From Gammaproteobacteria bacterium (GTDB taxonomy: Bacteria > Pseudomonadota > Gammaproteobacteria > Steroidobacterales > Woeseiaceae), in NCBI GenBank assembly GCA_013151645.1, contig JAADHU010000029.1, forward strand, positions 62,001 through 126,000: DNA of 64,000 nt. Reading direction: 5' to 3'. Below, one piece after another: positions 1-64,000 of the stretch (within the stretch, counting starts at the first letter, position 1; every line of letters begins with the position of its first letter). Made by a program: the position numbers and the translations under genes. The notes below the pieces were generated by a model, which saw nothing but the letters and a program-made list of their open reading frames with translations, had not been told where the DNA came from and made no database searches.

Positions 1-166
1 ACAGGTTGTGGAAGGCGTACTGGCGGCCCGGGCGGTGCGCGAAGTTGCGCAGAAAATGCAGGTCGACATGCCGATCTGCGAAGAGGTCTATCGCATCCTT
101 TACGAAGCGGTGCCGCCCAGGGATGCGGTTGCTTCACTCATGTCTCGCGCTATCACCTCGGAATAA
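1..166 (+). CDS. gpsA: Glycerol-3-phosphate dehydrogenase [NAD(P)+], C-terminal fragment
   Basis: This is an open frame running in from the left edge to a TAA at 164-166, giving the last 54 residues. The tail contains VVEGVLAARAVREVAQ, then a cysteine in DMPICEEVYRIL, and ends SRAITSE. This resembles the C-terminal helices of bacterial GpsA, where 'EG..TA..V...A....V.MPI...VY.IL' is conserved. GpsA reduces dihydroxyacetone phosphate to sn-glycerol-3-phosphate for phospholipid synthesis. The catalytic and NAD-binding parts lie outside the window, so the call rests on the tail alone. The convergent gene trmL ends two bases after this stop. Confidence 0.75.
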   Translation, partial: QVVEGVLAARAVREVAQKMQVDMPICEEVYRILYEAVPPRDAVASLMSRAITSE

Positions 167-168
167 GG

Positions 169-633
169 TCAGGCGCCGTCGGCAAAATGGTGTTGTCGCC
201 ATGCCTCGTAAACCAGCACGGCGGCCGCGTTGGATAGATTCAGGCTGCGACTTTGGGCACGCATCGGTATGCGCAGGCATTGCTGTTCCGGCAGCGACTC
301 CAGTATGTCCGCGGGCAAGCCTCGCGTTTCCGGTCCGAGCAGAAAAGCGTCGCCGGCCTTGTATTCCGGTGCTGAATAGGGCGTTCGGCCACGGGTGCTG
401 AGTGCGAAGACCCTTGGAGAAGCCAACGCCGCAAGACAAGTATCGAGCGTTTTGTGCGTCGTTACGGCTGCGAACTCCCGGTAATCCAGCCCGGCGCGTT
501 TCAATCGTGGTTCATCGAGCTCGAAACCGAGCGGTTCAACCAGGTGCAGGCCAACTCCGGTATTCGCACACAGTCGAATGATGTTGCCGGTGTTGGGCGG
601 AATTTCAGGTTCGTAGAGAATGAGGTTGAACAT
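169..633 (-). CDS. trmL: tRNA (cytidine(34)-2'-O)-methyltransferase
   Basis: This is a 154-residue protein, the usual length for TrmL, a SPOUT-class enzyme that methylates the 2'-O of the wobble base of tRNA-Leu using SAM. The start is the ATG giving MFNLILYEPEIPPNTGNIIR, the family's standard N-terminus; the frame stays open upstream but the extension looks non-coding. The knot region is visible near the C-terminus as LLGPETRGLP, RIPM and SLNLSNAAAVLVYEAWRQ. It is divergent from the dihydroorotate dehydrogenase gene, with about 106 bases between the starts, and convergent with gpsA. Confidence 0.93.
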   Translation of the reverse strand: MFNLILYEPEIPPNTGNIIRLCANTGVGLHLVEPLGFELDEPRLKRAGLDYREFAAVTTHKTLDTCLAALASPRVFALSTRGRTPYSAPEYKAGDAFLLGPETRGLPADILESLPEQQCLRIPMRAQSRSLNLSNAAAVLVYEAWRQHHFADGA

Positions 634-739
634 TAGGGCTTCGGGCGTCGGGACAATCACGCTAGAATGCATGATCGCCTGAGTCGATTCCAATCCGAAC
701 TGCCAGCAACGTGATATCAGAGACAAGATTTCCCGCAAC

Positions 740-1687
740 GTGACCGAAACCAGCCACTCTTCAGACAACCCTCTCGCGACAGGTTTCTGTGGGCTCGCGC
801 TTGATTCGCCGATTGTGCTGCTTTCCGGCTGCGTTGGTTTCGGTGAAGAATATACGCGCATTGAGGGCTTTTCCAATCGCGATGCCGGCGCCATTGTTCT
901 GAAAGGAACGACCCGGGAACCGCGCCCCGGTAACCCGCCTCATCGCGTTTGCGAAACTCCGTCGGGAATGTTGAATGCGATCGGCCTGCAAAACCCGGGC
1001 ATGGACAAAGTTGTCGACGAAATTTTGCCGACCCTGGACTTTGGTGAAACACGTTTTATGGCGAACGTGTGCGGATCGACGATCGAAGATTACGCCGCCG
1101 TGACCCAGCGGTTCGATGATTCACCGATCGACGCCATCGAGATCAATATTTCCTGCCCGAACATCAAAGAGGGTGGCGTTTCATTCGGTAACTCTCCGGA
1201 AGCGTCTGCAAAAGTGGTCGCGGCCTGTCGCGCGAAGACCCGCAAACCACTCATCGCGAAGCTGTCGCCCAATCAAACGGACATCGCTGAAAATGCGCGG
1301 CGCTGCATCGAAGCCGGCGCCGACGGGCTCGCAGTCGTCAATACAATGATGGGCATGGCGATCGATATCGAACAACGCCGCCCGATTATCGGCAACATCC
1401 AGGGCGGCCTGTCAGGTCCCGCCATCAAGCCCATCGCGTTACTCAAGGTCAAACAGGTCTACGAGGTCGCCGGGCCACTGAATATTCCAATCATCGGCCA
1501 GGGCGGTATCGCCTGCGCGGAAGACGCGCTCGAATTCATCGTCGCTGGCGCTACGGCTGTGGGCCTGGGCACCGCCTTGTTCTACGATCCGCTACTGTGC
1601 AAAAAGGTGAACAAAGGCCTGCTCGACTACCTGCAGCGCCATGAGGTGTCGGCCATCACGGAGTTAGTCGGCAGCCTGAGTTACTAG
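740..1687 (+). CDS. Dihydroorotate dehydrogenase, class 1B-like catalytic subunit
   Basis: This 315-residue flavoprotein is of the class 1 dihydroorotate dehydrogenase fold, a TIM barrel binding FMN. The NISCPN motif places the catalytic base Cys at about residue 139. GQGGI and GTALFYDP near the end fit the FMN-phosphate site. Class 1B enzymes normally work with PyrK, an iron-sulfur/FAD subunit that passes electrons to NAD+, but no pyrK is adjacent. The start is a GTG at 740 (MTETSHSS). The gene is convergent with ntrC. The reaction may be dihydroorotate to orotate or a related pyrimidine reduction; family membership is firmer than the exact substrate, so I give no symbol. Confidence 0.85.
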   Translation: MTETSHSSDNPLATGFCGLALDSPIVLLSGCVGFGEEYTRIEGFSNRDAGAIVLKGTTREPRPGNPPHRVCETPSGMLNAIGLQNPGMDKVVDEILPTLDFGETRFMANVCGSTIEDYAAVTQRFDDSPIDAIEINISCPNIKEGGVSFGNSPEASAKVVAACRAKTRKPLIAKLSPNQTDIAENARRCIEAGADGLAVVNTMMGMAIDIEQRRPIIGNIQGGLSGPAIKPIALLKVKQVYEVAGPLNIPIIGQGGIACAEDALEFIVAGATAVGLGTALFYDPLLCKKVNKGLLDYLQRHEVSAITELVGSLSY

Positions 1688-1721
1688 CCCGCCGGACTCA
1701 ATACGCGGGTACCACGATCAA

Positions 1722-1737
1722 GGACACGCGCGTGTCC
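1722..1737. repeat. Perfect 16-bp palindrome between convergent genes
   Basis: GGACACGCGCGTGTCC lies in the 66-base gap between the stops of the dihydroorotate dehydrogenase gene and ntrC. It can fold as a short GC-rich hairpin in either transcript. There is no T-run, so a bidirectional intrinsic terminator is only a possibility. Confidence 0.45.
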
Positions 1738-1753
1738 GTCCTGGAAACCATCC

Positions 1754-3160
1754 TCATTCAATCCCCAGCAGCCGAATTTTCCGCGTCAACGTATTGCGCC
1801 CCCATCCCAGCAACTTCGCCGCCTCCTGACGACGGCCGCACGCTTTCCGCAAGGCGATGCGGATCAGGGTTTTTTCGAACTCGGGAGTCGCGAGCTCCAG
1901 CAAAGGCTCCCCACGGTTGCTTGTTAGTTGTTGCTCGGCCCAACGCTCAAGATCGTGCGTCCAGTCCCCGGGATGTCTGCTGGCCGATTGTTGGCCACCC
2001 AGGTCAGCATCGATGTCCAGTGCGGTTATGACCCCGCCCGGTGCCGTCACGCTCAGTCGCCGCGTGGCGTTGACCAGTTGACGAACGTTGCCCGGCCAGT
2101 CATACGCTTGCAGCAGATCAAGGGCGTCGCTGTCTAATGATTTAGGGGGCGTATTGAGTTCGGTTGCCGCGTTGGCGAAGTAATGCTTGAGAAGTAGCGG
2201 GATGTCCTGTCGTCGTTGGCGCAGGGGTGGGGTGTGAATGCGAATCACGTTCAGTCGGTGGAACAGGTCTTCGCGGAAACGGCCCTCCTTGACGGCCAGT
2301 GCCAGATCCTGATTCGTCGCGGCTATGACGCGGACGTCGACGGCGATCGAATCGGCTCCGCCGACACGGAAAAACTCCCGCTCGGCGAGCACCCGCAGCA
2401 GGCGCGTTTGCAACGCGGGGGACATGTCGCCGATTTCGTCGAGAAATAAAGTGCCGCCATCGGCCTGCTCGAAACGCCCGATACGTCGCGCGTCAGCGCC
2501 GGTAAACGAGCCTCTTTCGTGGCCGAAAAGTTCGCTTTCGAGGAGTTCGGGCGCGATGGCCGCTGTGTTCAGGGCGACGAAGTTTTTTTCCGTCCTGGGA
2601 CTGTGCTGGTGCAATGCGCGGGCAACCAGTTCTTTGCCGGTGCCGGATTCGCCGGTAATCAAAACGGTCATGCTGGAGCCGGAAAGCCGCCCTATAGCAC
2701 GGAAAACCTGCTGCATGGCGGGGGCCTTTCCGAGTAACGGTGGTAGCTTGCGGTCGGCTGGCGGGTACTCGTTGGCCGGCGACGAAAGCTCCTGGCGCGC
2801 GGCTTTCCTGACCAGTTCGACGGCATCGTCGATATCGAACGGTTTTGGCAGGTATTCGAAAGCGCCACCGCGGTAGGCGGATACGGCGTTGTCCAGATCC
2901 GAGTACGCGGTCATGACGATGATGGGCAGTTCGGGGTGCGCGTGAGCCAGACGCTGCATCAGCGTGATTCCATCGATGCCCGGCATGCGTACGTCAGTCA
3001 GGAGAACGTCCGGCTGCGTGTGTTGGATGGCTTCGAGCAGATGCTCGGCTCGATCGAAACTGCGTGTATGCAGGCCGGCCTGGTAGAGGGCCTTTTCCAG
3101 CACCCAGCGAACGGATTGGTCGTCGTCGACAATCCACACATTGAGACTAGTTGTGGCCAT
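1754..3160 (-). CDS. ntrC: Nitrogen regulation response regulator NR(I)
   Basis: This 468-residue sigma-54 activator has three parts. The receiver domain (about 1-120) has DDD near residues 12-14 and the phospho-acceptor Asp56 in DVLLTDVRMPG. The AAA+ domain (about 150-380) has Walker A GESGTGKE and Walker B GGTLFLDEIGD. The C-terminal Fis-type helix-turn-helix ends GWGRNTLTRKIRLLGIE, a strong NtrC signature. The sigma-54 contact loop reads GSFTGA rather than the usual GAFTGA. The ATG at 3160 is chosen over a TTG one codon upstream. It overlaps the ntrB stop by 14 bases, suggesting coupled translation. Phosphorylated NtrC should activate the glnA promoter at 6.4 kb, whose two enhancer sites are visible. 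Confidence 0.95.
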   Translation of the reverse strand: MATTSLNVWIVDDDQSVRWVLEKALYQAGLHTRSFDRAEHLLEAIQHTQPDVLLTDVRMPGIDGITLMQRLAHAHPELPIIVMTAYSDLDNAVSAYRGGAFEYLPKPFDIDDAVELVRKAARQELSSPANEYPPADRKLPPLLGKAPAMQQVFRAIGRLSGSSMTVLITGESGTGKELVARALHQHSPRTEKNFVALNTAAIAPELLESELFGHERGSFTGADARRIGRFEQADGGTLFLDEIGDMSPALQTRLLRVLAEREFFRVGGADSIAVDVRVIAATNQDLALAVKEGRFREDLFHRLNVIRIHTPPLRQRRQDIPLLLKHYFANAATELNTPPKSLDSDALDLLQAYDWPGNVRQLVNATRRLSVTAPGGVITALDIDADLGGQQSASRHPGDWTHDLERWAEQQLTSNRGEPLLELATPEFEKTLIRIALRKACGRRQEAAKLLGWGRNTLTRKIRLLGIE

Positions 3161-4238
3161 CAACGCTGTCTTCGTTGGCGAGCGGGATACGTATGGAAAA
3201 GACCGTTCGGCCCGGGCGACTTTCGAATTCGATCAGGCCTCCGTGTCGACTCAATAATTCCTGCGCCACGGGCAAACCGAGTCCGGTACCTTCCGTGCGA
3301 CTGGTGACCAACGGATAAAATATAGAATCCTGAAGCTCCGCTGGTATGCCGGGTCCATCGTCTTCGATTTCGATGGTTGCGATGACCGGGTGTCGCGTGT
3401 TGCCGATGGTGAAATTCATAATTGCACGAGTTCGCAGGACAAGGGTCCCGTGGCCTTCCAGGGCTGTTAGGGCGTTTTGTATCAAATTGATGAGGGCCTG
3501 AATGATCTGGGCACGGTCAAGACTGATCATCGGTAAGCCGGGGTCGTAGTCGCGGACCAGGTGCAATTTTCCCGCCGGTGCCGGCTCGAGCAGGCGCAAC
3601 ACGTATTCGAGCACTTCGTGGACGTTCACCGGTTGTTTGTGCGGCGGGCCACCCGGCCCAAGCAGCGTATCGACGAGTGTCACGAGCCGGTCGGCTTCGC
3701 TGATGATTACCTGCGTGTATTCTTGCAGCTCGGCGCTGGGAAGTTGTCGGGCCAGGAGCTGGGCTGCGCCGCGGAGACCACCGAGTGGATTCTTGATCTC
3801 GTGGGCAAGCTGGCGAATCATTTGACGACCAGCGCCGTGTTGTATCAACAGCGCGTTCTCGCGGCTGATGCGCACACGTCGTGTGGCATCGGTCATTTCG
3901 AGCAATAGATATTTTGCGCCGGCGGGCGGGCGCATGACCGAAACGCGGGTATCGATGCTGCGTTCATGGTCGTGAACGTCGCTGCGCGCCAAGCTTACCT
4001 CGCTGGCGAAGGTAACTTCAGTCGCGATTGTTTTGGCAAGTATTTCGGCGAAGTCGTCGTCGTCGTCGACCAGCGGCATGAACGGCCGCCCCTTCGCGCG
4101 TCGTCGCGAGACCCCGAGCAGGTTTTCGGCGGCGGGGTTGAGCGCGGCAACGAGTAGGTTTTCATCCAGGACAATGACGGCCGTATTCAGCCCGTCGACG
4201 ATATCGCGAAACGCCGGTGGAGGGGTGCCGCCTCGTAT
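3147..4238 (-). CDS. ntrB: Nitrogen regulation sensor histidine kinase NR(II); start codon unclear
   Basis: NtrB phosphorylates or dephosphorylates NtrC in response to PII. A PAS-like N-terminal region (VIVLDENLLVAALNPAAENL) is followed by the H-box with HEIKNPLGGLRGAAQLL, the N-box NLIQNAL and the G-boxes EDDGPGIP and GTGLGLPVAQELL. Its end overlaps the ntrC start. The 5' end is a problem. Where E. coli-type NtrB would begin, just after the stop of the DUF4124 gene, there is no ATG, GTG or TTG in any frame. The only canonical in-frame codons are a GTG at 4517, 260 bases inside the upstream gene, and an ATG near 4078 inside the PAS domain. I set the boundary at an in-frame ATA (4238) as a placeholder. 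A rare start or an assembly frameshift are both possible. Confidence 0.88.
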   Translation of the reverse strand: MRGGTPPPAFRDIVDGLNTAVIVLDENLLVAALNPAAENLLGVSRRRAKGRPFMPLVDDDDDFAEILAKTIATEVTFASEVSLARSDVHDHERSIDTRVSVMRPPAGAKYLLLEMTDATRRVRISRENALLIQHGAGRQMIRQLAHEIKNPLGGLRGAAQLLARQLPSAELQEYTQVIISEADRLVTLVDTLLGPGGPPHKQPVNVHEVLEYVLRLLEPAPAGKLHLVRDYDPGLPMISLDRAQIIQALINLIQNALTALEGHGTLVLRTRAIMNFTIGNTRHPVIATIEIEDDGPGIPAELQDSIFYPLVTSRTEGTGLGLPVAQELLSRHGGLIEFESRPGRTVFSIRIPLANEDSVDGHN

Positions 4239-4255
4239 GGGCTGGCTCGGCTTGT

Positions 4256-4789
4256 CTAGTTGCCCGGTCGTGCGCGCGTTATCAGGGTGTTTTGCTGCAC
4301 GTAGAAGCGGTTTGTCTGGCTGCGAATTTGTAGCTGACCGGCCTGGTCGACGACCTCCACCTGGAGGTTGTGCACCCCGCGGTACACTTCCGCTATTTCG
4401 AAGGATGTGCCCGTCACCAGTTGCGGCGTGCCGTCGAAATACGCGCGTATCCGGTGTCCCGGTTGCAGGGCCGGCTGCAGGCTCAGCGTAACGCTTAATG
4501 TCCCGGCGATATTCCACAGGGTCTCTTCGGCGGCCGGTGAAACGATGCTAAGGCTTTCGTAACCGACATCGGCTTCTTCGGCAATGGGTGCCGCGGGTTG
4601 TGTCGGCGCGGCCCGAGCAACGGCGGGCCGACGGGCCGGGCTTTTTGGCAGTTCAATTCGTTCAGCGCCGGGCTGCGGTCGGTCCGAATAATGCGTGACA
4701 CCGTCCGAATCCACCCAGCGATAGGCTTGCGCGTAGACCGCGCTCGCAGCCACCAGCGTGAGAATTGCGATGAGAATTCGCCTTTGCAT
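4256..4789 (-). CDS. DUF4124 domain protein, exported
   Basis: This is a 177-residue protein. Residues 1-20 form a signal peptide (MQRRILIAILTLVAASAVYA), followed directly by the DUF4124 signature QAYRWVDSDGVTHYSDRPQPGA. The middle is rich in Ala and Pro and likely disordered. The last 90 residues form a beta-rich stretch (GTLSVTLSLQPALQPGHRIR) resembling an Ig-like or carbohydrate-binding fold. Genes of this family commonly sit between glnA and ntrB in Gammaproteobacteria. The function is unknown; a periplasmic role is inferred from the signal peptide. Its TAG stop at 4256-4258 abuts the start region of ntrB. Confidence 0.88.
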   Translation of the reverse strand: MQRRILIAILTLVAASAVYAQAYRWVDSDGVTHYSDRPQPGAERIELPKSPARRPAVARAAPTQPAAPIAEEADVGYESLSIVSPAAEETLWNIAGTLSVTLSLQPALQPGHRIRAYFDGTPQLVTGTSFEIAEVYRGVHNLQVEVVDQAGQLQIRSQTNRFYVQQNTLITRARPGN

Positions 4790-4828
4790 CCGCCAAGCAT
4801 AACAGCGCCCATGGGGGAGAGGTAGCGG

Positions 4829-4851
4829 CCGGGCGGCAAAATGCCGCCCGG
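4829..4851 (-). repeat. Strong hairpin between glnA and the DUF4124 gene
   Basis: A perfect 10-bp GC-rich stem with a 3-base AAA loop (stems 4829-4838 and 4842-4851) lies in the gap downstream of glnA in the transcription direction. It lacks a T-run, so it is more likely an mRNA-stabilising or partial-attenuation element. Such an element would keep glnA transcript high relative to ntrBC, which is inference. Confidence 0.55.
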
Positions 4852-4900
4852 TTCACACTTTTGCTGACATCCTTTACGCCGCATTGCGCCAGACGCGTTC

Positions 4901-6310
4901 TTAGAGGCTGTAATACATGTCAAATTCCACCGGATGCGTCGTCATGCGCAACCGCGTTACATTCTCCATTTGCAGCTCGATATAGGCATCGATCAGGTCA
5001 TCGCTGAAGACGTCGCCCATTTTGAGAAACTCCCGGTCACCGTCCAGCGCTTCCAGTGCTTCGTCCAGGGAAAAAGCGACCAGCTGCAGGTCTTTCTCTT
5101 CTTCCGGCGGCAGATCGTACAAATCCTTGTCCATGGCGTCGCCCGGATGGATCTTGTTGCGAATGCCGTCGAGTCCGGCCAGCATCAGTGCCGAAAAGGC
5201 GAGGTAGGGGTTCGCCATGGAGTCCGGGAAGCGGACCTCGATACGTCGACCTTTCGGGTTTGGCTCGTAGGGTATACGAATAGACGCTGAGCGGTTACGT
5301 GCCGAGTACGCGAGAATGGTTGGCGCTTCAAACCCCGGCACCAATCGCTTGTAGCTGTTGGTCGCAGGATTGGCAAAGGCATTGATTGCTTTCGCGTGTT
5401 TGATGAGGCCGCCGATATAGTAGAGCGCGGTATCGGACAGACCGCCATAACCATCGCCGGAGAATAGATTTTCGCCCTCTTTGAATAAAGACATGTGTAC
5501 GTGCATTCCGCTGCCATTGTCGTTGACCAGCGGCTTAGGCATGAACGTGGCCGTTTTACCGTAACTGTGGGCGACGTTGTGCACAATGTATTTGAGGATT
5601 TGCACCTCGTCGGCTTTGCGCATGAGGGTATTGTATTTGACGCCGATTTCGCACTGACCGGCGGTCGCTACTTCGTGGTGGTGAACCTCGGTTTCGAGGC
5701 CCATCTCCTCCAGGGCCAGGCACATGGCGGAGCGTATATCGTGCAGGGAATCAACCGGCGGTACCGGAAAATATCCGCCTTTGACGGTAGGCCGATGCCC
5801 CGCGTTGCTTTCCTCATAATGACGGCCGGAGTTCCAGGCGCCTTCGCTTGAATCGACGGAATAAAAGGCGCCCTGCATGTTGTCGTCCCAGCGAACGTCA
5901 TCGAAGATAAAAAATTCGTTTTCCGGCCCGAAATTGGCGATATCCGCGAGTCCGCTGGACTTCAGGTAGGCCTCGGCGCGCATGGCGAGCGAGCGCGGGC
6001 AGCGATCGTAGCCAAGCATCGTCGCGGGCTCAACAACGTTGCAACGAAGATTGAGCGTCGCGTCCTCGGTAAATACGTCCACCACGGCGGACGCGGCATC
6101 CGGCAACAAGATCATGTCGGACTCATTGATGCCCTTCCAGCCGGCAATCGACGAGCCGTCAAACATTTTTCCATCTTCGAAAAGGTCTTCGTTCACCGTG
6201 TGGGCGGGTGCAGTAACGTGCTGTTCTTTGCCCTTGGTGTCCGTGAACCGAAAGTCGATGAACTTGATGTCTTTGTCTTTGATCAGGGCAACCACCTCTG
6301 CAGGGGTCAT
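4901..6310 (-). CDS. glnA: Glutamine synthetase, type I (adenylylated form)
   Basis: This enzyme makes glutamine from glutamate, ammonia and ATP as a dodecamer in the cytoplasm. From the ATG at 6310 the protein is 469 residues, the same as E. coli GlnA. That ATG has a GGAGG at 6319-6323 with ideal 8-base spacing; an ATG two codons upstream is too close. Conserved blocks include [26 protein letters not shown], the ammonium/metal region [14 protein letters not shown] and [19 protein letters not shown] places the regulatory Tyr at residue 398, so the enzyme should be controlled by GlnE adenylylation. Transcription is from a sigma-54 promoter with two NtrC sites upstream. Confidence 0.98.
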
Positions 6311-6412
6311 GGCCATATCCTCCGTTTTGTACTGCGTGCATTGCCGGGCCTGCACGCCCGTCCGGACAAATCCGGGCGAGCGACCTGGGCCGGCACCGTG
6401 TCAGGATCAGAA

Positions 6413-6428
6413 TGCAGGATGCGTGCCA
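6413..6428 (-). promoter_or_regulatory. Sigma-54 (-24/-12) promoter of glnA
   Basis: On the minus strand the element reads TGGCACGCATCCTGCA. GG of the -24 box and GC of the -12 box are exactly 10 bases apart, and TGGCACG matches the consensus; the -12 half has C where TTGC is usual. The transcript would begin near 6401, leaving a leader of about 90 bases before glnA. Confidence 0.85.
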
Positions 6429-6489
6429 ATCCGGATTTTGCTTAAACCACTGATAAACAGGGCTCTTTTATCCCGGGTGCAAACCGCGG

Positions 6490-6506
6490 CGCACCACTTC
6501 GGTGCA
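6490..6506. promoter_or_regulatory. NtrC binding site, proximal
   Basis: The core GCACCACTTCGGTGC (6491-6505) is a perfect GCACC/GGTGC dyad with 5-base spacing, matching the TGCACY-N5-RGTGCA NtrC consensus. It is centred about 95 bases upstream of the predicted glnA start site, where enhancer sites are expected. Confidence 0.82.
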
Positions 6507-6520
6507 AAGCCCTGGAACAA

Positions 6521-6537
6521 TGCACGATTATAGTGCG
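6521..6537. promoter_or_regulatory. NtrC binding site, distal
   Basis: TGCACGATTATAGTGCG is a second 17-bp dyad with TGCAC/GTGCg half-sites. Its centre is 31 bases from the proximal site, close to three helical turns. This is very like the paired strong NtrC sites of enteric glnA, which allow cooperative binding of two NtrC dimers. Confidence 0.75.
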
Positions 6538-6678
6538 TTTCGCTCTGGCTTGCACTGGCAGCGGCGGCGGACCCACCTGGCCCGTTGCCAGGCGCTTTAT
6601 CCACAGCCCCTCGCCGCGCTTTTTTCGGCGCCGTTGCAGGTTATACTGCGCGCCTCTTTTTTTGCCGTGAATTCGTCG

Positions 6679-7617
6679 ATGGATACCGAAACCCCAGCGG
6701 GCACGACCAGCTTCCAGACGCTTATTTTTCGTCTGCAGCGCTTTTGGGCGAAACAAGGCTGCGTAATCGCCCAACCGTACGACATGGAAATGGGTGCCGG
6801 AACGTTTCACCCGGCGACATTCCTGCGGGCGATTGGTCCTGAACCCTGGAGCGCCGCTTACGTGCAACCGTGCCGGCGCCCCACCGACGGGCGGTATGGG
6901 GACAATCCCTTTCGTTTGCAGCACTATTTTCAGTTTCAGGTCATCATCAAGCCGTCGCCGGTCAACATACAGGACCTTTACCTCGAGTCGTTGCGCAGCA
7001 TTGGCATCGATACCCGCGTGCACGACGTTCGCTTCGTTGAGGATAACTGGGAGTCGCCGACACTGGGTGCATGGGGCCTCGGTTGGGAGGTGTGGCTAAA
7101 CGGCATGGAGATCACCCAATTCACCTATTTTCAGCAGGTCGGCGGGCTCGAGTGTCGTCCCGTTTCCGGCGAAATCACCTACGGTCTCGAACGTCTCGCC
7201 ATGTATCTGCAAAACGTCGAGAGCATTTATGACATCACCTGGACCGACGGACCGCTGGGGCGCATCAGCTATGGCGACGTTTATCACCAAAATGAAGTCG
7301 AGCAATCGGAATACAACTTTGAACGCGCGGATACCGAGGCACTGTTTGCCCGCTTCGATCACGCGGAAGCAGAGAGCCTGCGTTTGATCGAGCTCGCGCT
7401 CGTGCTGCCGGCGTATGAACAAATGTTAACGGCCTCGCATTCCTTTAATCTTCTCGATGCTCGCAAGGCTATTTCCGTGAGTGAGCGGCAGCGCTTTATT
7501 CTTCGCGTTCGCACTTTGTCGCGGGCAATCGCCGAAGCCTATTTTTCTTCTCGTGAAACGCTCGGCTTTCCTTTGCTACAGACGGCCAGTAGCGGCGAAG
7601 AAGGATCGCCCGAATGA
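6679..7617 (+). CDS. glyQ: Glycine--tRNA ligase, alpha subunit
   Basis: This 312-residue protein is the alpha chain of the heterotetrameric bacterial glycyl-tRNA synthetase. It carries the class II motifs that bind ATP and glycine. The N-terminus [19 protein letters not shown] followed by [20 protein letters not shown], and later [18 protein letters not shown], are diagnostic. The start is the ATG giving MDTETPAG; the frame runs on upstream but that sequence covers the glnA enhancer. The stop overlaps the glyS start as ATGA, so the two chains are translationally coupled. It is divergent from glnA. The 368 bases between the two starts hold the sigma-54 promoter and NtrC sites; I see no clear sigma-70 promoter for glyQ. 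Confidence 0.97.
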
Positions 7618-9698
7618 GTGAAGTGCAGGATTTTCTGGTTGAGATTGGAACCGAGGAGTTGCCGCCGAAAGCACTGCGGTCGCTGATGCTTGCTTTTGCG
7701 GATGGCCTGCAAAGCAATCTGCTCGAACAACGCCTTTCTTTTTCAGAGGTCACCGCTTACGCGAGCCCGCGTCGACTCGCGGTCATCGTGACCGGCCTTG
7801 CCGGGGCACAAGAAGCGCGCGAGATCACCCGCAAGGGGCCGCCGGTTTCCGTGGCCTTCGACGCCGATGGAAAACCGACGGCCGCCGCGACAGCGTTCGC
7901 CGGCAAATGCGGTGTAAGCATCGGCGAGATCGGCCGGAACTCCTCCGACAAGGGCGAGTGGCTTTCGTTTGTTTCGGTCGAACGCGGCGTTCCCAGCGCG
8001 GAGCTTTTACCGGCTTGCGTTAGCGCGGCGCTCGAAGCCCTGCCGATTCCGCGGCGTATGCGTTGGGGTGACTCGGCGGTGGAGTTTGTAAGACCGGTTC
8101 ACTGGGTAGTCATGTTGCACGGCAAACAGGTTGTTCCAGGCGAGCTTCTGGGCGTCGCGGCCGGTAACCGAACGAGAGGTCATCGTTTCCTGGCTCCCGG
8201 CGAATTGCGCATAGAACAGCCCGGTTCCTATCTTGAAACGCTTGAGAAAGAAGGCTTTGTCATCGCAGACTTTTCGGCCCGGCGCGATAAAATTGAGGCC
8301 GATGTTGCGATAGCCGCCGCTGCGTGCGGTGGAACAGCCGTTGGTTCGGATGCGCTCTATGAAGAAGTTGCGGCGCTGAACGAATGGCCGGTCGCCCTGA
8401 CGGGTCATTTTGACGCGTCTTTTCTGGCGCTGCCGCGCGAAGTGATCATCGCCACATTGACCAGTCATCAGCGGTATTTTGCGGTGGCCGGTGCCGACGA
8501 TAAATTATTGCCCGCTTTTGTCACGATTGCGAACCTGGAGAGTCGGCAGCCTGAGCAAGTGCGGCGCGGTAATGAGCGAGTGATTCAGCCGCGTCTTGCC
8601 GATGCAACGTTTTTTTGGGAGGCCGATCGGCGGCATTCGCTAGCAGACTGGCAGGCGTCTTTACATAAGGTGGTGTATCAGAAAGGACTGGGCAGCCTGT
8701 TTGATAAAGGTGCACGGATTGCCGAGCTGGCCTCGGTCGTGGCACTGGAGGTGGGCGCGGAGGTTGCGACGGTCACTCGGGCCGCCAACCTTGCCAAGTG
8801 CGATCTGGTGTCCGCCATGGTCGGCGAATTCCCCGAGTTGCAGGGCGTCATGGGTGGATATTATGCGCTCGCTGACGGTGAAACCGACGCCGTATCGATG
8901 GCCATTGGAGAGCAGTATTTGCCGAGATTTTCGGGCGACCGCCTGCCCGGTTCGAAAGAAAGTGCGTGTGTCTCAATTGCGGACAAACTGGATTCTTTAT
9001 GCGGCGTCTTCGCCCTGGGGAAGAAGCCGTCCGGTAACCGCGACCCGTTTGGCCTTCGGCGCAGCGCGCTTGGACTAGTGCGCATGATGGTCGAATCCGA
9101 GCTCAGTCTGAACCTTAAAGTGGCGATTTCGACGTCGCTTGCGCTACAGGTTCCGTCGGCTTCAAAGGACACCGCAGCGGAGGTATACGCTTTCATTGTC
9201 GAGCGAATGCGCGCTTATTGCCGGGATCGTTACAATACCAGTGCGGAGGTATTCGATGCGGTACTCGACCGGCAGCCAGAGTCGCTGCTTGATTTCGAAC
9301 GACGCGTCCAGGCGGTAACCGCTTTTGTCGAGCTCGATTCCGCCGCGAGCCTGGCCGGAGCGAATAAGCGGATTGGCAATATTTTACGCAAAGCGAGTTA
9401 CGCCGAGGGTGCAACGCTTGATCCGGCTTTGTTGACCGAGGATGCCGAGCGGACACTTCACGACGCGGTGTGCGTTGCCCGTGAGGCGCTCGAGCCACTA
9501 TTGCTGGAGGGTCGGTACACGGAAGCGCTGGGGCGGCTTGCGGAACTGCGCGACATTGTCGATCGTTTTTTCGACGACGTCATGGTGATGGCGCAAGACG
9601 AGGCGCTCCGAACTAACCGCCTCGTTCTTTTGGCGGGTCTGCGGGCGTTGTTTCTCAAGGTCGCCGATATTTCCCGCCTGTCTATTAGCCGGGATTAG
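7614..9698 (+). CDS. glyS: Glycine--tRNA ligase, beta subunit
   Basis: This 694-residue protein (E. coli about 689) is the tRNA-binding beta chain of the glycyl-tRNA synthetase. It begins with the typical [37 protein letters not shown], here in two parts, and TLTSHQRYF are family markers. The C-terminal region (about 580-690) is the DALR-like anticodon-binding part, with [20 protein letters not shown] and [15 protein letters not shown]. It overlaps glyQ by four bases and is followed after four bases by gmhB. Confidence 0.97.
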
Positions 9699-9702
9699 GG
9701 GT

Positions 9703-10263
9703 TTGTACAGGGCGGCTCAGTTGGTCATTCTCGATCGTGACGGCGTGATCAATCGAGATTCGGATGCGTTTATTCGCACCGCTTCTGACTGGCGCGCAAT
9801 TGACGGTAGCCTCGAGGCACTCGCACTTTTTGCGGAGAACGGGTTTAACGTTGCCGTTGCGACGAATCAGTCGGGTCTTGCGCGCGGGCATTTTGATCTG
9901 GCCGCGCTGAGTGATATTCACCGTACAATGGTTGACGCGGTCGCGGCGGCGGGCGGACGAATTGATCGTATTGTTTTTTGCCCGCACGGTCCGGAGTCGG
10001 GTTGCGACTGTCGTAAGCCGGCCCCGGGGATGCTGTTGCAACTCGCACAATTGTTTGGCGTCGATTTACGGGATGTGCCGTTTATCGGGGATTCTTTAAG
10101 TGACCTCCAAGCCGCTCAGGCCGTCGGGGCGCGCGGTATTCTGGTGCGTTCCGGCAAGGGTGGGGCGACGGAAAAGGCTTTTGGTGCGGATATGGGCGAT
10201 GTTGAGGTGTTTGATGATTTGCTTCAGGCAGCGCGATTTCTCGTTGCCGAGATTCAACATTAG
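9703..10263 (+). CDS. gmhB: D-glycero-beta-D-manno-heptose 1,7-bisphosphate 7-phosphatase
   Basis: This is a 186-residue HAD-superfamily phosphatase that removes the 7-phosphate in ADP-heptose synthesis for the LPS inner core. The nucleophile/acid motif LDRDGVIN is near residues 10-16. Motif II is ATNQSG, and the structural zinc loop is CPHGPESGCDCRKPAPGM (Cys-His-Cys-Cys). The acidic motif is FIGDSLSDLQAA. The start is a TTG at 9703 preceded by AGGGG; no ATG or GTG is available before the first motif. It lies four bases after glyS, probably in the same operon. Confidence 0.92.
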   Translation: MYRAAQLVILDRDGVINRDSDAFIRTASDWRAIDGSLEALALFAENGFNVAVATNQSGLARGHFDLAALSDIHRTMVDAVAAAGGRIDRIVFCPHGPESGCDCRKPAPGMLLQLAQLFGVDLRDVPFIGDSLSDLQAAQAVGARGILVRSGKGGATEKAFGADMGDVEVFDDLLQAARFLVAEIQH

Positions 10264-10275
10264 CGCGCCTGTTTC

Positions 10276-11031
10276 ATGATCTGGATTCGCTCGCTGGTTT
10301 TTCAGTTTTATTTTTATGCCTCGGTAGCCATTGCGGCCACCGCTGTTGCGATCTGTGCGCCGTTGCCTTATCGGGTGCAGTTCTGGATTGCGCGGCGTTG
10401 GGGCAGGAGCATGTTGTGGGCGGGGCGGTTGTTGTGTGGCCTGGATTTTGTGCTTGAGGGTGCAGAGAATATTCCGCGCGGTCCTTGTGTGTTTATGATC
10501 AAACATACGACTGTTTTTGAGGTCTATGCACAGCTTGCCTGGCTGCCGCCACAATCCTGGGTGCTGAAGCGTGAGCTTCTCTGGATTCCGATTTTCGGCT
10601 GGGGGCTTGCCGCTATGAAACCAATTGCGATCAATCGAAACTCCGGCCGAGGCGCAGTCGCGCAGGTTCTGGAGCAGGGGAAGGCGCGTCTTGCGCAGGG
10701 GATTTGCCTGTCGGTTTTTCCGGAAGGGACCCGTGTCGGTTTGGGGGATACCAAACGTTACGGGGTCAGTGGGGCGGCCCTTGCGCTTGAGGCGGGGGTG
10801 GATATTGTGCCAATTGCTCACAACGCCGGCGATTTTTGGCCGCGGCGGGGAGTATTGAAAAGACCGGGCCTGATTCGTTTTTGCGTCGGTCCGCCGATAA
10901 GTGCCGCTGGACGCAGACCCAAGGAGACCAATTTACTGGTCCAGCATTGGGTGGAATCGAAAATGGGCGAGATCAGTCGCGGCTACCAGAAGCTGGCCGC
11001 GGAGCGGGAAGCGGCCGATTCAGGTCAGTAA
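10276..11031 (+). CDS. 1-acyl-sn-glycerol-3-phosphate acyltransferase, PlsC-like
   Basis: This 251-residue membrane acyltransferase would convert lysophosphatidic acid to phosphatidic acid. Hydrophobic segments lie at about residues 5-30. The first acyltransferase motif reads KHTTVFE, i.e. His-X4-Glu, a variant of the common HX4D seen in one LPLAT branch (often KHQSTWE). The third motif FPEGTR is intact, and VDIVPIAHNAG fits block IV. It starts 12 bases after gmhB, so glyQ-glyS-gmhB-plsC probably form one operon, as is common in Gammaproteobacteria. The Glu for Asp change makes the exact acyl acceptor uncertain. Confidence 0.88.
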   Translation: MIWIRSLVFQFYFYASVAIAATAVAICAPLPYRVQFWIARRWGRSMLWAGRLLCGLDFVLEGAENIPRGPCVFMIKHTTVFEVYAQLAWLPPQSWVLKRELLWIPIFGWGLAAMKPIAINRNSGRGAVAQVLEQGKARLAQGICLSVFPEGTRVGLGDTKRYGVSGAALALEAGVDIVPIAHNAGDFWPRRGVLKRPGLIRFCVGPPISAAGRRPKETNLLVQHWVESKMGEISRGYQKLAAEREAADSGQ

Positions 11032-11054
11032 CTCAGGCTGTCGGCCTGCGTTAA

Positions 11055-11492
11055 CTATCCCGCCGTCAGTCCTGCGATTTCCGCGGGTGTCGCCTGCAGT
11101 TCACGCGCAACCATATTAAAGAAATCAATTTCGAGCACGCTGACCTTGGTGTCACTTTTGATGACTTCGGCAAGCGAGCAAACCACGCCTGCGCGCTGCG
11201 TTGAGCTGATTCGTTTACGTACGCTGGTAAGGTATTTTCCGAACGGTGCGTCTTCAAAAAGCGCCGGCCGCGATGCCAGTCGTATATCGGCTTCGGTAAC
11301 CTCTTCACCGGTGACCCGCTTCATAATTTCCTGCACGGTCGTGACTTCGACGGGGTCGATGTTGGCGTCTGCGCTGGAGGCGCGTGCCAGTGTCATTAGC
11401 AACACTTCTTTGAAGAGGGTCTCTTGAACCTCGGCATTGAGTTCTCTTTCGCGGAAAATATTCAGTACATTGCTAAGATCGGCTAATGCCAT
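11055..11492 (-). CDS. TerB-like (tellurite resistance TerB family) protein
   Basis: This is a 145-residue, mostly helical cytoplasmic protein. The start is the ATG giving MALADLSNVLNIF, with GAGGGG about 8 bases upstream. The repeated acidic-helical pattern (TLARASSADANIDPVEVTTVQEI and later SLAEVIKSDTKVSVLEIDFF) matches the TerB/DjlA N-terminal fold, which binds metal through acidic residues. Function in this organism is unknown. It is convergent with the acyltransferase gene. A TATACT hexamer about 60 bases upstream of the start could be its -10 box. Confidence 0.7.
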   Translation of the reverse strand: MALADLSNVLNIFRERELNAEVQETLFKEVLLMTLARASSADANIDPVEVTTVQEIMKRVTGEEVTEADIRLASRPALFEDAPFGKYLTSVRKRISSTQRAGVVCSLAEVIKSDTKVSVLEIDFFNMVARELQATPAEIAGLTAG

Positions 11493-11655
11493 GTTGAGGC
11501 CCCTCTTTTGTTTTTCTGGCTTGTTATCGCCGGGTTGCGGCAGGATTGGCAGTATACACAATCCGCCGCTGCGATTACACGGGATCAGCGGTCATGCGCG
11601 GTTGTGAGGAGCGCTGAACCGGTGAGCGTTACCTCGCCGCAGACTCCCGGGCCGA

Positions 11656-14223
<2,568 letters not shown>

Positions 14224-15297
14224 CTAGCAAACTTTGCTGAGTACGCCCTGTTCCACGTGGAACATCAATGGCGGCTGAGGAAACAGCCTGCTCTGTGGCT
14301 CAAGGGCGGTCGCGATCACCTGGCAATCGAGCGCGACCACCCGCTCCATCAGCCGGCCCAGCGATCCTGAGTCGAGTTCTGCGGCCGGGTCATCCAGCAA
14401 AAGCAACAACCGTTGTTGCAGTTTTGACTGCGCGATCGCCGTCGCCGCCAGGACCATCGCACACGACAGCAGCTTCTGCTGCCCTCGCGAAACCAGCCGG
14501 CGCGCCAGCCCCTTTTCGTAGCTCAATCGCAGGTCTGCTCGGTGAGGGCCCGATTGAGTGCTGCCGAATTGTTGATCCCGTGCGCGCCCCGTGGCGAGCG
14601 CCTCGGCAAGCGTGACCCCCTCCGCCCACCCGCGCCGATATTCAAAGCCGACAGGACTCTGCAACAGGCCCTCGGCGAAGACCGTCAACGTCGGCAGCGC
14701 CACCTCAAACACGCGCTCCCGTGCCAAATGAACCCGATCACCCTGACACGAAAGCTCCTGGTCCCAGCTGTGTAGTTCATCGCGCGTCGCCCCGGCCTTC
14801 AGCGCAGCATTGCGTTGCTTGAGAGCCCGACGGAAGCGCCGCCAGTCTTCGACGTAAGTCGGTTCCACGTGGAACACAACCCAGTCCAGGTAGCGCCGTC
14901 GCTCCTCCGGGCCGCCGGCCACCAGGCTGTGAATCTCCGGATCAATTATTTGCAACGGCAATCGGCGAGCCAATTCAGCGGCACCGCCCCCGTGCGCTCC
15001 TTCTGCACTCACCAACAGGCCGCCCGGGCCGTTTTTTACGCCCAAACCGAATACGCGATCCTTCTGCTCGATTCTGCCAAACAATAAGAATTCCCGAGCG
15101 CTGTGCCGCACCAGGCTTTGCGTCGCGGCTCCGCGAAAAGACCGCCCGCGGCCCAAATACGCGATCGCCTCCAGCAAGCTGGTCTTGCCGGAAGCATTGT
15201 TCCCGTAAATCAGGTTGAACCTCGAATCAGGCTCCAGCTCCGCCGCTGCAAGACACCGAAAATCCGTCGCTTTGAACGAGTGCAGCGCCAAACTCAA
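14224..15297 (-). CDS. recF: DNA replication and repair protein RecF
   Basis: This is a 357-residue SMC-like ATPase that helps load RecA at single-strand gaps. Walker A is YGNNASGKTSLLEAI (about residues 30-44). The ABC-type signature is SRGQQKLLSCAMVLA, and Walker B is LLLLLDDPAAELD. The start is a TTG at 15297, seven bases after the dnaN stop; no ATG fits before the conserved LHSFKATDFRC. The reading frame contains two copies of the parS centromere sequence, encoding FHVEP and FHVEQ. Confidence 0.95.
   Translation of the reverse strand: MSLALHSFKATDFRCLAAAELEPDSRFNLIYGNNASGKTSLLEAIAYLGRGRSFRGAATQSLVRHSAREFLLFGRIEQKDRVFGLGVKNGPGGLLVSAEGAHGGGAAELARRLPLQIIDPEIHSLVAGGPEERRRYLDWVVFHVEPTYVEDWRRFRRALKQRNAALKAGATRDELHSWDQELSCQGDRVHLARERVFEVALPTLTVFAEGLLQSPVGFEYRRGWAEGVTLAEALATGRARDQQFGSTQSGPHRADLRLSYEKGLARRLVSRGQQKLLSCAMVLAATAIAQSKLQQRLLLLLDDPAAELDSGSLGRLMERVVALDCQVIATALEPQSRLFPQPPLMFHVEQGVLSKVC
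14249..14264. promoter_or_regulatory. parS: parS centromere site 1 (in recF)
   Basis: TGTTCCACGTGGAACA is a perfect 16-bp palindrome identical to the parS consensus variant found in Pseudomonas. It lies in the 3' part of recF, about 2.2 kb from the DnaA-box cluster and in the same window as parA and parB. ParB should nucleate here for origin segregation. Confidence 0.9.
14861..14876. promoter_or_regulatory. parS: parS centromere site 2 (in recF)
   Basis: GGTTCCACGTGGAACA matches parS at 15 of 16 positions, with only the outer T changed. It lies about 600 bases from site 1. Paired, closely spaced parS sites are usual near bacterial origins. Confidence 0.85.
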
Positions 15298-15303
15298 GTC
15301 ACG

Positions 15304-16404
15304 TCAAAGACGCATCGGCATAACCACATACTTGCAGTCATCATTGCCGGGGTCCCGCAGCAAACAACTCGAGTTGCCATCAAGCACGGACAGCGTCACC
15401 TGCTCCGAATCAATCGCGCTAAGCGCCTCCAGCAAATAGGTGACGTTGAAACCGATTTCAATTTCCTCGCCGGAATATTCGACTTCAAGCTCGTCTTCCG
15501 CTTCTTCCTGCTCCGGATTATGCGCCTGCAACAATACCGCGCCATCGCGAATCAGTAAGCGGATACCGCGGTACTTTTCGTTCGACAAGATCGATGTTCT
15601 TTGCAACGCACCCCGCAACAGCGCGCGATCCGCCAGCAGCTCATTACTGGTATCTTTCGGGATAACCCGATCATATTCCGGAAACCGCCCGTCGATCAGT
15701 TTCGACGTAAAGCGGACACCGTCCAATTGCATCCGAATGTGGTTAGTCCCAAGCTCCATGGTCAAGGTACCCTCGCCATTGAGCAGGCGCTGTAACTCCA
15801 AAACACCCTTTCGCGGCACAATCACCTGTTTTTCCGGAAGCGCACTCCCTTCATCGAGCGTCACCTGGCAAAGTGCCAACCGATGCCCGTCCGTCGCCAC
15901 CGCACGCAATTGTTTACCGCCGGTCTCAATCAGCAACCCGTTGAGGTAGTAGCGCACGTCTTGTTGTGCCATCGAAAAATGTGTTTTATCCAGCAAGCGC
16001 TGCACGGTGTTTTGCGGCAGTTCCAACGCCTCGTCCGCGCTAATATCTTCAACGCTCGGGAATTCCGCCGCCGGTAAGGTCGTCAATGAAAACTTGCTTC
16101 GACCGGACCGAATCAATACTTTCTCGCCGCTCTGACTGATCGACACTGGTGCGTTTTCCGGCAATGCTCTGCAAATATCAAGCAACTTTCTCCCCGGAAC
16201 CGTCACCTCCCCCGCCGTTTCCACTTCTACCTCGCCACTGGCGACCAACTCAACTTCAAGGTCCGTCGCCGTAATGGACAGCTGACCGTCCTGTGCGACC
16301 AGCAACACATTGGCGAGAATTGGCATCGTTTGCCGCCGCTCGACGACCCCAATAACGATTTGCAACGGTTTCAACAAGGCTTCACGCCCGGCGCTTAACT
16401 TCAT
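15304..16404 (-). CDS. dnaN: DNA polymerase III sliding clamp, beta subunit
   Basis: From the ATG at 16404 the protein is 366 residues, the same as E. coli DnaN. It has AGGTGA five bases upstream; the frame's earlier TTG-type starts are not needed. Three repeated clamp domains are expected. Visible markers are LLKPLQIVIGVVERRQTMPILANVL at the N-terminus (first two helices), VATDGHRLALCQ in domain 2 and the C-terminal YVVMPMRL, which lines the hydrophobic cleft that binds clamp clients. It is the middle gene of dnaA-dnaN-recF. Confidence 0.98.
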   Translation of the reverse strand: MKLSAGREALLKPLQIVIGVVERRQTMPILANVLLVAQDGQLSITATDLEVELVASGEVEVETAGEVTVPGRKLLDICRALPENAPVSISQSGEKVLIRSGRSKFSLTTLPAAEFPSVEDISADEALELPQNTVQRLLDKTHFSMAQQDVRYYLNGLLIETGGKQLRAVATDGHRLALCQVTLDEGSALPEKQVIVPRKGVLELQRLLNGEGTLTMELGTNHIRMQLDGVRFTSKLIDGRFPEYDRVIPKDTSNELLADRALLRGALQRTSILSNEKYRGIRLLIRDGAVLLQAHNPEQEEAEDELEVEYSGEEIEIGFNVTYLLEALSAIDSEQVTLSVLDGNSSCLLRDPGNDDCKYVVMPMRL

Positions 16405-16613
16405 GAACATCACCTGTTAATAAAAAAGTGGATATATATATATTACTATTATTATTAAGGCCCCAAAGCCCTGTGGATAATTCCGTTTTCTATATAGTTA
16501 TCAACAATATAGCTGCCGAAAAAAAGCGTCAAACCCAGCCCATTACCGGTCAACATCCTGTGGATAAGCTGTGCCCGAAAATAACGCCAAAACTTATCCA
16601 CAGCTTATACACA
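16405..16613. other. oriC: Probable oriC: DnaA-box cluster between dnaA and dnaN
   Basis: Five DnaA boxes lie in 209 bases. Three perfect TTATCCACA boxes are at 16472-16480 (minus), 16559-16567 (minus) and 16594-16602 (plus). TTATACACA is at 16605-16613 (plus), and TTATCAACA at 16498-16506 (plus) has one mismatch. Next to the first box is an A+T-only stretch (about 16432-16458, with TATATATATATTACTATT) that could be the unwinding element. The cluster, the AT-rich stretch and the flanking genes fit a replication origin. The boxes could alternatively serve mainly to autoregulate dnaA or dnaN, and a second site elsewhere cannot be excluded. Confidence 0.8.
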
Positions 16614-17960
16614 TCATCCTGTCAGGGTTCTCAACAGGTTGACATAGTCTTCTTCAACGCGGCTTTCCGTCTCCCGCAGTGATGCGATACGACGGCAGCC
16701 GTGCAGTACAGTCGTGTGATCACGCCCGCCAAACGCATCGCCAATCTCCGGCAAACTATGGCTGGTGAGCTCTTTAGCGAGCGCCATGGCCAATTGCCTC
16801 GGCCGTGCAACCGACCGACTGCGACGCTTCGACAAAAGATCCGCGACCCGCAACTTAAAGTATTCTGCCACCGTTTTCTGAATATTTTCGATTGAGACAA
16901 GACGATCCTGAACCGCAAGCAGATCCCGCAGGGCCATTTTCGCAAAATCAAGATTAATGGGCCGGCCCGTAAATTCTGCATTCGCAATCACCCGCCGCAG
17001 GGCGCCCTCCAATTCCCGAACATTCGAACGAATCCGTTTAGCAATAAAAAACGCCACCTCATCCGGAATCTCTGTTCCCAGCAAACCCGCCTTGCTTTTC
17101 AAAATAGCCACGGAGGTTTCAAGCTCCGGTGGTTCAATCGCCACCGTCAGGCCCCAGCCAAAACGTGACTTAAGCCGCTCCTCCAGGCCGTGTACCTCCT
17201 TTGGATAACGATCGCAGGTCAGAACAATCTGTCGTTGCCCTTCAAGTAACGCGTTAAACGTATGGAAAAACTCTTCCTGGGACCGTTCTTTGCCAGCAAA
17301 AAACTGAATATCGTCGATAAGCAGCGCATCCAATGCCCGATAAGACCGTTTGAACTCCGAAATCGTATTGTGCTGCAAACCCTTTACCATGTCGCCGACG
17401 AACCGCTCCGAGCGCACGTAACTCACTCGCGCCCCCGGATCACGCGCCAGCATCGCATTGCCAATAGCCTGCATCAGGTGGGTCTTGCCAAGACCAACAC
17501 CGCCGTAAATAAACAGCGGATTATACGACTCACCCGGGTTTTGACTGACCTGAATCGCCGCCGCCTTCGCCAATTGGTTGCTCTTTCCTTCAACGAAGCT
17601 GTCAAAGGTAAAGGCCGGGCCAAGGCGACTGGCGATCGGCGGCGGCGGTGCCTGGCGCGTGCCCGACGCCACCGGCGGCGGCGGCCGTCGAGGATTTTCG
17701 ACAACCCTCTCTGGCGTTCGCGAGCCAACCTCGATCACCACGTTCACACCGCTGTCGAGGTCGTGCACCAATTGCAATATCCGTTCCGCGTGGTGTTCTT
17801 TGAGCCAGTCAACGACAAAACGGTTGGGTGCCAGCAGCTTAAGCGTTCCCGCTTGCTCAATAGACTGAAGCGGCCGAATCCAGGTATTGAATTGCTGTTC
17901 CGGCAACTCCGCCTTTAGTTCGCGAATACAATGGGTCCAGAGTGTCGATTCAGCCTGCAA
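16614..17960 (-). CDS. dnaA: Chromosomal replication initiator protein DnaA
   Basis: This 448-residue AAA+ initiator binds DnaA boxes and melts the origin. Domain I starts with [26 protein letters not shown] Pro-rich linker (about 85-110) forms domain II. The AAA+ domain has Walker [17 protein letters not shown] and Walker [20 protein letters not shown]. The domain IV helix-turn-helix has the signature [16 protein letters not shown]. The start is a TTG at 17960 with GGGGA five bases upstream, and it places domain I correctly. The gene is divergent from rpmH. Confidence 0.98.
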
Positions 17961-18089
17961 CGGGGTCCCCGACGATCGGTTCGCGGAAGTTTAAGAGAGA
18001 AACAAGACGGCGAAGTCTATAACGTCTATGCAGCCTTCGCCACAGAGGAACAGACCCGCCATCGCCAGCCCAGAGTCACGGCTAATCTA

Positions 18090-18118
18090 TTGACACAAAT
18101 TACTGCCCCGCGTACCCT
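18090..18118 (+). promoter_or_regulatory. Sigma-70 promoter of rpmH-rnpA
   Basis: TTGACA at 18090-18095 is a perfect -35 box. It is followed after exactly 17 bases by TACCCT at 18113-18118, a weaker -10 box. It lies 60 bases upstream of rpmH in the dnaA-rpmH divergent gap, and no DnaA box is visible in that gap. Confidence 0.6.
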
Positions 18119-18177
18119 TCCCGGCTCACTTTTCGCCGCGGCATAAAACCCAAGGCAAACAAGCAGGTAAAAGGCAA

Positions 18178-18312
18178 ATGAAACGCACGTTCCAGCCCAG
18201 CAGAATCAAGCGGGCACGCACCCACGGCTTCCGCGCACGCATGGCAACAAAAGCCGGACGCCTCGTTTTGAAGCGCCGCCGAGCCAAGGGCCGAGCGCAG
18301 CTCACGCCGTAA
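18178..18312 (+). CDS. rpmH: 50S ribosomal protein L34
   Basis: This is a 44-residue, very basic protein. It begins [18 protein letters not shown], contains [19 protein letters not shown] and ends LTP, which is the full and invariant L34 sequence pattern. It is a structural protein of the large ribosomal subunit. An AAGG lies just upstream of the ATG. It stands directly before rnpA, as in nearly all bacteria. Confidence 0.98.
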
Positions 18313-18353
18313 TATCGCGAGCAGCGGCTACGACCACCACCGAAAGAGAGCGG

Positions 18354-18731
18354 ATCTCCGAACGACCTCGAAGTTACCGTTTCCCCAGAGAGACGCGCCT
18401 GCTCGATCAAAATTCGTATACCCGCGTCTTCAGCAAAGCAAAGCGCAGCCGCGACACCTTGTTTACGGTCTTATACCGAAAAACAGACCTCGGCGGAGCA
18501 AGACTGGGATTGGCGGTATCGAAGAAAAACTGCCGCCTGGCCGCGGGACGAAACCGTATCAAGAGAATCGTGCGAGAATCGTTTCGCTTGCACCGGCACG
18601 CTCTGAGCAGCGTTGACGTCGTTGTCCTGAATAAACAAAAAACCCACGAAGCGAGCAACCAGGCGATTTTCGAAAGCCTCAAAAACCACTGGCAACAATG
18701 CCAGGCAGACGCACACCACCAAGCGAGATAG
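18354..18731 (+). CDS. rnpA: Ribonuclease P protein component; start codon unclear
   Basis: RnpA is the protein cofactor of RNase P, which trims tRNA 5' ends. The reading frame shows YRFPRETRLLDQNSYTRVFS, then FTVLYRKTDLGGARLGLAVS and the RNA-binding RNR motif AGRNRIKRIVRESFRLHR. A TTG at 18459 is the first canonical start in frame, but it would remove the conserved FPRETRLL segment. Upstream to the rpmH stop there is no ATG, GTG or TTG in frame. I place the start at an ATC (18354), preceded by GAGAG, which gives the expected spacing before FPRE. This is a best guess; an ATA overlapping the rpmH stop is the alternative. Confidence 0.88.
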   Translation: MSERPRSYRFPRETRLLDQNSYTRVFSKAKRSRDTLFTVLYRKTDLGGARLGLAVSKKNCRLAAGRNRIKRIVRESFRLHRHALSSVDVVVLNKQKTHEASNQAIFESLKNHWQQCQADAHHQAR

Positions 18732-18738
18732 AGACCAG

Positions 18739-20493
18739 ATGGATAATCAACGACTGCTGCTTTGGGGATTCTTCGGTCTGATGGTTTGGTTCACCTACCA
18801 GGCATGGATGCAGGACTACGCGTTGCCAGAGCCGCAAGCCGCGACGACAACGATTGAGCAACAGCAAACCCCGGCCACAAGCGACGTAAATTTGCCAGCG
18901 CTGCCGGGCCTGGACGAGGCCGTCACCGCCGACGCACTGGATGCACCGCCGGCCATTGAACCGGCCAGCCAACCGACCCTCGACGCGCCCGCAAACATCA
19001 CCACAACCACGGACAACGACCTCATCACCGTACGCACCGATGTGCTGGAGCTGAAAATCAATACTCGCGGCGCAACATTGCAGCGGGCAACACTGTTGAG
19101 ATACCCCGTTGCAAAAGACCAGCCCGATACTCTGGTGCAGCTTCTGAGCCCGGAGAGGAGTGATCTCGGCCTTGTGCAGACGGGTCTGAACGCGCGCGGC
19201 GATGGCGACAAGCCCAGCCATCAGGCGGTATTTACGGCCGCCGCTCGCCGCTATGAGCTCAACGGTGGCGACGAAGTCGTGGTGCCCTTCACCTGGACTA
19301 ACGATGAGGGGCTGCGGGTCGAAAAGACCGTCCGCCTCCGTCGTGGCAGCTACATCATCGAAATCGAGCAAAGAATCATTAACGGCACCGACCGTGAATG
19401 GCAGGGAGCCGCCTACGCGCAACTTTTGCGGCGCTCGAAAACCGTTGAGCGATCAATGTTCGACGTCGACACCTACTCATTCGATGGCCCGGTGATTTAC
19501 GACGGCGAAAAATCGTCCAAGCTAAAGCACGACGACCTGCTGGAAGACGGACCGTTTAACTTCAGCACGCCCGCCGGCTGGCTCGCCGCCATACAACACC
19601 ACTTTCTAACCGCCGTTGTGCCGCCTGCCGGTACGGAGCAACGCTACAGCATTTCGTTGCGCGGCGACATTTCGCTCGCCAGCGTTATCGGGCCGACAGA
19701 AAGCGTCGCGCCAGGTACCGATGCCGTGTTCGAAACAACGGTGTTCGTCGGCCCCAAACTCCAGGCACAGCTCGACCAGGTTGACCCGACCCTCAAACTG
19801 ACCGTCGACTATGGCTGGCTAACCATTATTTCCGAGCCACTGTTCTGGTTATTAAGCAAGGTCTTCTGGCTGGTCAACAACTGGGGCCTGGCCATTATTC
19901 TGGTCACGGCCATCATCAAAGCCGCCTTTTACAAACTGACCCAGGCGAGCGGTCGCTCCATGGCGAAAATGCGTGAAATTCAACCGCGCATGAAAGCGCT
20001 CCAGGACCGATATAAGGACGACCGACCGGCCCTCAGTCAGGCGATGATGGACCTGTATAAACGCGAAAAGGTAAACCCCGCTGCCGGTTGTCTGCCAGTG
20101 CTGGTGCAGATGCCGTTTTTTCTGGCCTTCTATTGGGTGCTACTGGAAAGTGTCGAAATGCGTCAGGCGCCCTTCGCGCTTTGGATTACCGATCTATCCA
20201 CGCGCGATCCCTTTTTCATATTGCCGATCATCATGGGCGGCGCGATGCTCTTCCAGCAGCGTCTGAATCCTGCGCCGGCCGATCCGATACAGGCGAAAGT
20301 CATGCAGGTCATGCCGATCGTCTTCACCGGCTTTTTCGCCTTTTTCCCTTCTGGCCTGGTGCTTTACTGGGTAACCAACACAATCTTGTCGATCGCGCAG
20401 CAGTGGCGCATCAACAAGATAGTCGCGGAGGAAAACAAGAGCAAAAAGAAGGGTGGCGGGAAGAAAAAAGAGAAAGCGAAAAAGAACGAGTAG
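18739..20493 (+). CDS. yidC: Membrane protein insertase YidC
   Basis: This 584-residue inner-membrane protein inserts and folds membrane proteins, alone or with SecYEG. The N-terminal membrane segment is MDNQRLLLWGFFGLMVWFTY (1-20). A large periplasmic domain (about 60-350) carries the beta-supersandwich fold typical of Gram-negative YidC. The conserved translocase core follows, with FYKLTQASGRSMAKMREIQP, the coiled cytoplasmic loop and MPIVFTGFFAFFPSGLVLYW. The tail is Lys-rich (KKKGGGKKKEKAKKNE) and could contact ribosomes. It lies seven bases after rnpA; the small gene yidD that usually sits between them is absent. Confidence 0.97.
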   Translation: MDNQRLLLWGFFGLMVWFTYQAWMQDYALPEPQAATTTIEQQQTPATSDVNLPALPGLDEAVTADALDAPPAIEPASQPTLDAPANITTTTDNDLITVRTDVLELKINTRGATLQRATLLRYPVAKDQPDTLVQLLSPERSDLGLVQTGLNARGDGDKPSHQAVFTAAARRYELNGGDEVVVPFTWTNDEGLRVEKTVRLRRGSYIIEIEQRIINGTDREWQGAAYAQLLRRSKTVERSMFDVDTYSFDGPVIYDGEKSSKLKHDDLLEDGPFNFSTPAGWLAAIQHHFLTAVVPPAGTEQRYSISLRGDISLASVIGPTESVAPGTDAVFETTVFVGPKLQAQLDQVDPTLKLTVDYGWLTIISEPLFWLLSKVFWLVNNWGLAIILVTAIIKAAFYKLTQASGRSMAKMREIQPRMKALQDRYKDDRPALSQAMMDLYKREKVNPAAGCLPVLVQMPFFLAFYWVLLESVEMRQAPFALWITDLSTRDPFFILPIIMGGAMLFQQRLNPAPADPIQAKVMQVMPIVFTGFFAFFPSGLVLYWVTNTILSIAQQWRINKIVAEENKSKKKGGGKKKEKAKKNE

Positions 20494-20507
20494 CGCTTTC
20501 GAAAAGA

Positions 20508-20534
20508 GCCCCGCGGGGCGTCGCGTATACGCGA
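20508..20534. repeat. Two adjacent perfect palindromes downstream of yidC
   Basis: GCCCCGCGGGGC (20508-20519) and TCGCGTATACGCGA (20521-20534) are separated by one base in the 110-base gap before mnmE. Neither is followed by a T-run. They could form back-to-back hairpins in the transcript or be a protein-binding site; I cannot tell which. Confidence 0.5.
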
Positions 20535-20603
20535 ATGCCGCGCCTAAACTCATCCAGCCGTGGCGGGATCGACGCCATGAAACCTTATTGTTTCTAATTA
20601 ACA

Positions 20604-21959
20604 ATGAACAAGCGAACAACCTATGCGCAGGACACGATCGTCGCTCGGGCAACGCCGGCCGGCGTGGGCGGGGTTGCTGTGGTGCGGATATCCGGATCGG
20701 ACGTGGAACGCATAGCGGCGCAAATGCTGAACAAACAGCTGGTTCCACGTTATGCAGAGCTTTGTAATTTTTCAAACGCCGCAGGCACACTTCTCGATCG
20801 CGGACTGGCGCTCTATTTCCCGGGGCCGCATTCTTTTACCGGCGAGTCCGTGCTCGAGTTGCATGGCCACGGCGGGCCGGTGGTCATCGCCTCCTTGATA
20901 GACGCGGTCGTTGCTCTCGGCGCTCGAATCGCGCGGCCGGGCGAGTTTTCAAAGCGCGCCTTTCTGAACGACAAGCTGGATCTGGTGCAGGCCGAGGCCA
21001 TCGCCGATCTTATCGGCAGCGGTACGCAACAAGCTGCCCGGGCCGCGTTACGCTCACTCTCCGGTACCTTTTCAAATGCGGTTGCCGCGCTCCAGGCTCA
21101 GCTGACCGGTTGCCGGTTGCACGTTGAGGCCGCCATCGATTTTCCGGAAGAAGAGATAGATTTTCTCTCGGACGAAAAACTCCTGCAGCGGATAGCCGCA
21201 TGCGACACGGCTTTTGACGCGATCAAAACGTCGGCCACAACGGGTCGGGTGCTGCGCGATGGTTTTCAAATCGTTATCGTCGGCAAGCCGAATGTTGGCA
21301 AGTCGAGCCTGCTTAACTTACTGAGCGGCCAGGACGCGGCCATCGTTACCGACGTCGCCGGAACGACCCGCGATATCCTGCGGGAACATATAGAAATAGA
21401 CGGCCTTGCCGTGGAGCTGATCGATACCGCCGGGCTGCGCAACGACCCGGACACGATAGAAGCAGAAGGGATCCGTCGAGCGAAAGCAGCGATGGCTACC
21501 GCGGATGCGGCATTGTGGCTGCAGGACGCCACCGACACAGCCGATGATGACGCCCCCGGTGAAGCGCTGCCGGAGAACCTTCCCGTCGTCGTGATCAAAA
21601 ACAAAAGCGACCTTCTTGAAGGCGACGAAAGACAACCGAAAGACGGCGACGAAAGTGTCTACCTGTCGGCAAAGACAGGAGATGGCCTGGCGGAACTGAT
21701 TGAGACAATAAAATCGCTCGCCGGCTATCGGGGTCCGGGCCACGGAACCTTTACCGCGCGACAACGACACCTCGATGCGCTCGATCGGGCGCAGCAACAT
21801 TTCAAGTGCGGCGAGGAGGCATTGAGCCGTGACCGATCCGGCGAAATTCTTGCAGAGGAGCTGCGCCTCGCGCAACAGGCGTTAGGGGAAATTACCGGTG
21901 CGTTATCCAGCGATGATTTGCTGGGGAAAATTTTCTCCGAGTTCTGTATCGGCAAATAA
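20604..21959 (+). CDS. mnmE: tRNA modification GTPase MnmE
   Basis: This is a 451-residue GTPase that, with MnmG, adds carboxymethylaminomethyl groups to U34 of certain tRNAs. The N-terminal folate-binding domain starts DTIVARATPAGVGGVAVVRIS. The inserted G domain has P-loop GKPNVGKSSLLNLL, switch GTTRDIL, DTAGLR and NKSD. The C-terminus ends FCIGK, the conserved CxGK motif. All key residues are present. In most relatives mnmG follows directly; here a minus-strand hydrolase/ABC transporter operon lies between them. Confidence 0.97.
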   Translation: MNKRTTYAQDTIVARATPAGVGGVAVVRISGSDVERIAAQMLNKQLVPRYAELCNFSNAAGTLLDRGLALYFPGPHSFTGESVLELHGHGGPVVIASLIDAVVALGARIARPGEFSKRAFLNDKLDLVQAEAIADLIGSGTQQAARAALRSLSGTFSNAVAALQAQLTGCRLHVEAAIDFPEEEIDFLSDEKLLQRIAACDTAFDAIKTSATTGRVLRDGFQIVIVGKPNVGKSSLLNLLSGQDAAIVTDVAGTTRDILREHIEIDGLAVELIDTAGLRNDPDTIEAEGIRRAKAAMATADAALWLQDATDTADDDAPGEALPENLPVVVIKNKSDLLEGDERQPKDGDESVYLSAKTGDGLAELIETIKSLAGYRGPGHGTFTARQRHLDALDRAQQHFKCGEEALSRDRSGEILAEELRLAQQALGEITGALSSDDLLGKIFSEFCIGK

Positions 21960-21986
21960 TTGCCGAGCGCAGATCGTCATTCAGTG

Positions 21987-23168
21987 TTAGCCAAGCAGTC
22001 CTTCACGGCGATACAAGCGAGCGCAAACGAGCGTGGCCACAAGACCGAGCAGCAGGGTACTGATACTCGAAATACCGACGTGCAGCATATTTATCGGTTC
22101 GTTCTTAATGACACTGACAAGCAACAGGTGCTGGCTGAGGCTTGGAATGAACATCAGCGCTGTGCTGGAACGAATCATCAATATGCTGACGACCATGATC
22201 GGCAAGGTCGGTGTCAGCAATACAACGCTCAGCCAGGTCTGAGCTTCTTTGTAACTTTTTGTAAATGACGCAACCAGCGTCATTAACGCGGCTCCCAGCA
22301 GGGTAAACGGCAGTAACAGCAAGAAGCCGATCAGCACCACATCCGCTCCAAAATTCGGTGTCATGCCCAGCTGCTGCAGCGGCACGAATTTAAGCGCTAC
22401 AAAAAACGAACACAAACTCAGGAAAAGCGACAGGCTCATGAACAGGCAGGCCGCAAGTATCTTGCCGATAATCAGGTGGTCGCGCATCACCGGCAAACAA
22501 AGCAGCGGTTCGAGCGAGCCGCGCTCGCGTTCGCCGGCGGTGGAGTCAATCGCCAGATTCATCCCGCCCGTCAACAAAGCGAAAATGAAAAAATAACTCA
22601 GCATGCCCAGCAACATCGCGGAGCGGCCGCTCGGCGTTGACACGTCGACGGAATCAATGTTGAACGGTCGCATCACGACAGGATTGACGCCGCGAAGAAC
22701 GAGACGCATGGTGGCCAGTTGCTGGTTATATGCAGACAGGGCATCCATTACACGCCCGGACTCCCGCCTCGCGGTATTGTTCGCCCGGTCGGAAATAATC
22801 TCGATGCGTACTGGAGTCGCTGCCGCCAGATCCGCACTGATCGACTCGGGAATAACCACGACGACGGAATTCTCTCCCTCACGCACCGCGCGCAGGGCCG
22901 CCTCACGATCCGACGGTCCGTCCGCTAACTTGATGTTCCTGCTTTCAAGAAAGCGAAGAAGATTAGGCGCGTAGTCGCTACCGATAACCGGCAGTTCAAG
23001 CACCTTGTTGTCGTCTGTCAGGGACTGCTTCAAGGACAAGTTAATAATGAAGGCAAACAGAATCGGCCCGAACAACGGACCCAGTAGCAAAGCCGACATC
23101 AGAGTGCGGCGGTCACGGAAGTTGTCCATGACCTCTTTCAGGAAAACAATCAGCATCGTGTGACTCAT
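21987..23168 (-). CDS. ABC-2 type exporter permease, NatB-like
   Basis: This 393-residue membrane protein has one N-terminal segment (about 22-45), a large extracytoplasmic domain (about 50-180) and five or six C-terminal segments starting at about 190. The motif STAGERERGSLEPLLCLPV is typical of NatB and related ABC-2 permeases. It starts in an ATGA overlap with the ATPase gene, so the two are translationally coupled. NatAB pumps of Bacillus export sodium, but similar permeases export drugs and other compounds, so the substrate is open. Confidence 0.85.
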   Translation of the reverse strand: MSHTMLIVFLKEVMDNFRDRRTLMSALLLGPLFGPILFAFIINLSLKQSLTDDNKVLELPVIGSDYAPNLLRFLESRNIKLADGPSDREAALRAVREGENSVVVVIPESISADLAAATPVRIEIISDRANNTARRESGRVMDALSAYNQQLATMRLVLRGVNPVVMRPFNIDSVDVSTPSGRSAMLLGMLSYFFIFALLTGGMNLAIDSTAGERERGSLEPLLCLPVMRDHLIIGKILAACLFMSLSLFLSLCSFFVALKFVPLQQLGMTPNFGADVVLIGFLLLLPFTLLGAALMTLVASFTKSYKEAQTWLSVVLLTPTLPIMVVSILMIRSSTALMFIPSLSQHLLLVSVIKNEPINMLHVGISSISTLLLGLVATLVCARLYRREGLLG

Positions 23169-23893
23169 GCCGGCTCCACCTTCTCGATAGCGCGAACAAA
23201 GGCATCTTCGAGATCATCGCAGCCAGTTCGAGCGCGAATATTGTCCGGCGTGTCGTGCAGCGCAACGCGCCCCGCCGCGATAATAACGATCTCATCGCAC
23301 AAAGCGGCAACCTCTTGCATGACGTGGCTCGAAAAGAGTATGCATTTGCCACTGTCTTTAAGCTTGCGAATCAGGTCTCGCAGCGAGCGCGTCGCCATGA
23401 CATCGAGTCCGTTGCTCGGCTCGTCCAGAATAATGTTATTGGGCTGGTGCACCAGCGCGCGCGCGAGCGATACCTTGGTCTGCTGGCCTTGTGAAAAACC
23501 TTTGCTACGACGGTCAGCGAAGTCGCCAATACCGATTTCGTCAATAACGGCCTGCACACGCGCTTCGATCGTTTCGCCGGGCAAGCCGTACAGTCTGGCG
23601 TAGTAACGAATGTTTTCTCGCGCCGTCAAATGTGGGTAAAGCCCCGCGCCGTGCGGCAAAGCACCGATGCAGCCGCGCGCGGCAAGTGGCTCTGCCACGA
23701 CGTCTATGCCGTCAATAAAGGCGCGGCCCTGATCGGGCTTCAATACCGTGTAAAGGGTACGAAGCGTTGTCGACTTACCGGCGCCGTTCGGCCCCAGCAG
23801 CCCCGTGATGCGGCCATCCTCTGCTCGAAAATTGACACCACGCACGGCTTCGACCTTACCGAAGGATTTGTACAGCTCTTCAACAACAATCAT
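23165..23893 (-). CDS. ABC exporter ATP-binding protein, NatA-like
   Basis: This is a 242-residue ABC ATPase. Walker A is GPNGAGKST, the signature FSQGQQTKVSLARAL is a variant of LSGGQ, and Walker B is NIILDEPSNGLDV. A switch His is present in LFSSHVMQEV. The family matches the CcmA/NatA-type exporters. It overlaps the upstream hydrolase and the downstream permease by four bases each (ATGA), so hydrolase, ATPase and permease form one tightly coupled operon. The substrate is unknown. Confidence 0.9.
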   Translation of the reverse strand: MIVVEELYKSFGKVEAVRGVNFRAEDGRITGLLGPNGAGKSTTLRTLYTVLKPDQGRAFIDGIDVVAEPLAARGCIGALPHGAGLYPHLTARENIRYYARLYGLPGETIEARVQAVIDEIGIGDFADRRSKGFSQGQQTKVSLARALVHQPNNIILDEPSNGLDVMATRSLRDLIRKLKDSGKCILFSSHVMQEVAALCDEIVIIAAGRVALHDTPDNIRARTGCDDLEDAFVRAIEKVEPA

Positions 23894-25353
23894 GGTGACG
23901 GTCCGGAGTGGCCCAAAAAGAAGGGCATGGCGAATTGGCGTTCCAGGCAGGCGGTGTCGAGCTCGTCGACGCTGGCGCGGGCGACAAAATCGCCGATTAC
24001 GTCAGGCATGCAACCTCGGGTGGCCTGGCCATGACCCTGATCCTTGCCGGTTAGCAACAATGTGTTGGTCATCTCGACAGCGGCCATTTCCGCAAACCCG
24101 GGCGGTGTAATCGGATCGGCATCGCCTGACAGCAACAACACCGGCAAATCCGTTTTTAGCGGAGATTTGAAGTGCTCGTCGAGAACGCCTGCCGGCCAAA
24201 CGGAACAAATGTTCCGCAGCGCCTCAACCATCGACGGACCGATATAGGTCGCATCAAGGTCCTCCCTGGTGATTGCTTCGCCGTCGAAAAAGGGCGCATC
24301 TTCGGTGCAGACGACCGCGTTGTGCATGCCAAGACTTAAGGCCTCACCGACGGCATCCGAGATCGTCAGAAGCTGCGCCGCAAGTGGCGCGAAACGATCG
24401 TTTGCCGCCTCGTCGATAAGAAAGGGAATCAGGGCGACGGTGCTTGGGTGATAAGAAAGCAGGCGGATCACGCCGGCCAGCTCGTCGGCGGAGAACGACA
24501 CCGTCTCCGGCGCGCCGCTGACCGGGTGCGCAATGGTCACCGAAACCGGTTCCGCCGAGAGTCGCACCCTGAGTGTAGCGAAGGTCGCCGCAATGTCCGG
24601 AAAGCGCTGCTTGCAGGTCTCGGCCGCCGCGCAGCGAGCAAACGTGTTGTCCAGCGCGATTTGGGCCTGCGTGGCGACCGCGGGTCCCAGGGCCACCTGA
24701 GGCGGTACTACACCGTCAAGGATCACGGCGCGGGTCGAGGCTGGAAAACGGCGCGCAAAATGCTGTGCGACGCGGGTGCCGTAGGAGATGCCATAAAGAT
24801 TGAATTTTTCGTAGCCCAGCGCTTCGCGCAGTGCTTCAAGATCGGTCACCGCCACGCTGGTGGTAAAAAACCGCGGATCGTGCGGTAGTGAATCGAGGCA
24901 GGCTTGCGTCGCCGCACGGGTTTCTTCGAGCGACAACAGCCCCTCGACGATATCGTCGTCCACATCGCAGTCCATGGGCGCCGAGCGTCCGGTACCGCGT
25001 TGATCCAGTAACACGATGTCACGGTTGCGACGGATTTTCTCGAAAGCCTCGCGGTTCGCGGCATAGAAATCACTACTGGCTTGTCCGGGCCCGCCTGCAA
25101 TAGGAACCAGAGGATCGGGCGCCGGTTCCAGGCTCAAAGCCGGCACTACGGCGACGCGCAGCTCCAGCATCTTGCCGTCGGGTTTTGCCGGGTCTTGCGG
25201 TCGGAGGAATACGCCGCAACGGGCCTTGATGCTCGGAAAGGCGGGCCCGGCGGTAATGCGGCAGTCCTCAAGAAGAAGCGGCCCTGCTGCGCGCGAGGGC
25301 GAGGCCAGTACCAGCAGGAGCGCGGTCGCGCCAAGAACTCTGGAAAGCGTCAA
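23890..25353 (-). CDS. Exported alpha/beta hydrolase, S33 (prolyl/tripeptidyl aminopeptidase-like)
   Basis: This 487-residue protein carries a signal peptide ([21 protein letters not shown]). The oxyanion loop is [10 protein letters not shown]. It also has the RG motif [12 protein letters not shown], the nucleophile elbow [12 protein letters not shown], the acid in [14 protein letters not shown] and the catalytic His in [11 protein letters not shown]. This is the pattern of S33 exported aminopeptidases such as the tripeptidyl aminopeptidases. The start is a TTG with GAGG eight bases upstream. It likely cleaves small peptides in the periplasm. Its coupling to a NatAB-like exporter suggests that the two act on the same compound, but this is inference. 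Confidence 0.87.
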
Positions 25354-25502
25354 TTCGTGAACCTCACAGTCAAGAGCGCGCTATCTTCCCGATTCGGCAA
25401 AGCCAAGTAAAGCGCGGTGAGCCGTCAAGCGGACCGGCTCGCTGGCGACAGGCCGTTTCGCGCTATAGAATCCGCTCTCCCTTAACCCCCGATAGTCATG
25501 CC

Positions 25503-27410
25503 ATGTCTGCCGACAATACCTTCGACGTAGTAGTAATCGGTGGCGGTCACGCCGGTACCGAAGCGGCTCTCGCCGCCGCTCGCTCGGGCGCGCGTACGCT
25601 TCTGATTACCCAAAACATCTCGACACTGGGACAAATGAGCTGCAATCCCGCCATCGGCGGTATCGGCAAGGGGCACCTGACCAAAGAAATTGACGCGCTG
25701 GGCGGAGCCATGGCTCGCGCTATCGATCGTGCCGGCATTCAGTTTCGTACGTTAAACGCAAGCAAGGGCGCGGCGGTACGCGCGACCCGTGCGCAGGCCG
25801 ATCGGCAACTCTACCGGGCGGCAATTCGCGCCATGCTCGAGAACCAGCCGGGACTGCAAATCCTGCAGCAGACCGTGGACGATTTAATCGTGGAACAAGA
25901 TCGTATCGTCGGCGTGATATCGGATCTCGGTCAGAAGTTCTTCGCGCCGAGTGTTGTGCTTACCGTCGGCACGTTTCTGGGCGGCCGCATCCTGATGGGT
26001 GACACCGAAAAGCCCGGTGGTCGCAGCGGCGACCCGGCATCCATTCGGCTGGCGGAGCGACTGCGCGAGCTGCCTTTTCGGGTTGCGAGACTCAAGACCG
26101 GCACGCCGCCGCGGCTTGATCGCAAGAGCATTAACTACGCCGTAATGACACCGCAGCCGGGCGACGAACCGCGACCGGTATTTTCATTTCTGGGCCGCCG
26201 CCAGGACCACCCGCGGCAGGTGCTTTGCCACATCACCCGGACGTGCGAGAAAACCCACGAAATAATTCGCGCGTCACTGCATGAATCACCGATGTACCGG
26301 GGAGTCATTGAAGGCGTGGGGCCGCGATATTGCCCGTCCGTCGAAGACAAGGTGGTGCGATTCGCCGACCGAAACGCGCACCAGGTTTTTGTTGAGCCGG
26401 AGGGGCTGAACTCCAACGAGGTCTACCCCAATGGTATTTCAACCAGCCTGCCCTACGAGTGCCAGCTCCGTTTCGTGCGCTCAATTGCGGGTTTTGAGCG
26501 TGCGATAATTACCCAGCCGGGTTATGCGATTGAGTACGACTATTTTGACCCGCGCGATTTGCAACCGACCCTCGAAACGAAATTTATCGGCGGGCTTTAT
26601 TTTGCCGGACAAATTAACGGTACAACCGGGTATGAAGAGGCGGGCGCACAGGGCTTGCTCGCCGGAATCAATGCCTCGCGCCGGGCACGCGAACTCGATA
26701 GCTGGTATCCGGCCCGTCACGAGGCCTATCTCGGCGTGCTGGTCGACGACCTGATTACGCGCGGCGTCAGCGAGCCTTATCGAATGTTTACGAGCCGCGC
26801 CGAATATCGACTCTTGCTGCGTGAAGACAACGCAGACTTGCGTCTGACAACCATTGGTCGTGACCTGGGTCTCGTGGACGAAGCGCGGTGGCGGGTTTTT
26901 GAGGCGAAACGGAAAGCCGTGCAGCAAGAGCAGGAGCGGCTCGGCAAGATAATGGTGCGAACGGCGGACCTGACGGAAGAGGATGAACAAATTCTGGGCA
27001 AGGACTTTCAACGCGAAGTCCGGGCGACAGAGCTGCTGCGACGGCCGGAGCTGACCTATCGAGCGATCGCTGCGCTGTCTTCGGTGGGCCAGGGAGACTG
27101 GCGCGCGCCATTCAATACCGAGGTGGCAGAGCAGGTTGAAACGCAACTGGAAGTCCAGGCGAAATACCAGGGCTATATTGAGCGACAAGAGCGTGAGATC
27201 GAGCGACATGCGAAACAGGAGTCGCTGCAGCTGCCGCCGGACATCGACTATGGCCGTGTAACCGGCTTGTCCAACGAGGCCCGTCAGCGGCTGATCGCGG
27301 TACGGCCAACGACGCTCGGGCAGGCGTCTCGGCTCGAGGGTATTACGCCATCGACCGTTTCGTTGCTGCTCATTCACCTCAAGAAACGCAGCCTGCGAAA
27401 GACGGCCTGA
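25503..27410 (+). CDS. mnmG: tRNA uridine 5-carboxymethylaminomethyl modification enzyme MnmG
   Basis: This 635-residue FAD/NADH enzyme partners MnmE. It shows the FAD-binding [17 protein letters not shown] near residue 13, and the GidA signatures [20 protein letters not shown] and [33 protein letters not shown] and the C-terminal [18 protein letters not shown] are also conserved. The start [13 protein letters not shown] gives normal length. A TATAGAAT box lies about 35 bases upstream and may be the -10 element. The usual next gene, rsmG, is 16.5 kb away. Confidence 0.97.
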
Positions 27411-27496
27411 GCAAAATGTGCGGCGGTCCACGCCGACAGCGTGGGGATGCGGTATCCTGCCCTGTCTCCGGGAACACGGTGAGCGATCCAGGCCGA

Positions 27497-29113
27497 ATGA
27501 GCTTTCGAAATACAGCCAATATAATGCGCACAGCCGCGGTCGCATTGCTGCTTGTGCTTGTGGCGGCCTGTGGACAGCCAACGGAAGACGACAGCCGCGC
27601 ACTGAATCGCGCCATCGGCCCGGAACCGGAAACGCTGGACCCGCAGTTAGCGCGCACGACGCAGTCGCATACGGTGCTGCGCGATATGTTCGACGGGCTG
27701 CTGACCTATTCGCCAGATGGCACGTTGATTGAAGGTGCCGCCCAGCGCTGGGCGGTCTCGGACGACGGCCTGAGCTACTCCTTCTGGCTGCGGCCCGACG
27801 GTCGTTGGTCGAACGGTGAAGCCGTTGTCGCCGAGGATTTCGTCTACAGTTTCCGCCGACTTGTCGATCCAAAAACAGCGGCTTTCTACGCTGAAACCCT
27901 GATCAACGTGCGTAATGCGGCCGACATCATTGCTGGCGATAAACCGATTGAGACCCTGGGTGTCGAGGCGACCGAAAGGCTGCAGTTGACCATTCACCTG
28001 CAACAACCCACGGCGTATTTTCCGGCCCTGCTCGCACAGGCGGCAACCTACCCGGTTAACGAAACATCCATCACCGCGCTGGGCGAGGCGTTTGCGCGTC
28101 CGGGTAACCTGGTCAGCAATGGTGCCTACAAGCTGGACCGCTGGGATCTTGGTCTGGTCATAGAGCTCGGTCGCAACGAACACTATTGGAACAATGCGGG
28201 CACGGCCATCGACGACGTGCGCTATCACGTGACACCGGTACCGAGCGCCGAATTATTTCGCTATCGAGCTGGCGAACTCGATATCACCAGCACCGTGCCG
28301 ACTGAGGCCTTCTCCCAGGTGCGTGCCGAGCGACCCGAAGAACTTCGTGTATCGACATTCTTGAGCACCTACTACTACGGCTTCAACCTCAATTACGAGC
28401 CGCTGGGCGACAGCCCGAAACTCAGGCAGGCCCTGTCGATGGCCGTCGATCGCGAGGCGCTGACAGAGAAGGTGACTGGCCGCGGCGAACAGCCCGCCTA
28501 TAGCTGGGTGCCGCCCGGTGTTGATCACTACGAGGCGCGACAGTTATCGTATGCAGACATGAGTGCGGCCGATCGGCAGGCTACGGCGAAGCGGCTGTAT
28601 GCGGAAGCGGGCTACAGTGAGTCAAAGCCGTTACACATTGAGTTGCGATACAACACCTCTGAGACGCACCAACGCATCGCGCTGGCGGTTCAATCCATGT
28701 GGCGTGATGTGCTGGGTTTTGAAGCAACGCTGATAAACGAAGAGTTCAGAGTGCTTGTAGCCAACATGCGGGCAATGGAAATTACCCAGATTTTCCGCTC
28801 GAGCTGGAGCGGCGACTACAATGACGCGTATGCGTTCCTGTCGATTTTCGAAAGCGACAGTCCCTCAAACATGTTCGGCTATCGCAGTGAAGAATACGAT
28901 TCGCTATTGCAGCGAGCGGCCACGCAGATCGATCCGGAACGACGGCAGCTGTATCTGGAGGAAGCCGAGCGTGTGCTGCTGGCAGACCACCCGCTCATGC
29001 CGCTTTATTACTATGTCAGCAAACACCTGGTGCGGCCTGACATTCGCGGCTGGCAGGACAATGTGCTCGATTATCACTACAGTCAGCACCTGAGTTTCGA
29101 CAGAACCAGGTAA
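27497..29113 (+). CDS. Oligopeptide ABC transporter substrate-binding lipoprotein, OppA-like
   Basis: This is a 538-residue solute-binding protein of the SBP_bac_5 family. From the ATG at 27497 it has a lipoprotein signal with lipobox LVAAC; an ATG at 27524 is an alternative start. Core motifs include EPETLDPQLARTTQSHTVLRD, the RPDGRWSNGEAVVAEDFVYS block and SNGAYKLDRWD, followed by a run of EHYWNNAGT. The C-terminal part (DYNDAYAFLSIF, MPLYYYVSKHLV) resembles E. coli OppA. It captures peptides in the periplasm and delivers them to the permeases encoded next, with a 10-base gap. Confidence 0.93.
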   Translation: MSFRNTANIMRTAAVALLLVLVAACGQPTEDDSRALNRAIGPEPETLDPQLARTTQSHTVLRDMFDGLLTYSPDGTLIEGAAQRWAVSDDGLSYSFWLRPDGRWSNGEAVVAEDFVYSFRRLVDPKTAAFYAETLINVRNAADIIAGDKPIETLGVEATERLQLTIHLQQPTAYFPALLAQAATYPVNETSITALGEAFARPGNLVSNGAYKLDRWDLGLVIELGRNEHYWNNAGTAIDDVRYHVTPVPSAELFRYRAGELDITSTVPTEAFSQVRAERPEELRVSTFLSTYYYGFNLNYEPLGDSPKLRQALSMAVDREALTEKVTGRGEQPAYSWVPPGVDHYEARQLSYADMSAADRQATAKRLYAEAGYSESKPLHIELRYNTSETHQRIALAVQSMWRDVLGFEATLINEEFRVLVANMRAMEITQIFRSSWSGDYNDAYAFLSIFESDSPSNMFGYRSEEYDSLLQRAATQIDPERRQLYLEEAERVLLADHPLMPLYYYVSKHLVRPDIRGWQDNVLDYHYSQHLSFDRTR

Positions 29114-29123
29114 CCAGCGGGCG

Positions 29124-30062
29124 ATGCAGCAACGAGGCGCACTCCGATTTGCCCTGACGCGATTGCTGAGCGCCATTCCGACCCTGTTCCTGATTATTGT
29201 GCTCGCCTTCATGATGATGCATGCGGCCCCGGGCGGACCGTTTGACGAAGAGCGGGCGATGCCGCCGGAAACAGCGGCAAACATTGAGCGTGCCTATCAT
29301 CTCGACGAGCCGTTGCCGCAACAGTTCATGCGCTATTTTGGTGCGTTGCTGCAGGGTGACCTGGGGCCCTCGTACCGCTATCCGGGCTACAGTGTCGCGG
29401 AACTGATTTCAGCCGCCATGCTGCTGTCGCTACAACTGGGTGCGCTGGCGATGTTGTGCGCGCTGATCGTTGGCATCGCTGTCGGTGTGCTGGCGGCGCT
29501 GCGCAGGAACACCCCTATCGACCGTTTGCTGACCGGTTTGGCGATGATGGGTATTTCGATACCGATATTCGTTATTGCACCGATATTCGTGCTCGTTTTT
29601 GCGGTCAATCTCGGCTGGTTGCCGGCGAGCTGGAGCGGCTCAGACAGTGGCTCGCGTTATCTGCTGCCGGTCATCGCGCTGGCGCTACCGCAGATCGCCT
29701 ATGTTGCCCGCCTGACTCGCGGCAGCATGATCGAAATAATGAGCAGTGATTTTGTGCGCACGGCGCGCGCACAGGGACTCGGTACGTTCACCATCGTACG
29801 TCTCCACGCGCTTCGCCCGGCCATGCTGCCGCTACTGTCATACCTGGGTCCGGCCGTTGCCGCGGTGCTGACGGGTTCGGTCGTGGTGGAGCAAATATTC
29901 GGCATTCCAGGTCTCGGACAATTATTCGTGCGTGGCGCGTTGAATCGAGATTACACGCTGGTGCTGGGCATCGTCATTTTCTACGCGACGCTGGTGATCG
30001 TGTTTAACCTGATCGTCGACATCCTGTACGGCTTCCTCGACCCGAGGATTCGCAACCGATGA
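29124..30062 (+). CDS. Oligopeptide ABC transporter permease, OppB-like
   Basis: This 312-residue inner-membrane protein has six predicted membrane segments, the first in FALTRLLSAIPTLFLIIVLA. It carries the conserved loop DFVRTARAQGLGTFTIVRLH, which is the EAA motif contacting the ATPase. GIPGLGQLFVRGALNRDYTLVLG is also typical of OppB/DppB. It is the second gene of the transporter operon, and its stop overlaps the start of the next permease by four bases. Confidence 0.93.
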   Translation: MQQRGALRFALTRLLSAIPTLFLIIVLAFMMMHAAPGGPFDEERAMPPETAANIERAYHLDEPLPQQFMRYFGALLQGDLGPSYRYPGYSVAELISAAMLLSLQLGALAMLCALIVGIAVGVLAALRRNTPIDRLLTGLAMMGISIPIFVIAPIFVLVFAVNLGWLPASWSGSDSGSRYLLPVIALALPQIAYVARLTRGSMIEIMSSDFVRTARAQGLGTFTIVRLHALRPAMLPLLSYLGPAVAAVLTGSVVVEQIFGIPGLGQLFVRGALNRDYTLVLGIVIFYATLVIVFNLIVDILYGFLDPRIRNR

Positions 30063-30916
30063 GCATGCCAGCGATGTTCAGCGAACTGCGCCGGCAACTT
30101 GGCGGCAGTCGGGTCGTCGTTGTGACCGCCGGTTTCCTCGTGCTGGTTTTCGTGGCCGCGATTGTCGGCCCGATGTTCAGTCCGCACACCTATCTCGACT
30201 CGAACCTGGATGCGCGCCTCATCCAGCCGACCCGCGACGCGATGCATTTTTTTGGCACGGATGACCTGGGCCGGGATCTGTTCGTCCGCACGCTGATGGG
30301 CGTCCGGATATCACTGGTGGTCGCCGTTATAGCAACCTTTGTAAGCCTGCTGATTGGTGTGGCCTACGGCGCGATCGCGGGATACGCCGGCGGCAAAGTC
30401 GATGCGGTCATGATGCGCCTGGTCGACACCTTGTACGCGCTACCGTTTATCTTTTTCGTGATTCTCCTGATGGTGTACTTCGGACAAAACTTCCTGTTGA
30501 TCTTTGTCGCGATCGGCGCAGTCAACTGGCTGGATATGGCGCGAATTGTTCGCGGTCAGACGCTTGCGCTCAGGGAACGGGAGTTCGTCGAGTCGGCGCG
30601 CCTGATCGGGGTGTCGCCCGCGCGCATCGTCTTTCGCCACATCACACCCAACCTGCTGGGCGTTGTGGTCGTATACGTCACGCTGACGGTGCCGCAGGCG
30701 ATATTGATCGAGTCGTTCATGAGTTTTCTGGGCCTCGGTATTCAGGAGCCACAAACATCACTGGGTTCGCTCGTGAACAACGGCGTCAGGCACATGGAGA
30801 GCGCACCCTGGGTCCTGCTCATTCCGGCCACGTTGCTGGCGTCGATCCTGTTGTGCTTTAACTTTCTCGGTGACGGTCTTCGCGATCAACTCGATCCGAA
30901 AGAGAAGCCGGAATGA
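30059..30916 (+). CDS. Oligopeptide ABC transporter permease, OppC-like
   Basis: This is a 285-residue membrane protein. Its N-terminal segment (VVVVTAGFLVLVFVAAIVG) is followed by the typical HFFGTDDLGRDLFVRTLMG box of OppC/DppC permeases. The EAA motif is REFVESARLIGVSPARIVFRH, and the final membrane part contains SFLGLGIQEPQTSLG. It overlaps oppB and the ATPase gene by four bases on each side (ATGA), so the subunits are coupled in translation. Confidence 0.93.
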   Translation: MSMPAMFSELRRQLGGSRVVVVTAGFLVLVFVAAIVGPMFSPHTYLDSNLDARLIQPTRDAMHFFGTDDLGRDLFVRTLMGVRISLVVAVIATFVSLLIGVAYGAIAGYAGGKVDAVMMRLVDTLYALPFIFFVILLMVYFGQNFLLIFVAIGAVNWLDMARIVRGQTLALREREFVESARLIGVSPARIVFRHITPNLLGVVVVYVTLTVPQAILIESFMSFLGLGIQEPQTSLGSLVNNGVRHMESAPWVLLIPATLLASILLCFNFLGDGLRDQLDPKEKPE

Positions 30917-32715
30917 CACTGCTAAGCATCCGCGATCTGACCATCCGCTATGAACGATCACCACGGCCGGTGGTCGATACGCTGAGTTTTTCCATTGCGA
31001 AAGGCGATAGCGTCGGTCTTGTCGGTGCGTCCGGTTCGGGCAAGACGCAAACCGCGCTTGCCATTTTGGGCCTGTTGCACGGTAAAGCCCGGACGACGGG
31101 CAGCATTCGCTATGCACAACAGGAACTCGTGGGCGCGAGCGAACGGGTGTTGAACAACATTCGCGCGCGCCGTATTGCGATGGTATTCCAGGATCCTGGC
31201 ACGGCACTGAACCCCTATCTTCGCATTGGCACGCAACTGCGTCAGGTGGTGTTACAACACCGCCTTGCTACCGGGGCCGAAGTCAATCAGCGCGTAATTC
31301 GGATGCTGGCGAAGACGGGCCTGCCCGACCCGCAACGGCAATTCAACGCGTATCCGCATCAACTGTCCGGTGGTATGCGGCAGAGGGTGATGATCGCCTC
31401 AGCGCTACTCGGCGAACCCGAGTTGCTCATCGCCGACGAGCCCACAACCGCCATCGATGCAACAGTGCAGGCGCAAATTCTGGCGCTGTTGCGAGAGTTG
31501 CGGCAAGAGACCGGCACGGCGCTGTTGCTGATTACGCACGACCTTGCCATTGTCGCCGGCAATTGTGCGCGTACGCTGGTGTTGCATGACGGGCGGCTAT
31601 TGGAAGAGGGTTCGACACAAACTATTTTCGCGCGTCCCGTGCAAGAGCGTACGCGATCAATGCTTGCCGCGGTGCGCGAAGGGCACGGGCCGGCGGCGGA
31701 GTTTTGCGCCAGTGATCGCGGGCCGACGCTGCAGGTCAGGGACCTGACGGTCAGTTACACGGAGCCCGCAAGCGATCGATTTTGGGGCAGGAGCGAACGG
31801 GTTGCCGTGCAGCCGCTTAGCGTTGGCATACGACGCGGAGAAACGGTCGCGATCGTCGGCGAGTCCGGTTGCGGCAAGACAAGCCTGGCGCGCGCGATTC
31901 TCGGCCTGGTGCCGGCACGTGGCGGAAGCGTGCGGTTATTCGGTCGGGATTTATCACCACAGCTACGCGGACGAAACAACACCGAGCGAAGAAATCTACA
32001 GCTCGTTTTTCAGAATCCGGTCGCCTCCCTCAACCCGGCACTGCGGATAAAAACGGCGATAGCCGAACCGCTCAAAATACACGAGCCGGAATTAACGGCA
32101 GCAGAGCGTGCCGAGCGGGTTGCGCGGATGCTGGAACGAGTGAATCTCGATGACGAGCTACTGGAGCGTCTGCCGCATGAACTGTCCGGCGGGCAGGCGC
32201 AGCGTGTTGCGATTGCCCGGGCGCTCATCGTCAGGCCAGCGCTGCTGATTTGTGATGAGGCCGTGGCGTCGCTGGACGGACCGGTTCGCCAGGGCATCCT
32301 TGACCTGCTCGCCGAAGAGCAACGTCGCTCGGCGCTTTCGATAATCTTCATCTCGCACGATCTGAACATCGTGCGGCAGATCAGTCATCGCGTGCTGGTT
32401 ATGTACATGGGCCGGATCGTCGAAACGTCGGTTAGCAGAACGCTTTTCAGCAAACCGCTTCATCCGTACAGTCGAGCGCTGATCGACTGTGTCCCGGTTC
32501 CCGATCCGGGCGTGATGCCGCCAGCGCCGCCGGTAACGGGCGAAGCACCGTCGGTATTCGCGCGGCCCGATGGCTGCGTATTTCATCCGCGTTGTCGCTA
32601 CGCGGTCGAACGCTGCAAGACAGAGATGCCACATGAAGAGTGCATCGGCGGCACGCTCGTTGCTTGCCACAGGGCAGCGGAACTCGACCTGAGCCCGGCT
32701 CGTCGTGTGTCCTGA
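30913..32715 (+). CDS. Oligopeptide ABC transporter ATPase, fused OppD-OppF
   Basis: This 600-residue protein holds two complete ABC ATPases. The first (about 1-250) has GASGSGKT, LSGGMRQRVMIAS and ELLIADEPTTAID. The second (about 275-530) has GESGCGKT, LSGGQAQRVAIAR and LLICDEAVASLD. A C-terminal oligo/dipeptide-transporter extension follows (about 515-590). It has four cysteines (CVFHPRCRYAVERC and VACHR) in the spacing seen for the iron-sulfur cluster of some OppD/DppF proteins. In E. coli the two halves are separate proteins. It completes the importer with the preceding three genes. Confidence 0.92.
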   Translation: MTLLSIRDLTIRYERSPRPVVDTLSFSIAKGDSVGLVGASGSGKTQTALAILGLLHGKARTTGSIRYAQQELVGASERVLNNIRARRIAMVFQDPGTALNPYLRIGTQLRQVVLQHRLATGAEVNQRVIRMLAKTGLPDPQRQFNAYPHQLSGGMRQRVMIASALLGEPELLIADEPTTAIDATVQAQILALLRELRQETGTALLLITHDLAIVAGNCARTLVLHDGRLLEEGSTQTIFARPVQERTRSMLAAVREGHGPAAEFCASDRGPTLQVRDLTVSYTEPASDRFWGRSERVAVQPLSVGIRRGETVAIVGESGCGKTSLARAILGLVPARGGSVRLFGRDLSPQLRGRNNTERRNLQLVFQNPVASLNPALRIKTAIAEPLKIHEPELTAAERAERVARMLERVNLDDELLERLPHELSGGQAQRVAIARALIVRPALLICDEAVASLDGPVRQGILDLLAEEQRRSALSIIFISHDLNIVRQISHRVLVMYMGRIVETSVSRTLFSKPLHPYSRALIDCVPVPDPGVMPPAPPVTGEAPSVFARPDGCVFHPRCRYAVERCKTEMPHEECIGGTLVACHRAAELDLSPARRVS

Positions 32716-32728
32716 AAGCGGCCTCCTG

Positions 32729-32751
32729 CCGCGATTCGTGTGTCGTCGCGG
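32729..32751. repeat. Hairpin between convergent genes
   Basis: CCGCGA at 32729-32734 pairs with TCGCGG at 32746-32751 in the 39-base gap between the stops of the fused ATPase gene and the DUF945 gene. It lacks a T-run; a shared terminator is possible but not shown. Confidence 0.35.
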
Positions 32752-32754
32752 AAA

Positions 32755-34086
32755 TTACTGCAACATGCCGAGCGGGATCGCCATCGGCGCTCCGTTGATC
32801 GTGAGCAGGCCCTTCGCATAGCGGATTTCCGTGGTGTATTGCTCGCCATTGCGTTTGAGTACACCCAATGCAACCAACGAGGTTATTTCCGGGTTCATCG
32901 TCTGCATCATTTCGTACAGCGAGGTGGACAGGGTCAGGTCCACCGACGCGGTCGTCGCCAGGATTACGCCCGGCCAGGAAAATGAATCATCGGCATCCGA
33001 CTCCGGGACGGTAACGGTGATGGCCGTCGTGAGATCCCCTTGCGGCAGCGAAATATCGAAGTGACTAAAGCGAGCTTCGAGGCCATGCGCGACAAGCCGT
33101 TCGATATCAGCCTGCAACGTCGGCGTTAATCCTGCCTGGCCCGCGCCGGTAATTGCGCTGCCCTCGGCATCCCGAAGCGCGCCAATTACCCCTTCCAGCG
33201 ATTTTGCATCAATGCCGCTGGCCGTGAAACCGATGTCGACATTCATTGGACCCACGCCCGGGACAAGCGCCCGAGCGACGCTCGCGGTCGCGCGGGCGGT
33301 AACCCGGTCACCGTCGAGCTCGCTGACGGTATCGAGGCTGACTTTGCCGAAACCGGCCGGCGGTTCATCCGGACTGATCACGGAGAGTGAATCGATTTCA
33401 AGCTTTAGTGCGCCGATACCAAGCGCAAACCGACGCCTGTCCTGGTTTAACTCAAACGTGACCGGGCCAACTTCCGTGACGACACCAAACGACTCAAGCC
33501 TCACCGGCTCGATTTTACCCCGGGCGCTAAACGAGCGGCTCGAGGGCATCGTATTCACGGCGATGTCCGCACCGGACCAGCTCACCATGCCGTCACCGTC
33601 ACTTTGATTGCCGGCGTCCATCAGGTAGTGAAAGGCCGAGTTACCGGTCAGGCCGATGGTGCTGTAAACGGTGCCGGGTAAATCGACCAGTTCACCGTCG
33701 CCGCGGTCGATTTTCAGTGTGGATACACTGCTGGCAATGCTGGGCTGGAGTGTGCCCTGTTCACGCGCCAGCGAAGTGAACGGAAGCACACCGTGATCCA
33801 GGCGAGTATCGATAAGCAGGCTGGGCAGCCCGCGGCGAGCCGGGTTTTCCGCGGCCGTCAGGATGGCGAGGAACGAACCGTTCTTGATTGCGACCCGGTG
33901 TCGTCCGGCCGAAGTAAACCAGCCGCGATCGAACTTCTCCGCGGTAATGACAAGGTCGTCGTTCTCCGCTTCCAGCCAGCTCAGGTTGTCGTCCAGGTTC
34001 TTTTCGGCCAGGTGACCAACAATGCCGGGTGACACGAAAACAATCACGGCAAGCGAAATGAGCAAGATAATCGGCCAGCGTTTCAC
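32755..34086 (-). CDS. DUF945 family protein (YdgA-like)
   Basis: This is a 443-residue protein with an N-terminal membrane anchor or uncleaved signal (WPIILLISLAVIVFVSPGIVG). The rest is a periplasmic, beta-rich repeat typical of DUF945/YdgA, with the early motif FDRGWFTSAGRHRVAI. E. coli YdgA is an inner-membrane-associated protein of unclear role. The gene stands alone on the minus strand, divergent from the cytochrome gene, and convergent with the peptide transporter operon. Confidence 0.85.
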   Translation of the reverse strand: MKRWPIILLISLAVIVFVSPGIVGHLAEKNLDDNLSWLEAENDDLVITAEKFDRGWFTSAGRHRVAIKNGSFLAILTAAENPARRGLPSLLIDTRLDHGVLPFTSLAREQGTLQPSIASSVSTLKIDRGDGELVDLPGTVYSTIGLTGNSAFHYLMDAGNQSDGDGMVSWSGADIAVNTMPSSRSFSARGKIEPVRLESFGVVTEVGPVTFELNQDRRRFALGIGALKLEIDSLSVISPDEPPAGFGKVSLDTVSELDGDRVTARATASVARALVPGVGPMNVDIGFTASGIDAKSLEGVIGALRDAEGSAITGAGQAGLTPTLQADIERLVAHGLEARFSHFDISLPQGDLTTAITVTVPESDADDSFSWPGVILATTASVDLTLSTSLYEMMQTMNPEITSLVALGVLKRNGEQYTTEIRYAKGLLTINGAPMAIPLGMLQ

Positions 34087-34245
34087 GTTCTGGGTGCTCC
34101 GTCGGTGAGGTGGAAAGAGCGAATATTACGCAATTATCGACAGGTATTCCGTGGTGCCTATGGAAATAGCCGCCGCCTGCCTCTACCATACGGCCTCCAG
34201 CCACGGTCGGGCGATCCCCGGCCCGCCATTAGTTGTTGAACTGAC

Positions 34246-34860
34246 GTGAATACACCGACAAAAATCCGATCTCTACCCCTTTGGGCCTTGCTTGCCGGCG
34301 CTGTCTTTGCGCACACGGCATCTGCGGGCGATGCGGCCAACGGCCGACTGCTCGCTTATACCTGCATGGGATGCCACGGCATTGAAGGTTATCGAAACGC
34401 CTATCCGTCGTACCGCGTGCCGAAACTGGGCGGCCAGCACGAGGAATACATCGTCGCAGCCCTGACGGCGTACCGGGACAACAAACGGCCCCATCCGACC
34501 ATGCAGGCGCAAGGCGCCAGTCTGTCCAACCAGGATTTCGAGGATCTTGGCATATATTTTCAGGGGTCGGAGGCGGCCAGCGATACCGCAAACGAAGACA
34601 GCATCGCCGGTCTCGATGCGGCCCGAACCTGCCTGGCTTGTCACGCCGAAGGGGGTGCCGGAGTCATTCCGCGACCACCCACGTTGTCCGGGCAGCAACA
34701 GAGTTATATCGAGCACGCCCTGAAGCAATATCGTGACGGTAGTCGCGGTGGCACAGTGATGAGCGCTTTTGCGGCATCGCTGAGCGATGAAGACATTACG
34801 AGCCTGGCCCTTTTCTACAGCCGGCGGCCGGGTCTGTATACCCCCGACAAATCGGAGTAA
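34246..34860 (+). CDS. Dihaem cytochrome c (c4/c553-like)
   Basis: This is a 204-residue exported protein with a signal peptide ending near residue 27 (HTASA). It has two CxxCH haem-binding motifs, CMGCH and CLACH. Each half contains a Met that could be the sixth ligand (MQAQGASL and VMSAFAASL), the pattern of tandem cytochrome c domains of the c4 type. It would carry electrons in the periplasm to a terminal oxidase or other acceptor. The start is a GTG (34246). An MBL-fold hydrolase gene follows after 20 bases with its own ribosome site, so the two may be co-transcribed. Confidence 0.92.
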   Translation: MNTPTKIRSLPLWALLAGAVFAHTASAGDAANGRLLAYTCMGCHGIEGYRNAYPSYRVPKLGGQHEEYIVAALTAYRDNKRPHPTMQAQGASLSNQDFEDLGIYFQGSEAASDTANEDSIAGLDAARTCLACHAEGGAGVIPRPPTLSGQQQSYIEHALKQYRDGSRGGTVMSAFAASLSDEDITSLALFYSRRPGLYTPDKSE

Positions 34861-34880
34861 AGATCCGCAAATCAGGAGCG

Positions 34881-35837
34881 ATGATGTCAGGCGAGGTGGC
34901 GCGAACGACCCAGTTGGATCACGGCATTACCGCCATCGATACGGACTACGTGCGGCCGTTACTCGACGCGAGCCACCTGGTTATCGAGGATGGTCGAGCT
35001 GCGTTCGTTGATACCGGCACAAACTTCAGCGTGCCATTGCTGCTTGATGGTTTGAGGTCACAGGATCTGGACGTCGGTGACGTCGACTACGTGTTCCTGA
35101 CACACGTGCATCTGGACCACGCCGGCGGCGCCGGCTCATTGATGCGACATCTGCCAAATGCCAAAGCGGTGCTGCATCCGCGTGGCGCACCGCACATGAT
35201 CGATCCGGCAAAACTGATCAAAGGGGCGCAGGCGGTGTACGGCGAAGCGGCCTATCTCGACATGTACGGCGAGATCGTCGCCATTGCCGAAAATCGCGTC
35301 ATCGTCGCCGACGACAATCAGGCTTTCAGCCTGGCGGGACGAAGCTTGCGCACCTTCTACACCCAGGGGCATGCGCGGCATCATTATTGTCTCGACGACC
35401 CCGCGTCCCGCGGCGTGTTCACCGGGGATAGTTTTGGCATATCCTACCGAGAACTGGATACCGCTCGGGGTGCGTTCATCTACCCGACCACCACGCCCGT
35501 GCACTTCGATCCGCCGGAGGCGCACAAGGCGATCGAACTCATCATGGCGTGCGAGCCGCAACAGCTTTACCTGACACACTATTCCCGCGTGACAGGACTG
35601 CAAAAACTGAGTGAAGATTTACACCGGCGTATCGACGACTTCGTTGCGCTTGTTCGCGGGCCGGCAAACGATGCGGATCGGACAGCCGCGTTACACGCAA
35701 GCATGTACGACTATTTTTTTCGCGAGCTGCGCGAGCATGGCTGCACGATCAACGACGAAGCGCTGCGCGAGCTCCTCAGGATGGACGTCGAGCTGAACTC
35801 GATGGGGCTCGAGTTCTGGCTCGACCACGCCGCGTGA
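34881..35837 (+). CDS. MBL-fold metallo-hydrolase (cytoplasmic)
   Basis: This 318-residue protein belongs to the metallo-beta-lactamase fold superfamily. The di-metal motif is HVHLDHAGG, with further ligands at the His in GHARHHYC, the Asp in VFTGDSFG and the His in LTHYSR. The N-terminus has VIEDGRAAFVDTGTNFS. There is no signal peptide. AGGAG lies upstream, 5 bases from the second of two adjacent ATGs (34884), which may be the true start. It lies between the cytochrome and acrylyl-CoA reductase genes. A thioesterase or lactonase role is possible; the sequence does not say which. Confidence 0.85.
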   Translation: MMSGEVARTTQLDHGITAIDTDYVRPLLDASHLVIEDGRAAFVDTGTNFSVPLLLDGLRSQDLDVGDVDYVFLTHVHLDHAGGAGSLMRHLPNAKAVLHPRGAPHMIDPAKLIKGAQAVYGEAAYLDMYGEIVAIAENRVIVADDNQAFSLAGRSLRTFYTQGHARHHYCLDDPASRGVFTGDSFGISYRELDTARGAFIYPTTTPVHFDPPEAHKAIELIMACEPQQLYLTHYSRVTGLQKLSEDLHRRIDDFVALVRGPANDADRTAALHASMYDYFFRELREHGCTINDEALRELLRMDVELNSMGLEFWLDHAA

Positions 35838-35861
35838 ACTGAGTTGGCAAGAGAGACTGCG

Positions 35862-36851
35862 ATGCAGAATTTTCGCGCGTACCGTATCGATCAGCAGGAC
35901 GGCCACATCGTTGCCGACTTCTGTCGGCTAAACATCGACGACCTTAGCGAAGGCGATGTCGTGGTGAAAGTCAGCCACTCAACGATCAACTACAAAGATG
36001 CGCTCGCGGCGACCGGCAAAAGCCGGATTTTGCGACAGTACCCGCTTGTCGGTGGTATCGATCTTGCCGGTACGGTGGTGACATCGCACAATGACGAGCT
36101 TGCAGAAGGCAGGCCGGTTCTTGTGAACGGTTGTGGTCTGAGCGAAACGCGCGACGGGGGTTATGCGGAATACGCGCGGCTTCCGGCCGCCGCGATCGTG
36201 CCGGTGCCTGCCGGCATGAGCACGGCGCAGGCGATGCAGATAGGCACTGCCGGTTATACGGCGGCGCTGGCGATTCATCGCATGGAGCACAACGGGCAGG
36301 CCCCCGAAAACGGCCCCGTCGTCGTGACCGGCGCCACCGGTGGTGTCGGTAGTCTCGCTATCGATATGCTGAATACTCGCGGCTACGAAGTGGTGGCGTT
36401 AACCGGCAAGGAAGACCAGGTGGCTTACCTGAAGAGTATCGGCGCGAGCCGGGTGTTGCTACGCGGCGAGCTCGACTACGGCAAGCGGCCCATGGAAAAA
36501 GCGGCGTGGGCGGGCGCCATCGATAACCTGGGTGGCGATGCGCTTGCCTGGCTAACGCGTACGGTAGGCTATGGCGGCAACATCGCCAGCATTGGTTTGG
36601 CGGCCGGCATCGAACTGAATACGACGGTATTGCCGTTTATTCTGCGTGCTGTGTGCCTGCTTGGAATCAATTCGGTGGACACGCCGCGCGAAACGCGTCT
36701 GGCCGTCTGGCGACGAATTGGTGATGACCTGCGACCGCAGCAGCTGGATAAAATTGCCGCGAACACCATCCGCTTTGAGGAACTGCCAGAGCATTTTGAC
36801 GCCTTTATCAACGGCTCGGTGGTGGGTCGTACTGTTGTTGAAATCGGCTGA
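35862..36851 (+). CDS. Acrylyl-CoA reductase (NADPH), AcuI/YhdH-type
   Basis: This 329-residue medium-chain dehydrogenase is of the zinc-free type. It shows VKVSHSTINYKDALAATGKS and PLVGGIDLAGTV, an N-terminal pattern typical of AcuI/YhdH. GATGGVGSLAIDML is the NADPH-binding motif, and the end is FINGSVVGRTVVEIG. AcuI reduces acrylyl-CoA to propionyl-CoA and prevents acrylate toxicity, for example during DMSP or 3-hydroxypropionate use. The methylcitrate genes that consume propionyl-CoA follow 1.4 kb downstream, which supports this role. The ATG at 35862 is preferred over a TTG at 35844. Confidence 0.87.
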   Translation: MQNFRAYRIDQQDGHIVADFCRLNIDDLSEGDVVVKVSHSTINYKDALAATGKSRILRQYPLVGGIDLAGTVVTSHNDELAEGRPVLVNGCGLSETRDGGYAEYARLPAAAIVPVPAGMSTAQAMQIGTAGYTAALAIHRMEHNGQAPENGPVVVTGATGGVGSLAIDMLNTRGYEVVALTGKEDQVAYLKSIGASRVLLRGELDYGKRPMEKAAWAGAIDNLGGDALAWLTRTVGYGGNIASIGLAAGIELNTTVLPFILRAVCLLGINSVDTPRETRLAVWRRIGDDLRPQQLDKIAANTIRFEELPEHFDAFINGSVVGRTVVEIG

Positions 36852-36877
36852 ATCGGGATGCGCGCCGTCCCTTTAAG

Positions 36878-37008
36878 CCGGTCGCGGGTCAGGTCCCGCT
36901 CCTCCAAGGTTTGTGGTGTTCCTGTAAATGGCAGTCACGCCTCAGGCGATGCTCCTGCAATCAATTCTATTGGCACTCCTGTAGGAGCGGGACCTGACCC
37001 GCGACCGG
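36878..37008. repeat. REPIN-like inverted repeat, copy 1
   Basis: Perfect 26-bp arms at 36878-36903 and 36983-37008 are separated by 79 bases, in the 266-base gap between the acrylyl-CoA reductase and the next MBL gene. The right arm begins TGTAGGAGCGGGAC. A second, different half-repeat (about 36931-36959, ending GCTCCTGCAA) lies inside. Before the right arm is TTCTATTGGCACT, the reverse complement of a loop sequence shared with copies 2 and 3. This is a composite of family members, and nothing else is visible in the gap. Confidence 0.8.
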
Positions 37009-37117
37009 GTTCAAGAAGCCCGCACCGCAGCAGCTCTGCTAACCATTCTTCAATGGGCACCAATGACCCACGACAACCGGATCGACGCAGACCAACCCAA
37101 AGGAGTACGCATCCCGA

Positions 37118-38047
37118 ATGAAAACGGTCTTTTGCATTCTTTTGTCGTTACTGGCCGGCGTCTCAGCATCGCTCGCCAAAGAGCCCACGCCACAGGGTAC
37201 CCAACTCGTGTTACTCGGCACGGCCGGCGGACCGTCGACAAAAATAAATCGTTCGCAACCGGCCAGCGCGGTGGTTGTCAACGGCGACATCTACGTTGTG
37301 GATGCCGGCGACGGCGTCGCTCGTCAGCTAACGCTTGCCGGGTATTCGGTGGCGGACGTGCGGGCCGTATTCATAACGCACAATCACTCCGACCACATGG
37401 CCGATTACGGTACGCTGCTGTTGCGGTCATGGATGACGGGCCGCCGCGATGAAATACACACCTTCGGCCCGGCACCATTGACCGATATTACGCGGGCCTA
37501 TCTGGACTACATGCGATGGGACATCGACGTGCGGGTGAGCGACGAAGGGCGGGTCCCGCTGGGCGACCTGATTCGTGTGCATGACATCGAGAGTGACGGT
37601 GTTATTTACGCAGACGAAAACATCAAGGTGACGGTGTTTACCGTGAGACACGGTGCCGCAAAGCCGGCCTACGGCTATCGCTTCGATACGGCGGACAAGC
37701 ACATCGTATTCTCCGGCGATACGTCGCCAAATGACAACGTCGTCAAGGCTGCCGAAGGTGCCGACCTCCTGGTGCACGAAGTGGTAAACCCGGCCGCGAT
37801 CGATGCGCTGGTCCAGCGTGTCTCGCCGGGCAACGATGCGTTGAAACGGCACATACTCAATAATCACACGACCACCGGGGAAGTCGGTGAGATCGCGACC
37901 CGGGCGGGCGTGAAAACGCTGGTCCTGTCCCATTTCGGCGGTGCCGGCGAGCCGGGGTTCGACCGGGCGGCGGTGTGGGAAAAAGCGGTTCGCAAGAACT
38001 ACTCGGGCGCGTTGATCGTCGGCGAGGATTTGATGATCATAGAATAA
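37118..38047 (+). CDS. Exported MBL-fold metallo-hydrolase
   Basis: This is a 309-residue protein with a signal peptide (MKTVFCILLSLLAGVSASLA). The metal site is THNHSDHMADYG, with HGAAKPAYGYRF, FSGDTSPND and VLSHFGG supplying further ligands. This arrangement resembles the tRNase Z/arylsulfatase-like branch of the superfamily, but the export signal argues against tRNA processing. Periplasmic hydrolysis of an ester or similar bond is inferred. The TAAGGAG-type site (AAAGGAG) lies 11 bases before the ATG. It stands between the REPIN-like element and the prp genes. Confidence 0.85.
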   Translation: MKTVFCILLSLLAGVSASLAKEPTPQGTQLVLLGTAGGPSTKINRSQPASAVVVNGDIYVVDAGDGVARQLTLAGYSVADVRAVFITHNHSDHMADYGTLLLRSWMTGRRDEIHTFGPAPLTDITRAYLDYMRWDIDVRVSDEGRVPLGDLIRVHDIESDGVIYADENIKVTVFTVRHGAAKPAYGYRFDTADKHIVFSGDTSPNDNVVKAAEGADLLVHEVVNPAAIDALVQRVSPGNDALKRHILNNHTTTGEVGEIATRAGVKTLVLSHFGGAGEPGFDRAAVWEKAVRKNYSGALIVGEDLMIIE

Positions 38048-38122
38048 GCGAGGCGCAAGCTCGGCCCGTGTTGTGCAAACGACCAGCCCCTGAAAGCCAG
38101 CAGTCATCGGTGCTGCACGAAT

Positions 38123-38138
38123 TTGTCCGTTTGGACAA
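38123..38138. promoter_or_regulatory. Candidate operator upstream of prpB
   Basis: TTGTCCGTTTGGACAA is a perfect 6-4-6 inverted repeat, with AT-rich extensions on both sides (ATTTGTCC / GGACAATTT). It lies directly upstream of the putative prpB promoter. A GntR- or TetR-type repressor could bind it; no regulator gene lies nearby. Confidence 0.55.
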
Positions 38139-38139
38139 T

Positions 38140-38169
38140 TTGGGAACCGGTGCCGCGGTGGTTTAGACT
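38140..38169 (+). promoter_or_regulatory. Putative sigma-70 promoter of prpB
   Basis: TTGGGA at 38140-38145 and TAGACT at 38164-38169 have an 18-base spacer, about 45 bases before the prpB ATG. An imperfect palindrome, TTTAGTCCGGATTAAA (38183-38198), lies just downstream and could be a second operator. Confidence 0.45.
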
Positions 38170-38212
38170 CCGCTCCCCCGATTTTAGTCCGGATTAAAAA
38201 ACGGAGATGGAA

Positions 38213-39109
38213 ATGTCCCACAGTGCCGGTGCCAGGTTCTGGCAAGCTCTTGAACAGGAACGGCCGTTGCAGGTTGTCGGCACGGTCAACGCCTATGCGG
38301 CGTTGCAGGCAAAAAAGGCCGGTTTCCAGGCCATTTATCTCTCCGGGGCGGGCGTCGCCAACTATTCTCATGGCCTGCCGGACCTCGGCATGACAACGCT
38401 CAGTGATGTCTGCGAGGACATTCGCAGAATTACTTACATTTGCGATTTACCGCTGCTGGTTGACGCCGACACCGGCTGGGGCAGCGCCTTCATGATCGGT
38501 CGTACCGTTCGCGAGATGGATCGTGCCGGTGCCGCCGGTTGTCATTTTGAGGACCAGGTCGCTGTGAAGCGCTGCGGTCACCGGCCAGGCAAAGCGCTGG
38601 TGGAAACCGTGGAGATGGCGGACCGAATTAAGGCCGCCGTCGATGCGCGCAGCGACGATCGCTTCGTTATCATGGCGCGCACCGATGCCCATGCCGTGGA
38701 GGGCCAGCAAGCGGCGATCGACCGGGCGGCCACGTATGTTGAGGCCGGCGCAGACATGATTTTTGCGGAAGCGCTAACGACGCTGGAAGAATATCGGCAG
38801 TTCACCACCACCATTGACGTACCGGTGCTGGCAAACCTGACCGACTTTGGCATGACGCCGTATTTCAGCGTGGACGAACTTGAACAGGCGGGGGTCCGAA
38901 TTGCGCTATACCCGCTCGCGGCAACGCGTGCGATGGTCGCGGCCGCCGCGGCGATGTACCGCACTATCCGGGTTGAGGGCACGCAGAGCGGCGTGGTCGA
39001 TGCCATGCAGACCCGCGACGACCTCTACGAGGTGCTCGGCTACCACGAATACGAAGAGAAACTGGATCGGTTGTTTGTCGAACAAGGGCTGCGCAAAGAC
39101 AAAGACTGA
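38213..39109 (+). CDS. prpB: 2-methylisocitrate lyase
   Basis: This 298-residue enzyme cleaves 2-methylisocitrate to pyruvate and succinate, the last step of the methylcitrate cycle. The active-site loop KRCGH places the catalytic Cys at residue 121. The Mg-binding DADTGWG is at about 84-90. [19 protein letters not shown] is typical of PrpB. The ATG at 38213 has CGGAG six bases upstream; another ATG at 38207 is too close to it. It is followed by prpC after 31 bases. Confidence 0.95.
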
Positions 39110-39140
39110 TACGGGCCAATGGATTGATTGGGAGACAGCA

Positions 39141-40265
39141 ATGACAGCAAAGAAAAAAGTGGGCGGACTTGCCGGCGTATCAGCCGGGGAAACGGCGCTG
39201 TGTACGGTCGGCCAGGAAGGCGCCGGGCTGACCTACCGCGGCTACGACATTTACGATCTCGCCGATAACGCCGGCTTTGAGGAGGTGGCTTACCTGCTGC
39301 TCTACGGGGCGTTGCCGACGCGCGCCGAACTTGACGCCTATGTGGCGCGGCTGAAGACCCTGCGCGCCCTGCCCGATGCGCTTAAAACCTTGTTGGAAAT
39401 GATCCCGGGCGATGCGCACCCAATGGACGTGTTGCGAACCGCCGTTTCGTTTCTTGGCAACGTTGAGCCCGAGGGTGATTTCTCGAACCAGGCTGAGGTC
39501 GCGGATCGGTTGCTGGCGTGTCTGCCGTCCATGCTGATTTACTGGCATCGGTTTCACACGGACGGCGAGCGCATTGACGTCGAAACGGACGACGATTCCG
39601 TGGCAGGACATTTTCTGCACATGCTGCACGGTAAGGCGCCGAGTGAAACGCACCGCAACAGCCTGGATACAACGCTGATTCTTTACGCCGAGCATGAGTT
39701 CAACGCCTCGACGTTTACCGCACGCGTAATCACCGGCACATTGTCTGATATGCATTCGGCGGTTTCCGGCGCGATTGGCGCGTTACGCGGTCCGTTGCAC
39801 GGTGGCGCGAACGAAGCTGCAATGGAATTGATCGAGCGTTTCGATACACCCGAGCAGGCGACGCAGGAAGTGCTGGCGATGCTGGCACGAAAAGACAAGA
39901 TCATGGGTTTCGGTCATCGTGTTTACACCGTTTCCGATCCGCGCAATTCCGTCAACAAAAAAATGTCGAAGGCGTTGGCCGACGAAGCCGGCGACACGCG
40001 TCTTTATCCCGTGTCGGAAGCCATCGAAAAAGTGATGTGGGACGAGAAAAAGCTGTTCGCCAATGCCGATTTTTTTGCCGCTACTGTGTATCACTTCATG
40101 GGTATCCCGACGTATCTTTTCACGCCGATTTTCGTTTGTTCCCGAATCACCGGCTGGGCCGCGCACGTCATGGAGCAGCGATCGAATAATAAGCTGATCC
40201 GGCCGGCGGCGGATTACATCGGGCCGTCGCTGCAGCCGTGGGTTGCGATAGACGACAGAAAGTAA
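39141..40265 (+). CDS. prpC: 2-methylcitrate synthase
   Basis: This 374-residue citrate synthase-type enzyme condenses propionyl-CoA with oxaloacetate. The conserved CoA and active-site segments are LHGGANEAAMELIERF, IMGFGHRVYTVSDPRN, and RSNNKLIRPAADYIGP. The short N-terminus VGGLAGVSAGETALCTVG is typical of PrpC rather than GltA. GGGAG lies six bases before the ATG (39141); the frame is open upstream but overlaps prpB. Citrate synthase activity is possible too, but its position between prpB and prpD supports the methylcitrate role. Confidence 0.94.
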   Translation: MTAKKKVGGLAGVSAGETALCTVGQEGAGLTYRGYDIYDLADNAGFEEVAYLLLYGALPTRAELDAYVARLKTLRALPDALKTLLEMIPGDAHPMDVLRTAVSFLGNVEPEGDFSNQAEVADRLLACLPSMLIYWHRFHTDGERIDVETDDDSVAGHFLHMLHGKAPSETHRNSLDTTLILYAEHEFNASTFTARVITGTLSDMHSAVSGAIGALRGPLHGGANEAAMELIERFDTPEQATQEVLAMLARKDKIMGFGHRVYTVSDPRNSVNKKMSKALADEAGDTRLYPVSEAIEKVMWDEKKLFANADFFAATVYHFMGIPTYLFTPIFVCSRITGWAAHVMEQRSNNKLIRPAADYIGPSLQPWVAIDDRK

Positions 40266-40285
40266 CGGAACGTATTTCGAATCGG

Positions 40286-40366
40286 CACCGGTCGCGCCTC
40301 GGGAAACACTCCTGCAGTAGTGCCAATAGAACGTCTGTAGGAGTGTTTCCCGAGGCGCGACCGGTG
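40286..40366. repeat. REPIN-like inverted repeat, copy 2
   Basis: Arms of 32 bases (40286-40317 and 40335-40366) have one mismatch and a 17-base loop containing AGTGCCAATAGAAC. The element fills most of the gap between prpC and prpD. The right arm begins CTGTAGGAGTG and ends GCGCGACCGGTG. The loop is shared with copies 1 (reversed) and 3. It may affect prpC-prpD transcript processing. Confidence 0.85.
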
Positions 40367-40393
40367 TCGACAAAAACCACCTAAGGAGACCCC

Positions 40394-41842
40394 ATGTCCG
40401 GACACGACATACGCTCAACAGTACGCGCAGAACCTGACCAGGTTCTGACGGACATCGCAGATTACGTCTGCAGCACTGAGATCGAATCGAATCTTGCTTA
40501 TGAGACGGCACATTTTTGCCTGATGGACACGCTCGCCTGCGGTTTTCAGGCGCTCGACTACCCGGCCTGCACCAAATTGCTCGGGCCGATTGTGCCCGGG
40601 GCGACCTTTGCCGGTGGCGCGCGTGTGCCGGGCACCTCCTACGAACTGGAACCCGTCATGGCGGCGTTTAACATCGGCGCAATGATCCGCTGGCTCGATT
40701 TCAACGACACCTGGCTGGCCGCCGAATGGGGACATCCGTCCGACAATCTCGGTGGAATCCTGGCAACCGCGGATTACCTGAGCCGGCAGGCGCGTATCGC
40801 CGGTACGGATCCCCTGACAATGCGCGATGTACTAACCGCCATGATACGTGCCCATGAAATTCAGGGCGTACTGGCGCTGGAAAACAGTTTCAATCGCGTC
40901 GGTCTCGATCACGTACTGCTCGTGCGCGTCGCCTCAACGGCCGTCGTCACACGGATGCTGGGTGGTACGCGTGAGCAGGTGATCAACGCCGTCTCGAACG
41001 CCTGGATCGATGGCGGAGCGTTGCGTACCTATCGCCATGCACCCAACACCGGTTCGCGTAAAAGCTGGGCGGCCGGCGATGCCACCAGCCGTGCGGTACG
41101 ACTTGCCCTGATCGCAACGACCGGTGAAATGGGCTATCCGTCCGCGCTGTCGGCGAAGACCTGGGGTTACTACGACGTGTTGTTCAAAGGCAAGCCGTTT
41201 ACTTTCCCGCAAGGTTACGGCAGCTACGTCATGGAGAATATTCTCTTCAAGATATCCTATCCGGCCGAATTTCACGCGCAAACGGCGGTTGAAGCGGCCA
41301 TGACGCTGCACGATGCGGTGAAAGATAGAATCGATGACATCGAAAAGATCGCCATCGAAACACAGGAACCGGGTGTGCGCATCATTGACAAGACCGGACC
41401 GCTGGACAACCCGGCGGATCGGGATCACTGCATTCAGTACATGGTGGCGATTCCCATGATCCATGGTCGACTGACGGCGGCTGACTACGAAGACAATGTC
41501 GCGAATGACCCGCGCGTCGACGCTCTGAGAAACACCATGGAGGTCGTGGAGAACACGGCCTTCACAAAAGACTATTTCGATCCGGACAAGCGCTATATCG
41601 GCAATGCTATCCAGGTCTTTTTCAAAGACGGAACGAGCACGGAGAGGGTGGCGGTGGACTTCCCGATCGGACATCGGCAACGTCGCGCTGAGGGGATTCC
41701 CATTCTGAAACAAAAGTTTGCGACCAGTGTGTCGGCGAAACTCGGGGACCGGCAATGGCAGCAGCTCGATGCATTGTGCGCGGATCAGGAGCAACTGGCC
41801 GCCACGGCCGTCGACGATTTTATGGCGTTGCTGGTAGTCTGA
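40394..41842 (+). CDS. prpD: 2-methylcitrate dehydratase
   Basis: This 482-residue protein of the MmgE/PrpD family dehydrates 2-methylcitrate to 2-methylaconitate in the methylcitrate cycle. Typical segments are [25 protein letters not shown] with [14 protein letters not shown], and [34 protein letters not shown] is also conserved. A strong AAGGAG precedes the ATG. PrpD-type cofactor-independent dehydratase normally replaces AcnD/PrpF, neither of which is nearby. With prpB and prpC this completes the cycle apart from the hydration step by aconitase. Confidence 0.95.
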
Positions 41843-41870
41843 GATCATTCACGGGCAGGAGGACGTAACA

Positions 41871-43874
41871 ATGCAAATCCGAGCACAAAAAATTCTCGGC
41901 GCCGCGGCCGCCGTTTTCGCTTTTACGGCGACTTACGCGGAAGTGGTTACGACCACGGCGAACAACGGCAACCTCGTCATGGAGGACGTGCCCGCGATTC
42001 CCGCGCGGATTGTTGAGAGCCTGAACCGCTACCAGAACGTTCGCTCGGCCGCTTTTCAGGAGTGGACCGAAGACGGCCAGGGCATTTACATTTCCACGCG
42101 TTTCGGTGACGTTAGCCAGATTCATCGCGTTGACATGCCCGGCGGCGCGCGCACCCAGATCACGTTTTACGATGAGCCGATTGGCGGCCTGCAGCGCCAG
42201 CCGCAGGGCTCGAAACTGACGTTCACCCGGGATGCGGGCGGCAGCGAGTTTGCACAGATTTTCATGCTCGACCCGGCGGACGGTACAACCACGATGTTGA
42301 CCGATGGCTCGTCGCGCAACGGCGCCGTCCTCTGGGATCGCAGTGGCCACCGTATTGCGTTCCAGAGCACGCGGCGCAACGGTGCGTCCAACGACGTATG
42401 GCTAATGGATCCGGAGGACAAAGACAGCGCCCGCGTAGTGCTGCCGTCTCCGGACGGCACCTGGTGGGGCCCCGTCGAGTTTTCGGAGAGCGGCAGCAAA
42501 GTGCTGGTGGTCAACTACGTCAGCGTTGCGGACTCCCGGGTTCACCTGCTGGACCTGGACACCGAGACCTACGAATTAATCGCGGGTGGCGAGGCCGGGG
42601 GAGGAGCGAATTTCCCGCTGGGCTTCGCGGCTGACGACAACGGCTTCTGGCTGACGACGGATCGGGGCGGTGAGTTCACGCAGCTCGCATGGCAGCCGGC
42701 GGAGCCAGGCTCGGAAGCAGAGATTGTTACCGGCGATATACCCTGGAATATTGGTGGCGCGACGATCAGCCACGATCGTCGACGCATCGCATTTTCAGCC
42801 AATGAGAACGGCCTGTCGCGCATTTACCTGATGGATACGCAAACGCGACAATACCGACCGATCGGTGATGTGCCGACCGGCATCGCGTCGGGCCTGACCT
42901 TCAGTCCCGACGACACGCGGCTCGCCGTCACGCTCAACACACCGAAAACGCCCAGTGACACCTACGTCATAGCCCTTGGGCCGGGTCCGCTGGACTATGG
43001 CAAGCTGGTTCGCTGGACCTACAGTGAGGTCGGTGGCCTTGATACGGCCTCGTTCCCGACACCGGAGCTGGTTGAGTTCCCGACATTCGACACGGTGAAT
43101 GGCGCTCCGCGCCAGATTCCCGCCTGGGTTTACAAACCGCCCGGCAAAGGACCGTTTCCGGTGGTGGTTTCGATTCACGGCGGACCGGAAGGACAGGCCC
43201 GGCCGTTTTTTTCCAGCACCTACCAGATGTGGCTGAAGACGCTCGGCGTCGCGGTGGTGGTACCGAATGTGCGCGGCTCCGCCGGCTACGGTAAGAGCTA
43301 TCTCGCCCTCGATAACGGCTTCAAACGCGAAGATTCGGTGAAAGATATCGGCGCGCTGCTGGACTGGATCACGACACAGCCCGATCTGGACGCATCGCGA
43401 GTCGCGGTTTTCGGTGGCAGTTACGGCGGTTACATGGTTCTGGCAAGCTCCGTTCATTACAGCGACAAGCTGCGGGCCACGGTGGATGTTGTGGGCATCA
43501 GCAATTTCGTCACCTTTCTGGAAAACACCCAGGACTACCGGCGTGACCTGCGGCGTGTAGAGTATGGCGATGAACGCGATCCCGCCATGCGTGCCCACCT
43601 TGAGAACATCAGCCCGCTAAATAACGTCGACAAGATCGATCTTCCGATGCTGGTGGTGCAAGGCGAGAATGATCCGCGTGTACCGGTGACCGAAGCGCAA
43701 CAGATGGTGGCCGCATTGCGCAAACAGGGCCAGACGGTCTGGTACATGAACGCGATGAACGAAGGTCATGGGTATCGAAAAAAAGAGAATCGCGATATTT
43801 ATCAACAAGCCGTGGTCCTTTTTCTGCAGCGATACCTGGTGGGTGACGAGCCGGCAGTGGCCGGGACGCAGTGA
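41871..43874 (+). CDS. Exported prolyl oligopeptidase family (S9) peptidase
   Basis: This is a 667-residue exported serine peptidase with an N-terminal signal (about 1-23). A TolB-like beta-propeller follows (about 50-370), with repeats of GHRIAFQSTRRNG and RRRIAFSANENG. The C-terminal catalytic domain has nucleophile GGSYGGYM, acid in QGENDPRVP and His in NEGHGYRKK. S9 enzymes cut short peptides, often after Pro or hydrophobic residues. AGGAGG precedes the ATG. Its stop overlaps the rsmG start (GTGA), so rsmG translation may depend on this gene. Confidence 0.93.
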   Translation: MQIRAQKILGAAAAVFAFTATYAEVVTTTANNGNLVMEDVPAIPARIVESLNRYQNVRSAAFQEWTEDGQGIYISTRFGDVSQIHRVDMPGGARTQITFYDEPIGGLQRQPQGSKLTFTRDAGGSEFAQIFMLDPADGTTTMLTDGSSRNGAVLWDRSGHRIAFQSTRRNGASNDVWLMDPEDKDSARVVLPSPDGTWWGPVEFSESGSKVLVVNYVSVADSRVHLLDLDTETYELIAGGEAGGGANFPLGFAADDNGFWLTTDRGGEFTQLAWQPAEPGSEAEIVTGDIPWNIGGATISHDRRRIAFSANENGLSRIYLMDTQTRQYRPIGDVPTGIASGLTFSPDDTRLAVTLNTPKTPSDTYVIALGPGPLDYGKLVRWTYSEVGGLDTASFPTPELVEFPTFDTVNGAPRQIPAWVYKPPGKGPFPVVVSIHGGPEGQARPFFSSTYQMWLKTLGVAVVVPNVRGSAGYGKSYLALDNGFKREDSVKDIGALLDWITTQPDLDASRVAVFGGSYGGYMVLASSVHYSDKLRATVDVVGISNFVTFLENTQDYRRDLRRVEYGDERDPAMRAHLENISPLNNVDKIDLPMLVVQGENDPRVPVTEAQQMVAALRKQGQTVWYMNAMNEGHGYRKKENRDIYQQAVVLFLQRYLVGDEPAVAGTQ

Positions 43875-44518
43875 ACCATGATGAGCTTGTCGCGGCGATC
43901 GTCGTCGGTGCGCAAGAGCTCCAGCAGTCGCTGCCGACCGGCGCCGCGGACAAGCTCGCACAACTCCTCGAAGATCTTGCGCACTGGGGCCGGCGAATCA
44001 ACCTCACCGCCATACGAAATCTGCCGGATACGGTTACCGGCCATATTCTCGACAGCCTTTCGGTGCAACCATACTTGCGCGGGAAAACCGTTCTCGATGT
44101 AGGCACCGGTGCGGGTTTTCCGGGGCTACCGCTGGCGATCGTCGACCCCGGACGTGAGTTCGAACTGCTGGACAGCAACGGTAGAAAGATTGGTTTTGTG
44201 CAACACGTTATCGGCAAACTCGCTTTGGCGAACGTCAGCACCGTCAAAGCGCGCGCAGAGGACTATGCACCCGGCAAACGCTTTGATACGGTGATCGCCC
44301 GGGCGCTGACAGCCATACCGCGTTTTATCGAACTGAGCGGTCATCTAATGAGAGAGGATGGTGTGTTGCTGGCGCTCAAGGGAAAATACCCAGCCAGAGA
44401 GCTGGACGAGTTACCCGACAACTGGGAATACGACGTGATCGAGCTAAGAGTGCCTGGGCTGGAACAGCATTCGCGACATTTAATTGTCCTGAAGCGACGC
44501 CGGAGTGCGGCTGCATGA
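43871..44518 (+). CDS. rsmG: 16S rRNA (guanine(527)-N7)-methyltransferase
   Basis: This is a 215-residue SAM-dependent methyltransferase that modifies G527 of 16S rRNA. The SAM-binding motif is TVLDVGTGAGFPGLPLAI. HWGRRINLTAIRN, HILDSLSVQPYL and VIARALTAIPRFIEL are RsmG markers. The start is a GTG overlapping the stop of the S9 peptidase gene, and the stop overlaps parA as ATGA. In most relatives rsmG follows mnmG directly. Confidence 0.96.
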   Translation: MNHDELVAAIVVGAQELQQSLPTGAADKLAQLLEDLAHWGRRINLTAIRNLPDTVTGHILDSLSVQPYLRGKTVLDVGTGAGFPGLPLAIVDPGREFELLDSNGRKIGFVQHVIGKLALANVSTVKARAEDYAPGKRFDTVIARALTAIPRFIELSGHLMREDGVLLALKGKYPARELDELPDNWEYDVIELRVPGLEQHSRHLIVLKRRRSAAA

Positions 44519-45303
44519 CGCGCATCATTGCTGTGGCCAATCAAAAAGGCGGAGTGGGCAAGACCACGACCTGCGTCAACCTTGCCGCATCGCTGGCCGC
44601 GACGCACCGGCGCGTCCTGCTGGTGGACATGGATCCGCAGGGAAACGCCACAATGGGTTGCGGCGTCGAGAAAAACGACGTCGACAGCACGACCTGCGAT
44701 GTGTTGCTGGGCGAAGAGACGGCGGCCGAAGCGATCGTTTCGGTGCCGGAAGGCGACTTCGCGTTGCTACCGGGCAATGAAGACCTGACGCTCGCCGAGA
44801 TTTCGCTGTTGCAGGAAATCGGCCGGGAAATGAAGTTGCGTAACGCGCTCGCGCCGGTTAAAGGGCTGTACGATTTCATCCTTATTGACTGCCCTCCATC
44901 GATCAACATGCTGACCATCAATGCCCTGACGGCGGCCGATGGTGTGCTGATTCCGATGCAGTGCGAGTACTACGCGCTGGAAGGTTTAAGTTCATTGCTG
45001 AATACGATCGAGAAGGTGCGCAACACCGTCAATTCCGATCTCGAGGTTTACGGCCTGCTGCGCACCATGGTGGATCCACGCATCAATCTTTCCAACGAAG
45101 TGTCGCAACAGCTCATCGAACATTTCGATGACAAGGTATTTCGCACGGTTGTACCGAGGAACGTTACCCTGGCTGAAGCGCCCAGTTTTGGCCGGCCGGT
45201 GCTTATTCACGACCGAAAGTCTCGCGGCGCAATTGCTTATCTGGCGCTGGCCGGCGAAGTATTGCGACGCGAGGATGCGCGCAGCAGCGCAGCGCAGCAT
45301 TAG
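44515..45303 (+). CDS. parA: Chromosome partitioning ATPase ParA
   Basis: This is a 262-residue Walker-type ATPase that drives origin segregation with ParB. The deviant Walker A is KGGVGKTTT near residue 11, and the A' motif is VLLVDMDPQGNATMG. The Walker B region is FILIDCPPSINMLTINAL. No helix-turn-helix precedes the ATPase, which marks the chromosomal Soj type. Its cognate parS sites are in recF. It is followed by parB after 52 bases. Confidence 0.97.
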   Translation: MTRIIAVANQKGGVGKTTTCVNLAASLAATHRRVLLVDMDPQGNATMGCGVEKNDVDSTTCDVLLGEETAAEAIVSVPEGDFALLPGNEDLTLAEISLLQEIGREMKLRNALAPVKGLYDFILIDCPPSINMLTINALTAADGVLIPMQCEYYALEGLSSLLNTIEKVRNTVNSDLEVYGLLRTMVDPRINLSNEVSQQLIEHFDDKVFRTVVPRNVTLAEAPSFGRPVLIHDRKSRGAIAYLALAGEVLRREDARSSAAQH

Positions 45304-45355
45304 TGCCAATGCTCTACACTCGCGTAACGACGACGGCCGTATCGGACAACAGAGA

Positions 45356-46243
45356 ATGACAAAAAAGAAACGACTGGGACGAGGACTCGACGCGCTTCTT
45401 GGGAAGCCGGCGGCCGAAACACCAGCAGTGATCGGGCATGAGGTCGACAGCCTGCAGACCATTCCTGTCGAACTTTTGCAGCGCGGTCAGTACCAGCCGC
45501 GGGTCGATATGCGCCAGGACACGCTGGAAGAGCTTGCCGATTCCATTCGCTCGCAAGGTATCGTACAGCCGATCGTCGCGCGGCCAATAAGCAAAAAAGG
45601 CAAGGGTACACAGCGCTACGAAATCATCGCCGGCGAACGTCGTTGGCGGGCAGCACAGATAGCTGGCCTCGCGGACATTCCGGCCGTCATTCGTGACGTC
45701 GATGACAGTGCGGCCATCGCGATGGCACTGATCGAGAATATTCAACGCGAAGATCTGAATCCACTGGAAGAGGCGCAGGCGTTGGATCGACTCATTCGTG
45801 AATTCGACCTCACGCACCAGGAAGCGGCGAAAGCCGTCGGTCGATCGCGAGCGTCGGTCAGCAACTTATTGCGATTGCTCGACCTGTCGGACAAGGTGAA
45901 GTTGATGCTGGAGTCGCGCCAGCTGGAAATGGGCCACGCCCGCGCACTGCTATCGCTGGCAGACAGGAACAAGCAATACGAGGCGGCACGGGAAGTTACG
46001 AAAAAAGGCTTGTCGGTTAGGGAAACCGAACAGCTGGTGCGCCGCTACCTGACAGCCGGTGACAGTCAGCCCAAAGCGTCACAGAAAACACCCAGTGCCG
46101 ACATCCGCCGACTCGAAGTGGATGTTTCAGAAAAGCTGGGTGCGAAAGTGAAGATCGATCACACGGCCAGGGGCGCCGGAAAGCTGGTTATCCAGTACAA
46201 CAGCCTGGACGAACTCGACGGCATTCTGAAACACATTCGTTAG
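45356..46243 (+). CDS. parB: Chromosome partitioning protein ParB
   Basis: This 295-residue protein binds parS and spreads on DNA using CTP. The N-terminus KKKRLGRGLDALLG is typical of ParB/Spo0J and holds the ParA-stimulating segment. The CTPase region has GERRWRAAQIAGL and ENIQREDLNPLEEA, and the helix-turn-helix has TQEEAAK-like THQEAAKAVGRSRASVSNLL. The C-terminal dimerisation region ends ELDGILKHIR. The start is the ATG at 45356; the frame is open further up, but that overlaps parA. Confidence 0.97.
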   Translation: MTKKKRLGRGLDALLGKPAAETPAVIGHEVDSLQTIPVELLQRGQYQPRVDMRQDTLEELADSIRSQGIVQPIVARPISKKGKGTQRYEIIAGERRWRAAQIAGLADIPAVIRDVDDSAAIAMALIENIQREDLNPLEEAQALDRLIREFDLTHQEAAKAVGRSRASVSNLLRLLDLSDKVKLMLESRQLEMGHARALLSLADRNKQYEAAREVTKKGLSVRETEQLVRRYLTAGDSQPKASQKTPSADIRRLEVDVSEKLGAKVKIDHTARGAGKLVIQYNSLDELDGILKHIR

Positions 46244-46278
46244 CATCTGTTCAGATTGGTGCGCCCTGAAATATCGGC

Positions 46279-46349
46279 GGTCGCGCCTCAGGTGACGCTC
46301 CTGCAGAAGTGCCAATAGAACACGTGTAGGAGCGTGATGACGCGCGACC
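46279..46349. repeat. REPIN-like inverted repeat, copy 3
   Basis: The left arm (46279-46306, beginning GGTCGCGCCTCAGG) and right arm (46326-46349, with TGTAGGAGCG) pair imperfectly. The loop contains AAGTGCCAATAGAAC, as in copy 2. The element lies between the convergent stops of parB and the M1 aminopeptidase and may end both transcripts. Confidence 0.78.
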
Positions 46350-46354
46350 ACCAC

Positions 46355-48925
46355 CTAGTCCGCAAATTGCGCCAGGAACTGATTCAGCGCTTCACTCTCC
46401 CGCTCCCGGCGTGCAATACAGTTTTCCATCGATTCGTTCGCTTTCGCGAGTGCCGGCGCATACTCGTCACCACGACCGTCAAAAAATTCGTGCATCAATT
46501 GCAGATTGTGAGCACTGCAGGACGACTGGAACAGCTGCGGCAACATCGGATGGACGAAGGATGGAATTTTGTCCCTGAAGGCCTCCAGATTCCGTCCCAG
46601 CCAGTCATAGAGAATAGCGTGATCATCGAGAATCGACGCATAGAAACGAATGCCGGCGGTTGCGTCACCGGCCGCGACGGCATCGGACAGCGAAAAATCC
46701 AGGTGGGATCGAATGACCTCGGGGTCATCAAAGTAGATCGAGCCAAGAATGTTGCTTTTCAGGCCTTCCGACCGGGCATTCAGATAAGCCTGTTTGTAGA
46801 CCGTATACAATTTTCGGTCACCGGACAGCGCGGCAACGCGCAAAGCCTCGCGGCCGAGGCCCGAAGCAACAGAGTCCGGATCGCGCAGGTATCGGGCCGC
46901 AATATCGCTGGCGGCTTCCCGGACCGACCGGTCTGTGCCGTACTGCCCAAGGATGCGCATCAGGCGTGGGCGCATCTGTACCGTCGCTTCGGAGTCGCTG
47001 TCTTTCGCGTCTATGCCCACGGCGGTGAAACGAGCGGTCAGGGCCTGATCGACGAAGCGCGCAAACAGTTTGCGATTACTGTTGCCAACGAAGTTGTCGC
47101 CAATGGCCTTGAGCCGCTCCAGCGCCGGCAGGAACACCAGCGGGTGTGGGTCGTCGAGCATGCGGTTTAGCACAAACAGATAGTCTGCAAGCGTCAAATC
47201 GCCCGAGTCGAGCAGCGCGCCGCTGTTCGATAACAACGCAATCTTCTCGCGATTGGTGAGTTCATCGGCATCATCGACCAGCTTGTAGAGTTTCTGCACG
47301 TCGACGTTCCAGCGAAAGTAGCCATTGCCATCGGCGTCCGGGAATACCCAGTCGGCGTCGGCGGGAACATCGATGGTTCCTGATCTGTCGTTCAGGAGAT
47401 AAAACGTTCTGTGAACTTTGCCGTCCTTTTTGTACTTGATGTTCAGCGGTATTTCCCACTGCAGATCGGGCGCCTCGCGGCCGTAAGACAGGTAGCGTTT
47501 CTGCACCACGGTACCGTCGTCTTCCAGCTGCACAGACGCGTAACCGGGCTGATTCAGAAAATCACCGGCAATCGCGGCAACGTCCAGCCCCGAGGTCGCG
47601 CTGATGACGTCCCACAGGTCGGATTCCGTGGCGTTGCCCCAGGCGAATTTCTTCAGATAGGCCTGGATGGATTTGCGGAAGGCCTCCGGTCCGACATAGG
47701 CCTCCAGCATATTCAGGATCGCATGACCTTTGCTGTAGTTAAGGCCCATGCCGTCGAAAATTTCCGCTTCGTTACGCACCGTGCGGCGAATCGCTTTTGA
47801 GCTTGTGCGCTGATCGACGGAGAATGCGCCGGACTGCGGCAGTCGAAGATTGGTCTCGTATTGCGGATAAGCCTTTTCCAGTATCGACATGGACATCCAG
47901 GTGGCGAACGCTTCGTTGAGCCACAGATCGTTCCACCACGCCATCGTGACCAGGTCGCCGTACCAGATATGGGCAACCTCATGCGCAACCACCATAACCG
48001 CGCGCATCGCGGTTCGCCCGGACGCCTCGTCACCGAGCATCAGCAGGTCGGTACGGAACGTGATCAGACCCGGGTTTTCCATCGCGCCGAAAGCGAATTC
48101 GGGTACTGCGAGGAAATCGAGTTTCTTGTAGGGGTAGTCGAAGCCGAAATACTCTTCCAGGGCAGCGACCACCGTTGGTGTCTCTCGCAGAACAAAGCCG
48201 AGTTCGCCGGCGCGACCCTTCGGCGTGTAAATGAACCCCGGAATCGACATGCCTTCAATTTCGGCGCGATCGAGCGGGCCGACGCTGTAGGCGATCAGGT
48301 AGCTCGGCAGGGGTTTGGTCTGCATAAACGCTACGCGCTGCCAGTCGTTTTTCAGCGTCGTGTTCGCGACCGGCGTATTCGAGATGACGGTCAGGCCGAC
48401 CGGCGCATTAATCGTCAGTTGAAAGGGAATCTTGAAGCCCGGCTCATCGAAAACCGGAAACGCGCGGCGCGCATAGACGGACTCGAACTGGGTGAAAACG
48501 TAGTCGTTGTCCTCAAAATGCACCCGGTGCATGCCGAGCGAATCGGTGGAATAGGGACCCTCGAACTCGATGCCAAGTTCGTAGTCCCCGGCTTCCAGCG
48601 CTTGTCCGTCGGCAAGCCAGTGCATGTCCCAATCACCGGGCGTCGCCTCGAGCGTGCGTACAGTGCCGTTGCCCGATAACGTTATCCGGGTCATATCAAG
48701 ACCGAGTTGATAAATTCCGATACGGTCGGTTCGCTCATCGATGGTCAGCTTGATGGTGGTGTTGCCGCTGTAGTCATCGGCGGCCGGGTCCAGGCGAAGC
48801 TCAATCTCCTGAGAGGTGGGATAAATACCCGGGGGCAGTCGATAGTCGACCGCATCGTCGCCAAAAACGACACCTGTGAAGGCAACCGACGCGGCTACGG
48901 CCAATATGAAACGATGTATTTTCAT
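46355..48925 (-). CDS. Exported M1 family metallo-aminopeptidase
   Basis: This is an 856-residue exported zinc aminopeptidase. The start is the ATG giving MKIHRFILAVAASVAFTGVVFG, a signal peptide, with GGAG eight bases upstream. The substrate-anchoring GAMEN motif and the zinc site HEVAHIWYGDLV...NEAFATW are both intact. It ends in an ERAP1-like helical C-terminal domain. M1 enzymes release N-terminal residues from peptides. It is the downstream gene of a two-gene minus-strand unit with an S9 peptidase. Confidence 0.94.
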   Translation of the reverse strand: MKIHRFILAVAASVAFTGVVFGDDAVDYRLPPGIYPTSQEIELRLDPAADDYSGNTTIKLTIDERTDRIGIYQLGLDMTRITLSGNGTVRTLEATPGDWDMHWLADGQALEAGDYELGIEFEGPYSTDSLGMHRVHFEDNDYVFTQFESVYARRAFPVFDEPGFKIPFQLTINAPVGLTVISNTPVANTTLKNDWQRVAFMQTKPLPSYLIAYSVGPLDRAEIEGMSIPGFIYTPKGRAGELGFVLRETPTVVAALEEYFGFDYPYKKLDFLAVPEFAFGAMENPGLITFRTDLLMLGDEASGRTAMRAVMVVAHEVAHIWYGDLVTMAWWNDLWLNEAFATWMSMSILEKAYPQYETNLRLPQSGAFSVDQRTSSKAIRRTVRNEAEIFDGMGLNYSKGHAILNMLEAYVGPEAFRKSIQAYLKKFAWGNATESDLWDVISATSGLDVAAIAGDFLNQPGYASVQLEDDGTVVQKRYLSYGREAPDLQWEIPLNIKYKKDGKVHRTFYLLNDRSGTIDVPADADWVFPDADGNGYFRWNVDVQKLYKLVDDADELTNREKIALLSNSGALLDSGDLTLADYLFVLNRMLDDPHPLVFLPALERLKAIGDNFVGNSNRKLFARFVDQALTARFTAVGIDAKDSDSEATVQMRPRLMRILGQYGTDRSVREAASDIAARYLRDPDSVASGLGREALRVAALSGDRKLYTVYKQAYLNARSEGLKSNILGSIYFDDPEVIRSHLDFSLSDAVAAGDATAGIRFYASILDDHAILYDWLGRNLEAFRDKIPSFVHPMLPQLFQSSCSAHNLQLMHEFFDGRGDEYAPALAKANESMENCIARRERESEALNQFLAQFAD

Positions 48926-49041
48926 CAAGCAATCTCCAAAAAACGTTACGCGCAAGGGCCGGCCCGCTGGCGGACGCTTGTTATTAAGATGCATTGACCC
49001 GCAATCCGGGCAATAAGTTCGGCGGCGTGTCCGCGGATTAT

Positions 49042-51066
49042 TCAATCCCGATGCTTTCGGAACCAGGCCAGTATGTTGTCGACCTTGGCGATAAGATGCG
49101 AAGGGTGACTGGCGATGCCGTGCGATGCCTCCGGAAATCGCACCAGCGCGGTGTCGATTTTGCGGAGCTTCAATGCCTGGTAATACTGCTCCGCCTCCCC
49201 GATCGGCGTGCGGTAGTCCTGCTCACCCGAGATCAGCAGCGTTGGCGTCGTCACGTTACCGACCAGTGATAGCGGCGACCGTGCCCAGTAAGCGTCCGGA
49301 TCTTCCCAGGGCGCCTTCTCAAACCAGTACGCCGGCATGAACGCGGAGATGTCGGTGGTCAGCGACGTGCTGATCCAGTTAATGACCGGTTTTGCGACCA
49401 CGGCGGCGCGAAAGCGGTCGGTCTTGCCGACGATCCAGGCGGTCAGCACACCGCCCCCCGATCCGCCGGTCACGTACAGCTGGCGCTCATCGATGTAGCC
49501 TTTCGCGATGACAGCATCGACACCGGACATCAGGTCGTCGTAGTCCTGGCTGGGGTAATTGTGGTGAATGGTGTTGGCGAATCCATCGCCGTAGCTGGTT
49601 GAACCACGCGGGTTCGTGAACAGCACGACATAGCCGGCCGCGGCGTAACGCTGAATCTCCGCGGAGAAATGCGGTCCGTAGGCCGCAAACGGCCCACCGT
49701 GAATCTCCAGGATCAACGGATATTGCTTGCTGGCGTCGAAATCCGGCGGTGTAACGATCCAGCCCTGGATCTCGAGCGCGCCGGCGGGCGAAGACCAGCT
49801 GATCGCCTCGACCTGTCCCAGTGATTTGTGTGCGAACAGGTCGTCATTGAGATGCGTTAGTTTTCTCGCCGCACCACCGCGCCGGGCCACCGCAACATCG
49901 GCCGGGCGGTACTTCGTGCCGGCGGTGTAGGCGTAGGTTCCATTCCGGGAAACAGAAAATCCGCCGCTCGTATACGGGCGACCCAGCGAGACGCCGCCGA
50001 CATCGTGTACCTGTGACTCGATGGCGCCGCGCATCGAGAGCGTCGCGATATGGCGTTCACCGCGGGAGTCGTAAAGCACGTAAAGGCGCTTTGAACTGCC
50101 GGCCCACTGAACGTCGCCGATGGATCGATCGAAGTTCGCGGTCAAAGCGCGCGGGTTGTCGCCGTTCGCATCCATCAGGTAGACCATGGAATTGTGGTAG
50201 CCCATCTTTCGGTCATCGAATCCCCGATAAGCGATGGTCGACCCATCCGGCGAAAAAACGGGCGCCGTGTCCGGACCGACACGATCGGTCAGTTGAGTCA
50301 TCGATCCATCGCTTACATCGACGGACCAGATTTCGGATTCGAGCGGTTGGTATTGAGCATCGTCGATACGGCTCGCGGAGAAGACAATGGTTTTTCCGTC
50401 CGGAGACCACGACAGCGGCCCTGAATGGTCGTAGTGCCCGCGCGTGAGCTGCCTTGCGGTGCCGCCCTCGGCCGGCACGACGAAGAGGTGGGCATTACCC
50501 ACGTCAAGATAACCCCGTCCGTCGACACGATAGACCAGGCGGTCTATCACCTTGACCGATGGCGCCCATTGCGCACCTTCGGGCGTTGCGGGCGCCTCAG
50601 CCAACGTGGGCCCTTTGCCGGGCAGGAACATCGAGAAAGCGATCTGGGTGCCGTCGGGAGACCAGCGAATCGAGGATGGTGCCTTGCGGAGATTGGTAAT
50701 CAGTGCGGTCTGCCCGCTATCCATCCAGCGCACGTAGAGTTGGGCGCCACGGCCTTCGGTCGATGAAACATAGGCGATGCGATCACCCTGCGGCGACCAT
50801 CGGGGGCTCGTGAAGTTGTCGGTACCCGATAGCAGGGGGCGATGGTGCCGGCCGTCGGCGGAGATACTCCAGATATTCGAGCGTGGGAGGTCCGTCATAA
50901 TGTCCATGGACTGCCTGACGTACACAATGCGGGTTCCATCGGGTGAAATCTGCGGCTCGGACGCGACCTCCAGTTCAAAGACGTCGAGGGAATTGAAGAT
51001 AGCCGGGTCGGGATGGGCGAGCGCAACGCCCGACAGGGCGATCAGGGTCAGAATAAGTCGGTGCAT
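49042..51066 (-). CDS. Exported S9 family peptidase
   Basis: This is a 674-residue exported peptidase, with a signal peptide (MHRLILTLIALSGVALA) and GGAG nine bases before the ATG at 51066. Beta-propeller blades cover about 40-400, with SPDGTRIVYVR, SPQGDRIAYVSS and SPDGKTIVFSA. The catalytic domain has nucleophile VTGGSGGGVLTAW, acid in SGEQDYRTP and His in EASHGIASH. It resembles acylaminoacyl- or dipeptidyl-peptidases. It is 116 bases upstream of the M1 aminopeptidase on the same strand; the two may be one transcript. Confidence 0.93.
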   Translation of the reverse strand: MHRLILTLIALSGVALAHPDPAIFNSLDVFELEVASEPQISPDGTRIVYVRQSMDIMTDLPRSNIWSISADGRHHRPLLSGTDNFTSPRWSPQGDRIAYVSSTEGRGAQLYVRWMDSGQTALITNLRKAPSSIRWSPDGTQIAFSMFLPGKGPTLAEAPATPEGAQWAPSVKVIDRLVYRVDGRGYLDVGNAHLFVVPAEGGTARQLTRGHYDHSGPLSWSPDGKTIVFSASRIDDAQYQPLESEIWSVDVSDGSMTQLTDRVGPDTAPVFSPDGSTIAYRGFDDRKMGYHNSMVYLMDANGDNPRALTANFDRSIGDVQWAGSSKRLYVLYDSRGERHIATLSMRGAIESQVHDVGGVSLGRPYTSGGFSVSRNGTYAYTAGTKYRPADVAVARRGGAARKLTHLNDDLFAHKSLGQVEAISWSSPAGALEIQGWIVTPPDFDASKQYPLILEIHGGPFAAYGPHFSAEIQRYAAAGYVVLFTNPRGSTSYGDGFANTIHHNYPSQDYDDLMSGVDAVIAKGYIDERQLYVTGGSGGGVLTAWIVGKTDRFRAAVVAKPVINWISTSLTTDISAFMPAYWFEKAPWEDPDAYWARSPLSLVGNVTTPTLLISGEQDYRTPIGEAEQYYQALKLRKIDTALVRFPEASHGIASHPSHLIAKVDNILAWFRKHRD

Positions 51067-51216
51067 GGTACTGCTCTCCGCAGGGTGAGGCTCATCGAGC
51101 GCCAAAGCATCCACGAGTCCCGCGCTGCATTCAAGTTCTGCCGGGTGCGTTGAAACACGTTCGACAGACCCCATACAATTATTGCCTCAGATGGGTTTTT
51201 TCAGTGTCTTATCATG

Positions 51217-51245
51217 TTGCCATGCACCATCCGCCCCACTATAAT
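51217..51245 (+). promoter_or_regulatory. Sigma-70 promoter of the atp operon
   Basis: TTGCCA (51217-51222, five of six to consensus) and a perfect TATAAT (51240-51245) have an exact 17-base spacer. It lies about 105 bases upstream of atpI, so transcription would start near 51252. Confidence 0.85.
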
Positions 51246-51287
51246 GCGCGGGCTAAGCACAGGCTCGCTTGGCCAGAAAGTAGCAAT

Positions 51288-51329
51288 AACGCCACTCGCC
51301 GTCAGTTGACCGACGGACGTGGCGTTTTT
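51288..51329 (+). terminator. Intrinsic terminator-like hairpin in the atp leader
   Basis: AACGCCAC (51288-51295) pairs with GTGGCGTT (51319-51326), enclosing a second stem CCGTC/GACGG (51299-51303, 51312-51316). A five-T run (51325-51329) follows at once. It lies about 40 bases after the predicted transcription start and 21 bases before the atpI ATG. It has the form of an attenuator. Confidence 0.7.
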
Positions 51330-51350
51330 AGTGCCGGAGGCAAACCTGAA

Positions 51351-51749
51351 ATGATCGTGGGGGCCAGGGAGAAATCCACCGCCTCGTTCGGCCTGATCGT
51401 CCGGGTTCTGCTGGCGCAAATGGGCATTAGCGTGGTGATTGCCGCGTTGTTTTGGGGCTTAACCGGAAACGTTTCCGGCTATTCGGCATTGCTGGGTGGC
51501 CTGACGTGCGTGGTCCCAAATGCTTTTCTGGCGCTGCGACTCGTCGTGCCGCGACGCGACCCGGGGGCAGGTGCCCTGGTCGGTGCGGCTTATGTCGGCG
51601 AATTGGGCAAACTGGCACTGACGGTGATTATGTTTACGCTGATTTTCACGTTGGTTCGGCCGCTCGCGGCAGGTGCGCTGTTTACCGGCTTTATCGCCGC
51701 ACAGTTGGCAACGTTTGCCGGGTTCCTGATGCGGGACCGGCAGGAATGA
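51351..51749 (+). CDS. atpI: ATP synthase subunit I
   Basis: This is a 132-residue membrane protein at the head of the atp operon, with four predicted hydrophobic segments. These include VRVLLAQMGISVVIAALFWGL and TVIMFTLIFTLV. AtpI proteins help assemble the c-ring or import Mg2+ and are poorly conserved, so position is the main evidence. The ATG at 51351 has GGAGG 10 bases upstream. The long upstream frame contains the promoter and is not coding. atpB follows after 28 bases. Confidence 0.85.
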   Translation: MIVGAREKSTASFGLIVRVLLAQMGISVVIAALFWGLTGNVSGYSALLGGLTCVVPNAFLALRLVVPRRDPGAGALVGAAYVGELGKLALTVIMFTLIFTLVRPLAAGALFTGFIAAQLATFAGFLMRDRQE

Positions 51750-51765
51750 GAGACCAGGGAAATAA

Positions 51766-52623
<858 letters not shown>

Positions 52624-52629
52624 ATTTAA

Positions 52630-52932
<303 letters not shown>

Positions 52933-52985
52933 CATTGACCGTCGCTCACGCGACTGGTTTTTGAAGCAATTTTTAGGAGTCACTA

Positions 52986-53459
52986 GTGGACATTAATATC
53001 GGTACTCTCGTCGGCCAGATGATCGCGATGCTCGTGTTTGTCTGGTTCTGTATGAAGTACATATGGCCGCCGATCCTGAATGCGATCGAAGAACGGCAAA
53101 CGCAGATTGCGGACGGCCTTGCGGCTGCCGAGCGCGGACAACAAAGTCTCGACCAGGCACAAACTGAAGCAGGCGTGATTGTTGACGATGCGCGCAAGCA
53201 GGCGACCAGCATCCTGGATCAGGCGCATGCCCGGGCCAGTGAAATCGTCGCCGACGGTAAAACGGATGGCGTCAAGGAGCGCGAGCGTCAGCTCTCGCTG
53301 GCTACCGCCGAAATCGAGCAGGAGGCCAATCGTGCACGCGAAGAACTTCGCGGACAGGTTTCCGCGATTGCCGTTGCCAGCGCCGAAAAAATTCTTCGAC
53401 GTGAAATTGACGGTCGTGCTCATGAGGACATCCTGAGCCAGCTGGCGGCAGAGCTTTAG
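52986..53459 (+). CDS. atpF: ATP synthase F0 subunit b
   Basis: This 157-residue stator protein has a membrane segment near the N-terminus (about 8-25, GQMIAMLVFVWFCMKYIWPP). A long charged helical coiled coil follows that reaches to the F1 head. The start is a GTG at 52986 with AGGAG six bases upstream. It is the third F0 gene in the standard order. Confidence 0.96.
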   Translation: MDINIGTLVGQMIAMLVFVWFCMKYIWPPILNAIEERQTQIADGLAAAERGQQSLDQAQTEAGVIVDDARKQATSILDQAHARASEIVADGKTDGVKERERQLSLATAEIEQEANRAREELRGQVSAIAVASAEKILRREIDGRAHEDILSQLAAEL

Positions 53460-53471
53460 GTCGCCGCGGAT

Positions 53472-54035
53472 ATGGCCGATAACAACACGATTGCGAGACC
53501 GTATGCCGAGGCCATTTTCGAACTGGCCCGGGACGCGAATTCGCTGGATACGTGGTCGCAAGCCTTGGGCGTTGCCCGCTCGCTGATGGCGGATGGCACG
53601 GCAGCGCGGTTCTTGCTGCGACCGTCGCTGTCCAATGACGAGCGCCTCCGTTTTCTGGCTGAGCTGTTCGCGGCGGCCGGTGGAAAGTCGAACGTTTTTG
53701 CCGGTGGCGACACCTGGGGCACGAACTTTCTGAAGCTTCTGCTCGAATATCGCCGTGTGTCCGTTTTGCCGGAAATCTCCGAGCATTTTGAAGTGTTGAA
53801 GGCGGGCATTGAAAATACCATCGACGTCACCGTCACATCGGCGACGTCGCTCAGTCAGGCGCAACAAAAAACCCTGATCGACGCACTCAAAAGGCGCTTC
53901 GGTCGTGACGTAAATCTGCAAACAGAAATTGATGAAAACCTTATTGGTGGTGCGGTTATTCGTGCCGGCGATGTTGTCATAGATGGATCACTGCGATCGA
54001 GCCTGAAGGGCTTGGCCAACGCGCTGATCGCTTAA
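53472..54035 (+). CDS. atpH: ATP synthase F1 subunit delta
   Basis: This is a 187-residue soluble stator subunit that joins the b dimer to alpha. The N-terminus [18 protein letters not shown] and the C-terminal [20 protein letters not shown] are typical of OSCP/delta proteins. It lies 12 bases after atpF and 13 before atpA, within the operon. Confidence 0.96.
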
Positions 54036-54048
54036 AGAGGAAAAGAAG

Positions 54049-55590
54049 ATGGCACTCAAAGCTTCTGAAATCAGTCAACTGATTAAAGAGCGAATCGAGA
54101 ACTTCGAGGCATCCGCGGAAGCACAGGATGTGGGCACTGTTATTGGTGTCACCGATGGAATCGTACGTATTCACGGCCTTGCCGACGCGCGTTATGGTGA
54201 GATGCTCGAATTCCCCGGCAACACGTTCGGCATGGCGTTGAACCTGGAGCAGGACTCGGTTGGTGCCGTGGTCCTTGGTGACTACAAGCACATCTCCGAG
54301 GGCGATACCGTCAAGACCACGGGACGCATTCTTGAGGTGCCAGTCGGCGAAGCATTGCTCGGCCGGGTCGTTGATGCGCTGGGCAACCCGATCGATGGCA
54401 AGGGACCGATTGACGCAACCGAAACAGCGCCGATCGAGAAAGTCGCGCCCGGCGTTATCGAACGCAAGTCGGTCGATCAGCCGGTGCAGACCGGATTGAA
54501 AGCCATCGATGCAATGGTGCCCATCGGGCGCGGTCAGCGCGAGTTGATCATTGGCGATCGCCAAACGGGCAAGACGGCGGTGGCAGTCGATGCCATCATC
54601 AACCAGGTGGGTACGGGCATTAAGTGTATCTACGTCGCGATTGGCCAGAAGGCATCGTCGATTGCCGGCGTCGTCAGGAAACTCGAAGAAGTCGGCGCCA
54701 TGGGGCATACGATTGTCGTCGCGGCCGCCGCGGCCGATTCACCCGCATTGCAATACATCGCGCCGTATGCCGGTACGTCGATGGGCGAGTACTTCCTCGA
54801 CAAGGGTGAAGACGCACTGATTATTTTCGACGACCTGACAAAACAGGCATGGGCCTATCGCCAGATCTCCTTGTTGCTGCGTCGCCCGCCGGGTCGTGAA
54901 GCGTATCCGGGTGATGTTTTTTACCTGCATTCCCGTTTGCTTGAGCGCGCATCACGCGTCAATGAAGAATACGTTGAAGATGTGACGGGCGGAAAAGTAA
55001 AAGGCAAAACGGGGTCCCTGACAGCGCTGCCGATCATTGAAACACAGGCCGGTGACGTGTCCGCTTTCGTACCGACGAACGTTATCTCGATCACGGACGG
55101 ACAGATCTTCCTTGAGACAGATCTGTTTAACGCCGGTGTCCGGCCCGCGATCAACGCTGGTCTTTCCGTGTCCCGAGTGGGCGGTGCGGCGCAAACGAAA
55201 ATCATCAAGAAGCTCGGCGGTGGTGTAAGGCTGGCGCTGGCGCAATATCGTGAGCTTGCCGCATTCGCACAGTTCGCCTCCGACCTCGATGAAATTACTC
55301 GCAAGCAGCTTGCACGCGGTGAGCGCGTTACTGAGCTGATGAAACAGAAACAGTATTCCCCGTTGTCCGTCGCGGAGATGGGTTTGTCGCTGTTCGCGGT
55401 GAACGAAGGCTTTATCGACGACGTTGATGTTTCCAAAGTCGGTGACTACGAAGCAGCCCTGCATGACTACGCCAGAGCGAATGACGCCGATTTGATGGAG
55501 AAGATCAATGCAAGCGGCGATCTTAACGACGAAATCAGCGCGGGCCTGAAGGCGGTTTGCGAAGGCTTCGCAGAAAAGGGAGCGTATTAA
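54049..55590 (+). CDS. atpA: ATP synthase F1 subunit alpha
   Basis: This is a 513-residue nucleotide-binding subunit (E. coli 513). The P-loop is [13 protein letters not shown], and the signature [17 protein letters not shown] is present. AAAGAGGAAAAG-like sequence precedes the ATG. It alternates with beta in the catalytic head and carries the non-catalytic nucleotide sites. Downstream is a 160-base gap, unusually long for this operon, with a half REP-like element. Confidence 0.98.
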
Positions 55591-55595
55591 CAATT

Positions 55596-55623
55596 TGTAG
55601 GAGCGTCTCCTGAGGCGCGACCC
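55596..55623. repeat. Solo REP-like half-repeat between atpA and atpG
   Basis: TGTAGGAGCGTCTCCTGAGG followed by CGCGACC matches the right arm of the REPIN-like elements at 36.9, 40.3 and 46.3 kb. No inverted partner is present. The rest of the gap (55624-55750) shows no gene. Confidence 0.75.
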
Positions 55624-55750
55624 GCCAATGCCGAGAAAAACGCAAAGCGGCGGATCACGACAGGGTTGAAAGACGTTCTATCGAGAAAAGTGCACTGAAG
55701 TTTCCTGCGCGAAGCAGGTAAGTGCCAAGCGAGTTGATCAGAGATATTTT

Positions 55751-56623
55751 ATGTCCGGCGAAAAAGAAATACGCAATAAGATCCGCAGCGTGAAGAACAT
55801 GCAGAAGATCACCAAGGCGATGGAAATGGTTGCTGCCGCGAAGATTCGCAAAGCGCAGAACCAGATGGAAGCGTCGCGTCCCTATGCGGAGCGCATTCGC
55901 CGCGTCGTCGGTCACCTGGGCGCAGCCAATCCGGACTACAAACATCCGTGGCTGGTTGAACGTGAGGTGAAGCGCGTTGGTTATATCGTGATTTCGACCG
56001 ATCGTGGTCTTTGCGGCGGCCTGAATATCAATATGTTCAAGAAGGTTATTGGCGAACTGCAACACTGGAAAAACGAAGGCGTGGAGGTTGACCTGACATT
56101 GGTCGGTGCCAAAGCCGTACAGTTTTTCCGCCGTCTTGGTGGCAACGTAGTCGGCACGGCGACGCATCTGGGCGATCGGCCGCAGGCGAACGACCTCATT
56201 GGTGCGATTAAAGTCATGCTCGACTCCTACAGTGATGGGAATATTGACCGACTGTACGTCGTCCATAATGAATTCGTCAGCACGATGAGCCAGAAGCCGG
56301 ACGTAAAAGAACTGTTGCCGGTCAGCGCGATCGATCTGGGTGAAGAAACCCTGCAGGCCCACTGGGATTACATCTACGAGCCGGATGCCGTGGACCTCCT
56401 GGATGATGTCCTGTTGCGCTACATCGAGTCCCAGGTTTACCGCGGTGCGGTCGAAAACTTCGCCTGCGAAATGGCGGCGAAGATGGTGGCCATGAAGTCC
56501 GCGACCGATAACGCGGGCGATATTATTGATCAGCTGCAGCTCGTGTATAACAAAGCGCGGCAAGCATCGATCACACAGGAAATTTCAGAAATCGTCGGCG
56601 GCGCGGCTGCCGTCTCCGAGTAA
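55751..56623 (+). CDS. atpG: ATP synthase F1 subunit gamma
   Basis: This 290-residue central rotor shaft has long terminal helices. The N-terminus is [20 protein letters not shown] and the C-terminus is [32 protein letters not shown] lies between them, a gamma-subunit marker. The ATG at 55751 gives the standard start. Confidence 0.98.
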
Positions 56624-58063
<1,440 letters not shown>

Positions 58064-58081
58064 GCGGAAGAGCACAAGATC

Positions 58082-58498
58082 ATGGCCACAATTCGAGTTG
58101 ACATCGTCTCTGCAGAAGGTGAAATCTATTCAGGTGACGCCAACATGGTGTATGCGCCCGCCCGCATGGGTGAGGTTGGCATTGCGCCGCGGCATGCGCC
58201 GTTATTGACGGCGCTGAAGCCGGGCGAAGTCCGCGTAGAGGACACCGAGGGAAAAGAGCACTTTTTCTACATCACCGGTGGCATGCTCGAGATTCAACCG
58301 CATCTTGTGACGGTACTCGCCGACACGGCTCTTCGCGGCGAGCAACTTGACGAAGCGGCCGCGCTTGCGGCCAAACAAGCCGCGGAAGAGGCGTTGAAGG
58401 GCATCTCCGACAAAACCGATTTGGCCAAAGCCCAGGCCGAGCTGGTCGAAGCCCAGGCACGCTATCGCGCCACACAAAAGCTGAAGGGCCAGCGCTAG
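58082..58498 (+). CDS. atpC: ATP synthase F1 subunit epsilon
   Basis: This 138-residue subunit completes the nine-gene operon. It has an N-terminal beta-sandwich (VDIVSAEGEIYSGDANMV, MGEVGIAPRHAPLLTALKPG) and a C-terminal helical hairpin (about 90-138) that can inhibit ATP hydrolysis. It is 18 bases after atpD. No clear terminator is visible in the 115 bases before the CLC gene. Confidence 0.97.
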   Translation: MATIRVDIVSAEGEIYSGDANMVYAPARMGEVGIAPRHAPLLTALKPGEVRVEDTEGKEHFFYITGGMLEIQPHLVTVLADTALRGEQLDEAAALAAKQAAEEALKGISDKTDLAKAQAELVEAQARYRATQKLKGQR

Positions 58499-58613
58499 CC
58501 GCACACGCAGGCCGACCACCCGGAATAACACTGGATCTGGCGAGTCGTCGAGCGAGACGGGCGCCGCGCTTGCAGTGGGAAAAATCCTGCCGAGCCCTTA
58601 TTCTGTCCGGACT

Positions 58614-60341
58614 ATGTCACCCGTTACCCGTGCTCGTCATCTCGCCTCGTTCAAGCTCGCGGGGATCGCCGCGATCGTCGGCGCGGCCGCCGGCGGTGGT
58701 GCGATTGTTTTCTGGATGGCGGTGGCCCAAACGCGCCGCCTGCTGTTTGGTGCCGGCCCGCAGAACCTGTACACCGTCGCCAGCAACCTGCCCTGGTGGA
58801 AACTGCTGCTATGGCCAACGGCCGGCGGGCTGCTTGTTGGCCTCTTCATTCATCGTTTTATGCAGGAGCAACGGCCACACGGTGTCGCGGATGTCATCGA
58901 AGCGGCCGCGATTCGGGGCGGTCATCTGTCATCGAAGAACGGTTTCGCGGCCGCGCTCGTGAGTGCGGCATCCATCGGATGTGGCGCTTCCGTGGGGCGT
59001 GAAGGACCTATCGTGCACCTGGGTGCGACGCTCGGTTCCTGGTTCGCGCGCAAAACGAATATCCCGCCTGGACAGATTCGCCGCCTGATCGGCTGCGGCG
59101 TGGCGGCCGGGATCGCGGCCTCCTTCAATGCGCCGATCGCCGGTGCCGTGTTCGCCATTGAGGTTGTCATCGGCAAATACACGTTGCATACGTTTGCGCC
59201 CATTGCGATAAGCACGGTTGTTGGCACCTCCGTCGCCCGCCTTTACTACGGCAGCGAGCCCGCCTTCACGATTCCCGTACACACCATCACAACCTTCGAC
59301 GAGATTCCCGCTTACGCACTGCTCGGCATCATCAGCGCGGCAACCGCCATCGCATTTCTGTTGTGTATTTCAACGACCCGCAGCTTCTTCGAACGAGTTC
59401 GGTGCCCGGCGAAATTCCGCCCGGCGATAGCCGGCTTGGTGGTCGGTGTGCTGGCGATATATACCCCACAGGTATTGGGCGTCGGTTACGAAACAACCAG
59501 CGCGGCCCTGCATGAGGCGCTGCCGGCGACGCTGCTGGTCATATTGATTGTCACCAAATTGCTGGCGGCCGGTATCAGCCTCGGTGGTGGCTTCGGCGGC
59601 GGAGTTTTTTCACCGTCGCTTTTTCTGGGTGCCATGAGCGGAGGCGCATTCGGTACACTATGGGAATCCTTTTCGACGCAGGCGGCAGGCGGTTACGGCC
59701 CCTATACCATCGTCGGTATGGGCGCGGTGGCGGGCGCGGTGCTGGGCGCGCCGCTATCCACGACGCTGATCGTTTTCGAAATGACCGGGGATTACCCGCT
59801 GACGCTGGCCGTCATGCTGGCCGTTATTACCAGCTCAATCCTGGTCAACGACGTATGGGGACGCAGCTACTTCCAGTGGCAACTGCAGTGTCGCGGCGTC
59901 GATCTCATTCACGGCAGTGTCGAGCAGCTCGGAATGCAGCTGCGGATGGAACAGCTTATGAGCACGCCTGTGACGACGCTCTCATCGGTCGCGACTCTGG
60001 AACAGATCTTGACCGCTTTTGACGGAGAAAAAGAGGTTTACGTGCTCGACGACAATGACCAGTCTTTGCTGGGTTCGATTCCGATCAGAAAACTATTGCA
60101 GGCTCATGACGGCAAGATGACGGCGGCTGACTTCGCGGAGTCCCTGCCGACACTAAAAATTAGCGACGACCTGGTTACCGCGATCGCCTTATGTAACGCC
60201 TGCGATGCCACTTCCTTTCCGGTCGTGTCTGACGACGATAGCGGCAAGGTGATAGGCTGTGTAACGGTAAAAAGAATCATGTATGCATACCAGGGGCTGC
60301 TGGATCGCGTCGCGAAAGAGGAACATTCTTTTACTGACTGA
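58614..60341 (+). CDS. CLC family chloride channel/transporter with CBS domains
   Basis: This is a 575-residue membrane protein. The gating Glu is in GREGP (residue 130), with the chloride-site loop GGGFGGGVFSPSL further on. A pair of CBS domains occupies about 440-565 (QLMSTPVTTLSSVATLEQI). The internal proton-glutamate equivalent to E. coli ClcA Glu203 is Val184, in FNAPIAGAVFAIEV, while the neighbouring Glu is kept. The first motif reads PHGVADVIEA, where ClcA has GSGIPE. These changes suggest a channel or a transporter with altered proton coupling. A GTG at 58575 is an alternative start. Confidence 0.9.
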   Translation: MSPVTRARHLASFKLAGIAAIVGAAAGGGAIVFWMAVAQTRRLLFGAGPQNLYTVASNLPWWKLLLWPTAGGLLVGLFIHRFMQEQRPHGVADVIEAAAIRGGHLSSKNGFAAALVSAASIGCGASVGREGPIVHLGATLGSWFARKTNIPPGQIRRLIGCGVAAGIAASFNAPIAGAVFAIEVVIGKYTLHTFAPIAISTVVGTSVARLYYGSEPAFTIPVHTITTFDEIPAYALLGIISAATAIAFLLCISTTRSFFERVRCPAKFRPAIAGLVVGVLAIYTPQVLGVGYETTSAALHEALPATLLVILIVTKLLAAGISLGGGFGGGVFSPSLFLGAMSGGAFGTLWESFSTQAAGGYGPYTIVGMGAVAGAVLGAPLSTTLIVFEMTGDYPLTLAVMLAVITSSILVNDVWGRSYFQWQLQCRGVDLIHGSVEQLGMQLRMEQLMSTPVTTLSSVATLEQILTAFDGEKEVYVLDDNDQSLLGSIPIRKLLQAHDGKMTAADFAESLPTLKISDDLVTAIALCNACDATSFPVVSDDDSGKVIGCVTVKRIMYAYQGLLDRVAKEEHSFTD

Positions 60342-60378
60342 TGCAGTTTTCCCGTAACCCATCCAGCGGAGTTTTGTG

Positions 60379-61284
60379 ATGATATTTCGACATTTGTTTG
60401 TGGTGCTGTTCGTTCTCGTGGCGGCCGACTGTTCCCTGGCGCAGGATCAACACGAGACCCTGAAAATCTATATTTCAGCCGATATGGAAGGCTTGGCCGG
60501 CGTCGTCACCGACGCGCAACTTGGGCCGGGCGGTTTTGAGTACGAGCGCTTCCGGGAGTTCATGACCGCGGAAGTGAACGCCGCCATCGACGCAGCGCGC
60601 GCTGCTGGCGCCACGGAGATTCTGGTGAGCGACTCACACGGCAACGGTCAGAATCTACTCATCGACCGGCTGCCAAACGATGTCATGATCGTTCGTTCCT
60701 GGCCGCGCGAATTAAGCATGATGGACGGTATCGATGAGTCCTTCGATGGCGTTATATTCATTGGCTACCATGCAAGCACCGCCAATACTCGTGGCGTCCG
60801 CGCACATACGATGTCCAGTGCCAACGTCACCGATCTTCGCCTGAATGGCAAGTCGATGTCCGAGGGCAGCCTGAACGCGGCTATCGCCGGGCAATTTGGT
60901 GTGCCGGTTATCATGATTTCCGGCGACGATGTCGCGGTCGCGGAAACCCAGGTCATCGTCGGTGACATGGAAGGCGCGGTCGTAAAATGGGCCAGGGGAT
61001 TTCATTCGGCAAAGACATTGACCCCGGAAGCGGCTCAAGAGGTGATCCGGACCCGTACGGCATCGGCCGTCAGTCGCATTGATGAATTCGAGCCCTATGT
61101 GCTGGAAACCCCGGTCGAGGTCGAGCTGAGCCTGAAACATTACCAGCCGGTCGAGCTACTTGGCTACCTGCCCAACGTCGAGAGGATCAATTCACACACC
61201 ATTCGTTTTAACGCCGAAGACATGACTGAAGTGATTCGCTTCCTGACGTTCATTCTGGATTATCGCGTCGATTTACAACCGTAG
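60379..61284 (+). CDS. Exported D-aminopeptidase, M55 (DppA-like)
   Basis: This is a 301-residue zinc aminopeptidase with a signal peptide (about 1-22, ending SLAQ). The M55 metal motifs are ISADMEGLAG near the N-terminus, VSDSHGNGQNLL, and FIGYHAST, and MISGDDVAVAE follows. DppA proteins cut peptides with N-terminal D-amino acids, such as those from cell-wall peptides. GGAG lies seven bases before the ATG (60379). The amidohydrolase gene follows closely. Confidence 0.92.
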   Translation: MIFRHLFVVLFVLVAADCSLAQDQHETLKIYISADMEGLAGVVTDAQLGPGGFEYERFREFMTAEVNAAIDAARAAGATEILVSDSHGNGQNLLIDRLPNDVMIVRSWPRELSMMDGIDESFDGVIFIGYHASTANTRGVRAHTMSSANVTDLRLNGKSMSEGSLNAAIAGQFGVPVIMISGDDVAVAETQVIVGDMEGAVVKWARGFHSAKTLTPEAAQEVIRTRTASAVSRIDEFEPYVLETPVEVELSLKHYQPVELLGYLPNVERINSHTIRFNAEDMTEVIRFLTFILDYRVDLQP

Positions 61285-61308
61285 GGCGGAGCATTGAATA
61301 TACGAGCC

Positions 61309-62706
61309 ATGAAAACAGTAGTTCTTGTCGCGATCGCAGCGCTGCTGCTCGCGGCCTGTTCGCGGGAAGAACCATCGCGAGGAACCGCCATTACCAACGT
61401 CACCGTGATCGATGCGGTGAACGGGGTTCGCCAAAACCAGACCGTGCTTTTTTACGGCGACAAAATCCTTGCCGTTACATCGTCCGACTCCCTGTTTCCT
61501 CCGCCGGAGAAAATCATCGACGGTAGCGGAAAATTCCTGATACCCGGTCTGTGGGATATGCACGTTCATCTCACCTACGACGATGCCTTCACCGAATCGA
61601 TGCCGGCGCTGTTCCTCGCCTACGGCATTACCAGTGTGCGCGATACCGGCGGCTTGATTGACAAACTGCGACCGGTGGTCGAAAAAATGCGGGCCCCTGG
61701 TGCGATCGCACCGCGCGTTTTCTACAGCGGACCATTGCTCGATGGCAAGTACGTCGTTTACGACGGCAAGTCCCGCCCGGAAATCGGTACGCAGAACGCC
61801 AGCGAAGAGATGGCGGAGCAACAGGTCGCCGCGCTGCAGGAAGCCGGCGTGGATTTCATCAAAATTTACGAAATGGTTTCGCCCGACGTGTTCGCAGCCC
61901 TGGTTAGTGCGGGACAGTCGCGCGGCCTGCCAATCGCCGCCCATGTGCCGTTATCGATGCTGGCCAGCCAGGCCGGTCCCGCCGTCGACTCGATGGAGCA
62001 CCTGCGCAATGTCGAGCTGGACTGCGCCAGTAATGCCGCTGAGCTTTACGAAGAACGTCTGTCACGCCTCAACAACGAGGACGGTGTATCGGGTTACGAA
62101 CTGCGTTCCGGTATGCATTCTGCTCAACGAGTGCCCGCTATAAGAAACTACGATGAGGAACGTTGCGACCGCACTATTGCAAGCCTGAGGTCGACGATTC
62201 AGGTACCAACGCTGCGGCTGGTTGCGTATCCATTGCGCTCTTCCTATGACCATCCGGACTGGGATGAGGCGCTGACGCAGGTGCCGGAAGCAAGGCAGGA
62301 AGACTGGCGAACGGCCACCAACGAATGGCTCGAAAGTACCGACCGCGGAGATACAACGTTCGCTCGGTGGAGCCTGTCGCTGGTCGGTCGTATGCATGCA
62401 CAAGGGGTACCCATCGGTGCCGGCACCGACACGCCGATTGCACGGGCCCTGCCGGGTTTCAGTTTGCACACAGAACTCGAACGACTGGTCGAGGCAGGTC
62501 TGACGCCGCTGGAGGCACTGGAGTCCGCCACTGTTCGCCCGGCCGAATTTTTCTCGTTGCAGCAGGAAATGGGCGCCATTGAGGTCGGAATGCGCGCGGA
62601 CCTGGTGCTCCTGAACGCCAACCCTCTGGACAATATCAGCAATACTCGAGAGATCGCCGCCGTCGTCACGAAAGGGCGCCTGCTCATGCCGGAAAATAGC
62701 TACTGA
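61309..62706 (+). CDS. Amidohydrolase family lipoprotein
   Basis: This is a 465-residue TIM-barrel hydrolase. The signal carries lipobox LLAAC, so it is probably anchored in a membrane. The metal motifs are MHVHLTYDD (HxH), a Lys in FIKIYEM that may be the carboxylated bridge, AHVP and EHLRN, and GTDTP with the catalytic Asp. The family cuts amide bonds in cyclic or peptide-like compounds; prolidase-type members are known. A TTG at 61294 (with AGGG seven bases upstream) is an alternative start. It may share a transcript with the M55 gene. Confidence 0.88.
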   Translation: MKTVVLVAIAALLLAACSREEPSRGTAITNVTVIDAVNGVRQNQTVLFYGDKILAVTSSDSLFPPPEKIIDGSGKFLIPGLWDMHVHLTYDDAFTESMPALFLAYGITSVRDTGGLIDKLRPVVEKMRAPGAIAPRVFYSGPLLDGKYVVYDGKSRPEIGTQNASEEMAEQQVAALQEAGVDFIKIYEMVSPDVFAALVSAGQSRGLPIAAHVPLSMLASQAGPAVDSMEHLRNVELDCASNAAELYEERLSRLNNEDGVSGYELRSGMHSAQRVPAIRNYDEERCDRTIASLRSTIQVPTLRLVAYPLRSSYDHPDWDEALTQVPEARQEDWRTATNEWLESTDRGDTTFARWSLSLVGRMHAQGVPIGAGTDTPIARALPGFSLHTELERLVEAGLTPLEALESATVRPAEFFSLQQEMGAIEVGMRADLVLLNANPLDNISNTREIAAVVTKGRLLMPENSY

Positions 62707-62798
62707 CCGCTACCTTCTCGCAGGGGGTAACAGCAGCCGGTGCAGCGACGGCCGAATTCGTTATGATCCGTTGATTCCGTATCGCAGGGAGCTTGAGC

Positions 62799-64000
62799 AT
62801 GTCATCGAAATCGTTTTTCTCACGCCAGTCCGAAGCTTTTCGCTGGATTCCGAGTCTTGCTATCGTGCTGCTTTGCCTTCCTCTGCAGACACTGAGCGCC
62901 AAAGAGGCTCCAGCCGAACTCACTGATCTCGAGCGTATTTCCGAAGCAGACACGATGGTCATGGTGCCGATGCGCGATGGTGTGCGGCTGGCGACCGACA
63001 TCTACCGGCCGAAAAATGCGCAAGGCAAGCTGCCACTGATTTTTATCAGAACGCCGTACAACTTCAACGAAATTAGCGGCGCCAGCCTGGAGTGGGCCTA
63101 TCTGGCGGTAAGCCGGGGTTACGCGGTGGCCGTGCAAAATGAGCGTGGTCGTTACTATTCCGAAGGCGAATGGGAAATTCTGGGTGACCCGCGCAGCGAC
63201 GGATATGACGCTCTTACCTGGTTCGCCGATCAGGACTGGTCGAACGGCGCGGTTGGTACGCTGGGTTGTTCGTCATCCGCGGAGTGGCAGCTGGCGTTGG
63301 CAGCAAAAAACCATCCGGCACACAAAGCGATGGTACCGATGGCCGCCGGCGCGGGCATCGGCCGGGTCGGCGAGTTTTACGAGCAGGGCAACTGGTACAA
63401 GGGCGGTGTTCATCAGACGCTGTTCTCGGTCTGGCTGTACGGTGTGCAACAACAAATATATCCGCGCTTCCCGGCCGGCATGGAACAGGAAGACCTGCAA
63501 CGTTTACGGAAGCTGTACGACCTGGCGCCGGACATGCCCGAGGTCGACTGGAAAAAACAACTGAGGAAACTTCCTGCCCTGAGCTGGCTTGAAGATGCTG
63601 GCGCGAACGCCGGTCCGCTGAAAGAATTGATGGCACGAACGCCGGACGATCCGGCTTGGTACGAAAGCGGGCTTTACAATGACAGCGAAGAATTCGCGGT
63701 GCCGGCTTTCTGGTTCAACAGCTGGTTCGACGTGAGTCAGGGCCCCAATCTGGCCCTGTTCAATCACGTTCGCAAGAACGGCAAGACCCGCCGGGTTCGG
63801 GATGGGCAATACGTATTGATTGCGCCGACGCTGCATTGCGGATTCTTCCGCATCCCGGAGCATGAAGACCTCATTGTGGGCGAACTGAATGTCGGTAACC
63901 CGACCTTCCCGGTCTACGAGCAGTTATTCTCCTTTTTTGACTATTATCTGAAGAACGGCGAGGGCGATTTCAAAGACACCATGCCGCGGGTGCAGTACTA
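62799..64000 (+). CDS. CocE/NonD family hydrolase (S15-like), 3' end outside window
   Basis: This is an open frame of 400 residues running off the right edge. It starts at an ATG with AGGGAG eight bases upstream and has a signal-like N-terminus (SLAIVLLCLPLQTLSA). The segment MVPMRDGVRLATDIYRP is the S15/CocE signature. NERGRYYSEGEW and DGYDALTWFADQDW follow. The nucleophile elbow is GTLGCSSSAEWQ, with PTLHCGFF near the end. The family includes X-Pro dipeptidyl-peptidases, cocaine esterase and glutaryl-7-ACA acylases. The C-terminal jelly-roll domain lies outside the window. Confidence 0.87.
   Translation, partial: MSSKSFFSRQSEAFRWIPSLAIVLLCLPLQTLSAKEAPAELTDLERISEADTMVMVPMRDGVRLATDIYRPKNAQGKLPLIFIRTPYNFNEISGASLEWAYLAVSRGYAVAVQNERGRYYSEGEWEILGDPRSDGYDALTWFADQDWSNGAVGTLGCSSSAEWQLALAAKNHPAHKAMVPMAAGAGIGRVGEFYEQGNWYKGGVHQTLFSVWLYGVQQQIYPRFPAGMEQEDLQRLRKLYDLAPDMPEVDWKKQLRKLPALSWLEDAGANAGPLKELMARTPDDPAWYESGLYNDSEEFAVPAFWFNSWFDVSQGPNLALFNHVRKNGKTRRVRDGQYVLIAPTLHCGFFRIPEHEDLIVGELNVGNPTFPVYEQLFSFFDYYLKNGEGDFKDTMPRVQY

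Follow-up and report, generated by a model that had tools for sequence, protein, structure and literature searches.

Organization of the atp locus and its promoter

The window, that is, the entire stretch of 64,000 nucleotides analyzed here, contains an F-type ATP synthase operon, atpIBEFHAGDC, whose leader combines a promoter, a GC-rich hairpin with an adjoining T-run and a Shine-Dalgarno (SD) sequence (Table 1). The gene upstream of atpI is a divergent S9 peptidase gene, where many relatives have parB on the same strand, and a gene for a CLC-type chloride channel with a CBS domain (58575-60341) lies directly after atpC.

Table 1. Features of the atp leader and its neighbourhood, in coordinates of the window
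Feature	Position	Strand	Evidence
S9 (prolyl oligopeptidase family) gene, divergent	49042..51174	-	ORF direction, Pfam
-35 hexamer TTGCCA	51217..51222	+	promoter scan; consensus comparison in relatives
-10 hexamer TATAAT	51240..51245	+	promoter scan; invariant in 59 aligned leaders
GC-rich discriminator GCGCGG	51246..51251	+	GCGC in 58/71 relatives
Predicted short leader RNA, 78 nt, if the terminator stops transcription	51252..51329	+	inferred; start from -10 position
5' hairpin of the leader	51252..51273	+	folding; weakly supported as structure
Predicted intrinsic terminator hairpin, outer stem AACGCCAC/GTGGCGTT, inner stem CCGTC/GACGG	51288..51326	+	folding, comparison of relatives
T-run, five T	51325..51329	+	TTTTT invariant in 59 leaders
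SD sequence GGAGG of atpI, within conserved block AGTGCCGGAGGC	51336..51340	+	sequence, family alignment
atpI, first gene of the operon	51351..51749	+	Pfam PF03899, E 7e-15
atpB, E, F, H, A, G, D, C, remainder of the operon	51778..58498	+	AtpB PF00119; other subunits named from sequences

The sigma-70 promoter TTGCCA-17-TATAAT (51217-51245) matches the consensus at 11 of 12 positions and is the highest-ranking promoter-like site in the 11 kb that were scanned. Among 71 relatives the commonest -35 elements are TTGCCA and TTGCCT, and the 17-nt spacer is retained in 67. The start of transcription, placed by counting 7 nt from the -10 hexamer, would fall at about 51252. GCGC discriminators are common at stringently controlled promoters, and the one present here hints that the atp promoter may be linked to growth rate. 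In 73 relatives the stretch from the terminator to atpB contains no promoter matching the consensus at 9/12 or better, and the same holds for the window; hence, transcription from the promoter at 51217-51245 must cross the terminator.

The terminator hairpin

The hairpin begins approximately 43 nt after the promoter, has the order AACGCCAC / CCGTC / GACGG / GTGGCGTT with internal loops, and together with its T-run ends 21 nt before the ATG of atpI (51351). The earlier note, made on this DNA from the letters alone, had described a sigma-70 promoter followed by a two-part GC-rich stem with five Ts ahead of the first gene and a 78-base RNA; the arrangement is confirmed at 51288-51329, and the count from the putative +1 to the last T is indeed 78 nt. 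The core of the hairpin, CGCCAC..GTGGCG (51290-51324), folds with a predicted energy of -17 to -20 kcal/mol, and the first two Ts of the T-run are able to pair with an upstream AA. The T-run is followed by AGTG, and this tail is not of the strongest terminator type. By the d'Aubenton Carafa formula, a fold-based score for intrinsic terminators, the leader attains d = 16.1. Among 400 dinucleotide-shuffled versions of this leader, none attains that value and only 4 exceed zero. The hairpin is absent from the output of a simple consensus scan. It is thus a GC-rich hairpin that directly abuts a T-run and scores better than chance, both against shuffles and across 73 leaders, and orthologous leaders likewise have it after the promoter and ahead of the first gene. 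These features identify 51288-51329 as a canonical intrinsic terminator by sequence, with termination itself being predicted.

Immediately 3' of the T-run, the block AGTGCCGGAGGC (51330-51341) is conserved beyond what an SD sequence alone needs. It can fold into a small GCC-GGA-GGC hairpin that presents GGA in its loop, like a CsrA site. The SD sequence lies within such a hairpin in many leaders, though the motif is not preserved in all of them, and a CsrA gene is present in the source genome; control by CsrA at this position is offered as a weak idea.

Conservation and covariation of the leader

The operon was located via AtpB in 149 relatives, and leaders were read from 90 loci. An alignment of 59 leaders of the family was used to read the structure, the alignment itself not being fitted to any structure. 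The invariant columns in these leaders comprise TATAAT, CGCC.C, GGC and TTTTT. Identity is highest in the T-run (1.00) and the 3' outer stem (0.99), followed by the SD block (0.95, or 94.6%), the inner hairpin (0.81) and the spacer (0.56). Pairing is retained in 90.7% of the cells of the alignment, as against 27-51% when the partners are slid, a contrast exaggerated because the structure comes from this same alignment and the sequences are related. The earlier note had named a lack of covariation in relatives as grounds for abandoning its reading; in fact, changes on both sides are seen at 6 pairs, 4 of them in the inner stem. Thus, there is almost no variation in the outer stem GCCAC/GTGGC or the T-run, whereas the inner stem, the loop length and the arm spacing vary without loss of pairing. 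Five leaders (L061, L064, L084, L057, L085) retain the hairpin form with a wholly different inner sequence, and these are, at the level of sequence comparison, independent support for a conserved form. In each of the 73 leaders bearing the GTGGC-T signature d is above zero (median 14.5), and the T-run directly abuts the GC stem in every leader that was scored. The leaders of family f6 are only about 37 nt long and amount to a bare hairpin with a perfect stem and longer T-runs of 7-8.

The conserved position, the invariant T-run, the compensatory changes and the specificity for the atp locus argue for selection on a promoter-proximal terminator. As judged from the alignment, selection maintains this terminator, acting on sequence at the outer stem and the T-run but on pairing at the inner stem. 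The conservation of the outer stem could nevertheless reflect the base-proximal G-C pairs that any terminator needs, without a specific factor.

The predicted 5' hairpin ahead of the terminator has a z of -2.2 in the window; the family mean of -0.55 is not significant, and the short f6 leaders could not accommodate it. This hairpin overlaps a near-perfect dyad, CAGGC-N2-GC(C/T)TG (51260-51271), which in the family stands at a near-fixed distance of about 14 nt after the -10 element. The C-to-T changes in its right arm preserve G-U pairing, which fits an RNA element better than a DNA operator. No genome has more than one instance of TATAAT combined with CAGGC-N2-GCYTG, and wherever coordinates were compared this instance lies at the atp promoter, which rules out a regulon that shares this promoter-dyad arrangement. 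The family leaders also share a conserved 5' block, CAGGCNNGCYTG, which is not conserved outside the family; both the block and the dyad are missing in L024. One leader (L045:1-3001) carries an additional hairpin-rich stretch of about 50 nt between the promoter and the 5' block.

Phyletic distribution

The genomes compared are assemblies, many of them incomplete. A -10 element followed by a hairpin and T-run within 135 nt is present at 78 of 90 loci of the order to which the Woeseiaceae belong, versus 8 of 80 gammaproteobacterial atp leaders from outside it, the latter drawn from genomes with the AtpB most like the query; none of these 8 has the GCCAC/GTGGC arms. Of 55 family genomes, 47 contain the signature TATAAT..GCCAC..GTGGC.TTTT exactly once, and in the cases where coordinates were compared this copy sits at the atp locus. 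Beyond the order, 13 of about 337 genomes have the signature, at atp in none of those with a listed AtpB position. Of 80 motif matches listed for the named genome collection, 54 are followed by AtpB at a distance of 385-671 nt, and another 5, near contig ends, carry the same leader; those listed matches that bear a family name are mostly from Woeseiaceae. A covariance model of the family, searched against the class, retrieved only family members, in part as a result of strict filters; leaders were also read directly and by pattern.

Promoter and terminator are found at the same place in most Woeseiaceae genomes. Further families of the order that share the arrangement are f3, f5, f6, f7, f9, f10 and f16, and in part f11 and f15; it was not seen in families f2, f4, f8, f12 and f13. 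The AT-rich, reduced genomes of genus g4 keep TTGCC(A/T)-17-TATAAT and have lost the GC-rich terminator. The terminator is therefore dispensable, as it is missing from these five families and from g4. The g4 members without it are L035, L050, L051, L055, L068 and L076, two of which (L055 and L076) have an A/U hairpin, GAAAAAAC..GTTTTTTC, at a similar place. Genome G040 has two AtpB loci, one of which shares an identical leader and AtpI start with G044 (L061, L062), and this suggests transfer or contamination.

Comparison with known leaders

The E. coli atp leader likewise has a sigma-70 type promoter shortly upstream of atpI. In E. coli K-12, no terminator lies between the atp promoter and atpI, and the hairpin-T-run sites found there, 491 and 380 nt before atpI, are upstream of the promoter. 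The former (L348), situated between rsmG and atpI, has the arms GCCACG..CGTGGC and a T7 run, a resemblance that is possibly ancestral or possibly due to chance. In agreement with the earlier note, which knew of no standard attenuator for atp operons in Gammaproteobacteria, the terminator is thus missing both in the atp leader of E. coli and in those sampled from other gammaproteobacteria. Promoter-proximal terminators are an established type, and the literature searches, which did not extend to attenuator lists in supplementary files, found no attenuator in an atp leader. In P. aeruginosa, a mutant lacking one base 95 bp upstream of atpI shows reduced atp expression (PMC12548396).

The closest parallel is the rimP-leader, a terminator with a conserved stem and no antiterminator (Naville and Gautheret 2010, PMC2965389). 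Both are short intrinsic terminators with a sequence-conserved stem close to the ribosome-binding site in the leader of a housekeeping operon, and in neither is an antiterminator or a larger aptamer detectable. They differ in operon (rimP-nusA-infB versus atp), in stem motif (GGGc..gCCC versus GCCAC..GTGGC, in the window CGCCAC..GTGGCG) and in spread (most bacteria versus one gammaproteobacterial order). By this comparison the atp leader is similar in kind to the rimP-leader and, because stem motif and operon differ, not a member of it. The leader-peptide attenuators of the trp, his and ilv type also place a terminator between the promoter and the first structural gene; unlike them, the atp leader has neither a conserved start codon or ORF nor a mutually exclusive helix. 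In the late leader of phage lambda, the strong promoter pR' is followed by the terminator tR', which silences the operon unless RNA polymerase is modified through Q antitermination; the likeness to the atp leader is one of architecture only.

Mechanistic interpretation

Several forms of control were considered and rejected. Rfam covariance models gave no match to the leader at gathering thresholds and none at E-values up to 1, and the leader is therefore not a riboswitch or other RNA element known to Rfam. A repeat element is incompatible with the single true copy that the family covariance model finds in the genome, and a DNA operator made of the GCCAC/GTGGC arms is at odds with their spacing, which varies between 4 and about 27 nt where a dimer site would be fixed. 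No ATG, GTG or TTG precedes the hairpin in 29 of 73 leaders, and the remainder vary with none conserved; a leader-peptide attenuator was rejected in the absence of a conserved short ORF before the terminator. A competing helix, sought over all column pairs of the family alignment, was not convincingly found, the candidates being short or using the T-run or downstream bases. The SD sequence, CCGGAGG, resembles the inner 3' arm; in the window the inner arm has changed without the SD sequence following. The alternative fold that the earlier note had entertained is accordingly not borne out: no conserved antiterminator helix was found in the family, and the f6 leaders are too short to have room for one. 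Its attenuator interpretation as a whole is partly supported.

Since no leader peptide, conserved antiterminator helix or Rfam riboswitch was found, we place control in the elongation complex or a factor acting on it, an argument also put forward for the rimP-leader, whose anatomy is the same. RNA polymerase would start near 51252 from a strong, rRNA-like sigma-70 promoter and meet the intrinsic terminator within about 78 nt, where some complexes would stop and release a short RNA while others would read through into atpIBEFHAGDC. The readthrough fraction would most likely depend on the elongation complex or a factor, with NusA/NusG, the speed of RNA polymerase under NTP or ppGpp, and an RNA-binding protein recognizing the conserved stem as candidates. 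The reading that we favour, with about even confidence, is that the leader acts on the atp operon as a lineage-specific attenuator consisting of a bare terminator, where elongation factors, the state of RNA polymerase or an RNA-binding protein would determine readthrough. A more specific proposal, distinctly speculative, is that a dedicated host-encoded termination or antitermination factor, which would recognize the GCCAC/GTGGC stem or, like phage Q, be loaded at the promoter, switches the atp operon of this order after initiation and would couple it to the energy or NTP state without a riboswitch or leader peptide.

Among the alternatives, a possible though unlikely one is that constant readthrough merely trims a very strong promoter without regulation by a signal, as might be expected from the failure to find an antiterminator, an upstream ORF or any other sensing part, and from the bare f6 hairpin. 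A weaker promoter would, however, suffice for this purpose, and a near-consensus promoter retained together with a terminator over many genera would be an odd constant, an argument that is not decisive.

Two further alternatives appear improbable, each to much the same degree. The released 78-nt RNA could be a trans-acting small RNA, transcribed from the atp promoter, derived from the 5'-UTR and ending Rho-independently; its size, U-tailed terminator, 5' hairpin in the window and conserved 5' block would all be fitting. Against this, the 5' block is confined to the family and lost in L024, the 5' structure lacks family-wide significance, and the length falls to about 37 nt in f6. Alternatively, the hairpin might not terminate at all, instead stabilizing the 5' end of the mRNA, with the U-rich stretch before the SD sequence aiding ribosome (S1) binding. 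U-rich leaders do aid ribosome binding for E. coli atpE, and the hairpin and T-run stand directly before the strongly conserved SD block; yet the T-run abuts the GC stem as in intrinsic terminators throughout the scored leaders, and in f6 it is lengthened behind a perfect stem.

It is very improbable that the hairpin is an ordinary 3' terminator of the upstream gidAB-parAB operon that by chance follows the atp promoter. A simple motif test places a ParB C-terminus immediately upstream, in the same orientation, in 26 of 73 relatives, but in the window the neighbour is divergent and the terminator is intact, and a position downstream of the atp promoter necessarily affects atp; as the S9 gene is divergent, the terminator serves no upstream operon in the source genome. 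Hardly any credence attaches to a coding origin, with VAFLVPEA extending AtpI at its N-terminus or belonging to a small peptide and the hairpin being incidental: ATGGANGTGGC is present in 36 of 73 leaders, but its frame relative to AtpI is random (28/18/27), the T-run and outer stem lack synonymous variation, and the window copy has no ATG there.

Biological implications

ATP synthase is a central enzyme, and the setting of its level has been little studied outside E. coli. The retention of a terminator directly behind the atp promoter in a widespread environmental group points to control after initiation, and the comparison of leaders suggests that Woeseiaceae and related marine bacteria probably throttle ATP synthase after transcription has begun. 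The atp leader is a small, testable element and, being bare, would provide a second case of the puzzle posed by the rimP-leader, namely control by a terminator without a visible switch.
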